From Pseudobdellovibrionaceae bacterium (lineage in GTDB: Bacteria; Bdellovibrionota; Bdellovibrionia; Bdellovibrionales; Bdellovibrionaceae), in NCBI GenBank assembly GCA_013359135.1, contig JABWCN010000037.1:1-42652 (forward strand): 42,652 nucleotides of DNA, written 5' to 3'. Positions within the stretch are counted from its first letter, which is position 1. Every line of letters begins with the position of its first letter. A program made the position numbers and the translations under genes. Under the pieces are notes generated by a model. It was not told where the DNA came from, made no database searches, and saw only the letters and a list, made by a program, of their open reading frames with translations. Shown piece by piece: positions 1 through 42,652 of the stretch.

Positions 1-41
1 GCCAGCGTTTGTTCTGAGCCAGAATCAAACTCTCCAAAATA
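1..41 (-). rRNA. rrs: 16S rRNA gene, 5' end only (partial)
   Basis: Read on the minus strand, positions 33 to 1 give the universal start of bacterial 16S rRNA (AGAGTTTGAT followed by CTGGCTCAG and AACGCTGGC, with small variations). Only the first ~40 bases are present; the gene continues beyond base 1. The exact mature 5' end is uncertain by a few bases (about 36-42). The upstream boxA and promoter at 84-134 fit this reading. Confidence 0.93.
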
Positions 42-83
42 TACTTTTAAAGTATTTATTAAATCTTGGTACTAACTATTCAG

Positions 84-95
84 TTTTCAAAGAGC
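84..95 (-). promoter_or_regulatory. rRNA leader boxA antitermination element
   Basis: On the minus strand the sequence is GCTCTTTGAAAA, matching the boxA core (GCTCTTTGA) found in rRNA operon leaders, where NusB/S10 bind to make transcription termination-resistant. It lies about 45 bases before the 16S start and just downstream of the promoter at 105-134, the expected order. Confidence 0.75.
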
Positions 96-104
96 GGTTC
101 GCAC

Positions 105-134
105 GTTATAGTAAAGTTTGAGAGTCAAAGTCAA
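105..134 (-). promoter_or_regulatory. Probable rRNA operon promoter
   Basis: On the minus strand a TTGACT (-35; 129-134) and a TATAAC (-10; 105-110) are separated by 18 bases. A second TTGACT copy lies directly next to the first (123-128), giving a tandem TTGACTTTGACT. The predicted start point near 97-99 leaves a leader of about 60 bases containing boxA. It matches sigma-70-type consensus at five of six positions in both boxes. Confidence 0.65.
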
Positions 135-505
135 TGGGTATTATCAAAAAAAGTTATATTTTTTTGATTTTTTTTCAGTCTCTGTAAAAATTTTGCCTAA
201 ATTTTAAATTATTTTTAGAATATGTTTATATGTTGTGCATTTTTTTGTTTGAATTACATGAATTGAACTTTTTTTCAGCATGCAAAAATTGTCTCAAATG
301 AATTTCTAATACTTTTTCAACTCTCATCCCTTTAGATTTTAACTATTAAACATATGTTTTAGATAAAATGCCTATTTGAAATAGTGTCCATAGCTCACGA
401 CTCTAACAAATCAATATATGATGTAGGCCTTTACAATACCGTTCATTGAATGAAATTAAAATTTCATCGCCGAATTACGCTTTATTTAAAGCTAAGAATC
501 TTTTT
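135..505. other. Intergenic region upstream of the rRNA operon
   Basis: About 370 bases without a credible gene, very AT-rich with T-runs near 150-180. The part next to the transporter gene (442-492) holds three adjacent short palindromes: TTCATTGAATGAA (442-454), GAAATTAAAATTTC (452-465) and GCTTTATTTAAAGC (479-492). They could belong to the 3' end of the efflux operon or be protein-binding sites upstream of the rRNA operon; neither has a classical U-tract terminator. A 28-codon ATG frame at 449-535 has no ribosome binding site and I do not call it. Confidence 0.5.
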
Positions 506-1396
506 CTATTTAGAGTTAGAGGTTACGAATAGATAAATCGCTACATTGAAACTAACAAATGCAAACCACCACAAATAATGCGGTGGTTTCCTTCTTCTTA
601 TGCTTTCAAATATTTCCGTAAATAATGGCCCAGTCCCAGCCATCGAAGAAACAACACTTAGATGCCCCAAACTGACCGACTTTAAATATAATAATAAAGA
701 TAAAAAGGCGCCAAAGAAACTCGCAAAAAGAACCTGAGTTTTTTCCCCAGTAGTTAAAGCCTTGAATTCTTGCGCTAAAGGAATTCTTTTGTAAAATAGA
801 TGGATAATCGCAAAACCTAACAATGCTCCACTCGCTCTAAAAAAATTCGCTTCAAGAGAGTTTAGATTTGGATTATGAGTAAATGAAAATTTTGTAAGAA
901 TAAGGCCGATATTATCCAAAAAAACCGCTATCACTCCCATGAAGATCCCTCTTAAATGCCAATGACCAGAAACCTTGTACCTCTCTAAAGATAAAAGAAA
1001 TAAACATAATACCATACAAATAACACCATAAACAGCGCCCAGAGGTAATACACTTTGAAATAAAAAATAAGACCCTATTCCTGTATAGAAAGGAGTTAAA
1101 CCAAACATCATTACTATCCTTGAACCGCCAAGAATTTTCATTCCCTCTAACATAAATAAGTCGCCAATACAAAGCCCAACAAAACCACTAGCAGCTAGGT
1201 AAAGCATCTCCTCAGAACTAGCCTTAAAACTGTGAGATCCTATCATCAAAAATGTAGTTAAAGAAATAAAGCACACCATCGCCTTAAATGCGTTCATCCA
1301 TAAAACGCTGATTTTTCTTGAATAAATAGCAAAGTAAAAACTACCAATCGAAAAGCTTAAATTTGCAAACAGGGAAAAGATAAGAACTTGAATCAT
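506..1396 (-). CDS. EamA/DMT-family membrane transporter
   Basis: A 296-residue protein made almost entirely of hydrophobic helices, about ten, in two halves with the inverted-repeat look of drug/metabolite transporters (EamA). A conserved-looking Gly/Glu stretch precedes helix 4 (LFMLEGMK, residues 81-88) and its counterpart comes in the second half. Substrate cannot be told from sequence; members export amino acids, nucleobases or drugs. The ATG follows the TAG of the MacB gene with no base between, so it is the last gene of the efflux operon and probably translationally coupled. A hairpin-forming segment (ACCACC/GGTGGT, about 563-586) lies inside the 3' coding part. Family call is firm, function is open. 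Confidence 0.8.
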   Translation of the reverse strand: MIQVLIFSLFANLSFSIGSFYFAIYSRKISVLWMNAFKAMVCFISLTTFLMIGSHSFKASSEEMLYLAASGFVGLCIGDLFMLEGMKILGGSRIVMMFGLTPFYTGIGSYFLFQSVLPLGAVYGVICMVLCLFLLSLERYKVSGHWHLRGIFMGVIAVFLDNIGLILTKFSFTHNPNLNSLEANFFRASGALLGFAIIHLFYKRIPLAQEFKALTTGEKTQVLFASFFGAFLSLLLYLKSVSLGHLSVVSSMAGTGPLFTEIFESIRRRKPPHYLWWFAFVSFNVAIYLFVTSNSK

Positions 1397-3433
1397 CTAT
1401 TCGTACCTCAATGCCTCGATAGGATTTAAAAGAGCCGCTTTTCTTGCCGGATAAACTCCAAAAATAACCCCTATCATAGCTGAAAAACAAAATGATACCA
1501 AAACCGAGTTCAAAGATACCACAGTATTCCATCCTAAAACTGCCGACAACAAAGCAGTCAAAGTCCATCCAAGGAAAATACCTAACAATCCTCCAACCAC
1601 ACTGACAACAATCGACTCAGAAAGAAACTGAAAGAGAATATCTTTTCTATGGGCTCCTATTGCTTTTCTCAAGCCTATCTCTCTTGTTCTTTCTGTAACA
1701 GAGACTAACATGATGTTCATAATGCCTATGCCCCCAACTAAAAGCGATATCGTAGCTATAGCCGCTAACAACAATGACATCGTCTCACTACTCTGTTGCA
1801 TAGCTTGCTGAATATCTGCCATGTTTCTAATTTGAAAAGCCTCGCTTTGTTGGGATAAGGGTATTTTATGCAATTCAGTAAGTACATTAGTCATTTGATT
1901 GATAGCTGGACCTATTGACTCGGTAGTCAACATCTCAACTTCTATCATATCCAAATAAGTTCTACCAAATAATCTCTTCATTGCTGTCTGTAATGGGATT
2001 ATAACAACGTCATCTTGATCACGAAAACTATTTCCACCTTTTTCTGGTAAAACCCCAATAACTTGAAAGTTAATTTTATTTATTTTTATCATTTCCCCTA
2101 TAGGACTTCCATCTCCAAATAGCTCTCTCTTGACAGTTTCTCCAATAAGCGCCACCCTCACTCTTTTTATATCTTCATCGTCAGAATATATTCTTCCCAT
2201 CTTAGGTTCTGAATTATGTACGCGAAACCATACCGACGAAACACCTTGCACTGTCGTATTCCAGTTCTTAGACTGTGCTGTGAGCTGTCCTCGGCCAGAC
2301 ACTTGCCCCACCAGCCCCTTAATATTATCTACTTTTTTGCTAATCACTGATAAATCCTCTAGCATTAGGCGATTTGCAGCTCCTGACTCTTGTGAAATTC
2401 CTCCAACCCTGATGTTACCTGGCCTAACCATTATCAAGTTAGAGCCCAGAGACGATAGTTGCTCCTCAATTGCCTTTTGTGCTCCTTTGCCTAAGGCCAA
2501 CATAGCAACAACGGCTCCAACGCCAATAAGAATCCCTAGCATAGATAAAAAAGTTCTCACCTTATTGGCCATTAGTGTTTTAAAGCCCTGCGTGAAGTAG
2601 CTATAAAAATCTCTAAGAGACGAAGACTCAATCATCTCTTTAGTTATTGCTTTTGTTGATTTAAAAGTGATTAGGTTGTTTTGAGTCATCGCCTTATCTT
2701 GCATCCTAACCTGAGGAACGGCTTGCGAAGAGTCTGCAACTTCAAAATATTCTGGTTTTTTTGAGGATGATAGAGAGTCAGAAAACACCCTACCATCTTT
2801 TATTCTAATTATCCGCTTAGCTTCTTGAGCAACCTCTTCCTCATGGGTTACAATCACTACCGTAATTCCTTGAGCATTTAAATCTTTTAAGATGCTCATA
2901 ATCTCATGTTGACTTTGAGAATCAAGATTACCCGTTGGTTCATCGGCTAAAATCATTCTAGGATTATTAATCAAAGATCTTGCGATTGCCACCCTTTGCT
3001 GTTGACCACCTGATAACTCATTAGGTTTATGATGAGATCTTGAAGCTAGCCCTACCGAAGATAACAACTCCATGGCTCTACCAGAACCTAAAAACTTCTT
3101 TGAATACAATAACGGTAAAGATACATTCTCTTCTGCTGTCACTCTAGGAAGAAGATTAAATTGTTGGAAAATAAATCCAATTTCATTTCTTCTGACGCTT
3201 GCTAGTTCATCTTCACTCATCTGAGAAATCTCTTGAGTATTTAAAGCGTAAGTCCCAGAAGAAGGAACATCAAGAAGCCCCAAGATATTCATCAAGGTCG
3301 ACTTCCCAGATCCAGAAGGACCCATGATCGCAATAAACTCACCATCTTCAATGACTAAATCTATGCCCTTTAGAATCTCGAGCAGTTGATTTCCCATTTG
3401 ATAATGTTTTTTTAAATTTGTTATTTTGATCAT
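1397..3433 (-). CDS. macB: MacB-type ABC transporter (ATPase-permease fusion)
   Basis: 678 residues. The N-terminal third is an ABC ATPase: Walker A GPSGSGKST (38-46), Q-loop near 90, signature LSGGQQQR (139-146), Walker B ILADEP and switch His near 197. A ~70-residue linker leads to one membrane helix (about 293-318), a large periplasmic MacB_PCD domain (to about 540) and three C-terminal FtsX helices, ending with the MacB-like segment VTERTREIGLRKAIGA. MacB works as a dimer with a MacA adaptor and a TolC channel, driving export of peptides, lipids or macrolides by a mechanotransmission mechanism rather than by classical transport. Here the adaptor and channel genes lie directly upstream in the same operon, giving a complete tripartite pump. 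Length is near the usual ~650. Confidence 0.92.
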   Translation of the reverse strand: MIKITNLKKHYQMGNQLLEILKGIDLVIEDGEFIAIMGPSGSGKSTLMNILGLLDVPSSGTYALNTQEISQMSEDELASVRRNEIGFIFQQFNLLPRVTAEENVSLPLLYSKKFLGSGRAMELLSSVGLASRSHHKPNELSGGQQQRVAIARSLINNPRMILADEPTGNLDSQSQHEIMSILKDLNAQGITVVIVTHEEEVAQEAKRIIRIKDGRVFSDSLSSSKKPEYFEVADSSQAVPQVRMQDKAMTQNNLITFKSTKAITKEMIESSSLRDFYSYFTQGFKTLMANKVRTFLSMLGILIGVGAVVAMLALGKGAQKAIEEQLSSLGSNLIMVRPGNIRVGGISQESGAANRLMLEDLSVISKKVDNIKGLVGQVSGRGQLTAQSKNWNTTVQGVSSVWFRVHNSEPKMGRIYSDDEDIKRVRVALIGETVKRELFGDGSPIGEMIKINKINFQVIGVLPEKGGNSFRDQDDVVIIPLQTAMKRLFGRTYLDMIEVEMLTTESIGPAINQMTNVLTELHKIPLSQQSEAFQIRNMADIQQAMQQSSETMSLLLAAIATISLLVGGIGIMNIMLVSVTERTREIGLRKAIGAHRKDILFQFLSESIVVSVVGGLLGIFLGWTLTALLSAVLGWNTVVSLNSVLVSFCFSAMIGVIFGVYPARKAALLNPIEALRYE

Positions 3434-3452
3434 TTAAGCCTCTAGAAAATTG

Positions 3453-4475
3453 TTAAGGTCCTGGTGGTGGAGAGGAAGAACCCGAAGAGCTTCTCTGATT
3501 AGCGCCAGAACTTGAACCACTTGTGCTTGCCTTTTTCGAACGGTTATTAAATGGCATAAAAGGATTCGATTTTTTTTGCTCTTGCTCAGTTACTTTTAAA
3601 ATAATCTTTTCTTTTTCTTCGACTCCGGAGAGAATCTCAGTATTTTTTCCCTGACTCTCGCCCACTTTCACTTCCACTTTTTTTTCCTTATGATTGTCAA
3701 CTGCGGATTTGACCAATAAAAAAGGTTTTCCATTTTCGTAGTTTAAAAACTCTGTAGGTACAGTTAGGACGTTTTCTTTGTTTTTAACAAAAAAGGTGAT
3801 ATTTGCAGTCATTCCGCTTCTCATAAACTCAGGTGTACTTAAAGGAAGTACATCTATAACATAAGTCGTCACATTGTTAACTGTCTTTGCCTCAAATGCA
3901 ATTCTCTCAACTCTTGAAGAGATCTTAATATCAGGATATGAATCCAATCTGACATCACAATCTTGATTGATTTTGATTTGTGCTAAATCGGTTTCATCTA
4001 CCTGAGCTTTAATAGTCAATCGATTTGACATCACTAACACAGCATCACTCACTGTGAAAGTTTGTCCAGGCTCTATATTTCTCTTAATTAAAGTTCCTGA
4101 CATAGGTGCAACTACAGGAGTAGGCTTATAAAGATCTTCCCACTTTTTTAACTCCTCTACTCCTTGAGACCTCGCTGAATCAATAAGCGCAGCTCTTTCT
4201 GTTGAACTCATCCACGCTATAATTTGACCTTTAGTTAACTTATCGCCTTCATTTACTAAAACACGATCCATTCTGCCTGCAACTGGAGGTTTTATTTCTA
4301 AACGATTCTCAGGCTGCACGGTACCTGTAGCAAGAATAGTAATTTCTATATTTCCCCTTTTTACCTCTGCTTCAATATAGCGTTCACTTCCTTTTTTCTG
4401 GAAAAAAAACAGGAAATAGCCAAGAATAAGAATCAAACTTACACTCCCTGCAATTATACTTTTTTTTCTATTCAT
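3453..4475 (-). CDS. macA: MacA/HlyD-family periplasmic adaptor protein
   Basis: 340 residues with an N-terminal membrane anchor (about 7-25) and the barrel-sandwich (lipoyl) halves typical of RND/MacA adaptors (VAGRMDRVLVNEGD around 66-79, and APMSGTLIKRNIEPGQ around 123-138), then beta-barrel and membrane-proximal domains. It would link the inner-membrane MacB to the outer-membrane TolC-like channel. Only about 30 residues separate the two lipoyl halves, so the long alpha-hairpin that normally reaches the channel is almost absent. The C-terminus (from about 305) is a Ser/Gly/Pro-rich, presumably disordered tail. Its ATG overlaps the stop of the TolC-like gene by 4 bases (ATGA), and macB follows 19 bases downstream. 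Confidence 0.87.
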   Translation of the reverse strand: MNRKKSIIAGSVSLILILGYFLFFFQKKGSERYIEAEVKRGNIEITILATGTVQPENRLEIKPPVAGRMDRVLVNEGDKLTKGQIIAWMSSTERAALIDSARSQGVEELKKWEDLYKPTPVVAPMSGTLIKRNIEPGQTFTVSDAVLVMSNRLTIKAQVDETDLAQIKINQDCDVRLDSYPDIKISSRVERIAFEAKTVNNVTTYVIDVLPLSTPEFMRSGMTANITFFVKNKENVLTVPTEFLNYENGKPFLLVKSAVDNHKEKKVEVKVGESQGKNTEILSGVEEKEKIILKVTEQEQKKSNPFMPFNNRSKKASTSGSSSGANQRSSSGSSSPPPGP

Positions 4476-5770
4476 TGTGATTCCTCGTTGGTCAGCAAAT
4501 ACTCAAGATTAGCTTCATTGAGTAAGATTTCTTTTTCACTTGATAAAACGGTTTTTTCTCTCTGAATGAGCTCGCTTTCTATTTTATCCCAATCCTCAAA
4601 GGTCATCAAACCGTTATTATACTTTTGCTTAGCAATTTCGGCACGTATACTGGCTGCCTCTGCAAATTTTTGGTCTACTTTATACTTTTCCAGAGATAAG
4701 GTGAAACTCAAATTAATTTGGCGCAAATTACTCAAGTTTTCTTGGTAGGAGTTTTTCTTAATAAAACTCTGTGCATTAAAATTCTTTAGAGCCGCCTTAT
4801 AATCGCTGGTGTTTTTTCCACCAGTAAACAAAGGAATAGTTAAAGTTAAACCCACATTCCATTTCTGCTTGTTCAGCGGAAACTGTTCATCAAAATATCC
4901 CCAAGAACCTGCCAAATCTAAACTTGGATAAAAATCGCTTTGAGCCTTAAAACGCAGCGTGCTTAAGAGTTCTTCACTCAAAACTGCCTTGCGGTAATCC
5001 ACAGTCTTTAAAACTTTATCTGGTAACTCACTGTTTTTAAGAGGCTCAGTTTGTCTAATCATTTTCTCTGGTAAAAACAAGACTTTCTCTGTAAAGTCTT
5101 CGGAATTAATCGTTTCAAACAAGAACTGAGATAAAATTTTTCCTTGAATATTCAATAAATTTTTTTCAGAGTTTTTTTGATCGTATAACGACTCTTGATA
5201 ATAAGCCTCAGATAAAACAACAGCTCCTTTATTTTCTCGACCACTAGAATAGCGCAACTTAACTATATTTAGATTTTCTTTACGACGCGCCAATGTCTTA
5301 TTAGCGAAATCATTCAATTTATATTGATTTACCCACTCTACATAGGTTTTTTTAAGCTCAAGAGTCACTTCTTTTTTTGCATATTCCCAATCTAAAAAAG
5401 CCATTTTTGATCGAGTCTGTGCTTCTTTTGCCCTCTGTACATCTAAGAAACCAGAAAATAAATTTTGGGTAAGAATAAAAGAGCCCGAAGTAGTTTCTGA
5501 TGTTTTATCTGTTGAAAGATCATTAAATGATTTAACAACAGAAACCTGACCCTTAATTTGAGGGTAATATCCAGATTGAGCACTTATCTCTTGGTCTAAG
5601 TAGGCTTTGTATGTCAGCTCTGAGGCTTTGACTTTGGGGTGAACTTCAAGCGCCTTTTTCAAACAACTGTTCCAAGTCATAAGTTCTTTTGTCTGCTCAA
5701 CACCATGAACCTTAACTTTAAAAAAAAGAAGGAGGTGGAAGAAGAGAATCGCTTTTGTTTTTGCTTTCAT
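4472..5770 (-). CDS. TolC-like outer-membrane efflux protein
   Basis: About 432 residues: a signal peptide ending around the first 30 residues, then two OEP repeats rich in long amphipathic helices with the usual duplicated layout (strand segments near GSFILTQNLFSG and NVGLTLTIPLFTGGKN). TolC proteins form trimeric outer-membrane channels with a periplasmic helical tunnel. I start at the ATG at 5770 because AAGGG lies 7 bases before it; a TTG five codons earlier (5785) has no such site. First gene of the tolC-macA-macB-DMT operon. The length is normal for the family. Confidence 0.88.
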   Translation of the reverse strand: MKAKTKAILFFHLLLFFKVKVHGVEQTKELMTWNSCLKKALEVHPKVKASELTYKAYLDQEISAQSGYYPQIKGQVSVVKSFNDLSTDKTSETTSGSFILTQNLFSGFLDVQRAKEAQTRSKMAFLDWEYAKKEVTLELKKTYVEWVNQYKLNDFANKTLARRKENLNIVKLRYSSGRENKGAVVLSEAYYQESLYDQKNSEKNLLNIQGKILSQFLFETINSEDFTEKVLFLPEKMIRQTEPLKNSELPDKVLKTVDYRKAVLSEELLSTLRFKAQSDFYPSLDLAGSWGYFDEQFPLNKQKWNVGLTLTIPLFTGGKNTSDYKAALKNFNAQSFIKKNSYQENLSNLRQINLSFTLSLEKYKVDQKFAEAASIRAEIAKQKYNNGLMTFEDWDKIESELIQREKTVLSSEKEILLNEANLEYLLTNEESQ

Positions 5771-5812
5771 ACCAGAACCCTTCAAAAAGTTGACAGATAT
5801 TAACTCCCATAA

Positions 5813-5842
5813 AGTTTAAATCTAGTTAGTCCACTTTATCAA
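5813..5842 (-). promoter_or_regulatory. Candidate promoter of the efflux operon
   Basis: Minus strand TTGATA (5837-5842) and TAAACT (5813-5818), 18 bases apart, about 45 bases before the TolC-like start. The -10 matches consensus only at four of six positions, so this is tentative. Confidence 0.3.
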
Positions 5843-6020
5843 ACGAATGTTTAAAAATTATGTAAAACAAATGAATAGTCTGTTTGAATCCTACACTAAA
5901 AAATTTATTTTTTTGATAAAATTTTAGACGCTTTTCCCATATTGATAATGTTCTGAATTAAAATTTTGCCTCCAGAAAAAATTATCCTATCATGAAACCA
6001 TATCTTTAAAGGAGTTAAAG

Positions 6021-7679
6021 ATGCAAAGATCAAAGATGATTTATAAAGCACTAAGTAAAAGTTTATTATGTTATATAAGCGCTCTACTTCCTCTTTTCTT
6101 GTTAAGCTCATGTGATTTTATTCAAAATTCCGCAGCTAAAGAGACGTCCTCCCAATCTAGTGGCATACCCACATCTGACTTCACAGTTTCCCAAGACCAA
6201 AACTCTCAACCAACAACTCCTAGTGATAATAACACTCTTCCAAGCCCATCTACCTCGTTAAATCCAGATGACTTAATTTTTGAGGAAGGGTTCTCTATTA
6301 ATCAAGGCGCCTTAAAAACAAACAACATAGCTGTCAACTTAGAACTTAAAACCCTAACCCCCTATTTCATCAAGATAGGAACTACTATGGACTGCTCTGA
6401 CGGAAGTTGGCAAAATTATCAATCTACAGTTGATTGGAATCTCAGCTACCCAAACTCTAATAATATTATTACAGTTCGCTTTCAGGATTGGGAAGGAAGC
6501 CTTTCTCCTTGTTACCGACGCTCTATAATCCACGACAATCAAGGACCAGAAATTTTATTTACCAAATACCCCACATCAATCATCGAAGAAAATACCATCG
6601 CAGAGATTATCGCTCAAGTGTCTGACAACATAAGCACTGTAACCTCAGTCCAATGCCGACTCAATAATGTAATTAAACCTTGTTTTCCTGGAGAAAATCA
6701 AATTAAGATAACTAATCTACCTCAAGGTAGTTATACATTCACTATAGAAGCAAGTGATGATCTTCAAAATATCTCTTCAAAATCTATTCAATGGCAAGTC
6801 AATTCTTTATACAAAAATCTAACTCAAGAAATCCAGGTAAACGATTATCGAAAAATCGATATTCTATTTGTGATCGATAACTCTGGTTCCATGGAATACG
6901 AACAGAAAAGTATGGCTCAAAGAACATCACAGTTCTTGACTCTTTTACATGGACTAGATTTTCAAATTGCCATCACCACTACGGATCCAAGAAATATTAA
7001 CTTAGGAGATGGAAGACTAGTCCCAATCAAAAGAGACTCTGGAGGGTATATCATTGACTCTAATCAAGAAATCACATCAGCCCAGACACAACTAAGTCAA
7101 ACCCTTCAACGTACTGAAGTTGGCTCTGGATCTGAACAAGGAATACGTTCCGTTTATCGAGCCATTGAAAGGTTCAAAAACAATGAATCAAATTTAAGAT
7201 CTTTTTTTAGAGATCACGCACAATTTGCTGTAGTTTTAATTTCCGACGAAGATGAATCAGACAACACAACAAAAAATGACCCACAAAACTTGATCAACCT
7301 GATATCTAGCACTTGGCAAAAACAAAAGAGATTTAGTTTTTACTCTGTCATTACAAAACCTGGAGACACCCAATGCAGAGGAACTTATGGGTACTCCTAC
7401 GGTGAAAGATATAAAATAATGTCTGACCTTACTGGTGGCTTAATAGGCAGTGTTTGCGAAATGGACTACTCGATACAAGTTAAAGGAATTGCAGAAGGAA
7501 TTCGAAATTTGCTGAAAACATTGACCCTTGATTGCCCACCCGTAAATCAAAAGTCTATCACTGTTTTTAAAGATGGAGTGGCTTTATCTGAGCCCTTTTC
7601 AATTGAAGGGATTAATTTAAAATTTCAGAACGAATTACTGCCAGGCAAATACAATGTGAACTATAGTTGCCTGAAATAA
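6021..7679 (+). CDS. Lipoprotein with von Willebrand factor A domain
   Basis: 552 residues. A signal peptide ends in the lipobox LSSC with Cys31 as the lipidated residue. A Ser/Thr/Pro-rich linker (35-85) is followed by two Ig-like, Cys-containing segments (about 85-265) and a VWA domain from about 278 whose MIDAS reads DNSGSM (286-291), preceded by IDILFVI. VWA domains bind metal-dependent protein ligands, so this is probably an adhesion or scaffold protein at the outer membrane. Paired Cys residues in the Ig-like and C-terminal parts suggest disulfides. AAAGGAG lies 7 bases before the ATG. It is divergent from the efflux operon. The function of such predator/deltaproteobacterial VWA lipoproteins is not known to me. 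Confidence 0.8.
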   Translation: MQRSKMIYKALSKSLLCYISALLPLFLLSSCDFIQNSAAKETSSQSSGIPTSDFTVSQDQNSQPTTPSDNNTLPSPSTSLNPDDLIFEEGFSINQGALKTNNIAVNLELKTLTPYFIKIGTTMDCSDGSWQNYQSTVDWNLSYPNSNNIITVRFQDWEGSLSPCYRRSIIHDNQGPEILFTKYPTSIIEENTIAEIIAQVSDNISTVTSVQCRLNNVIKPCFPGENQIKITNLPQGSYTFTIEASDDLQNISSKSIQWQVNSLYKNLTQEIQVNDYRKIDILFVIDNSGSMEYEQKSMAQRTSQFLTLLHGLDFQIAITTTDPRNINLGDGRLVPIKRDSGGYIIDSNQEITSAQTQLSQTLQRTEVGSGSEQGIRSVYRAIERFKNNESNLRSFFRDHAQFAVVLISDEDESDNTTKNDPQNLINLISSTWQKQKRFSFYSVITKPGDTQCRGTYGYSYGERYKIMSDLTGGLIGSVCEMDYSIQVKGIAEGIRNLLKTLTLDCPPVNQKSITVFKDGVALSEPFSIEGINLKFQNELLPGKYNVNYSCLK

Positions 7680-7693
7680 CTTTTGCACGCAGC

Positions 7694-7741
7694 TTAACAT
7701 GACTTCGATAATTATATTTTTTTGATCCAAGTCTATGTTAA
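7694..7741. terminator. Possible bidirectional terminator between convergent genes
   Basis: TTAACATGACTT (7694-7705) pairs with AAGTCTATGTTAA (7729-7741) with a one-base bulge; the loop is 23 bases and contains a run of seven T. It sits between the convergent stops at 7679 and 7733 and reaches into the last codons of the minus-strand gene. The large loop makes it weak. Confidence 0.35.
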
Positions 7742-9385
7742 CAAAAGTGGCTTCACCTTGAGGAGACCATTTTTGTTCATCACTACACGATAAACATCTG
7801 ACTTTACTTTCGATTGTTCATCATGATTCTGAGTCTTGGAATCGAAGTTTTGCGGACTTAACTGATAATCTACTATTATGTAAAAATAATAAACTTTATT
7901 AGTAGTTACTTTTGAAAAATGTCCATCTTTATTCAACAGAACAATATCTTTTTGAGGATCATCAAGATGCTTCAGATAACGCTCGAGATTTATACGTAAA
8001 TTATCTTGAAGTGCGCAATGATTTCCGTCCAAAGACATTTCTTTGATTAGGGAAAAATGTCTTTTCAAATGAATAACATCCTCTTGAAGATAATTTTCTG
8101 CCTCCGAAACACAAGATTTTTTTCTAATCGCCTGAATCACTGGTGAAATCTCTGAAGGATCCAAAATCTTGATCCATTCCTTTATTTTTCCTAGATGACC
8201 ATTTTCAGTTTTTAAATTATACTCGCTGTCAGGCAAGAATCTGACCACATAATTTAGTAAATAATTTCTACCAAGATCTTTGAGTCGGTCTCTAAGCACA
8301 TACAAAGCCATACCAAACATAGCAATAGAAATCCCACCAAAGCTATAATCAATAGCACTTGGGCTTCCATAATGCTGAACCACTCCTGCCGCTATAGCAG
8401 CAAAACTGGCTCCGATAGCTGCCATTGGTTCTGTTAACTTTTTGATTGTTTGTTTTTTTAAAACTTGGATAAACATCTTGGCCTGAAAAAACTTTTTCAT
8501 CTGGCCTAATCTGACAATCAACAATTCACTATTCTCTAGCTGTGACATTTGTTTTAAAGTGATATTATGCTTTTTTTGATAAAGCATTTCCTTACTTAAA
8601 TAAAATTTCAATTTATCATCGAACTCATTCCAATAAGTTTCTGGAATTGTTGTCTCTTTACCTAGTCTTTTATTTTGATAAAAAATGTCTTTTATTTTCC
8701 CCAAAGCTTCAACATATAAGTGATGTATGTACTCATCTAATAATTGAACAACGGGAATATTTATCGCCTCAACTTTATCCGTGGCAGCTCTTAATGCAGA
8801 CACAAGATCATTCAGAGCCTCCAGTTTATTCATCAAATCAGCAAAATCTTCTTTAAAACCAAGATGATTGCGCAGATGGGATTGAATTAAAGTCAAATCC
8901 TTCTTTGCCTTACTACTAATAGCTTTGATATATTCACCCATAAATGCACCTAATGATTGAACTTGGGAATATATATCCTGAAGAATAATTTGCTTTTCTT
9001 CATGCAATAGAGCATCCGAATGAGAGTAGGAACTAATAATTTTTTCTAAAAGTATTAACTTATTCTTAAGTTCATCTAACCTAAACTTACTATTTTGAGG
9101 AATAAACAACCTTTGACGTGAAAAAAAATCAACTGAAATTTCATACTTATTGTAAGATCTTAGCTGAACATTTTTGGGTAGAAAAAAATAAAGATCAACA
9201 ACGCCTTGAACACTTTCCTTTTGGAATTGTAACATCGACTTCAGTTCTAGATTATGATCATCGTGCCTTTTAAGTATTATCTCCCAAGCTTCAGAATCAC
9301 TAGAGGTCCCAGAGGCAATATGAAGAACTTCATTTTTCAAATCTTTCAATGATAGATTTTCCACGCGAAACGACTGATTCTCCAA
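7733..9385 (-). CDS. Unknown protein with two membrane segments
   Basis: 550 residues; I do not recognise a family. Residues 100-310 are largely helical with charged heptad-like stretches. Two hydrophobic segments follow (about 319-338, Ala/Gly-rich, and 347-365), and a ~180-residue C-terminal part rich in charged residues ends in a beta-like segment. No signal peptide is visible, so both long flanks would face the cytoplasm if the two helices form a hairpin. The start is TTG at 9385, preceded by GGGAG about 10 bases upstream; no ATG in frame is nearby. It stands alone, converging with the VWA lipoprotein gene. Confidence 0.7.
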   Translation of the reverse strand: MENQSFRVENLSLKDLKNEVLHIASGTSSDSEAWEIILKRHDDHNLELKSMLQFQKESVQGVVDLYFFLPKNVQLRSYNKYEISVDFFSRQRLFIPQNSKFRLDELKNKLILLEKIISSYSHSDALLHEEKQIILQDIYSQVQSLGAFMGEYIKAISSKAKKDLTLIQSHLRNHLGFKEDFADLMNKLEALNDLVSALRAATDKVEAINIPVVQLLDEYIHHLYVEALGKIKDIFYQNKRLGKETTIPETYWNEFDDKLKFYLSKEMLYQKKHNITLKQMSQLENSELLIVRLGQMKKFFQAKMFIQVLKKQTIKKLTEPMAAIGASFAAIAAGVVQHYGSPSAIDYSFGGISIAMFGMALYVLRDRLKDLGRNYLLNYVVRFLPDSEYNLKTENGHLGKIKEWIKILDPSEISPVIQAIRKKSCVSEAENYLQEDVIHLKRHFSLIKEMSLDGNHCALQDNLRINLERYLKHLDDPQKDIVLLNKDGHFSKVTTNKVYYFYIIVDYQLSPQNFDSKTQNHDEQSKVKSDVYRVVMNKNGLLKVKPLLLT

Positions 9386-9757
9386 TATACGTTAACTCCC
9401 AAGAATCCCCATAGTTTAAGGATTTCCAACTAAGTTTATTAGCTGGATGTAAATTATATTGTCCTAGATTATGTTCTTTTAAGTCAACTAGTTAGTCTAA
9501 AAAACTCATAAATTAATTTAAGGGCTGCAATAAGATTTATTTTGTTTAGTTTTGTTACCCTTCTATGAGGCTCTCTTGCAAATAAAAAAATTTAACTTTT
9601 AATTATGACCAGAATCATACTCTGTTTCAAGTAAGGATTTAGAATTTCAACAGATCTTCTTCCTTTTTTACAGTTTTGAGCTTTTTAAAACGACTCAAGT
9701 AAAAAAAGAAAGATGTCTTTTTAAAATTAAGAACCAAAACTCAGAAAAGGAGAATTT
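9386..9757. other. Intergenic region between divergent genes
   Basis: 372 bases, AT-rich, with no open frame worth calling. It must hold the promoters of the 550-residue unknown (minus) and of the CBS gene (plus). I see an 8-base palindrome AACTAGTT near 9487 and a weak stem TTGAG/CTCAA around 9675-9697 just before the CBS gene, but no clear -35/-10 pair. Confidence 0.4.
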
Positions 9758-10165
9758 ATGAAATCAATACCAACTATAGACAAATACATGACAAGCGCTC
9801 CCATTACAATTGGCGCTGAGCAAAGTTTAGAGAAAGCGGCAAAATTAATGACCGAGCACAGAATTCGACACCTCCCAGTTCTAAAAGGAGGACAACTCAT
9901 GGGAATATTATCTGACAGAGACATCAAAATGGTGACCAGCCTTAAAGATGTGGACCCATCTAAAGTGATTGTTGATGAGGCTCTCACCGCAGATCCCTTC
10001 ACCGTTTCCCCAAGAGCCATGCTCAACGAAGTCTGTGAACAAATGGCTGAACACAAATATGGCTCCGTACTTGTTCTTGATAATCATAAGCTTGTAGGTA
10101 TTTTTACCTGGGTAGACGCCCTTTATGCATTTCAAGAATTGCTAGATACAAGACTTAAAAAATAA
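9758..10165 (+). CDS. Two-CBS-domain protein
   Basis: 135 residues composed of a tandem CBS pair: the first around 8-60 (MTEHRIRHLPVL, then GILSDRDIK) and the second around 72-125 (MAEHKYGSVLVLD, then GIFTWVDAL). CBS pairs bind adenosine nucleotides (AMP, ATP, S-adenosylmethionine) and act as energy-state sensors. There is no attached enzyme or transporter domain, so it would act on a partner protein. AAGGAG lies 8 bases before the ATG. The nearest downstream gene is a chemoreceptor, 240 bases away and separated by hairpins, so the two are probably not co-transcribed. Confidence 0.87.
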   Translation: MKSIPTIDKYMTSAPITIGAEQSLEKAAKLMTEHRIRHLPVLKGGQLMGILSDRDIKMVTSLKDVDPSKVIVDEALTADPFTVSPRAMLNEVCEQMAEHKYGSVLVLDNHKLVGIFTWVDALYAFQELLDTRLKK

Positions 10166-10212
10166 CCTTGCTATTTAGACCAAAGCCTTGCTCTACAATG
10201 TTAAACTCTAGC

Positions 10213-10246
10213 TGATAGAATGTTTTGGTTTTTAACCAGACTATCA
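10213..10246. repeat. Small nested inverted repeat
   Basis: TGATAG (10213-10218) pairs with CTATCA (10241-10246), and between them TGGTT/AACCA (10226-10230 and 10234-10238) forms an inner stem with a TTT loop. No T-tract follows. It sits 12 bases before the stronger hairpin at 10259-10299. Confidence 0.45.
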
Positions 10247-10258
10247 TTCCTGCCTGAG

Positions 10259-10299
10259 GGAGCTTGTTTTTGTTTCAATATGAAACAAAAACAAGCTCC
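10259..10299. repeat. Perfect 19-bp inverted repeat (strong hairpin)
   Basis: Left arm 10259-10277 and right arm 10281-10299 are perfect reverse complements over 19 bases with a three-base ATA loop. The arms carry GGAGCTTG / CAAGCTCC at the base and A/T runs nearer the tip. The following sequence (TTGTCTAG) is not a U-tract, so it is not a classical terminator, though it may stop or process transcripts from the CBS gene. It lies midway between the CBS gene and the chemoreceptor. Confidence 0.8.
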
Positions 10300-10406
10300 T
10301 TGTCTAGTAAACAATAATTCTTAACTTTAACCTCTACATCCATTTCCTATTAAATTTTTTATTCATTTTGACGATTAAAATACGTACGCATGGCGACGAG
10401 GTTATT

Positions 10407-11741
10407 GTGAAAAATCTGAATTTAAAATCATGTCTAGTTATTGCAAATATCCCAACTATTTTTATTCTTTTAGATACGCTTATCACTTGGTCTTTTCTGA
10501 ACTCACCGAATGAACCAAATAGTTTTCAAATGAAGTCCTTATTTGAAATAGGATTTTCTCTTTTGTATTTTTCGCTTACGGTTATTTACTCTAAAAAAGT
10601 TCTAGCTCGTATTGAGCAAGCCTTTACGCAAGTTTCTGGACACAACCACCATATCATTGGAAAACTTGGCGAAGCTAAGAATTCAGTGGAAACTATCACT
10701 CAATCTACATCTAGTGCCGCTGGATCAATGGAAGAAACAGTTGCCTCTCTTGAAGAGCTTAACTCGATGGTAAAGCTAAATTCAGAGCATGCTAAACAAG
10801 CCGCAGCTCTGGCTCAAAACTCTAGGGACACTGCTGAGAATGGAGAAAAAGAAATTACATTACTGATCCAATCAATGAAAGACATTACTGACTCTTCAAA
10901 AAAGATTCAAGAAATCACCTACCTAATTGATGACATTTCTTTCCAAACAAACTTGTTAGCCTTAAATGCCGCGGTTGAAGCTGCTCGAGCAGGAGAACAA
11001 GGGCGTGGATTTGCTGTTGTCGCTGATGCCGTCAGAAATTTAGCTCAAAAAAGTGCTGTCGCGGCCAAAGATATTGGCAGTTTAATCAATGAAACTACAG
11101 CAAAAGTTGATAAAGGATTTTCACAGGCTAATAACAGTGGTGAAGTTTTGAAAAAAATCTTAACTAGTGTAAAAATGGTTTCTGATTTAAACAACGAAAT
11201 CTCTCTAGCCAGCCAAGAACAGACCCTTGGCTTAAACCAAATAGCACAAGCTATGAATATTATCGACCAGTCATTACAAACCAATTCAAGCACTATGGTT
11301 ACACTCAAAGAGCAATTTCAAGGGATCGAGAGCCTTTCCAGCGAACCTCCAAGCAAATCCATACTCCCAACAGCAACACATCTAGTAGGCAAAAATCTAT
11401 CTTCTGCTGAGTCAACACTGAGTCATTCAATAGCAGAGAAGACTCAATTCAATGCAAAAACAATCCCTGCTGAAAAACAGAAAAAAAGTGAATCTAAGGA
11501 TGCTGTTACAAAAATAGATTCCCAACGAACAACCTCTCCCTCTAATAACACCTCCGTTTCTGAAAAACCAAACCAAAGTAAAAACTCAAATCCTCAGAAA
11601 AAGGCAAAGGCCAAAACTTCACAAAAACAAGACTCTGGTAATTCAGCTAAAATAGTTGCAATAAAAAGCAAAGCCGAAGAACTTATTCCTTTCGACGATG
11701 ATATTGATCGAACACGCCTGGCCAAAGCCGAAGATTTTTAA
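10407..11741 (+). CDS. Methyl-accepting chemotaxis protein without sensor domain
   Basis: About 444 residues. Two membrane helices lie near the N-terminus with only about a dozen residues between them, so there is no periplasmic ligand domain and no obvious HAMP. A long helical signalling domain carries the highly conserved hairpin tip ([19 protein letters not shown], then [12 protein letters not shown]) that binds CheA and CheW. After it, about 110 residues of Ser/Lys/Gln-rich, presumably disordered sequence end in an acidic tail (FDDDIDRTR). I start at the GTG at 10407, preceded by GAGG 6 bases upstream; a TTG 13 codons earlier lacks a binding site. It would sense a membrane or cytoplasmic cue. 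No che genes are nearby. Confidence 0.86.
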
Positions 11742-11788
11742 TAAAGAGTGACCTTGTTTTCAGAATCAGGTAAACCTCTTTTCTAGTA

Positions 11789-13666
11789 ATGAAAGTCATT
11801 CAATTATTATCTCAAATAGAATTAACCGGAGCTGAAGTTCATGCCATTCAGCTTGCAGAACTCTTATCTAAGGAGAGTATTGAAGGGCTCATTATCAGTG
11901 ACCAAATCCACCGACAAACCTCTATTCCTATTCGGTATCTAAAAATTCACAATGCTAATTTTTTTACTCGCTGGGTTTCTATCTTTAAACTACGCAAGAT
12001 CATAAGAACTGAGAAAATTGATATTGTCCATGCCCACTCACGAGCCGCAGTTCGTGTAGGCTTTTGGGCCACTAGACTCTCTCCTTGTGCTTTAGTTTCT
12101 ACTCTTCACGGAAAACAACATTACTCTCTATCCAAAAAAATAATAAATCTCTATGGCGAAAAGATAATAGCTATTTGTGAAAATATCAAAGAGCAATTTC
12201 TTCAAGACTTTCATGTTCCTGCTTCACGTATACAAGTAATTCGCAATTTTTTTAACTTTTCCACTGTTAAAGCTAAGCCGCCTATACCACCTAAATTTTC
12301 AGATCGAAAATTTATTATGTCCTTCTTAGGAAGAACTTCTGGACCTAAGGGGAAAAATTGGGAATACATTATAACTCACTTTTGTGAGTCTTGGCTGACT
12401 CAATTTCCCCAACTGGAGATTCATTTTGCTGGGGGGCCACTTGAAAACTTTGATTCTTCCACTAAAGATATAGTCGCTAAATTAAAATTGTCCTATCCAG
12501 AAAGATTTCATTTTCACGGTCTCAGGAGCTCTCTACAAGATCTAATATTATCATCTCATCTCGTTATTGCCGCTGGCCGGATCGCTGTAGAAAGTGCTAT
12601 GACGGAAACACGAACCCTTTGCCTCGGAGAGGGTACCTATGCGGGGGAAGTAGAAATAACTCGCCTTAAAGACCAACTTGCTTCTAACTTTGGAGATATT
12701 CTTTTAACGTCATCTAAGAAAATTTCTCCTCCCTGGGATGCTCTTAAGTCAGATATTGAAAGAATTCTTGCCGAAACGACATCTTCAAAAATAAATACTG
12801 AAACTGCTGAAAAAAATCAGAGTAGAAGTTTACTCAATACATACTTAGAGGAAGCTTTTTCTGAAGAAAATATTATTCAACGTATCAAGGGTATTTACTG
12901 GTCTGCCATTTTCAAAAAAAAATACGCAAAAAATATACCTATTTTGATGTATCATCAAATAGTAGATCAAGAATTTTCAAGTCCTCATAAAATTTATATC
13001 ACTAAAGAAAATTTTGAAAAACACCTAATTTTTTTCAGGAAAAATAACTTTACAACACTTACATTTAAAGATCTTTATCATTTCAAAATGGGAATCATAC
13101 CTTTTAGTGAATTCCCCAAAAAGCCGTTGATTCTTACTTTTGATGACGGCTATTTAAACAACCTTACCCAGGCCCTACCCCTTTTAAAGAAATATAAAAT
13201 GAAGGCCGTGTTGTACCTATTAGCAAATCTACACGAAGATAACTTTTGGGACAAAAATTCTGGTGCTCCACTTATGAAGCTATTGAATCCAGAACAAAGA
13301 AAAGAAGCAGCAGATTATTTTGAAATTGGAAGTCATGGTTTTGATCACGGAAAACTTTCAAAAATGACATACGAAAACGCTGTTATGGAGCTTTTAGAGT
13401 CCAAAAAAGCTTTAGAAAATGAATTCAATAAAGAGATTTTTTCTTTCGCTTACACCTACGGAGATCGCCATGATTTCTCTAGTTTCATTGCGGAAAAAGC
13501 TGGTTACAAATACGCAGTAAATACAACCTCTGGTGCTTTTCACTTTGAAGACGACCCCTACGATATTTTCCGTGTATCCATTTTTCCAACTGATGATGCG
13601 TCTGCTCTTAATAGAAAAACACGTTCATGGTATCGCCGCTATTACTACTTAAAGAGAAAACAGTAA
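11789..13666 (+). CDS. Glycosyltransferase family 4 / polysaccharide deacetylase fusion
   Basis: 625 residues in two parts. Residues 1-330 look like a GT-B glycosyltransferase of family 4: an N-terminal GTGAEVHA-like loop (residues 12-19), AHSRA near 82-86, FLGR near 179-182 and a weak nucleotide-sugar region around 262-290. Residues 380-610 are a NodB carbohydrate esterase: PILMYHQ (384-390), motif 1 TFDDGY (450-455), motif 2 SHGFDH (515-520) and a motif-3 equivalent FAYTYGD. There is no signal peptide, so both would act in the cytoplasm, perhaps on a lipid-linked or LPS-type sugar: transfer and N-deacetylation by one polypeptide. The 3' end overlaps the convergent feoB by 22 bases. The individual domain calls are firm for NodB, moderate for GT4. 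Confidence 0.82.
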   Translation: MKVIQLLSQIELTGAEVHAIQLAELLSKESIEGLIISDQIHRQTSIPIRYLKIHNANFFTRWVSIFKLRKIIRTEKIDIVHAHSRAAVRVGFWATRLSPCALVSTLHGKQHYSLSKKIINLYGEKIIAICENIKEQFLQDFHVPASRIQVIRNFFNFSTVKAKPPIPPKFSDRKFIMSFLGRTSGPKGKNWEYIITHFCESWLTQFPQLEIHFAGGPLENFDSSTKDIVAKLKLSYPERFHFHGLRSSLQDLILSSHLVIAAGRIAVESAMTETRTLCLGEGTYAGEVEITRLKDQLASNFGDILLTSSKKISPPWDALKSDIERILAETTSSKINTETAEKNQSRSLLNTYLEEAFSEENIIQRIKGIYWSAIFKKKYAKNIPILMYHQIVDQEFSSPHKIYITKENFEKHLIFFRKNNFTTLTFKDLYHFKMGIIPFSEFPKKPLILTFDDGYLNNLTQALPLLKKYKMKAVLYLLANLHEDNFWDKNSGAPLMKLLNPEQRKEAADYFEIGSHGFDHGKLSKMTYENAVMELLESKKALENEFNKEIFSFAYTYGDRHDFSSFIAEKAGYKYAVNTTSGAFHFEDDPYDIFRVSIFPTDDASALNRKTRSWYRRYYYLKRKQ

Positions 13667-15489
13667 GTTTGATTTACAGCTACTGCTAAAACGTACGCAA
13701 CAAGATTCAAACTTGCTAATTGCATTAAAGCTAACTTCACAGATCCAGATTCTTTAATCTGGACAGCGACGGTACTCATACATTGAAGGGCTACAATAAA
13801 AAAGATAATCAATCCCAGCACGCTACCATAGGTAAAAATCTTACTTCCATCAGTAAATGTAGCCGATTTCATGACCTCAATAAGTTCTTTGGGTTGAGTC
13901 TCTTCATCTGCAGTTACCTTCATCGTCACTGCCAATGTCGAAACAAACACTTCACGTGCTGCAAATGCAGAAATAAGTCCTACCCCTACTCGCCAATCAA
14001 CGCCCATAGGTTTAAAAAAAGGTTCCATCAAATGCCCTAAACGTCCGACATAGCTTTGAGCTAACTCTGGAGAATGGCCCATTTCATTCCTTGGAAACTG
14101 AGCACCAGCCCATAAGACTAAAGAGAAAAATAAAATAATTGGACCTGCTCGAACTACATATGACTTTGTTTTCTGTAAAGCATGAATTACGAGTTGTTTC
14201 CATTTTGGAGCTCTGTAGATAGGTAACTCCATTAAAAAGAATTGATCCTTTCCTTCTGGAAGATACCTAGAAAGAATAAGCGCTGCTATAGCCCCAATCA
14301 ATAAAGAAGCAAAATAAAGTAATGCCATGAAAAGACCAGAAACAAGCACATTATCCCCCACCAGAAACGCAATCAATAAACCAAATACAGGGACTCTGGC
14401 TGAACAGCTCATCAAAGGAATCACAAACATAGCTAGTAGTCTTTCCTTGCGCGAGGAAATGTTTCGAGTTGCCATTAAAGCTGGTACTGCACAAGCAAAA
14501 CCTGAAAGTAAGGGAACAAAAGCACGCCCCCCAAGCCCCATTTTTCTCAAAGGATGATCAATCAATGCGGCAGCTCTTGGCAAATAACCTGATGACTCCA
14601 AAACACCAAGCCCAAAGAAAAGTAAAAATATTTGTGGAACAAAAACAAGTACCGAAGAAAATCCAGAAAGCAGAGCTTGAGTGATAAAATCACGCCACTG
14701 ACTTGCAGGAAAATAAGCTTCTAACAAAACCACGGCCTTGGCAAAAAGAAATTCAATTCCATCAGCAAATGGTGTGGCTAACCAGAACAAAGAGGCAAAA
14801 AGAACAGTCATAATAATAAAGAAGAAAGCATAACCCCATCTTCCTAAAATAAAAGCATCTACTTTATGAGTCGTTTTAAAAAAAGATTCACTGTTTTCAT
14901 GACGATCCATTTCATTAAGAGCTATTCTAATGGAGTTTCGGGCTTGCTGTTGATCTAAATAAGTCCAATTCAACTTTTGGACTTCAAAGTTTTCCTTAAT
15001 CTTAAGGCCGTCTATAATTTCTTTCAGACCCTCACCAGTTTGCCCATTAAAAGGGAACACATCAGCACCCAGCCAGGCACTTAATTTAGAAAAATCAATT
15101 CGCTCTTTGTACTTCTCTAAAAGATCGTGCATAGTCACAACAACAGTGAAGGGAAAACCTGCTTTTTTTAACTGTAAAGCCATGACAAGGCTTCGACCCA
15201 AATGTAAGCCATCAACCACTAGAATGACATTTTTTCTTTTATTCTCTTTATCCAACTCAAAAAGAACTGAAGCTGTTACTTCCTCATCGGGCCCTTTAGG
15301 ATCCAGGCTATAGGTGCCAGGAGTATCGATAAATTTAAACTTTTCACCATAATCAGGAGAAATGTCGCCAACATTATATTCTACAGTAGAACCTGGGTAA
15401 TTTACTGTTTTAAAATGTGACCCAGTAAGCCAATTATAGAAGGTGGTCTTTCCTGAATTAGGAGTCCCAATAAGAACATAAGTTTTCAT
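13645..15489 (-). CDS. feoB: Ferrous iron transporter FeoB
   Basis: 614 residues, short for the family (E. coli 773). The N-terminal G domain has G1 GTPNSGKTT (8-16), G2 Thr35 in NYPGSTVE, G3 DTPG (55-58) and the FeoB-typical TYSLDPKGPDEE. The G4 position reads TMHD (119-122) where NMxD is usual. The membrane part has the two Cys-containing gate motifs, CAVPALMATR and SCSARVPVFGLL, and about ten helices. FeoB imports Fe(II) across the inner membrane. Its ATG overlaps the stop of feoA by 4 bases; the C-terminal codons overlap the convergent GT/deacetylase gene. Confidence 0.95.
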   Translation of the reverse strand: MKTYVLIGTPNSGKTTFYNWLTGSHFKTVNYPGSTVEYNVGDISPDYGEKFKFIDTPGTYSLDPKGPDEEVTASVLFELDKENKRKNVILVVDGLHLGRSLVMALQLKKAGFPFTVVVTMHDLLEKYKERIDFSKLSAWLGADVFPFNGQTGEGLKEIIDGLKIKENFEVQKLNWTYLDQQQARNSIRIALNEMDRHENSESFFKTTHKVDAFILGRWGYAFFFIIMTVLFASLFWLATPFADGIEFLFAKAVVLLEAYFPASQWRDFITQALLSGFSSVLVFVPQIFLLFFGLGVLESSGYLPRAAALIDHPLRKMGLGGRAFVPLLSGFACAVPALMATRNISSRKERLLAMFVIPLMSCSARVPVFGLLIAFLVGDNVLVSGLFMALLYFASLLIGAIAALILSRYLPEGKDQFFLMELPIYRAPKWKQLVIHALQKTKSYVVRAGPIILFFSLVLWAGAQFPRNEMGHSPELAQSYVGRLGHLMEPFFKPMGVDWRVGVGLISAFAAREVFVSTLAVTMKVTADEETQPKELIEVMKSATFTDGSKIFTYGSVLGLIIFFIVALQCMSTVAVQIKESGSVKLALMQLASLNLVAYVLAVAVNQTYCFLFK

Positions 15490-15704
15490 CCCAACTCCAA
15501 CATACTAAACTCTTCATCTCTAAGAGCTAAATACAAAGTATCGGCCTGAACTACCCAAGGTCCCTGCTGTTGTAGCCTTCTAATAATTTTAATTTTCATA
15601 CCTTCCATCAAACCAAGATCTATCATTCGAGCGTATGTACCCCCGTGGGCTTCATTAAAGTGAATTTTTTTGATGTGATACTCTTTGTTAAATTCTAGCG
15701 CCAT
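15486..15704 (-). CDS. feoA: FeoA, ferrous iron transport accessory protein
   Basis: 72 residues with the FeoA SH3-like fold: MIDLGLMEGMKIKIIRR in the middle and YLALRDEEFSMLEL at the end. FeoA is a cytoplasmic partner of FeoB needed for activity. It overlaps feoB by 4 bases and is the first gene of the pair. I see no convincing Fur box in the short upstream gap, where the ribosome binding site is also weak. Confidence 0.9.
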   Translation of the reverse strand: MALEFNKEYHIKKIHFNEAHGGTYARMIDLGLMEGMKIKIIRRLQQQGPWVVQADTLYLALRDEEFSMLELG

Positions 15705-15739
15705 AACTACTCTTATAAGTATCCTTATTCATTAAATTG

Positions 15740-15757
15740 ATCCAGAGTTTTCTGGAT
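15740..15757 (-). terminator. Hairpin between queD-like gene and feoA
   Basis: ATCCAGA (15740-15746) and TCTGGAT (15751-15757) form a perfect 7-bp stem with a four-base loop, placed 20 bases after the stop of the minus-strand PTPS gene and 36 bases before the feoA start. On the minus strand it is followed by CAATTTAATG, only partly U-rich. It may end the PTPS transcript or be part of the feo leader. Confidence 0.4.
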
Positions 15758-15776
15758 TCTAGATGACCATTGAAAA

Positions 15777-16274
15777 TCAATTGAATTCAGGTCCAGCCAC
15801 AGTAGTGGCTCCTTGCCCACGAGTCTCCTCTACACTGACTCTCACTCTTTGAACTCCAAAGGACTTAAACATCTCATAAAAATCAGCAGACAGCAAACGC
15901 GAGAATTGCTCAACAGATGTATTTGTAACAGGCAGCAAGACCACCTCATTTTTAGGAAAAACATAGTACCTTTCCCGAAATCTAACTTCTAGAGATGGTC
16001 CCTTCACTTGAATATGCATCTCAGGATGATCTTTTGGAAGAAGAACAAACTCATCCCATTGGTCCAATCTTTTTTTTATTTGCTTTTTAAATTCATTAAA
16101 ATCGATGAAATATCCTTGTTTTATAAGGTCAGCCTCGGGAGGAACCGTAATATCCACCTTTACTTGATAATTATGCCCATGAAGTCGTTCGGCTCTATGG
16201 GCATCAAAGATCAAAAAATGGGCCGCTGAAAATTTAAAATTCTGTTTCTGTAAAAGTAAAGTGGTTGTACTCAT
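15777..16274 (-). CDS. 6-pyruvoyl-tetrahydropterin synthase / QueD family protein lacking the catalytic Cys
   Basis: 165 residues. The three zinc His are present: His19 in FSAAHF, and His32 and His34 in LHGHNY. The C-terminal Glu of the family is in SVEETRGQGA. Where QueD and PTPS have the catalytic Cys four residues before HGH, this protein has Ala28 (RAERLHGH); a Glu follows at 29. QueD makes 6-carboxytetrahydropterin for queuosine; PTPS enzymes act in biopterin or folate-related routes. The Cys-less PTPS-III type uses Glu at that site, so activity here cannot be assumed. It is divergent from a second paralogue 50 bases away. Confidence 0.83.
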   Translation of the reverse strand: MSTTTLLLQKQNFKFSAAHFLIFDAHRAERLHGHNYQVKVDITVPPEADLIKQGYFIDFNEFKKQIKKRLDQWDEFVLLPKDHPEMHIQVKGPSLEVRFRERYYVFPKNEVVLLPVTNTSVEQFSRLLSADFYEMFKSFGVQRVRVSVEETRGQGATTVAGPEFN

Positions 16275-16324
16275 GCAGGGAAATATAATTGATTTTAGTC
16301 TTTTAATCTAATATTTTCCTATCT

Positions 16325-16753
16325 ATGACAAAAAACAAAGCGATGAAAAATCAAAATCACAAGATCCCACCCTCTAGCCCTAATCCACCTATCCCTTCGG
16401 TTGAGCTTAAATTGGATTTTTTCTTGGAATCGGCTCGTTTTTTGAAATTTCTTCCCTCAACGCACCCCTGTGCCCAACTTCATGGCCACAGCTTTAAAGT
16501 GATCTTAGCTTTTCGCGGCTCTATACAACCACAGATAGGATGGCTAGAAGACTACGTTGTCTTAGAAAAGAAACTAAGACCAATCTTAAAGCAACTTGAC
16601 CATCAGGTTTTAAATGAGATTCCCGGACTAGAGAATCCTACGACTGAACTGATCTGCGTTTGGCTTTATGATAAAATCAAAAGAAAAATCAAAAGCCTAC
16701 ATCAAGTAACTATCAGAGAAACTCACAACACAGAGTGTTCATATCCCATCTAG
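16325..16753 (+). CDS. queD: QueD-like 6-carboxytetrahydropterin synthase paralogue
   Basis: 142 residues with the QueD hallmarks CAQLHGHSF (Cys49, His53, His55), GWLEDY, LDHQVLNEIPGLENPT and the C-terminal RETHNTEC. The N-terminal zinc His expected in the F-x-A-A-H motif is replaced by Arg38 (ESARFL). The N-terminal ~24 residues are a Pro/Asn-rich extension. The Cys and the LDH-LNEIPGLENPT region make QueD (queuosine precursor synthesis) the best call, with the missing zinc ligand as a caveat. No other queuosine genes are in the window. No clear ribosome binding site precedes the ATG; a second ATG lies at codon 7. Confidence 0.78.
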   Translation: MTKNKAMKNQNHKIPPSSPNPPIPSVELKLDFFLESARFLKFLPSTHPCAQLHGHSFKVILAFRGSIQPQIGWLEDYVVLEKKLRPILKQLDHQVLNEIPGLENPTTELICVWLYDKIKRKIKSLHQVTIRETHNTECSYPI

Positions 16754-16779
16754 TTTATCTCTCTAAATGAAAACACAAC

Positions 16780-17712
16780 CTACTTGGCTGAACTGAAAAA
16801 ATTTTGTCCCATTTTCACCGTGGTATTAGTATCCATCGTATTTTTAAATTCCTGATGCCATTCAGGACTGAACAAGGCAACAATAGTGCTACCCATTTTA
16901 AACATTCCAATTTCTTCACCTTTTTTCACTTCAATGGGAGGCTGATAGGTGTAATTCTGAGCAGATACCTTCCAGTTCGTAAAGAGTTTCTTTTCAAACT
17001 TAATAGCAATTGAACCCACATTAGTCGCACCAACAAAAACTAATCCTATCGGACCCTTTTCAGTTGCAATCTCTACGTAGACTCTTTCGTTCTCTGTATA
17101 AACACCTGGAATATTCAAAATAGACCAATCATTTACAGGCCATAAATCCCCAGTACAATACATCATCTGAGTCACCATACCATCGACAGGAGAATGCACA
17201 CGGTGATAATCTTTTGGAGATAAATAGTAAGTTACAAAATATCCCTGATCGTACTTTTCCATGGCATTTTCAATTTGCGTGAGGTGTTCAAGACTATAGT
17301 CAACACCTTTTGCCTGCAGTAACCGACCATTAAAAATTTTTCCTTTTTCTGCAATACGACTATCGCAAGGATGTACTAAACTTGCCCCACCCAACGGACG
17401 AGCTCCTACTTTTAGCCGACGAATAAAAAAATCTCCTAAAGAATTATAGTCATAATAAGGAAATTCCGTCTCGTTTAAATTGATTCCAAAATGTTTTGCA
17501 AAACTCAAATTAATAAAGTTTTGAATCGGTTTAGGAAATCTGGTAAAAGCCCAGCGTCCTACCCATTTGCTTAATTTTTTTCTTGGTAAATATTTTACGA
17601 TCCACATGTATAGCACTCTAATTTTTCCTATGACCGTTGTCAAAACCCTATCTTTATTTTCTGCAATTAAATATCGATGGCTTGCTCTAGGGAAACTGTG
17701 GTATGCCTTCAT
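16780..17712 (-). CDS. psd: Phosphatidylserine decarboxylase proenzyme
   Basis: About 310 residues, membrane-associated type. It decarboxylates phosphatidylserine to phosphatidylethanolamine at the inner membrane. Family segments: LGDFFIRRLK near the N-terminus, YYLSPKDYHRVHSP (catalytic Asp/His region) and the self-cleavage motif MGST near residue 275, where Gly-Ser cleavage makes the pyruvoyl group; most members have LGST. I start at the ATG at 17712; a TTG at 17724 would add four residues and overlap the divergent flavoprotein gene further. Even with the ATG, the 5' ends of the two genes overlap by 10 bases, so their promoters lie within each other's coding region. Confidence 0.9.
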   Translation of the reverse strand: MKAYHSFPRASHRYLIAENKDRVLTTVIGKIRVLYMWIVKYLPRKKLSKWVGRWAFTRFPKPIQNFINLSFAKHFGINLNETEFPYYDYNSLGDFFIRRLKVGARPLGGASLVHPCDSRIAEKGKIFNGRLLQAKGVDYSLEHLTQIENAMEKYDQGYFVTYYLSPKDYHRVHSPVDGMVTQMMYCTGDLWPVNDWSILNIPGVYTENERVYVEIATEKGPIGLVFVGATNVGSIAIKFEKKLFTNWKVSAQNYTYQPPIEVKKGEEIGMFKMGSTIVALFSPEWHQEFKNTMDTNTTVKMGQNFFSSAK

Positions 17713-19262
17713 CCATAATGACAAAAGTATTTAAAGATATAAAACTAGGAATTGATGAAAATTTAAAAGAAAAATTAGAGTGTCTTGTTCCTCAATTTAG
17801 TGACTTTCGAATCCTAAAACAAAGTGTTGATGCTAGACAACGACACAATCCTCATTTTGTATATTCTATCGAGATTGCAGGCCCCCATGAAAGCCTTGGC
17901 CAAATTCACTTCGAATTAGAAAAAACTCCACGCACTCCCAAAAAAAACAGCCCAGAAATGCCAATTATCATTGGTACTGGTCCCGCTGGTTTGTTTGCCG
18001 CCCTCAGGCTTTGTGAGCGCGGCATTCCCTCTGTTATTTTTGAACGAGGATCTCAAGCTGAAAAAAGAATTATGGGCATTAATCATTTCTGGAGATACGG
18101 ACAATTAGACCCCAGAAATAACGTCTGTTTTGGTGAGGGTGGTGCAGGCCTTTATAGCGATGGCAAGCTAATTACTCGAATTAAGTCTGAACATATCCCT
18201 TATGTTATGAATCGCCTCGTGCGATTTGGAGCTCCCAAGGAAATTGAATATCTATCTAATCCTCATGTTGGCTCTGATAAAATCCGAAGAATAATTCCTA
18301 AAATTAGAAATTTTTTATTAGAACAAGGATGTGTAATACACTATGATACTCGTATCACTGACTTTATAACTGAAGGTCGTAAGGTTATCGGAGTCACAAC
18401 AGAACACCAAAAAAATCACTATTCTTCCCACGTTGTTCTGGCTACTGGACATTCTGCTGACGATATTTTTCAAGCTCTACAAAGAAAAGAAATTTTCATG
18501 GAAGGAAAATCGTTCGCTTTGGGCGTGCGGATCGAACACCCTCAGGAGCTCATTAATAAAATCCAATACAGGGATTATTTCAACCATCCCAAACTAGGTA
18601 GCGCTAATTACAAACTCACTTATCATGATGAAAAAACAAACACTGGCGTCTACAGCTTCTGCATGTGCCCAGGTGGTTTTGTTTTATCTAGCGGAACGGA
18701 AGCTGATGGAGTTGTTTGTAATGGAATGAGCAACTTTCACCGGAATTCTAATTGGGCTAACAGCGCCATTGTGGTCACTATTGACCACGAAAAATGGTTT
18801 AAAAATGACACCTGGGGTGGCATGAAATTTCGCCGTGAACTAGAGCATAAAGCTTTTCAAATGGTACAGAAAAAAGGTGGCAATAAGCAACTTCCAACAC
18901 AAAAATTGACTGATTTTCTTAAACGACGAAGTGGTGATACTTTAAAAGGCTCAAGCCCCTCAGGTAATATAGGCGTTAATCTTCATGAGCTGTTACCTCA
19001 GCCAGTGGCCGAATACCTGATGACCGGAGTTGAAAACTTTCACACTAAAATGAAAGGCTTTATCACCGAACAAGCTCAGTTTTACGCTGTGGAATCAAGA
19101 ACAAGTTGCCCTCTACGGGTCACTCGTGATGAGATCTCTTTACAAAGCTTAAGTCATCAAAATCTTTATCCCACTGGTGAAGGTGCTGGCTATGCAGGAG
19201 GAATTACCTCTGCGGCCTGCGATGGTGTTAACGTAGCTGATGAGATTTATCGTCAATTTTAA
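17703..19262 (+). CDS. FAD-dependent dehydrogenase (COG2509 type)
   Basis: 519 residues. An N-terminal ~70-residue RNA-binding-like segment precedes a Rossmann FAD site IGTGPAGLFAALRL (about 91-104) ending in FERG. Further family features are the CFGEGGAGLYSDGKL stretch, a second dinucleotide region and the C-terminal PTGEGAGYAGGI with AACDGVNVA, the FAD-contacting end. This layout is that of the widespread uncharacterised FAD dehydrogenases of COG2509; the substrate is unknown. AGGGA lies about 10 bases before the ATG at 17703. Its 5' end overlaps the divergent psd gene. Confidence 0.85.
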   Translation: MPSSIMTKVFKDIKLGIDENLKEKLECLVPQFSDFRILKQSVDARQRHNPHFVYSIEIAGPHESLGQIHFELEKTPRTPKKNSPEMPIIIGTGPAGLFAALRLCERGIPSVIFERGSQAEKRIMGINHFWRYGQLDPRNNVCFGEGGAGLYSDGKLITRIKSEHIPYVMNRLVRFGAPKEIEYLSNPHVGSDKIRRIIPKIRNFLLEQGCVIHYDTRITDFITEGRKVIGVTTEHQKNHYSSHVVLATGHSADDIFQALQRKEIFMEGKSFALGVRIEHPQELINKIQYRDYFNHPKLGSANYKLTYHDEKTNTGVYSFCMCPGGFVLSSGTEADGVVCNGMSNFHRNSNWANSAIVVTIDHEKWFKNDTWGGMKFRRELEHKAFQMVQKKGGNKQLPTQKLTDFLKRRSGDTLKGSSPSGNIGVNLHELLPQPVAEYLMTGVENFHTKMKGFITEQAQFYAVESRTSCPLRVTRDEISLQSLSHQNLYPTGEGAGYAGGITSAACDGVNVADEIYRQF

Positions 19263-19335
19263 TTTTTTTATTAATCTTTAAATTTTCTTGGAAAATTCTA
19301 AAAATTGTGACAATCCTAAGAACCGAGGTTTATCT

Positions 19336-20571
19336 ATGTCAACAACAACCAAAGCATCACCTACTTTTCACCCAGTTTTGTGGTTAATACTTTACATTCC
19401 TTTTGGAGCTTTAGGAGGCTTTGTCGGTGTTGCCCTTACTTTTCTTGCAACCCAAAGCGGTCTATCAATTACAGAAGGTTCGTTAATTATTGGCTCTCAA
19501 CTTTTAGTGTCTTGGCTAAAATGGCTCTGGGCTCCTATGGTAGATATTACCTTCTCACCTAAAAAATGGTATGTTTTTGCTACGGTTTTTTCAGGTCTTG
19601 GGGTCATGGCGATGTCCGCAGTTCCCCTTGGAAAAAATACTCTGGTTTTACTTTTGATCATCATAGCTGTTGCTAACTTAATTAACTCTATAGTGGGTAT
19701 GGCTGTTGAGGCAATGATCGCTAGCCTTACCCCTAAAGATCAAATTGGCCGAGTGAGCGCTTGGTTTCAAGCTGGTAATCTTGGCGGTAATGGTCTTGGT
19801 GGAGGCTTTGGACTTTTTTTAATTCACACCTTACCTCAACCATGGATGGCCGGCGCCGTCATGGGACTCCTGTTTATTTCTTGTTGCTTGGCTTTGATTC
19901 CACTTCCACATGTTATCCCTCACGCCAAAAATCAAAAAGCTGTTGATGCTGTCAAAACTGTTGTCGTTAGCTTCTGGGGAATGATCAAAGAAAAAGTAGG
20001 TGTCATGACTGCTCTTATGTGCATCCTTCCAATAGCCACAGGTGCGGCTCAGGGGGTATTAGCTCAGGCTGCTGTGGCTGGTTACTGGGGAGCTGGAGCT
20101 GAGCAAGTAGGACTTGTTCAAGGACTACTTTCCGGTGTGATCACTGCTTTTGGGTGTTTCTTGGGTGGATGGGTTTGTAATCGCATGAATCCCCACAAAG
20201 CTTACGGGATTTTTGGTTTAACACTTGCCGCAGTTGCCATCTGCATGGCTTTTTCTCCAGCAACAGTGAGTATGTATGTTGTATGGAATATGATTTATGC
20301 TCTAGGTGTTGGACTTTCTTACGCGGCTTTCACCGCTATGGCCCTTGTTTCTATAGGTAAGGCAGCAGCTGCTACAGGTTATAATGTGTTTGCTTCTCTC
20401 TCAAATTTTCCTCTGTGGTGGTTAGGCTTGTTATTGGGCTGGGTTGCTGACACCAAGGGCCCTCAATCCATGCTAATTACTGAAGCCATTCTTGGCTTAG
20501 TCGGTGTTGCTGTATTTACTTTAGTTGACCGCAAACTTACTGGAAAAATGAAACTGGCTGAGGCCAATTAA
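19336..20571 (+). CDS. Major facilitator superfamily transporter
   Basis: About 411 residues with about twelve membrane helices in two six-helix halves. A GRVSAWFQAGNLGGNGLGGG loop joins helices in the first half and the second half has FLGGWVCNRMNPHKAYG, an MFS motif-A equivalent. The pattern recalls AmpG/acetyl-CoA-transporter-like permeases, so muropeptide or similar uptake is possible but not shown. I start at the ATG at 19336, which has GAGG 7 bases upstream; a TTG at 19288 would add 16 polar residues without a binding site. It lies about 70 bases after the flavoprotein gene and 19 bases before the FMN reductase gene, so the latter two are probably co-transcribed. Confidence 0.85.
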   Translation: MSTTTKASPTFHPVLWLILYIPFGALGGFVGVALTFLATQSGLSITEGSLIIGSQLLVSWLKWLWAPMVDITFSPKKWYVFATVFSGLGVMAMSAVPLGKNTLVLLLIIIAVANLINSIVGMAVEAMIASLTPKDQIGRVSAWFQAGNLGGNGLGGGFGLFLIHTLPQPWMAGAVMGLLFISCCLALIPLPHVIPHAKNQKAVDAVKTVVVSFWGMIKEKVGVMTALMCILPIATGAAQGVLAQAAVAGYWGAGAEQVGLVQGLLSGVITAFGCFLGGWVCNRMNPHKAYGIFGLTLAAVAICMAFSPATVSMYVVWNMIYALGVGLSYAAFTAMALVSIGKAAAATGYNVFASLSNFPLWWLGLLLGWVADTKGPQSMLITEAILGLVGVAVFTLVDRKLTGKMKLAEAN

Positions 20572-20590
20572 CACAAAGGAATTTTCATCT

Positions 20591-21112
20591 ATGAAAGTCT
20601 TAGCATTTGGCGCAAGCAACAGTAAAAATTCTATTAACCAAAAACTAGCATTATACGTTGCTCATCAAATACCTTCAGCTACAATCACAACTCTAGATCT
20701 TAACAACTTTGAAATGCCTATCTTTAGTGTTGACAAAGAAATTCCTGGAAAACACCAACCTCTTGCTGAGGCTTTTTTACAAGCTATTGCCGAGGTTGAC
20801 TTACTCGTAATCTCACTAGCAGAGCATAATGGATCTTACTCGGCAGCCTTTAAAAATATTTTAGATTGGTCCTCAAGAATCAATGGCAAACTTTTCCAAC
20901 AAAAACCTGTTCTTCTCTTAGCTACCTCACCTGGTGCTCGTGGAGGAGCAAGTGTTCTAGAGGCAGCAAAAGTGCGTTTTCCTTTTTTAGGGGCAGATAT
21001 CAAAGCCGTTTTCTCACTACCAGAATTTAATAAAAATTTTGATTCAGAAAAAGGAATTATAAACGAGGAGCTTAAAACTCAACTTTTTAAAAGCTTTGAT
21101 TTGTTAAAATGA
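20591..21112 (+). CDS. NADPH-dependent FMN reductase family protein
   Basis: 173 residues with a flavodoxin-like fold: FGASNSKNSINQKLA (about 6-20) for the FMN phosphate, LVISLAEHNGSYSAAFKNILDW, where NGS-Y binds the isoalloxazine, and ATSPGARGGA near 113-122. Such enzymes reduce FMN, quinones, azo dyes or chromate with NAD(P)H. AAAGGA precedes the ATG by 11 bases. It is followed six bases after its stop by the convergent protease gene. Confidence 0.88.
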   Translation: MKVLAFGASNSKNSINQKLALYVAHQIPSATITTLDLNNFEMPIFSVDKEIPGKHQPLAEAFLQAIAEVDLLVISLAEHNGSYSAAFKNILDWSSRINGKLFQQKPVLLLATSPGARGGASVLEAAKVRFPFLGADIKAVFSLPEFNKNFDSEKGIINEELKTQLFKSFDLLK

Positions 21113-21118
21113 TGTTTC

Positions 21119-21901
21119 TTATTTAGGAAAAATATAACCTATGCGTTTTAAAATTTCAGGGATATAAGTCGATGTGATGTAGGTTCCATAGTTATAGCCC
21201 GTAGGTCCCTCGGAAACACCACCGTTATGAATTCCAATGACTTCAGCAGTTTCAGCATCAAGAATGGCAGCTCCGCTACTTCCAGGATTAGTGTCACATT
21301 GATGGTGAATTAACCCCAAAGACATTTGTAAATACCCAGTGTCGGTAGAGTTAGAATATCTCGCAGCAAAAGATTTTCTGATCTCACATACTCCAGACCA
21401 CATTAATGGCTGTTTAAAAGGATGAGAAAAAATGGTCACACGAGTTGATAATTCTGGTTTCGAGTTTAACCTTATAGGTAAGGAAATACGTGGAGGCTTA
21501 TCTACAATAAAGAGTGCATAATCTTTATTTTTTGTGTCTTCAATAACTAAAAGTTTTTTACAGGTACTTACTGATGTTGGATTTTTACCTTCTCTAACAC
21601 CCCAAAAAACCTGGACTCCTTCGCAACTTTTATTAAATTTCACTTTCGCAGCATCGAAGCAATGACCTGCTGTCAAAACAACTCCTTGACCAAGATGCGT
21701 CCCCGTACAGCCCATCGAGATAAGCCCAATAGCTTCTGGAACCAATTTATACTTAAAAGGGATATTAGTAGCCTGAGCATTAACCATTCTAAAATCATCT
21801 TTACCTACAATTTTTCTATTTGCTGGGTTCAATTGCCCCCATGAAAGGCTTGCTATTAAAACAGTAATAAAAAATGATTTTAAATCTAATAAACCCTTCA
21901 T
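21119..21901 (-). CDS. Secreted trypsin-like (S1/V8) serine protease
   Basis: 260 residues with a signal peptide (about 1-22). The catalytic triad is visible as His80 in LTAGHC, Asp127 in NKDYALF and Ser209 in TNPGSSGAA. Four or more Cys suggest disulfides. The layout resembles glutamyl-endopeptidase/trypsin-like secreted proteases with SxGG relaxed to SSGAA. It is likely periplasmic or exported. The gene precedes (in transcription order, follows) the outer-membrane-type gene at 21917, with a 15-base gap, so the two are probably an operon. Confidence 0.88.
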   Translation of the reverse strand: MKGLLDLKSFFITVLIASLSWGQLNPANRKIVGKDDFRMVNAQATNIPFKYKLVPEAIGLISMGCTGTHLGQGVVLTAGHCFDAAKVKFNKSCEGVQVFWGVREGKNPTSVSTCKKLLVIEDTKNKDYALFIVDKPPRISLPIRLNSKPELSTRVTIFSHPFKQPLMWSGVCEIRKSFAARYSNSTDTGYLQMSLGLIHHQCDTNPGSSGAAILDAETAEVIGIHNGGVSEGPTGYNYGTYITSTYIPEILKRIGYIFPK

Positions 21902-21916
21902 AATTCCCCCATAACT

Positions 21917-22564
21917 TTAGAAAATAACATAACCAAGTCCCAAAAGGTGAGACCACATCTCTATAAAAGAAAAGCTTCCTTTTTGGTACTGATTTATCTG
22001 CTGCCATTTACTTTTATAGAAAAAACTCCAACGATCTGATAAATTATACCTGGTCTGAAGCTCATACTGACTCGAACCATAGTTTTGAACCCATTTACTA
22101 TCTCTATCACTGAGTAAAGTAATATTGGCATAGCCCACGCCAAAATAAAGTGCAAAATTTTGGTGAGTATAAATTGGCACTAAAAGATTTAGATAATTTG
22201 ACAAAAACAAGACTTCATTATTCACAGGAAAAGGGTACATACTATCTTTTTCATTAGAGACCACAGAAAAAGAGTAGCTCCCAACACTGATGTAGCTAGG
22301 ATGATTTATTATTTTTTTTGGACCAAAATAAACATTTATAGAAAATCCAGCAGTGGATGGTAGTTTTTGCTCTGTAAACCGACCTGCCAGTGCCGTTTGC
22401 CCACCGTGAACATCTAACTGAATAAAATCAGATAAGTAACTTTTAAAACCTTCACTTTCGCCACCATCAATGCTGGAAACCGCATGTGTCACTTCAGAAT
22501 AAAAAAAGGTTAGCGCCCAAATCCCTAAAAATAAAATGAACTTTCTAATATCATTTAGTCTCAT
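21917..22564 (-). CDS. Probable outer-membrane/periplasmic protein, lipid A deacylase-like barrel
   Basis: About 215 residues with a signal peptide ending near THA. The rest is a series of amphipathic strands with aromatic-rich turns (FALYFGVGYANITLL, YNLSDRWSFFYKSKWQ) ending in a terminal aromatic/hydrophobic strand (LLGLGYVIF), as in small outer-membrane barrels. It resembles acyloxyacyl-hydrolase-like (PagL) barrels in shape, with a HLLGLGY near the end, but I cannot confirm catalytic residues. I start at the ATG at 22564, which has AAGGAAG 6 bases upstream; the longer frame would overlap icmF and lose the signal peptide. Confidence 0.68.
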   Translation of the reverse strand: MRLNDIRKFILFLGIWALTFFYSEVTHAVSSIDGGESEGFKSYLSDFIQLDVHGGQTALAGRFTEQKLPSTAGFSINVYFGPKKIINHPSYISVGSYSFSVVSNEKDSMYPFPVNNEVLFLSNYLNLLVPIYTHQNFALYFGVGYANITLLSDRDSKWVQNYGSSQYELQTRYNLSDRWSFFYKSKWQQINQYQKGSFSFIEMWSHLLGLGYVIF

Positions 22565-22589
22565 TAAAACTTCCTTTTGGTTTACTTCA

Positions 22590-25500
22590 CTAAACATTTC
22601 TACGATACTCACCACCAACTTCGTAAAGTGCTTGCGTGAGTTGGTACAGACTACAGTAGCGGCTAGCTGTCATCAAGGCTGCAAAAATGTTTTCACCCTT
22701 CAATGCTGCTCTTTTTAACTCTACTAAATGCGATTCTGCTAAAGCTTTGTTTTTCTTTTGAAACTCAGTCACATGAATTAACTGGCTATTTTTTTCATCA
22801 AAACTAGCTCTCGCCAATTCAATTTTTGGAGGAATATAATCTGCAACAGTCGTTTTTGGATCAATGAAAGTATTGACTCCAATTATTGGTAAAGACCCAT
22901 CATGTTTCTGCTTTTCATAATAAAGCGATTCCTCTTGAATTTTAGCTCTTTGATATTGAGTCTCCATAGCTCCTAAAACACCGCCACGCTCGTTGATCCT
23001 TAGGAACTCCTCTAACACAGCTTCCTCAACAAGATCTGTTAACTCCTCAACAAAATAACTTCCCTGCAAGGAGTTTTCGTTTTTACTTTGTCCAAACTCA
23101 CGATTAATAATCATCTGTATAGCCATAGCCCTTCTTACTGATTCTTCTGTGGGAGTTGTTATGGCTTCATCATAAGCGTTCGTGTGTAAACTGTTGCAAT
23201 TATCATTCAATGCAATCAAAGCTTGTAAGGTTGTTCTAATGTCGTTGAAAGCAATCTCTTGAGCATGCAAAGAACGTCCACTTGTCTGAATATGATACTT
23301 CAATTTTTGTGAACGATCACTTCCCTTATAAAGTTCCTTGATAGCAATAGCCCATATACGTCGAGCCACTCTTCCTAGCACTGTGTACTCCGCATCCAAA
23401 CCATTAGAAAAAAAGAAACTCAAATTTGGTGCAAACTCATCAATAGGTAGCCCTCTTTGAAGGTAATACTCAACAAAAGTAAAACCATTAGAAAGGGTAA
23501 AGGCCAACTGTGAAATGGGATTAGCTCCCGCCTCGGCAATATGATACCCAGAAATACTTACAGAATAAAAATTTTTGATTTTATTCTGTACAAAATATTC
23601 TTGGATATCGCCCATCATTTTTAATGCAAACTGAATAGAGAAAATACAAGTGTTCTGCCCCTGATCCTCTTTCAAAATATCCGCTTGAACTGTCCCTCTG
23701 ACATTTTGAATCGTTTGCTGAGCTACTACTTGCCACTCTTCAGGAGTAAGAACTCTCTGCAACTCTTTCTGTTTCTTATCTACTTGTTGATCAATAGCTG
23801 TATTAAAAAAATAGGCCAAAATAATCGGTGCTGGTCCATTAATGGTCATACTAACGCTCGTATTCGGAGAACATAAATCAAAACCACTATATAGTTTTTT
23901 CATATCTTCCAAATTACAAATACTCACGCCGCTTTCACCAACCTTACCAAAAATATCCGGTCTTGGATTTGGATCCTGCCCATATAAAGTTACTGAATCA
24001 AAGGCCGTCGACAATCTATGAGCCTTTTCTCCCTGACATAAGAAATGAAATCGCTTATTTGTTCTTTCAGGGGTTCCTTCCCCGGCAAACATTCTCTTTG
24101 GATCTTCGTCTGCTCGTTTTAAAGGAAACACACCTGCGGTATAAGGAAACTCACCAGGAACATTTTCCAGTTTTAAAAACTTAAATCTGTCTCCCCAATC
24201 AGCCTTTTTGGGAAAAACTACTTTTTTAATTTTAGTGCCCGAAAGGGTTGTTGAAACCAAACTATTTCTGATTTCTTTATCTCTGACTTTAAATATAAAC
24301 TCGTCCTGAGAGTAGGCTTTACTTTTATCATCCCAGGTAAGTAACTCTTTTTGCTCCTCAGCACTGAGCTTTGCTAAAATTTGTTTTTGATATATCGTAG
24401 ATTCTGACTCTTGCAAAAGTTTTCCTAAACCATGCAAGGCAATTTCCTTTAAGAAACCGACCCGAGAAATCTCTGGGGCTAACTCCTGAACACGTTTTTT
24501 ATAGTTTCTAATTGTCGTCACTATATCAAGTAAGTACTGTGCTCGACTTCCTGGTATTAGCACATTTTCTTTACCTGAAACCAGCTGACTTTTCTGTAAA
24601 TCAGACAAAGTAAAAGTTTGGCTTAGATTGATGTCACTCGTTTTTCTTTCCATCGACTTTTTTTCTAACTGCTGCAATAGTTCGAAAAATAATTCATTAA
24701 CTCCTTTATCATTAAACTGTGCTGCCTGGGTTAAAAATACAGGCACTATAACTTCATCATCAAATATTTTTCTAGAACGACGAAATTGTTTACTCACAGC
24801 TCTCAATGCGTCGAGTGACCCTCTGCGATCGGACTTATTAATAGCAATCACCGAGGCAAAATCAATCATATCAATTTTTTCTAGCTGAGAAGGTGCTCCA
24901 TACTCACTAGTCATCACATATAGAGGTATATCACAAAGCTCAACAATTTGAGAAGAGGCTTGGCCTATGCCACTTGTTTCTGCGATAATCACATCAAAAT
25001 CTAATTCTTGATACAAACGAATAACATTTTTTAATTGCGCCGAAATTTCACCACCAGAGCCTCGCGTCGCAAGACTTCTCATAAAAATGCGATCTCGAGA
25101 CAGCGAGTTCATACGAATACGATCTCCAAGGAGCGCTCCACCTGTTTTCTTTTTTGATGGGTCAACACAAGCAATTGCTATTTTTATTTGGGGAAATTGA
25201 TTTAAAAACCTTAATGCCAGCTCATCAATCAAAGAAGATTTACCAGCGCCTCCAGTCCCCGTGATACCGATCACCAAAGGTTTTACAGATTTTTTATTTT
25301 TGAACGCTGTTAACTGCCATTTTTCCAAATTGCTTGCTGTGAAATCTTGAGCTCCCTCAGTCCCTAGCTCTAACTCATTTATGGCTCTTCCCAACTCAAT
25401 CATAGGAAATGAAGTGAGTTCTTTTTTAATATTCTCCATCTTAACTAGATTCTCTGGTTTCAACGACACTGATCTTGGATCAAAATCACAAGCTACCATG

Positions 25501-25898
25501 ATCTGCCTAATCATCCCCTCAAGCCCTAGCCTTCTGCCGTCTTCTGGGTGAAAAATTTGATCAATTCCATAAGCTTCAAGTTCCTTTTTTTCTTCCCACA
25601 CGATCACGCCACCGCCGCCACCAAAAATTTTCACATAAGACAGTCCGCAGGCACAGAGAATATCTTTAAGATACTTGAAATACTCCATATGGCCCCCTTG
25701 ATAGGAGCTTACGCAAACCCCCTGAGCGCCCTCTTGAATAACTGCCTTCACAACATCGAGTACACTGCGGTTATGACCAAGATGAATGACCTCAGCTCCA
25801 AAATCTTGCAAAAGTTTTCTGATAATATTAATCGTTGCATCGTGACCATCAAATAAAGAGGCTGCTGTAACTACGCGAATGGGGTTTTTGTAATTCAT
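22590..25898 (-). CDS. icmF: Fused isobutyryl-CoA mutase IcmF
   Basis: 1102 residues, the usual length. Order: N-terminal B12-binding domain with DGHD (17-20; His19 as the lower axial ligand of cobalamin) and GGGGG near 93-97; a G-protein chaperone domain with GITGTGGAGKSS (211-222) and NKSD for guanine; then the mutase TIM barrel with TAGVFPLKRADEDPKRMFAG and EGTPERTNKR. IcmF interconverts isobutyryl-CoA and n-butyryl-CoA (and pivalyl/isovaleryl-CoA) with adenosylcobalamin, and the built-in GTPase guards cofactor loading. It follows the ech gene by 2 bases, as the last gene of an hbd-ech-icmF operon. Confidence 0.95.
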   Translation of the reverse strand: MNYKNPIRVVTAASLFDGHDATINIIRKLLQDFGAEVIHLGHNRSVLDVVKAVIQEGAQGVCVSSYQGGHMEYFKYLKDILCACGLSYVKIFGGGGGVIVWEEKKELEAYGIDQIFHPEDGRRLGLEGMIRQIMVACDFDPRSVSLKPENLVKMENIKKELTSFPMIELGRAINELELGTEGAQDFTASNLEKWQLTAFKNKKSVKPLVIGITGTGGAGKSSLIDELALRFLNQFPQIKIAIACVDPSKKKTGGALLGDRIRMNSLSRDRIFMRSLATRGSGGEISAQLKNVIRLYQELDFDVIIAETSGIGQASSQIVELCDIPLYVMTSEYGAPSQLEKIDMIDFASVIAINKSDRRGSLDALRAVSKQFRRSRKIFDDEVIVPVFLTQAAQFNDKGVNELFFELLQQLEKKSMERKTSDINLSQTFTLSDLQKSQLVSGKENVLIPGSRAQYLLDIVTTIRNYKKRVQELAPEISRVGFLKEIALHGLGKLLQESESTIYQKQILAKLSAEEQKELLTWDDKSKAYSQDEFIFKVRDKEIRNSLVSTTLSGTKIKKVVFPKKADWGDRFKFLKLENVPGEFPYTAGVFPLKRADEDPKRMFAGEGTPERTNKRFHFLCQGEKAHRLSTAFDSVTLYGQDPNPRPDIFGKVGESGVSICNLEDMKKLYSGFDLCSPNTSVSMTINGPAPIILAYFFNTAIDQQVDKKQKELQRVLTPEEWQVVAQQTIQNVRGTVQADILKEDQGQNTCIFSIQFALKMMGDIQEYFVQNKIKNFYSVSISGYHIAEAGANPISQLAFTLSNGFTFVEYYLQRGLPIDEFAPNLSFFFSNGLDAEYTVLGRVARRIWAIAIKELYKGSDRSQKLKYHIQTSGRSLHAQEIAFNDIRTTLQALIALNDNCNSLHTNAYDEAITTPTEESVRRAMAIQMIINREFGQSKNENSLQGSYFVEELTDLVEEAVLEEFLRINERGGVLGAMETQYQRAKIQEESLYYEKQKHDGSLPIIGVNTFIDPKTTVADYIPPKIELARASFDEKNSQLIHVTEFQKKNKALAESHLVELKRAALKGENIFAALMTASRYCSLYQLTQALYEVGGEYRRNV

Positions 25899-25900
25899 AA

Positions 25901-26707
25901 TTATCCTTTAAAAACTGGTTTTCTTTTCTCAATGAAAGCTTGCGTCCCTTCACGGACATCCTCGGTCAAAAATAAAGATGAAAATTGTTCAGCTTCAAAT
26001 TTCTGACCTTCCTCAACTTCCATGTCCCAAGTTCTGTTAATAGACAGTTTTCCTTTGGCTATAGCAACAGGTGCTCGTTGAAAAATAATTTCCATTTTCT
26101 TTTTAACAAAAGGAAGTAGCTCTGATACTGACTCTACAACATGGTTCACAAGCCCAAGATGAAAAGCCTCCTGCGCTTCAATAATCTCTCCAGTGAATAT
26201 CAACTCTCGAGCTTTTCGCATCCCAACAGCTCTCGAAAGTCTTACTGTTCCACCAAAGCCAGGAATCAAGCCCAATGTTGTCTCTGGCAAGCCAAATTTC
26301 GCATTTTTTGAGGCAATGATAAAATCACAAGCTAGAGCTAATTCACAACCGCCACCTAGAGCAAAACCATTAACAGCTGCAATAACTGGAATTTTAAGTA
26401 AACTTAATTCATGAAAAACGCTTTGTCCTTTTTGTGCCAAAGCTAGGGCTTGATCTTCATTAAGTAATGAAAGCTCCTTAATGTCGGCGCCAGCCACAAA
26501 TGCTTTTTCGCCTTCACCTGTGATAATCAAACCCCTGGCATTTTCAAAATCCATTTCTGAAAGTTGTCTTAAAAAATCGGCTAATTCATCAATCACTTCT
26601 GCTTTCAAAGCATTTAATGCCTGTGGCCTTGAAATCATCAATGTCCACAAGCCATTCTCTTGATGTAGTTTAAGGTTTTTGTAATTAAACCCTGATAAAT
26701 CTTTCAC
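25901..26707 (-). CDS. Enoyl-CoA hydratase/isomerase (crotonase)
   Basis: 268 residues with the crotonase signature: AFVAGADIKEL for the CoA pocket, NGFALGGGCELALACD for the oxyanion hole, and FGLPETTLGLIPGFGGT with the catalytic Glu. It hydrates enoyl-CoA to 3-hydroxyacyl-CoA, most likely crotonyl-CoA given its neighbours. The start is GTG at 26707, with AAAGG 7 bases upstream. It lies between hbd (14 bases) and icmF (2 bases). Confidence 0.93.
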   Translation of the reverse strand: MKDLSGFNYKNLKLHQENGLWTLMISRPQALNALKAEVIDELADFLRQLSEMDFENARGLIITGEGEKAFVAGADIKELSLLNEDQALALAQKGQSVFHELSLLKIPVIAAVNGFALGGGCELALACDFIIASKNAKFGLPETTLGLIPGFGGTVRLSRAVGMRKARELIFTGEIIEAQEAFHLGLVNHVVESVSELLPFVKKKMEIIFQRAPVAIAKGKLSINRTWDMEVEEGQKFEAEQFSSLFLTEDVREGTQAFIEKRKPVFKG

Positions 26708-26721
26708 ACAATACCTTTCTC

Positions 26722-27651
26722 TTATTTCTGATAGTTATAAAAACCTTTTCCAGATTTTTTTCCTAGCCATCCGGCTTCTACATACTTTACTAACAAGGGG
26801 CAAGGACGATACTTGCTATCTCCTAACCCATGATAAAGAACATTCATAATAGCAAGACAAGTATCTAGACCAATAAAATCAGCCAATGTTAATGGCCCCA
26901 TAGGTTGATTCGTTCCTAATTTCATTGCCGCATCAATACTCTCTACATCAGCAATTCCCTCGTGAAGAGTGTAAACAGCCTCATTAATCATTGGCATCAA
27001 AATACGATTCACAATAAATCCAGGCATATCTTTCTGTGAAGGAACAAATACCTTACCCATTTTTTCTGTTAATTGACGAAGTAACTGAAAAGTTTCCTCA
27101 TGAGTTTGAATACCTCTGATCGCTTCAACTAACTTCATCAAGGGCACAGGATTCATAAAATGCATTCCTGCCACTCTCTCTGGGCGTGAAGTCACAGCTG
27201 CAATCTTGGTAATAGAAATTGATGACGTATTTGAAAATAGATACGCCTCTGGTTTAACTATTTTATCAAGCTCTATAAAAATTTTTAATTTTAATTCTAT
27301 ATTTTCTGTAGCCGCCTCGATGACCACATCGACGTCTTTCAAATCATCCATTTTTGTTGTCGTCTTAATTTGACTCAAAAGTGTTTCCCTATCCAGGGCA
27401 GAAAGAAGATTTTTCTGAGTCAATTTGTCAGTCGAATTTTTTATAGTCTGTAAACCTTTTTCTAAGGCTTTTTCAGAAACATCCATCATTATCACAGAAA
27501 ATCCAGCAGCGGCTGCCACCTGAGTGATACCATTTCCCATTTGTCCAGCGCCAACAACTCCAATTTTTTTTATCGCATTCATTTTCAAAAATGATTTTTC
27601 AGTTAGCCCTTCATTACTTTCCATAGTGGTCTTTGATGTTTGTAAACTCAT
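26722..27651 (-). CDS. hbd: 3-hydroxybutyryl-CoA dehydrogenase
   Basis: 309 residues. The Rossmann motif GVVGAGQMGNGI begins near residue 32, followed by NTSSISITKIA and MHFMNPVPLMKLVE, where the catalytic His-Glu pair of the family is found, and a C-terminal helical domain with NQPMGPLTLADFIGLD. It oxidises 3-hydroxybutyryl-CoA with NAD(P). An ~24-residue Ser/Thr/Glu-rich N-terminal extension precedes the fold; the first ATG is kept because AGAGGAAA lies just before it, while the internal ATG at codon 24 has no such site. First gene of the operon. Confidence 0.93.
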   Translation of the reverse strand: MSLQTSKTTMESNEGLTEKSFLKMNAIKKIGVVGAGQMGNGITQVAAAAGFSVIMMDVSEKALEKGLQTIKNSTDKLTQKNLLSALDRETLLSQIKTTTKMDDLKDVDVVIEAATENIELKLKIFIELDKIVKPEAYLFSNTSSISITKIAAVTSRPERVAGMHFMNPVPLMKLVEAIRGIQTHEETFQLLRQLTEKMGKVFVPSQKDMPGFIVNRILMPMINEAVYTLHEGIADVESIDAAMKLGTNQPMGPLTLADFIGLDTCLAIMNVLYHGLGDSKYRPCPLLVKYVEAGWLGKKSGKGFYNYQK

Positions 27652-27814
27652 CGTTTCCTCTCTTTTTTAAGTTTTAGCTTAGGTCTCAACCTTTAGCGTC
27701 ATAAATGGTCTCTTGCAGGTCTAGGCAAGAACTGTAGATTTTCTTCTTACTAAAGGCAAGTTTTAGATCAAAAGCCCTTGTGAGCAAGGCCGCATCATTA
27801 GACAATCATTTCAA

Positions 27815-29242
27815 GTGCTTAGTCTGAATCCTTCATCTCAAGTTTTAAAAGCTTTTATTTTTCATTCCACCTTGTATTTGGGAATGTCCACTCTCTATTA
27901 CCCATGCGAAGCTTCCATTTTCAGCAAGAAGGCCCCTTTTTTTTATAAAGCCCCCCACAGTCAATTTGCTTCAGGACAACTTTCAGAAGAAGAACTTGAA
28001 GCAAAAAAAATACGCACAGAAACTCTAAGTGCTTTTCAAGTGCTTTGGGAAGGAAAAGAATTTTCTTTTAAGCAAGATGAAATTGTCAGAGAGATCCAAG
28101 TTGCAGAGCTGGCTCAAGCTAAAATGAATACCCCTCTTTTTATAACTCCTAAGTTTTCCCAACCAGCACCAGGAAATAATCTTAACAGCACAAACAAAAT
28201 TCAGATCAGCAAAGATGAAGTTGTTCTTATTACCGAATTAACCAATTCTAATTGGGCACAAGTTCAAAAGTTATCGGATAAAAAAAATTCAGGCTATCTA
28301 CCTCTCGATTATCTTCAGTCGTTTTCAGAAGATACTGGCAAAGGTTTCACTATCACCTCTACATATCTTAAAGAAAATGCTAATGACGATGGGAAAATTA
28401 TCACCACTATTCCACAAAGACAAACAGTCAAGGTTCTAGCTTGGGAAAAAAATAAGGTTCTTGTTTCTTACAAAAACTTTAAAGGATATATTGATCCTGG
28501 ACTTTTGTTTTTGAAGGCTGATTTTGCAAACATGGCCCTCCACAAGGACAAAGGGTGGTTACAAGTTAAATATCGCGAAGGCTTTTATTTAAAAACTTCT
28601 TCAGAAAACTTACTCCCAATTAATGAATTTAAAGCCTTTGTTACGAATAAATATCGTGCCTTTTCTTTAATTAACCAAGAAAAAGGCCCCAAACTACGAT
28701 CTCGCTTAGAAATTAAGAATCTTCAGGGAGACTATTGGAGCGTTTCCATTCTTCCCGAACATGGCGAAGTTTGGTGGAAAAAAACATCCCTCCAGTCAAC
28801 AGAACTTACAAGCTCTGAGTCTCTTAGCACAGAACAAATTTTAAAAAGGCAAATATACTCTATGGCTTTTTATCCCCACAGCCAAATTAAAGGATTAATC
28901 TCGGCTTCGGGCGTTTTTAAAACTATGGATGGCAAAACTTGGGAAAAAATAGATTTCTTCAAAAACGAAAACTGGCCAGTCGCAATCACGAACAATAAAA
29001 TATGGATTGTTGGCCATTACCAAAGCATAAACGAAGGAAAATCTTTTGAACCTTTTATTCGCTGGGAAAAACTATCTCAACTTGTGGAAGATAAATACTC
29101 GCTTACACCGAAATTTTTAAAACTCCTTAAACTAGAAAGCAAAAAGGAGGATCAGGTAGAATTCACTATGGATACAGGTTTTAAAAAAGTAAAGCTGACC
29201 TATGATTGTAAAAAAGCGCTATGGCAAATAATTAAAAACTAA
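27815..29242 (+). CDS. Secreted protein with bacterial SH3-like repeats, unknown role
   Basis: 475 residues. The N-terminus looks like a signal peptide (hydrophobic stretch to about 28, then CEA). Two SH3-like segments follow (about 130-180: DEVVLITELTNSNWAQVQ, and about 190-240), each ending in a Tyr-Leu or Tyr-Ile step, then a longer region with repeated Lys/Trp/Phe motifs and a C-terminal beta-propeller-like fragment (MDGKTWEKIDFFKNENWPVAI). SH3 segments of this sort bind peptidoglycan or proteins in the envelope. The start is GTG at 27815 without a visible ribosome binding site, so the 5' end is uncertain; a small hairpin CCTTG/CAAGG precedes it at about 27777-27790. Confidence 0.62.
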   Translation: MLSLNPSSQVLKAFIFHSTLYLGMSTLYYPCEASIFSKKAPFFYKAPHSQFASGQLSEEELEAKKIRTETLSAFQVLWEGKEFSFKQDEIVREIQVAELAQAKMNTPLFITPKFSQPAPGNNLNSTNKIQISKDEVVLITELTNSNWAQVQKLSDKKNSGYLPLDYLQSFSEDTGKGFTITSTYLKENANDDGKIITTIPQRQTVKVLAWEKNKVLVSYKNFKGYIDPGLLFLKADFANMALHKDKGWLQVKYREGFYLKTSSENLLPINEFKAFVTNKYRAFSLINQEKGPKLRSRLEIKNLQGDYWSVSILPEHGEVWWKKTSLQSTELTSSESLSTEQILKRQIYSMAFYPHSQIKGLISASGVFKTMDGKTWEKIDFFKNENWPVAITNNKIWIVGHYQSINEGKSFEPFIRWEKLSQLVEDKYSLTPKFLKLLKLESKKEDQVEFTMDTGFKKVKLTYDCKKALWQIIKN

Positions 29243-29302
29243 TGCCTAGACTAAGGTTGGTTTGAGTTTTTAATCTCTAGTAGAGCTCTTAAATTTGTTA
29301 TT

Positions 29303-29346
29303 ATATAGTTTAGGTGACCCAAAATGAGGGAAAACCTAAACTATAT
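29303..29346 (+). promoter_or_regulatory. Perfect 13-bp inverted repeat in the leader of the sensor gene
   Basis: ATATAGTTTAGGT (29303-29315) pairs perfectly with 29334-29346 across an 18-base loop that itself holds CCC/GGG. It ends 31 bases before the ATG of the receiver/cyclic-nucleotide gene. No U-tract follows. It may be an operator (the two arms as half-sites) or a structured leader. Confidence 0.6.
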
Positions 29347-29377
29347 GTAAAGTGCAAAGTACGCAAAGGGAAAACCA

Positions 29378-30151
29378 ATGAGTTCTTTAGATGACAGAAG
29401 AGTTTTTATGCTGGCAACCAGCTCACCACAAAAAAAAGAAGCTATTGCTAAAATCATAGAAAAACATATCGACAAAAGCACCTGTTTTTGCGCTGAAGAT
29501 GGCAATGAAGCTTTGTTTAAAATTGAAAATTATCCTCCGCATATTTGTATTCTTGATGCTAGTCTCCCGAAAAAAAATGGATTTGAAGTAGCTGACTTTC
29601 TGTTAGCTCAAAATCAATGGAAAAATTTAGCAGTTATTATTATTTCTCCATTACCCGATAAGGAACGGCTGGTAGAACAAGTCGTAACTGGGCAATTACA
29701 ATTTCTGATAGACCCAGAGAATGAAGAACATATCAACACTTGTATTGCTCGTGCACTTAACTTTGTCGCTCAAACAGATACTGAGGAATACAAACTTCAC
29801 TTCCTTGTTCCAAAAGAAGTGCTCTTCGAAGAAGGTGACATAGCTCAAAGTGTTTTTATTGTTAAAACTGGAGTACTTAATGTGTTGCTAGACTCCCAAG
29901 GCATAAGAAAAATAATCGGAGAAGTCTCTTCCGGAGAATTTGTTGGAGAAATGGCTTATTTTAACAGAGATAAACGATCCGCAACTGTGGAAGCTCAAAC
30001 CGACTGTGAACTAATTGAGATTCCCATTGGCAAACTAGATATGGTTTTATTTTCTAAACCTGTTTGGTCCAAAGCATTGATTCAAACACTCACGAAAAGA
30101 CTTAAGCACTCAAATAATTTCGTTAAATCCATCTTAAAAAAAGAGGTCTAG
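29378..30151 (+). CDS. Pseudo-receiver fused to a cyclic-nucleotide-binding domain
   Basis: 257 residues. Residues 8-130 have a receiver (CheY) shape with the phospho-acceptor-like Asp60 (CILDASLPKKNGFEV), but the acidic pair at the end of strand 1 is replaced (FMLATSS) and the conserved C-terminal Lys is Asp (FLIDPEN), so phosphorylation is doubtful. Residues 138-250 are a Crp-type cNMP-binding domain with the phosphate cassette GEFVGEMAYFNRDKRSA (Glu191, Arg200). There is no DNA-binding helix-turn-helix. It would act as a signalling adaptor sensing cAMP or a related nucleotide. AAAGGGAAA lies before the ATG. The sister protein at 35358 has the same cassette without the receiver. Confidence 0.83.
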   Translation: MSSLDDRRVFMLATSSPQKKEAIAKIIEKHIDKSTCFCAEDGNEALFKIENYPPHICILDASLPKKNGFEVADFLLAQNQWKNLAVIIISPLPDKERLVEQVVTGQLQFLIDPENEEHINTCIARALNFVAQTDTEEYKLHFLVPKEVLFEEGDIAQSVFIVKTGVLNVLLDSQGIRKIIGEVSSGEFVGEMAYFNRDKRSATVEAQTDCELIEIPIGKLDMVLFSKPVWSKALIQTLTKRLKHSNNFVKSILKKEV

Positions 30152-30218
30152 AAAAATATATTTCTGACCTCACGTTCTGTACCTTAAAAAGGTCTTTGTA
30201 GTGGTATACTAAACTTAA

Positions 30219-30791
30219 TTATTTTGAGAAACCAAATGGGAAAGATAGCGAAATCAGCGCAAAAGATACATCATACTTACTAAAAGCACTGCTAATATCA
30301 ACTTCGGTCGTGCTATTACCAAACTTTGAATACTTTGGAACAATTAATTCAACATTCACATCTACGTTCTTAGCGACTTCATATCCAAAACCAAATTTAG
30401 CATTCGTCCCTGAAGTATAAATCTCAGTAGTCGAATCTTTGTAGGTAATTTTATCAGAGGTTCCATAACCAAGCCAAAAGTTGTACTTATTTGGTAATTT
30501 GTAACCAATCACTACACCTATAGCAGTTCTAGTATAATCTGTTTCAGAAGATGAATCTTTGTCTTTTCCACTTCCTCCTGTATACTCCCCTGCTATCCAG
30601 AATGATTGACCGAATAAAAACCCTGCACGTATTCCGTAATCAAATCCAGAACTTGTTGAGCTCGCCAGAGTTCCCGAGATGGTCGTTGCCTTTGATGAAC
30701 CGCTATTGTATCCAACAAAAGGTTCAGCAATAAAACCAGCATGGGACTGCACACTCAAAAATAAAATCATTAGTGAAATATACTTTTTCAT
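30219..30791 (-). CDS. Small outer-membrane beta-barrel protein
   Basis: 190 residues with a signal peptide ending SHA. The mature part has eight or so amphipathic strands with Gly/Tyr-rich turns (GIRAGFLFGQSFWIAGEYTGG, AIGVVIGYKL, FWLGYG, FGFGYEV, SFALISLSF), as in OmpA/OmpW-size barrels; function unknown. GGAGAA lies 5 bases before the ATG. Convergent with the pseudo-receiver gene. Confidence 0.72.
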   Translation of the reverse strand: MKKYISLMILFLSVQSHAGFIAEPFVGYNSGSSKATTISGTLASSTSSGFDYGIRAGFLFGQSFWIAGEYTGGSGKDKDSSSETDYTRTAIGVVIGYKLPNKYNFWLGYGTSDKITYKDSTTEIYTSGTNAKFGFGYEVAKNVDVNVELIVPKYSKFGNSTTEVDISSAFSKYDVSFALISLSFPFGFSK

Positions 30792-30885
30792 TTCATTCTC
30801 CGCTTATGAGTTATTCATTAAGATTGATATTAAACATAAAAAAAGTCATTTTTATTGTATTGTGGCCATACCTTAATTAGACTCT

Positions 30886-30913
30886 ACAGACCAACTTAGG
30901 TCTGTCATTTTTT
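30886..30913. terminator. Hairpin with T-tract beyond the SDR gene
   Basis: ACAGACC (30886-30892) and GGTCTGT (30899-30905) form a 7-bp stem with loop AACTTA, followed on the plus strand by CATTTTTTT. It lies just past the stop of the minus-strand SDR gene, on whose strand the downstream side is AGAGTCTAATT and not U-rich. The direction is therefore ambiguous; bidirectional use is possible. Confidence 0.4.
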
Positions 30914-31779
30914 TAAAAGAAAAATGTTTTATACAACCAATCTTGAATTTTAATTCTCAACTGATCTGGCATTATTTTTTTTAATATCCAATTAAAATGT
31001 GCTTCAAACCCCACTCTAACTCTAACCGGTATTTTTTTAGCTTCACAAAGTTCAATAATTTTTTTTGTTACTATGACAGGATCCTTCTCAATTTTTTCCT
31101 GAACATAGTTCAAAAATTTATTAAATCTTTTAATTCTTTTTTCATACATTCTATGTTCTGGATGATCTAACAATCCCATTTTTGAGCTTGCCGAAAAGTT
31201 AGTTCTGAATCCACCTGGCTCAATAGCACAAATTTGCACGTTAAACTCAGAAAGTTCATAATAGAGAGCTTCAGTTATACTCTCAATAGCATGTTTTGAG
31301 GCGCTATAAGTTCCGTAAAAAGGGAAAACATTAAACCCCACAAGACTACTTAAATTCAAAATTCTTCCTTGTCTTTTTCTTATCAGGGGTAATAACTTCT
31401 TAATTAGGAATAAAGGTGCGAAAAAATTAGTTTCAAACTGCAATCTAATCTGCGTCTCTTCTTGAATCTCAATAGGACCTAATAGCCCATAACCAGCATT
31501 ATTAATTAAAATATCAATACCTCCTGAAAGTAGCTGACTGACTTGCTCTATACAAAAATTTAAACTCGTTGTCTGGTCCAAATGAGTATCTATAAAAAGT
31601 AAACTTTTATTATTAATTTTATCCATTTGCTCTGCAAAAATTTCTTTTCCTCTAGACTCTCCTCCTCGAAGAGCTCCAACAACTAAATAATCTTTTTCTA
31701 AAAGCATCTTAGTGACTAGATAACCAAACCCACTTGAAATTCCCGTAATAAACACTGTCTTTTTTCTGATATTTTCCAT
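30913..31779 (-). CDS. Short-chain dehydrogenase/reductase (SDR)
   Basis: 288 residues. The classical SDR set is present: TGISSGFG for the cofactor, NNAG, the catalytic Ser in NLSSLVG, and Tyr-Lys in YSASK, followed by EPGGFRT. Substrate unknown; the family reduces or oxidises alcohols and ketones with NAD(P)(H). I start at the ATG at 31779 because AAGGG lies 6 bases upstream; a TTG 15 bases earlier would overlap the AraC stop but lacks a site. It follows the AraC-type regulator gene by 11 bases and is divergent from the GMC oxidoreductase, suggesting one redox pathway. Confidence 0.9.
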   Translation of the reverse strand: MENIRKKTVFITGISSGFGYLVTKMLLEKDYLVVGALRGGESRGKEIFAEQMDKINNKSLLFIDTHLDQTTSLNFCIEQVSQLLSGGIDILINNAGYGLLGPIEIQEETQIRLQFETNFFAPLFLIKKLLPLIRKRQGRILNLSSLVGFNVFPFYGTYSASKHAIESITEALYYELSEFNVQICAIEPGGFRTNFSASSKMGLLDHPEHRMYEKRIKRFNKFLNYVQEKIEKDPVIVTKKIIELCEAKKIPVRVRVGFEAHFNWILKKIMPDQLRIKIQDWLYKTFFF

Positions 31780-31790
31780 ACAACCCTTAA

Positions 31791-32600
31791 TCAATTTAAT
31801 TTTAAATTTACTTTGCTATCTGATAATTCATTACTCTTTGTAAATAAGATTTTCGATGGTCCAATTTTAAGCCATTTTTTTAATTGTCTATAAAAGTTAC
31901 TATACTCTTCAAAGCCAGACTCAAAACAAGCTTCCGTTAAGTTTTTATCTTCAAAGGTTATTTTTCTTAGTGCTTGATTTAGTTGTAATCGATTTTGATA
32001 CTCTTTTGGACTAACTCCATAGCAAGACTTAAAAGTATGAGAAACACTATCTAAACTCAAGTTATACTTTGTACAAATATCAACAATCTTAATTTTTGAC
32101 TCAAACTCTTGGTCAATTTCTTTCTTAATCAGTTTCGCAACTTCTGATTTATTTAATTCTACAGGCAATTTTACTGAATTATCCTTCCCATTTTTTATAA
32201 TATTTAGTATCTGATCCAATGAGTTGAACTCTATCTCTAAGTCCCATGAAAAAGTAAAAGGATCACTGACCATTAGCTTATCTGGAAGCTTTGTTTCTCC
32301 TCTAATTGCAAACCATTGACAATCACCAGGGTACTGTTTCCATCGAATAATACTATAAGGTGGTAGAAAAATTGCTTTTGGAGGCTGCAAAACAAATTCG
32401 CGATCTTTTATAATCACACTCAACTGATGTTCCGGCATATTAGATAAAAATAAAAACCAAGATTCTGGAAACACATCAAAATTATATTTTATTTCTCTGA
32501 CTTCTTGATCTCTTTGTAAAAAATGTAACTTTGGGGTTAATTGATAAATCAGTGTACTGTAATTTTCAAACTGGATTTTATAAGCTTTAAATGGCTTCAT
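31791..32600 (-). CDS. AraC-family transcriptional regulator
   Basis: 269 residues. The last ~100 residues carry two helix-turn-helix motifs of AraC/XylS type (IVDICTKYNLSLDSVSHTFKS, then LTEACFESGFEEYSNFYRQLKKWLKIGPSK). The N-terminal ~160 residues are a cupin-like sensory part. AGGGG precedes the ATG. The gene is divergent from the GMC oxidoreductase (89 bases) and heads an operon with the SDR, so it probably regulates both. Confidence 0.9.
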   Translation of the reverse strand: MKPFKAYKIQFENYSTLIYQLTPKLHFLQRDQEVREIKYNFDVFPESWFLFLSNMPEHQLSVIIKDREFVLQPPKAIFLPPYSIIRWKQYPGDCQWFAIRGETKLPDKLMVSDPFTFSWDLEIEFNSLDQILNIIKNGKDNSVKLPVELNKSEVAKLIKKEIDQEFESKIKIVDICTKYNLSLDSVSHTFKSCYGVSPKEYQNRLQLNQALRKITFEDKNLTEACFESGFEEYSNFYRQLKKWLKIGPSKILFTKSNELSDSKVNLKLN

Positions 32601-32689
32601 AAATTACCCCTAAAATAAACTATCAAACACTTCAAATTTTGCAAAGTAATCTTTTTTTTTATAGCTAAAATAAAAAAAGGGAGACTTTT

Positions 32690-34324
32690 ATGACGTTATC
32701 TGTTCAAGAAATTGAAAATAAAATCTGGGATAATTTAGTTATAGGAACTGGCATTGGCGGCTCTGTGCTTGGTTACTCTCTAGCTAAGCACGGACAAAGC
32801 GTGCTCTTCTGCGAAAAAGGCCCTTCGTTAAACGAAAGTGACTTAGACAATAAATCACTCATTACAGGACGCTTCGCTGAAGAGTTCATTAATAAAAACA
32901 CAGAAAATGGCATTCATTTTTTTTATAAAAATTCTGGTAGATTTTCTAATTATTTATTAGACAACTCACAGTTTTTCCCAAAAAAACTTTTTCCTATGTT
33001 GGGATCTGTTACAGGAGGCTCTAGTGCTATTTTTGGAATGGCTTTTGAAAGGTTTTTTCCATTAGATTTTCAGCCAAATAAATATATACTAAATTCAGAT
33101 AAAACCTCAGCACCATTAGCTTGGCCCATTGATTATGATGAAATCGCGCCTTACTATCTTTTAGCAGAAGAGTTATTCAAAGTTAAAGGTTCTAGTGATC
33201 CGCTGAAAAGTTGTGATACATTCAAATACCAGGGTAAAATAAATTTACATCCAGTAAATTTAAAGCTTTACGAAAACTTAAAAAATCAGGGACTACATCC
33301 TTATCAATTACCTAAGGCCTATGATAACTTACCAGACTGTCAAACATGCCAAGGATATCTATGTGCAAAAAAATGTAAAAATGACGCTTTTAAAATTTGT
33401 ATTGCACCTGCGCTTGAAAAATTTAACTCAAAACTTTTAGCAAATTGTGAAATTATTAAACTCCAATCAACTAAAGACCGTGTAACCTCAGCTTTAGCTG
33501 TATATCAGAATCAACTTATCACATTAAAAGCCCATCGATTTATCCTAGGTGCTGGTGCTATAAATACTCCTGCTCTTTTACTCAAATCAAAATCATCTCT
33601 TTGGCCTGATGGTCTTGCTAACAAAAATAAGCTTGTAGGAAAAAACTTAATGCGCCATTTAGTGGACCTTTATTCATTAGTTTTACCTGCTGAACTAGGA
33701 AAAACAGGACCACATAAAGAGATTGCATTTAATGATTTTTATTTTAGGGAAAATATTAAGCTTGGCAGTATTCAATCTTTTGGATCACTTCCTCCAGCTA
33801 ACGCAATTGTTCAAGATCTAATAAGAAAACAAAAACTTAATCAACACCACTCAGTTGCATTTTTTATACAAAAATTTAACCATCTTATTTCTCAACATAT
33901 AGTAAAAATTACTGAAAACTCTACCCTGCTAGCAGCTACCCTTGAAGATTTTCCTTATTTGGATAATCAAGTTAGCCTCTCAAAAGAAGGGCACATAGTT
34001 ATAAAATACAAGCTTCATAATTCAGAAATAAATAGACTGAAAATTTTTAGAAATAAAATAAAATTTATACTAAAAGAGTTTCACCCAAAAAAAATTAGTT
34101 TAGCTCACAAAAATGATTTACTTGGACATGCTTGTGGCACCTGTCGCTTTGGTTACGACCCCGAAAAAAGTGTTTTAGATAAATACAATAGAGCCCACGA
34201 GCTAAATAATTTGTTTGTTGTTGATGCTTCATTTTTTCCAACAAGTGGAGGTACAAATCCAGCTCTTACAATAGCTGCAAACTCTTTAAGAGTTGCTAAC
34301 TATATTTTGAACTTTAATTGTTAA
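32690..34324 (+). CDS. GMC-family FAD oxidoreductase
   Basis: 544 residues. The FAD Rossmann motif VIGTGIGGSVLGYSLAKHG begins near 17 and ends in EKG; the C-terminal GMC segments are HACGTCRFG (with the active-site His) and DASFFPTSGGTNPALTIAANSLR. Such enzymes oxidise alcohols, sterols or sugars. A Cys cluster (Cys217, 220, 225, 229 and 237) in the insertion after the FAD domain is spaced like a metal or Fe-S site seen in some bacterial GMC proteins. AAGGGAG lies 8 bases before the ATG. It is divergent from the araC-type gene. Confidence 0.88.
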   Translation: MTLSVQEIENKIWDNLVIGTGIGGSVLGYSLAKHGQSVLFCEKGPSLNESDLDNKSLITGRFAEEFINKNTENGIHFFYKNSGRFSNYLLDNSQFFPKKLFPMLGSVTGGSSAIFGMAFERFFPLDFQPNKYILNSDKTSAPLAWPIDYDEIAPYYLLAEELFKVKGSSDPLKSCDTFKYQGKINLHPVNLKLYENLKNQGLHPYQLPKAYDNLPDCQTCQGYLCAKKCKNDAFKICIAPALEKFNSKLLANCEIIKLQSTKDRVTSALAVYQNQLITLKAHRFILGAGAINTPALLLKSKSSLWPDGLANKNKLVGKNLMRHLVDLYSLVLPAELGKTGPHKEIAFNDFYFRENIKLGSIQSFGSLPPANAIVQDLIRKQKLNQHHSVAFFIQKFNHLISQHIVKITENSTLLAATLEDFPYLDNQVSLSKEGHIVIKYKLHNSEINRLKIFRNKIKFILKEFHPKKISLAHKNDLLGHACGTCRFGYDPEKSVLDKYNRAHELNNLFVVDASFFPTSGGTNPALTIAANSLRVANYILNFNC

Positions 34325-34390
34325 TAATATTTTAGAAAATATACTTATTATGATTCAGCCCTTTCTCATAATGAAACCAATTAGAGCACT

Positions 34391-34440
34391 CTATTGATTT
34401 TAAACAACTGTCAGAAACAAACCCAGTTTAAGATCAATAG
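34391..34440. repeat. 15-bp near-perfect inverted repeat downstream of the GMC gene
   Basis: CTATTGATTTTAAAC (34391-34405) and GTTTAAGATCAATAG (34426-34440) pair at 14 of 15 positions, with the exception a possible G-U pair in RNA; the loop is 20 bases. No U-tract follows (CTTTCAG). It may act as a processing or termination structure, or as an operator. Confidence 0.6.
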
Positions 34441-34450
34441 CTTTCAGTTA

Positions 34451-34513
34451 AAGGTATTATGTATCACACTGATCTGATGGCATACCTTGCAGTGTATAAA
34501 GTCACGAGGTATG
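34451..34513 (+). promoter_or_regulatory. Candidate translational switch with mutually exclusive hairpins
   Basis: AAGGTAT (34451-34457), ATACCTT (34482-34488) and AGGTATG (34507-34513) allow two competing 7-bp stems: 34451-34457 with 34482-34488, or 34481-34487 with 34507-34513. The second would bury GAGG at 34506-34509, the ribosome binding site of the gene at 34518; the first would free it. A TATAAA at 34494-34499 could alternatively be a promoter element, in which case the RNA would not include this region. Confidence 0.3.
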
Positions 34514-34517
34514 TAAG

Positions 34518-35345
34518 ATGAAAAGAATAGCGAATGTAATTGCAGCGGTGTCATTTTTTCTACATCAGTTTTCTCTAGGGGCCTATCTTGAAACGATGCC
34601 TTTTGAGAAAATGAGTTTTGATGAGAAATTCAACTTTAGGGAGTATTTAACTTTAAAAGACTCAAAAAAAACTCTAGGCTTAAAAGGCCTCGACAAAAAG
34701 GAAAACTACTCTGTTAATTTAGCTCTTAAGTTAAAAAGTAAAGGTGAATACTATTTTTGGAACAACCAGCTTAAAACCAATCTAAAAACACCTTATACTA
34801 AAGGTAAAAACTACTCCTTGGCGCAATTCCTGCCCCCTCCTCTAAAAAAAGACTTCTTAAAGATCAGAGCCTCGACCTCTCATAGAAGTCTCATCTTGGT
34901 ATGGATGGATTGGCAATTCAATCAGGATTTGAATAAACATCTGCTTTTCAAGAAACCTAATATGACTGATACTGACTTTAAAAAAACTGTCAGTTCAAAC
35001 AGCAAATCGTTAAGTTCTGAAAAGATAATTTTCGGAGATCTGATATTCCTACACGGGACTGATGATATTGATAGTCAAAATGAAATTGCACACTCTATGA
35101 TTTACTTTGGTAATGGTGTCGTTCTGGAGCAACTAGAATTGAATAACAAAAAATCAATTATGAAATTATCGTACCTTAAAGATGTCATTAAAAGGTACGA
35201 AAGTAAAATTTTAGACCTAAAAGTAGAATACAGAAGATTAAAAAATAATCTTGATTTTAATCTTTACACTAAAATGCAGGAAATAAAACAGCAAGACCAA
35301 GAGCTAGATTCCTATAAAATGGAAGCCAGTGGCGAAACTTTATAA
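34518..35345 (+). CDS. Secreted NlpC/P60-like protein without a cysteine
   Basis: 275 residues with a signal peptide (about 1-22). The region FGDLIFLHG (about 171-179) followed by EIAHSMIYFGNGVVLEQ has the shape of the NlpC/P60 peptidase core, with the His in AHSM at the catalytic position. Enzymes of this family cut peptidoglycan peptides using a Cys, and this protein has no Cys at all, so it may be inactive or use another residue. The C-terminal ~70 residues are helical and charged. A GAGG lies 8 bases before the ATG. The next gene begins 12 bases after its stop. Confidence 0.62.
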   Translation: MKRIANVIAAVSFFLHQFSLGAYLETMPFEKMSFDEKFNFREYLTLKDSKKTLGLKGLDKKENYSVNLALKLKSKGEYYFWNNQLKTNLKTPYTKGKNYSLAQFLPPPLKKDFLKIRASTSHRSLILVWMDWQFNQDLNKHLLFKKPNMTDTDFKKTVSSNSKSLSSEKIIFGDLIFLHGTDDIDSQNEIAHSMIYFGNGVVLEQLELNNKKSIMKLSYLKDVIKRYESKILDLKVEYRRLKNNLDFNLYTKMQEIKQQDQELDSYKMEASGETL

Positions 35346-35357
35346 TAAAATGTCTTT

Positions 35358-36335
35358 GTGGCTGAATCTAAAAAAATCCCCAAAGACAATTATCTTTTTA
35401 GAGATGGAGATACACCTGACTTCATGTATATTGTGAAATCGGGTCAGTTTGTCGTAACAAAAGCCAAAGGCTCTTCTGAAATTATACTTGCCGAAATTAA
35501 AGCCGGAAATCTAGTTGGAGAAATGGCAATTTTTGACAAAAAACCACGTTCCGCCAATGTTAAGGCTATGAAAGACTCTGAGGTGATTGCCTTACCTTAT
35601 GAGACATTAAATCAGCAGCTGGAAAATTTACCTGTTTGGGTAAAAGCAATTCTACGTAACTTAAATGAAAACCTTCGTGAAGCCAATAAAAGAATAAAAC
35701 TTCTAGAATCATCAAACCAAGATGATGAACGATTCCCTCCTCATGTTATAAATAAATTTTTATCAATTCTTAATTTCATTGGAAATAAGTACGGTTCTAA
35801 AGAAGATGAAGGTCTAATAATACCTCAAAATCGCCTTAGAAACACGACCATTCAAATTTTCCAGGAAGCTACTAATAAAATGCAAAGTATCCAAAGTGCC
35901 CTACAAGAGATGTCTTTAATGAAAATTGAGGAGTTGGGAGAGGGAAGGCAAAAAATAGTAATCTTGAAACCAGATCTACTATTTGATTTCGTCGATTGGT
36001 ACAATGATTGGCTTTTTAAAAATGATAAAGATAAAGTTTCTTTTTCATCTGAAGAAATTAAAACTTTTAGCGGTATTATTAATTACGCAAAAAAAATTGA
36101 CCCTAATCCCAAAGGGGTTAGGAAAGTTAATGTCAATGACCTTCAAAATGATTCAATGAAAGAACTTGGTTTTTTATTAAAAGTTGAAGATCTTAATCCT
36201 CTCATCGAAAAACATGTCGTCAGCGAAAAAATTATGGAAGAAGGTGGCGTTTTTGTAAATATCATCCTTGATGATATAGAAAAAATGGCAACTTACTGGA
36301 AAATGATTTGGGATTTCAAAAAACACCTGCGCTAA
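35358..36335 (+). CDS. Cyclic-nucleotide-binding protein without HTH
   Basis: 325 residues. The first ~100 are a cNMP-binding domain (YIVKSGQFVV, then the phosphate cassette GNLVGEMAIFDKKPRSAN with Glu56 and Arg64). A helical linker and an uncharacterised ~200-residue C-terminal part follow, rich in Lys/Asn/Ile; I see no helix-turn-helix. It would be a cytoplasmic signalling effector. The start is GTG at 35358 without a clear binding site, 12 bases after the NlpC-like stop, so it is probably translationally coupled. Confidence 0.8.
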   Translation: MAESKKIPKDNYLFRDGDTPDFMYIVKSGQFVVTKAKGSSEIILAEIKAGNLVGEMAIFDKKPRSANVKAMKDSEVIALPYETLNQQLENLPVWVKAILRNLNENLREANKRIKLLESSNQDDERFPPHVINKFLSILNFIGNKYGSKEDEGLIIPQNRLRNTTIQIFQEATNKMQSIQSALQEMSLMKIEELGEGRQKIVILKPDLLFDFVDWYNDWLFKNDKDKVSFSSEEIKTFSGIINYAKKIDPNPKGVRKVNVNDLQNDSMKELGFLLKVEDLNPLIEKHVVSEKIMEEGGVFVNIILDDIEKMATYWKMIWDFKKHLR

Positions 36336-36359
36336 ATCTAGGGATCCTCTTGGGACAAT

Positions 36360-38105
36360 TTACTGCTGAACACCGTAGAAACTTAATTTCCATGAAGTCA
36401 GATTTCCAGTGTTACCTGAACGTCCATCTACGATTTTAAGTTTCCAATTTCCAGCAGATGATTCCATAAAAAATCTATTTGTTAGAAAAGTATACCCCGC
36501 ATAATTACTAGTGCCATCCAATGAGTTATTCATTGGCACAACAACACTTCGATCACCTCTTGGAGAAATTAATTCTACGGCTAGCTCTCCAACGTTGGAA
36601 TGAGTTAATGTCACTTTAATTTGGATCGCTTCAATTCTGATATTATCAGTTACCGAAACCAAACTCTCAACTCCATCTTTGTTATTATCAGGAATTGATA
36701 AATTTAGTCCGGTTGAATTGTAATCAAACTGTGATTGCACTTGCTGAAATAAACTAGAATAACTTTTTGCATATTCAATTGCGGCATCAACATTAATAAT
36801 TCCAAATCCAAACAAATTGTGAAAATTAAAACCAGCTTGATTTATAGTCCAACCATCATCCCAAATATAACCTACTGGTGACTTTTGATTTGCAAAACGA
36901 GTGGGATTTTGTAAGTATAAATAGTTCTCATTTTGAGCGCTATCAGCCTGAGCTTTTAAAGCCGTTTTTGCAAGGATGTACTTCACATCCCGCCAATTTA
37001 GTTGCGGATGAGCTTGCAATAACAAAGCGATACTTCCTGTCACATTAGGAGCTGCGCTTGATGTACCGTTAAAACTTGCTGTATAGTTACAGTTGTTGTT
37101 ACCATTAGCTCCAAGTTGAAAACCTCCACCCATGATTTTATAATCACCTGTTACTGACTGATTCGCATACCCTAATAGGCAACCAGTTCGATCCGTTGTA
37201 ATCATTGCCGGACTATCTATTCCATCCTCTCCTCCTGGAGCACTTATCCACAAATGAGAGCCAGGTGAACTGTAATAGGCATTCTTACCGTTGGAAAAAA
37301 AAGCTCCAACATTAATCGTATACGGAGTGATATTATTCCCATCAAAGTTACCAACTCCAATGCGATATTCATTCACAGTGCGACCTACCATTTCAATTCT
37401 AGAGTTTCCTGAGGATCGTACATATATTTTCCCCTTACCAGTTCTTCCATTTTCAACTCCATACTTTAGCTGATCGGCAAAAGAAGCGTCAATACTAGTG
37501 TACGAAGTCTGTGAATACCCCCAACTCATATTCACCAAATCAACATCTCCTTTAGCTTGATCTGCAATAATATCCGAGGTTTTAGTAACATCGTTAGACA
37601 TAAAATTAGTAGCGATCATTTTCGCCTTTGGAGCTACACCTCGTGAGCCCTTACCATTCCATCCAACAGCGGCTATAAGTCCAGAAACGCTTGTCCCATG
37701 AAAATCAACCTCTGAAGGTAAAGCAGTAAAACTCAGCCAATTCTTGACTAAATAGTCTCTATATTCTTTAGTTACTAAAAAATTCTCAGCTAAATCTTCA
37801 TGTTTTTGATCTACACCATCATCACTGATTTGAATTTTAATTCCTTCTCCAAATATTTGCTTTGACCAAGTATTCTGCAAACCCAAATCATACCCTGCAA
37901 TACCATTTACCTGTGAGAAAACTTTTTGCCCTGTATTGTTCAGATGCCAAGCGTAGCCAATAAGTGGATCACCTTCATTTAAAGAATCCATAGTAAAATT
38001 TCCTACTGGAGGAGTACTAACACCAAACCCCCCCTGAGAGCAGTTTTGAAAAGAAAATAATAGGAGCGTAACTATTAAAAAAACGCTTGCTAATTTAATT
38101 GCCAT
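36360..38105 (-). CDS. Subtilisin-like (S8) protease lipoprotein with P domain
   Basis: 581 residues. A lipoprotein signal ends in FQNC (Cys22). After only ~25 residues the S8 catalytic domain begins (GYAWHLNNTGQ near 50-60): Asp95 in ISDDGVD, His136 in DFHGT, Asn232 in SSGNS and Ser347 in FNGTSSAAP. The C-terminal ~110 residues form a proprotein-convertase P domain (LTHSNVGELAVELISPRGD ... GNWKLKIVDGRSGNTGNLTSWKLSFYG). There is no N-terminal propeptide, which subtilases normally need for folding. The overlapping upstream gene (38090) encodes a propeptide-like protein. The protease would be anchored in the outer membrane. Confidence 0.88.
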   Translation of the reverse strand: MAIKLASVFLIVTLLLFSFQNCSQGGFGVSTPPVGNFTMDSLNEGDPLIGYAWHLNNTGQKVFSQVNGIAGYDLGLQNTWSKQIFGEGIKIQISDDGVDQKHEDLAENFLVTKEYRDYLVKNWLSFTALPSEVDFHGTSVSGLIAAVGWNGKGSRGVAPKAKMIATNFMSNDVTKTSDIIADQAKGDVDLVNMSWGYSQTSYTSIDASFADQLKYGVENGRTGKGKIYVRSSGNSRIEMVGRTVNEYRIGVGNFDGNNITPYTINVGAFFSNGKNAYYSSPGSHLWISAPGGEDGIDSPAMITTDRTGCLLGYANQSVTGDYKIMGGGFQLGANGNNNCNYTASFNGTSSAAPNVTGSIALLLQAHPQLNWRDVKYILAKTALKAQADSAQNENYLYLQNPTRFANQKSPVGYIWDDGWTINQAGFNFHNLFGFGIINVDAAIEYAKSYSSLFQQVQSQFDYNSTGLNLSIPDNNKDGVESLVSVTDNIRIEAIQIKVTLTHSNVGELAVELISPRGDRSVVVPMNNSLDGTSNYAGYTFLTNRFFMESSAGNWKLKIVDGRSGNTGNLTSWKLSFYGVQQ

Positions 38106-38899
38106 TGATCCCTGACCACTTCTAAGTAACTACTTACAACTCTAATATCATTTTCCAATTTCTTTTTTTTATTTTTTATTTTCTCAAGAGATTGAGCCTT
38201 AACAAAAACAGTTTTTATTTCTGTATTTAAATTATCTACTTCAAAATCATAGTCTTTTACTAGCTGATCAACCAGAGCCAATTCTTTTACCTTAACAACT
38301 AAGCGACCAGTTAACACACTAAATACTTTTTGATTTTCATCAAAAATTAGTTTTGCAGGAACTTCCTGTTGCTCCTCTTTTCTTATCGCAACCTTATAGG
38401 TGCCTAATGAAAAAACGGTGTCATAAGCTGCAATATCATCTTCTGCGACAACTAAATTATCAAAAATTGACCATCTGTCGTTTTCATCAAAAACATGCAA
38501 TCTAAGTGGTTTTCTTGGAAAGTTATTTAAGAACTGAGATTGAATTTGACTTTGTCTCTGCACCACAACTTTTTTTGCTTCTAGCCATTTCCATTGTGCT
38601 TTTTTTCTGGAAGTTAGCTCTTGTTGTAAAATATTCTGATTACTAGCCTCAGAAGCTAAATGTCTATTTTCAGATGAAGTCATTGAAATCTTTTTTTGGG
38701 GTTGAGACTCAACGCTTACGAATTTATTTATCTGAACAACTTTTTTAGGTTGAGAGGTTATGTTGTTATTTATTGAAGATTGAGACAACCGACTATCATC
38801 TCTATGATTCATTTTTTTATGATATCTGATAGAAAAATAACTAATTGTAATCAACACAAAAAAAAGAACAGCTACGAATTTTTCATTCCTGAAAGACAT
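38090..38899 (-). CDS. Membrane-anchored protein resembling a detached subtilase propeptide
   Basis: 269 residues. An N-terminal signal-anchor helix (about 8-25) is followed by a polar Ser/Gln/Lys linker (26-110) and a folded C-terminal part. The last ~75 residues (RLVVKVKELALVDQLVKDYD to the end) follow the beta-alpha-beta pattern of I9/S8 propeptides: Val-x-Val strand, helix with a conserved-type Leu-Val spacing, then a long helix and a VVSSYLEV strand. The gene overlaps the protease by 16 bases in another frame. I infer a trans-acting chaperone/inhibitor; the similarity is by eye only. Confidence 0.6.
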   Translation of the reverse strand: MSFRNEKFVAVLFFVLITISYFSIRYHKKMNHRDDSRLSQSSINNNITSQPKKVVQINKFVSVESQPQKKISMTSSENRHLASEASNQNILQQELTSRKKAQWKWLEAKKVVVQRQSQIQSQFLNNFPRKPLRLHVFDENDRWSIFDNLVVAEDDIAAYDTVFSLGTYKVAIRKEEQQEVPAKLIFDENQKVFSVLTGRLVVKVKELALVDQLVKDYDFEVDNLNTEIKTVFVKAQSLEKIKNKKKKLENDIRVVSSYLEVVRDQWQLN

Positions 38900-38963
38900 A
38901 CTTTCAGTATATAAAAGTTCTTACTACTTGTGGATTTAAAAATACTTCTGCTTCATAATGAAC

Positions 38964-40439
38964 CTAACTTCTAAACCTTAGTGGTAACGATTCATTTTCC
39001 AATTTTGAAACAAGACAATCACTTACTGTATGGACATATAAACTATTAGTTTTACTACCTAACTCTATAGGCTGTCCTAAAGTGAGAATCACTCTATCAC
39101 CAGTTTTAGCTATTCCAAACTTCATCATCATATTATCTAATTGAGAAAGAATTTCATCCATGGTTTTGTAATCATTAATAAGTAATGTCTGCAATCCCCA
39201 GACTAACTCTAGTTTGTTTAAAACAGAAATTTGATTTGTCATTGCGTAAATAGGAACTTGGGGCCTAAACCCTGATATGATTTGCGCTGTTTTACCAGAG
39301 GTCGTCAAACAAACTATCGCTTTAGCATTAAGTTTTAAAGCACATAGGCAGGCACTAGCAGCAATCCCACTAGGAATACTAAGAAATTCATTTTCAAGAG
39401 ACAAACGATAGTATTTCTCCTCATTTTTCTCGACTTCAAAAATAATTTCATTCATAGTTTGAATAGCTTTAAAAGGATATTTACCACTTGCACTTTCTGC
39501 AGATAACATCAGAGCATCCGAACCATCTAAAACAGCATTGGCCACATCCGTAATCTCAGCTCTTGTTGGTCTAGGATTTTCGACCATAGAATCAAGCATT
39601 TGTGTTGCAGTTATTACTGGCTTATTTAACTCATTACACAAATTAATAATTTTTTTTTGAATACCTGGCAAACGACTTTGTCCAACTTCGACTGCTAGGT
39701 CACCTCTAGCCACCATTACTCCATCAGAAAGACGAATAATTTCATCAATATTATCAAGAGCTTCGAGCATTTCAATTTTTGCAATTACTTTGGCAGCACT
39801 ATTCTTTTTTTCAATGATTTCTTTTATTGTTCTGATATCTCTTCCATGACGAACAAAGCTTAAAGCTACATAGTCTACTTGATTACTTAATCCAAAATCT
39901 AAATCTAATAAATCTTTATCTGTAAGTGATTTGATGGGTAGTTGAGCTTCAGGAATATTTATTCCTTTTCTATTTTTTAAAACTCCCCCATAGATAACTT
40001 TTAACAAAACAAAGGGTTTGTCTATTTTTATCACTTGCAGTTCTATCAACCCATCATCTAAAAGAACCTTGAAGTTAGGCTTCACAATATCTGTTAACGA
40101 TAATAAGTCTGTTGGAATCAGATTTTCATCCCCGACAACATTTTCAGTTGTCATTCGAACTATCTGGTCTCTTTCTAGTTTAATTTGTCCCTCTTTAAAC
40201 TGTCCTACTCTAATTTTAGGACCCTGCAAATCTTGTAAAATAGCTACAGGTGCATTTAATTTTTTTGATAAACTTCTAATAGTTTGTATATTTTTTAAAT
40301 GTAATTCATGAGTCCCATGACTAAAGTTAAGTCTTGCGACATTCATACCACTCCGTATCGCATTTTCTATTTGTTCTTCGGTGCTAGTAGAAGGCCCCAA
40401 AGTCGCTACAATTTTAACTTTTCTTTGATATAACCGCAT
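38964..40439 (-). CDS. pyk: Pyruvate kinase
   Basis: 491 residues. It transfers phosphate from phosphoenolpyruvate to ADP, the last step of glycolysis. Visible: NFSHGTHELH near the N-terminus, DLQGPKIRVG, the active-site signature AKIEMLEALDNIDE, MVARGDLAVEVG and TQMLDSM, then the C-terminal allosteric domain (CLTTSGKTAQIISGFRPQVPIYAMT). Start ATG at 40439 has AGGAAA about 10 bases upstream, inside the preceding coiled-coil frame, whose TAA lies 2 bases before. The two are therefore probably one operon. Confidence 0.95.
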   Translation of the reverse strand: MRLYQRKVKIVATLGPSTSTEEQIENAIRSGMNVARLNFSHGTHELHLKNIQTIRSLSKKLNAPVAILQDLQGPKIRVGQFKEGQIKLERDQIVRMTTENVVGDENLIPTDLLSLTDIVKPNFKVLLDDGLIELQVIKIDKPFVLLKVIYGGVLKNRKGINIPEAQLPIKSLTDKDLLDLDFGLSNQVDYVALSFVRHGRDIRTIKEIIEKKNSAAKVIAKIEMLEALDNIDEIIRLSDGVMVARGDLAVEVGQSRLPGIQKKIINLCNELNKPVITATQMLDSMVENPRPTRAEITDVANAVLDGSDALMLSAESASGKYPFKAIQTMNEIIFEVEKNEEKYYRLSLENEFLSIPSGIAASACLCALKLNAKAIVCLTTSGKTAQIISGFRPQVPIYAMTNQISVLNKLELVWGLQTLLINDYKTMDEILSQLDNMMMKFGIAKTGDRVILTLGQPIELGSKTNSLYVHTVSDCLVSKLENESLPLRFRS

Positions 40440-40441
40440 TA

Positions 40442-42652
40442 TTAAGCTTTCCTACTATAATTTTGCATCTTCAACGCCATATTCTTCAATTCATTTTCAT
40501 GACGATCATTCAATTTTGTCAATTGATCTTCATACTGATCTTGAATATTTTTAATCTTAGACTCATATTTTTTTTCAGTAGAATTTACAGACATTTTATT
40601 TTCTTTTTCTTTTTCTTCTAGCTTGGTATTCATAATTGTTGTTAAATATTTTTTATCTTTTTCACTATCTTCACTCATTTTATTAATTTTATCCTCATAG
40701 TTACCAGCAACTTTTTCCAATTTTTTTTCAAAATTCGCTTTTAATTTTCTAAATTTTTCACCATACAAAGCATTTAACTGCAATAGATCTTTATCATGCT
40801 TTTCACGTTGTTCATATATTTTATCCATGTATCCATCCCTCATTTGATCAAGATACTCATCGTAGTAATTCACAAGTTTTGTTTCTTTATTATTTGCTAT
40901 TTTTTGAATTGTATCTATTCGCTTCTCACTTGAGTTCTCTATATTAAAAGTTTCATTGCGGTGAAGCTCTGTTAATGCAGCTCGATCTTGCCGATGTTTT
41001 TCATTGACCAGATTCTGCTCAATTTTTGTCCTCTTTTGCAATTCATTATTGAACTTTGAATTCGTATTAATAACTTTATCGATTCTTTCATTATTCACTA
41101 ACTTCAAAGACTCCCTTTGTTGATCCATCATATCTTCAATATTAGCCTGTCTTTTTTCATATTCACCAATAATATTCTTTTTTTCTAAATCTTTTCTTTT
41201 ACTTAGATTTGCCTGATCAACGTACATTCGATTTTTTAGCTTATTAATTTCTGCATCTCTCGAACGAACTTGGTTGTTATAGCGATCATCCACTGAGTCC
41301 CTAAATGTATCATTCGCCTGAAGAACTCTATTCTCTAACTTTTCATATTTTTGATCAAATTTCTCTTTATTACGATGAAGTTCTTCTTGCATGATTTCTT
41401 GTTTGACTTGATCGTTTTCAGAGTATTGCTGTCCTAGTGCCTCTATAGCATTTGAAAATTTATTCTCCCAATTAGTATTTTGCCTTTCTTTAGTTTTGTT
41501 CAAATCACTAATTTGAGATTTATAAAAGTCTTTCGAATCAGCCTTTTCTTTTAGAAATCGTTCTCTCTCTATCTCTTGATTGCCTTTTAATGTATTTAAT
41601 TCTTTATTATAGGCTTCTTGTAATTTTCTTGATCTCGTGTTTACCGATTCTTGCAAGCCAACTCTAGTTTTTTCATGAAGACTGTTTATATTATCGTCCC
41701 TCTTAGCAATCTCTTCCTGAAATCTTTTCTTCAAAAGTTCTTTTTGACTTTCATTAATCTTATCTTGAGTCTCTGCTTCCATTTGATAATTATCATTCAA
41801 TACTTTTTTTTCTGTATTAGCCTCTTCCATTTTATTTTTTAACTGGTTTAAATACAAAGATCTTACATCCGAAATCTGCTTCTGATGTTTTTGCTCGGTT
41901 TCATTAAGCTTGTCTGCATATTTTTCTTGAAGATTTCTAAAATTAACTTCATCCTCGTCAGAAAATTTAGTTTCATCAATATTTTTTGTACTAATAACTT
42001 TCCCTAAAGTAAAACCAACTCTATGAATAAAAGCACTTTCCCCCAAAATCATTCCCTGATTAATTAATTTTTTAAAAGGTTCTTCGGGTGTGATGAAGCC
42101 GCGGTCTTTTAGAAATTTATTCCAAAAACGTGAATACAATAAATGTCCGGTGGCGTGTTCGCTACCACCAATATATAAATCTACATTTTCCCAATAGTTT
42201 AAGGCATCTTGGCTGGCAAATTCGTTTTCGTTGTGAGCATCCATATAACGCATCCAATACCACGAAGAACCTGCCCAACCCGGCATCGTATTCAATTCTA
42301 ATGGGAAAACGGTTTTGTTATCAATCAACTGATTACTAACCACTGTACACTGAACACTGTCCCACGCCCAGTGAGTAGCATTTCCTAATGGCGGTTGTCC
42401 GTCTTCGGTTGGTAAATATTTCTCTACTTCCGGTAAAATAATTGGTAAATGTTTTAAATCAATCATTTGCGGCAAGCCATTAACATAGTAAACGGGAAAC
42501 GGTTCGCCCCAATAACGTTGTCTTGAGAAAACCGCATCACGCAAACGGTAATTGGTTTTCCCTTTTCCTTGACCAATTTGTTCTAAGGCTTCGATGGCTT
42601 TTTTGGTGGCTTCTTTATAACCTAGACCATTTAAAAAATCAGAATTGACTAA
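40442..42652 (-). CDS. Chimeric open frame: leucyl-tRNA synthetase fragment joined to a coiled-coil protein
   Basis: A continuous frame that enters from the right edge. The first ~212 residues are a leucyl-tRNA synthetase piece (see the separate entry for 42017-42652). From about 42016 to the stop, ~525 residues are a long charged coiled coil almost free of Gly, Pro and Cys and dominated by Lys, Glu, Gln, Asn and Asp in heptads (for example EKYADKLNETEQKHQKQ). No family or function is recognised; it could be a filament or scaffold protein. The natural N-terminus of the coiled coil is not visible, because the synthetase reading replaces it. The stop lies 2 bases before pyk. Confidence 0.75.
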   Translation of the reverse strand, partial: LVNSDFLNGLGYKEATKKAIEALEQIGQGKGKTNYRLRDAVFSRQRYWGEPFPVYYVNGLPQMIDLKHLPIILPEVEKYLPTEDGQPPLGNATHWAWDSVQCTVVSNQLIDNKTVFPLELNTMPGWAGSSWYWMRYMDAHNENEFASQDALNYWENVDLYIGGSEHATGHLLYSRFWNKFLKDRGFITPEEPFKKLINQGMILGESAFIHRVGFTLGKVISTKNIDETKFSDEDEVNFRNLQEKYADKLNETEQKHQKQISDVRSLYLNQLKNKMEEANTEKKVLNDNYQMEAETQDKINESQKELLKKRFQEEIAKRDDNINSLHEKTRVGLQESVNTRSRKLQEAYNKELNTLKGNQEIERERFLKEKADSKDFYKSQISDLNKTKERQNTNWENKFSNAIEALGQQYSENDQVKQEIMQEELHRNKEKFDQKYEKLENRVLQANDTFRDSVDDRYNNQVRSRDAEINKLKNRMYVDQANLSKRKDLEKKNIIGEYEKRQANIEDMMDQQRESLKLVNNERIDKVINTNSKFNNELQKRTKIEQNLVNEKHRQDRAALTELHRNETFNIENSSEKRIDTIQKIANNKETKLVNYYDEYLDQMRDGYMDKIYEQREKHDKDLLQLNALYGEKFRKLKANFEKKLEKVAGNYEDKINKMSEDSEKDKKYLTTIMNTKLEEKEKENKMSVNSTEKKYESKIKNIQDQYEDQLTKLNDRHENELKNMALKMQNYSRKA
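42017..42652 (-). other. leuS: Partial leuS (Bacteroidota-like) forming the 5' part of the chimeric frame
   Basis: The minus strand from the right edge reads LVNSDFLNGLGYKEA, then RLRDAVFSRQRYWGEPFPVYY, ELNTMPGWAGSSWYWMRYMD and DLYIGGSEHATGHLLYSRFW, all typical of LeuS and closest, by memory, to Bacteroidota-type enzymes. It stops after LINQGMILGESAFIHRV, before the KMSKS loop, so it cannot be a working synthetase. Its base composition is visibly richer in GC than the coiled-coil part next to it. Gene fusion, recent transfer or misassembly are all possible. Confidence 0.85.

What the first reader, a model, noticed from the sequence alone, without database searches (positions are those of the whole stretch)
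36360..38899. Subtilase with its propeptide-like domain encoded by a separate overlapping gene
The S8 protease gene starts with a lipobox and goes almost directly into the catalytic domain, so no room is left for the usual propeptide. The gene just upstream, overlapping by 16 bases in another frame, ends in ~75 residues that look like an I9/S8 propeptide fold and carries its own membrane anchor. An inner-membrane-anchored chaperone/inhibitor acting in trans on an outer-membrane lipoprotein protease would be an unusual arrangement and would need control of release during lipoprotein transport.
Basis: partly seen in the sequence, partly recalled or inferred. Interest (0 to 1): 0.62.

Follow-up and report, generated by a model that had tools for sequence, protein, structure and literature searches.

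The report
Protease with separate membrane-anchored folding helper
Two overlapping genes in a Bdellovibrio-type bacterium encode a protein-cutting enzyme that lacks its built-in folding segment and a separate, membrane-anchored protein with the shape of that missing segment; such helpers were known as soluble proteins in Aeromonas and relatives, and here a whole lineage of mostly predatory bacteria has tethered its version to the membrane.

Summary
The 38090-38899(-) gene overlaps the subtilase gene 36360-38105(-) by 16 bases; the protease runs from a lipoprotein-type signal (Cys22) almost straight into a kexin-like S8 domain (Asp95, His136, Ser349) plus P-domain. The upstream protein has a TM helix (6-30), a ~100-residue linker and a C-terminal beta-alpha-beta-beta-alpha-beta domain. 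Its best match in the PDB is ORF2, the external chaperone of the propeptide-less Aeromonas sobria protease ASP (Z 9.3, 97 of 99 residues); profile comparison with gammaproteobacterial ORF2-type proteins gives 98.5%, E 2e-15; the protease's best PDB match is ASP (E 1.6e-67). So this is an ASP/ORF2-type pair, a known kind. What differs: throughout the Bdellovibrionota sampled the chaperone is membrane-anchored, it usually lies upstream, often overlapping, and the client is mostly a lipoprotein. On the protease tree the anchor state changes once, gene order at least six times. Some gammaproteobacteria carry the ORF2-like domain fused in cis, linking external chaperone and ordinary propeptide. It is not a frameshift. 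Most likely: a membrane-tethered steric chaperone and temporary inhibitor acting in trans, laid out like lipase foldases. In-trans action, outer-membrane location and release are inferred, not shown.

The parts
38093..38899 (-). Chaperone/inhibitor gene, ORF2-type external propeptide, 269 aa (stop codon at 38090-38092)
   Evidence: ORF; PF18492 E 9.3e-6, just below the curated cut-off; structural top hit 3wqb_B; hhalign 98.5%, E 2e-15 to gammaproteobacterial ORF2-type proteins
38810..38884 (-). Transmembrane signal anchor, residues 6-30
   Evidence: AF2 helix 6-30; hydropathy 3.49, no AxA-type cleavage site (score -0.5)
38504..38809 (-). Linker / N-terminal extension, residues 31-132: about 48 disordered residues then a long predicted helix 79-126
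   Evidence: AF2 pLDDT about 46-66 for residues 31-80 or so
38093..38503 (-). Chaperone domain, residues 133-269; propeptide-like core 192-263
   Evidence: VIA-align to ORF2 3wqb_B over model 133-269, Z 9.3, rmsd 2.8
38093..38110 (-). C-terminal tail DQWQLN (residues 264-269), expected to fill the protease active site as in ORF2
   Evidence: Position after the last strand; ORF2 C-terminal residues sit at the ASP active site (PMC5638518); the tail itself has low pLDDT
38090..38105 (-). 16-base overlap of the two genes; an AGGG a few bases upstream of the protease ATG lies inside the chaperone gene
36363..38105 (-). ASP-like kexin-type S8 protease, 581 aa, no propeptide (stop codon at 36360-36362)
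   Evidence: Best PDB hit 3hjr E 1.6e-67; Pfam S8 and P_proprotein
38040..38105 (-). Lipoprotein-type signal peptide with lineage-type lipobox SFQN-C22
   Evidence: FQNC test in own genome: 23 matches, 18 of them after a hydrophobic stretch, against 6 for the reversed pattern
36933..37850 (-). Catalytic S8 domain (residues 86-391) with Asp95, His136, Ser349
   Evidence: Pfam; residues invariant in 26 relatives
36378..36635 (-). Proprotein convertase P-domain (residues 491-576)
   Evidence: Pfam E 2.7e-20

Best explanation
The upstream gene encodes an inner-membrane-anchored member of the ORF2 external-chaperone family. Its C-terminal domain, exposed to the periplasm on a ~100-residue tether, serves in trans as the missing propeptide of the overlapping ASP-like S8/P-domain lipoprotein protease: it templates folding of the catalytic domain after Sec export, and its C-terminal tail plugs the active site until the protease is passed on, most likely to the outer membrane. 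Gene overlap supplies the two in step. The tether keeps the chaperone at the inner membrane, where it cannot travel with its client and might act more than once. Shown here: anatomy, predicted fold, homology, conserved pairing, anchoring as a lineage trait. Inferred: binding, foldase action, inhibition, topology, lipoprotein destination, release.
For: Protease best PDB hit is ASP, E 1.6e-67, itself propeptide-deficient and dependent on ORF2 (PMC5638518). Chaperone: PF18492 E 9.3e-6; a profile of 36 Bdellovibrionota chaperones has ORF2 as best PDB sequence (E 0.015); hhalign 98.5%, E 2e-15 to gammaproteobacterial ORF2-type proteins, which hit ORF2 at E 7e-9. Top PDB fold for the window model is ORF2 3wqb_B, then furin/subtilisin-type prodomains. 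Fused ortholog chain L084 (pTM 0.75) aligns to Pro-Tk-subtilisin 2zwo_C over propeptide and catalytic domain together, 337 residues at 3.3 A. Pair conserved. Anchor versus cleavable signal differs by clade (cleavage-score medians 0.7 against 6.1, p 1e-4) and changes once on the protease tree. Flank charges favour N-in topology across 67 proteins (p 5e-6). Other subtilases of the same genome mostly carry their own N-terminal pro-regions. Natural cis fusions in gammaproteobacteria.
Against: The PF18492 score of the window protein is below the curated cut-off (26.3 vs 29.2). Foldseek E-values are weak taken alone (7.7e-3). In the window protein itself the flank charges do not favour N-in (net +1 before, +2 after the TM). 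The lipobox with Asn at -1 is non-canonical. The anchor labels used on the tree were partly set by eye, and L132, L103 and L107 were not on it; L132, from outside the phylum by its title, looks anchored too. The fused model used an ortholog, a shallow alignment and an artificial covalent link; the tail has low confidence. No binding or activity data.
Confidence: 0.82

Rival explanations
1. The anchored protein is mainly a long-term inhibitor or safety lock at the inner membrane, protecting the cell's own periplasm from a protease that can fold by itself.
For: ORF2 also inhibits mature ASP (IC50 84 nM, PMC5638518); propeptides are inhibitors as well as chaperones; inner-membrane location suits protection of self.
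Against: No protease of the Bdellovibrionota clade with complete flanks lacks the partner, and the protease has no propeptide of its own, which points to a folding need. The two roles are not exclusive.
Confidence: 0.1
2. The hydrophobic N-terminus is a cleaved signal peptide and the chaperone is soluble in the periplasm, exactly as in Aeromonas.
For: Short N-terminal hydrophobic segments are hard to classify; some relatives have acceptable cleavage motifs within the segment.
Against: Bdellovibrionota chaperones have a 15-20 residue hydrophobic run, usually followed by charged residues; median cleavage score 0.7 against 6.1 in the others; window score -0.5; AF2 gives a 25-residue helix.
Confidence: 0.1
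3. One propeptide-protease gene broken by a frameshift or a sequencing error.
For: Homologues with both domains in one ORF exist in some gammaproteobacteria.
Against: 35 Bdellovibrionota loci keep two ORFs in this order with varying spacing (-23, -20, -17, -16, -14, -11, -4, -1, 0, +1, +2, +93), each with its own start and a second export signal at the protease N-terminus. No fused copy was seen in the phylum loci.
Confidence: 0.01
4. The upstream protein is a small ferredoxin-like protein (ACT, RRM or similar) that only happens to sit next to the protease.
For: Ferredoxin-like folds are common; many unrelated ones reach Z 6-7.
Against: ORF2 is the top match, covering also the strands 133-191 before the core (97 of 99 residues), and sequence profiles independently find ORF2; pairing in 38 of 41 loci.
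Confidence: 0.02

Closest known systems
Aeromonas sobria serine protease ASP with external chaperone ORF2 (PDB 3WQB, 2MK4; Pfam PF18492; Kobayashi et al. 2015, cited in PMC5638518)
   Same: Homologous propeptide-less S8 + P-domain protease; homologous chaperone with propeptide-like body and C-terminal tail; adjacent genes.
   Different: Here the chaperone is membrane-anchored with a long linker (269 aa against 148 for the deposited ORF2 chain), lies upstream and overlaps; the protease has a lipoprotein-type signal instead of being secreted to the medium.
Lipase-specific foldase Lif/LipH (Pseudomonas, Burkholderia; PMC13381987)
   Same: Same layout and probably same logic: N-terminal TM helix, variable linker, periplasmic steric-chaperone domain, gene next to the client; tether prevents loss of the chaperone.
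   Different: Unrelated domain and client; Lif clients go through the type II secretion system, here the client looks like a lipoprotein. [quoted passage not shown]
Subtilisin / furin propeptides (Inhibitor_I9, S8 pro-domains)
   Same: Same fold and predicted docking site.
   Different: Encoded in cis and cleaved off; no Inhibitor_I9 sequence match here.
Gammaproteobacterial single-ORF relatives L123, L129, L138, L148, L162
   Same: ORF2-like domain followed by an ASP-like protease with P-domain.
   Different: One polypeptide, with a further ~170-residue region between the two domains.

Membership tests
ORF2-type external chaperone (PF18492) | Sequence homology to the ORF2 family | tested here: met
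   Window protein alone E 9.3e-6 but 26.3 bits against a cut-off of 29.2; relatives in 21 of 291 phylum genomes exceed the cut-off; hhalign 98.5%, E 2e-15
ORF2-type external chaperone (PF18492) | Central body and tail with subtilisin-propeptide-like fold | tested here: met
   AF2 model and top PDB match 3wqb_B, Z 9.3, 97/99 residues
ORF2-type external chaperone (PF18492) | Encoded next to a propeptide-deficient ASP-like S8 protease with P-domain | tested here: met
ORF2-type external chaperone (PF18492) | C-terminal tail occupies the active site | tested here: inconclusive
   Domain sits at the propeptide site in the fused ortholog model, but tail pLDDT is low
ORF2-type external chaperone (PF18492) | Required for folding of the protease | not testable with these tools
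   needs experiment
Aeromonas sub-type of ASP/ORF2 (trait not defining for the family) | Chaperone gene downstream of the protease gene | tested here: not met
   Upstream and overlapping here; order changes at least 6 times on the protease tree, so it does not define the family
Aeromonas sub-type of ASP/ORF2 (trait not defining for the family) | Soluble periplasmic chaperone with cleavable signal peptide | tested here: not met
   TM anchor, cleavage score -0.5
Inhibitor_I9 sequence family | Significant match to the I9 profile | tested here: not met
   No I9 hit in the Pfam scan with E up to 10 (HMMER's filters apply); only the fold is shared
Lipase-specific foldase (Lif) | Homology to the lipase chaperone domain | tested here: not met
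   No such Pfam hit; resemblance is in layout only
Bacterial lipoprotein (the protease) | Canonical lipobox [LVI][ASTVI][GAS]C | tested here: inconclusive
   SFQNC lacks the canonical -1 residue, but FQNC behaves as a lipobox in this genome: 18 of 23 occurrences follow a hydrophobic stretch of the N-terminal signal type; reversed control 6 occurrences

The most novel reading that the evidence does not exclude
A third class of membrane-anchored steric foldases, serving subtilase lipoproteins, that arose once in Bdellovibrionota by giving a detached subtilase propeptide a transmembrane tether; each anchored molecule folds and locks successive protease molecules at the inner membrane before Lol-type transport takes them to the predator's outer membrane, so that activation coincides with separation from the membrane-bound inhibitor.
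Probability: 0.45. Interest if true: 0.68.

Novelty: new variant of a known kind. Interest (0 to 1): 0.48.

Why it matters
External chaperones for subtilases are still treated as an Aeromonas exception: a 2022 survey names ASP as the exception to the rule of an N-terminal propeptide (PMC9549277), although asp/orf2-type operons were earlier reported in four other genera, Vibrio, Shewanella, Chromobacterium and Pseudoalteromonas (PMC5638518). The data here extend the arrangement to many Bdellovibrionaceae and Bacteriovorax relatives, show that the partner is membrane-tethered there, and show forms with both domains in one protein, which connects external chaperones to ordinary propeptides. It makes testable how a predator folds and holds in check a surface protease, and gives a new system for tethered steric chaperones.

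Tried and rejected
Single-sequence phmmer of the chaperone against PDB found only a chance ABC-transporter match, E 0.05. NCBIfam had no model for the chaperone and only sub-cut-off matches for the protease. The first alignment for the fused model (A4) placed chaperone rows onto the protease and was discarded; replaced by A5 with pairs that are in frame once their stops are read through. The window pair itself cannot be fused in frame, so the docking model is of an ortholog (L084, UBA2316). Hits L080, L082 and L083 are chance matches (unrelated longer proteins, no S8 neighbour). Frameshift or artefact considered and rejected. The 2015 JBC structure paper is not in the paper library, so its details rest on PMC5638518 and the PDB entries. 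Paper searches for Bdellovibrio with an external chaperone or trans propeptide found none.

Full report
Observation. Both ORFs, the 16-base overlap, the lipoprotein-type start of the protease and the missing propeptide are in the sequence. The protease matches Pfam Peptidase_S8 at residues 86-391 and P_proprotein at 491-576; Asp95, His136 and Ser349 are invariant in 26 aligned proteases. Its nearest solved relatives are the Aeromonas sobria protease ASP (3hjr/3wqb, E 1.6e-67), then furin and kexin.

The upstream protein. The only meaningful Pfam match is ORF_2_N, the ASP chaperone family (E 9.3e-6 at residues 183-264, slightly under the curated cut-off). A profile of 36 Bdellovibrionota proteins has ORF2 as its best PDB sequences (2mk4, 3wqb_B; E 0.015 and 0.019); profile-profile comparison with gammaproteobacterial ORF2-type proteins gives 98.5%, E 2e-15 over the last 87 residues, and those proteins match ORF2 at E 7e-9. 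AlphaFold2 (mean pLDDT 78) gives a TM helix 6-30, disorder to 78, a long helix 79-126, and a C-terminal domain whose core 192-263 is strand-helix-strand-strand-helix-strand. 3wqb_B is first by Foldseek and by VIA-align (Z 9.3, rmsd 2.8, 97 of 99 residues, model 133-269); pro-domains of EpiP, subtilisin and furin follow among common ferredoxin-like folds. Unrelated ferredoxin-like folds reach Z 6-7 in the same list, so the ORF2 match is meaningful mainly because it also covers the strands before the core and because sequence profiles agree.

Docking. In UBA2316, a close relative, the chaperone stop codon is immediately followed, in frame, by the protease ATG (L084), so reading the stop through gives a fused chain. 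Its model (pTM 0.75) aligns to Pro-Tk-subtilisin 2zwo_C over 337 residues at 3.3 A, model 83-605, against 276 residues for a chain with the catalytic domain only (3a3p_A); the extra residues are the chaperone domain lying at the propeptide site. This is support, not proof: it is an ortholog, the chains are linked, and the tail has low confidence.

Distribution. PF18492 was found in 42 of 291 Bdellovibrionota genomes. After removing three chance loci (L080, L082, L083), 41 genes including the window's were tallied: 35 directly upstream of the protease, 3 downstream of it, 3 without a same-strand neighbour found (two of these lie near contig ends). Spacing varies: -14 in 17 loci, -4 in 6, others from -23 to +93, so two genes are the stable state and not a frameshift. 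A reverse scan with the protease in 84,980 species genomes found partners beside most: within the Bdellovibrionota clade the five without one are cut by contig ends. On a FastTree of 94 proteases the anchored and signal-peptide types separate with one change, gene order needs at least six. The labels for anchoring were heuristic and partly by eye; an objective cleavage score differs between the clades (medians 0.7 and 6.1, Mann-Whitney p 1e-4). Flanking charges over 67 anchored proteins favour the domain being outside the cytoplasm (p 5e-6), though not clearly in the window protein itself.

Lipoprotein. FQNC lacks the canonical lipobox residue before Cys, but of 23 occurrences in this genome 18 follow a hydrophobic stretch of the N-terminal signal type, against 6 occurrences in total for the reversed pattern. 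I take it as the lineage's lipobox. Residue +2 is Ser, so outer-membrane sorting is expected from the general Lol rule (own knowledge; untested in this phylum).

The rest of the genome. Seventeen S8 matches were found in the genome. Most of those whose ORF could be read have 100 or more residues between the N-terminus and the catalytic region; the window protease does not. So the missing propeptide is a property of this protease family, not of the organism.

Cis fusions. Five gammaproteobacterial ORFs (L123, L129, L138, L148, L162) have the chaperone-like domain N-terminal to the protease in one protein (HMM E 4e-12 to 6e-6; these ORFs were not in the profile), with weak Pfam prodomain matches at the same place in three. 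In the same clade others have it as a separate gene upstream or downstream. External chaperone and propeptide are thus alternative arrangements within one protease family.

Mechanism and comparison. In Aeromonas, ORF2 is needed for ASP maturation, its last residues bind around the active site, and it inhibits the mature enzyme (PMC5638518). By homology the same is expected here. The tethered layout matches lipase foldases, where the TM helix and linker keep the chaperone from leaving with its client; [quoted passage not shown] I therefore file the pair as an ASP/ORF2-type system, and the anchored form as a new variant; it works like a lipase foldase in layout but is not a member of that family.

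Limits. No experiment; the chaperone's topology, the protease's final location and the release step are inferred.

Noticed in passing
L162:2969-5644, L148:2963-6712, L123:2885-5677, L138:2945-5677, L129:3053-5680: Gammaproteobacterial single ORFs with an ORF2-like domain fused N-terminally to an ASP-like S8 + P-domain protease, with a ~170-residue region between; a direct link between external chaperones and propeptides.
   Followed up: partly
window 40442-42544 (-): In-frame leucyl-tRNA synthetase-like fragment (about residues 1-175) joined to a coiled-coil protein at the contig edge. Relatives have the coiled-coil part alone (551-573 aa frames) and a LeuRS-size frame elsewhere, as does this genome (C59): assembly chimera or real fusion.
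   Followed up: partly
window 36360-42544 (-): The order coiled-coil gene, gap of pyruvate-kinase size, chaperone, protease is conserved in same-genus genomes G154, G124, G182 and G285 by coordinates; in the window the middle gene (38964-40439) reads as pyruvate kinase (own reading of the sequence).
   Followed up: partly
L134:5832-6491 (+): ORF2-like chaperone that itself carries a lipobox-like FALSGC, a possible third way of anchoring.
   Followed up: no
own genome, 18 loci among L164-L186: F-Q-N-C as a recurrent lipobox-like motif with Asn at -1, outside the usual lipobox consensus; standard predictors might miss such lipoproteins.
   Followed up: partly
L040 and L054 (same genome G157): Two complete chaperone-protease pairs in one genome, with proteases from distant branches of the tree, one having extra N-terminal sequence before the catalytic domain.
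   Followed up: no
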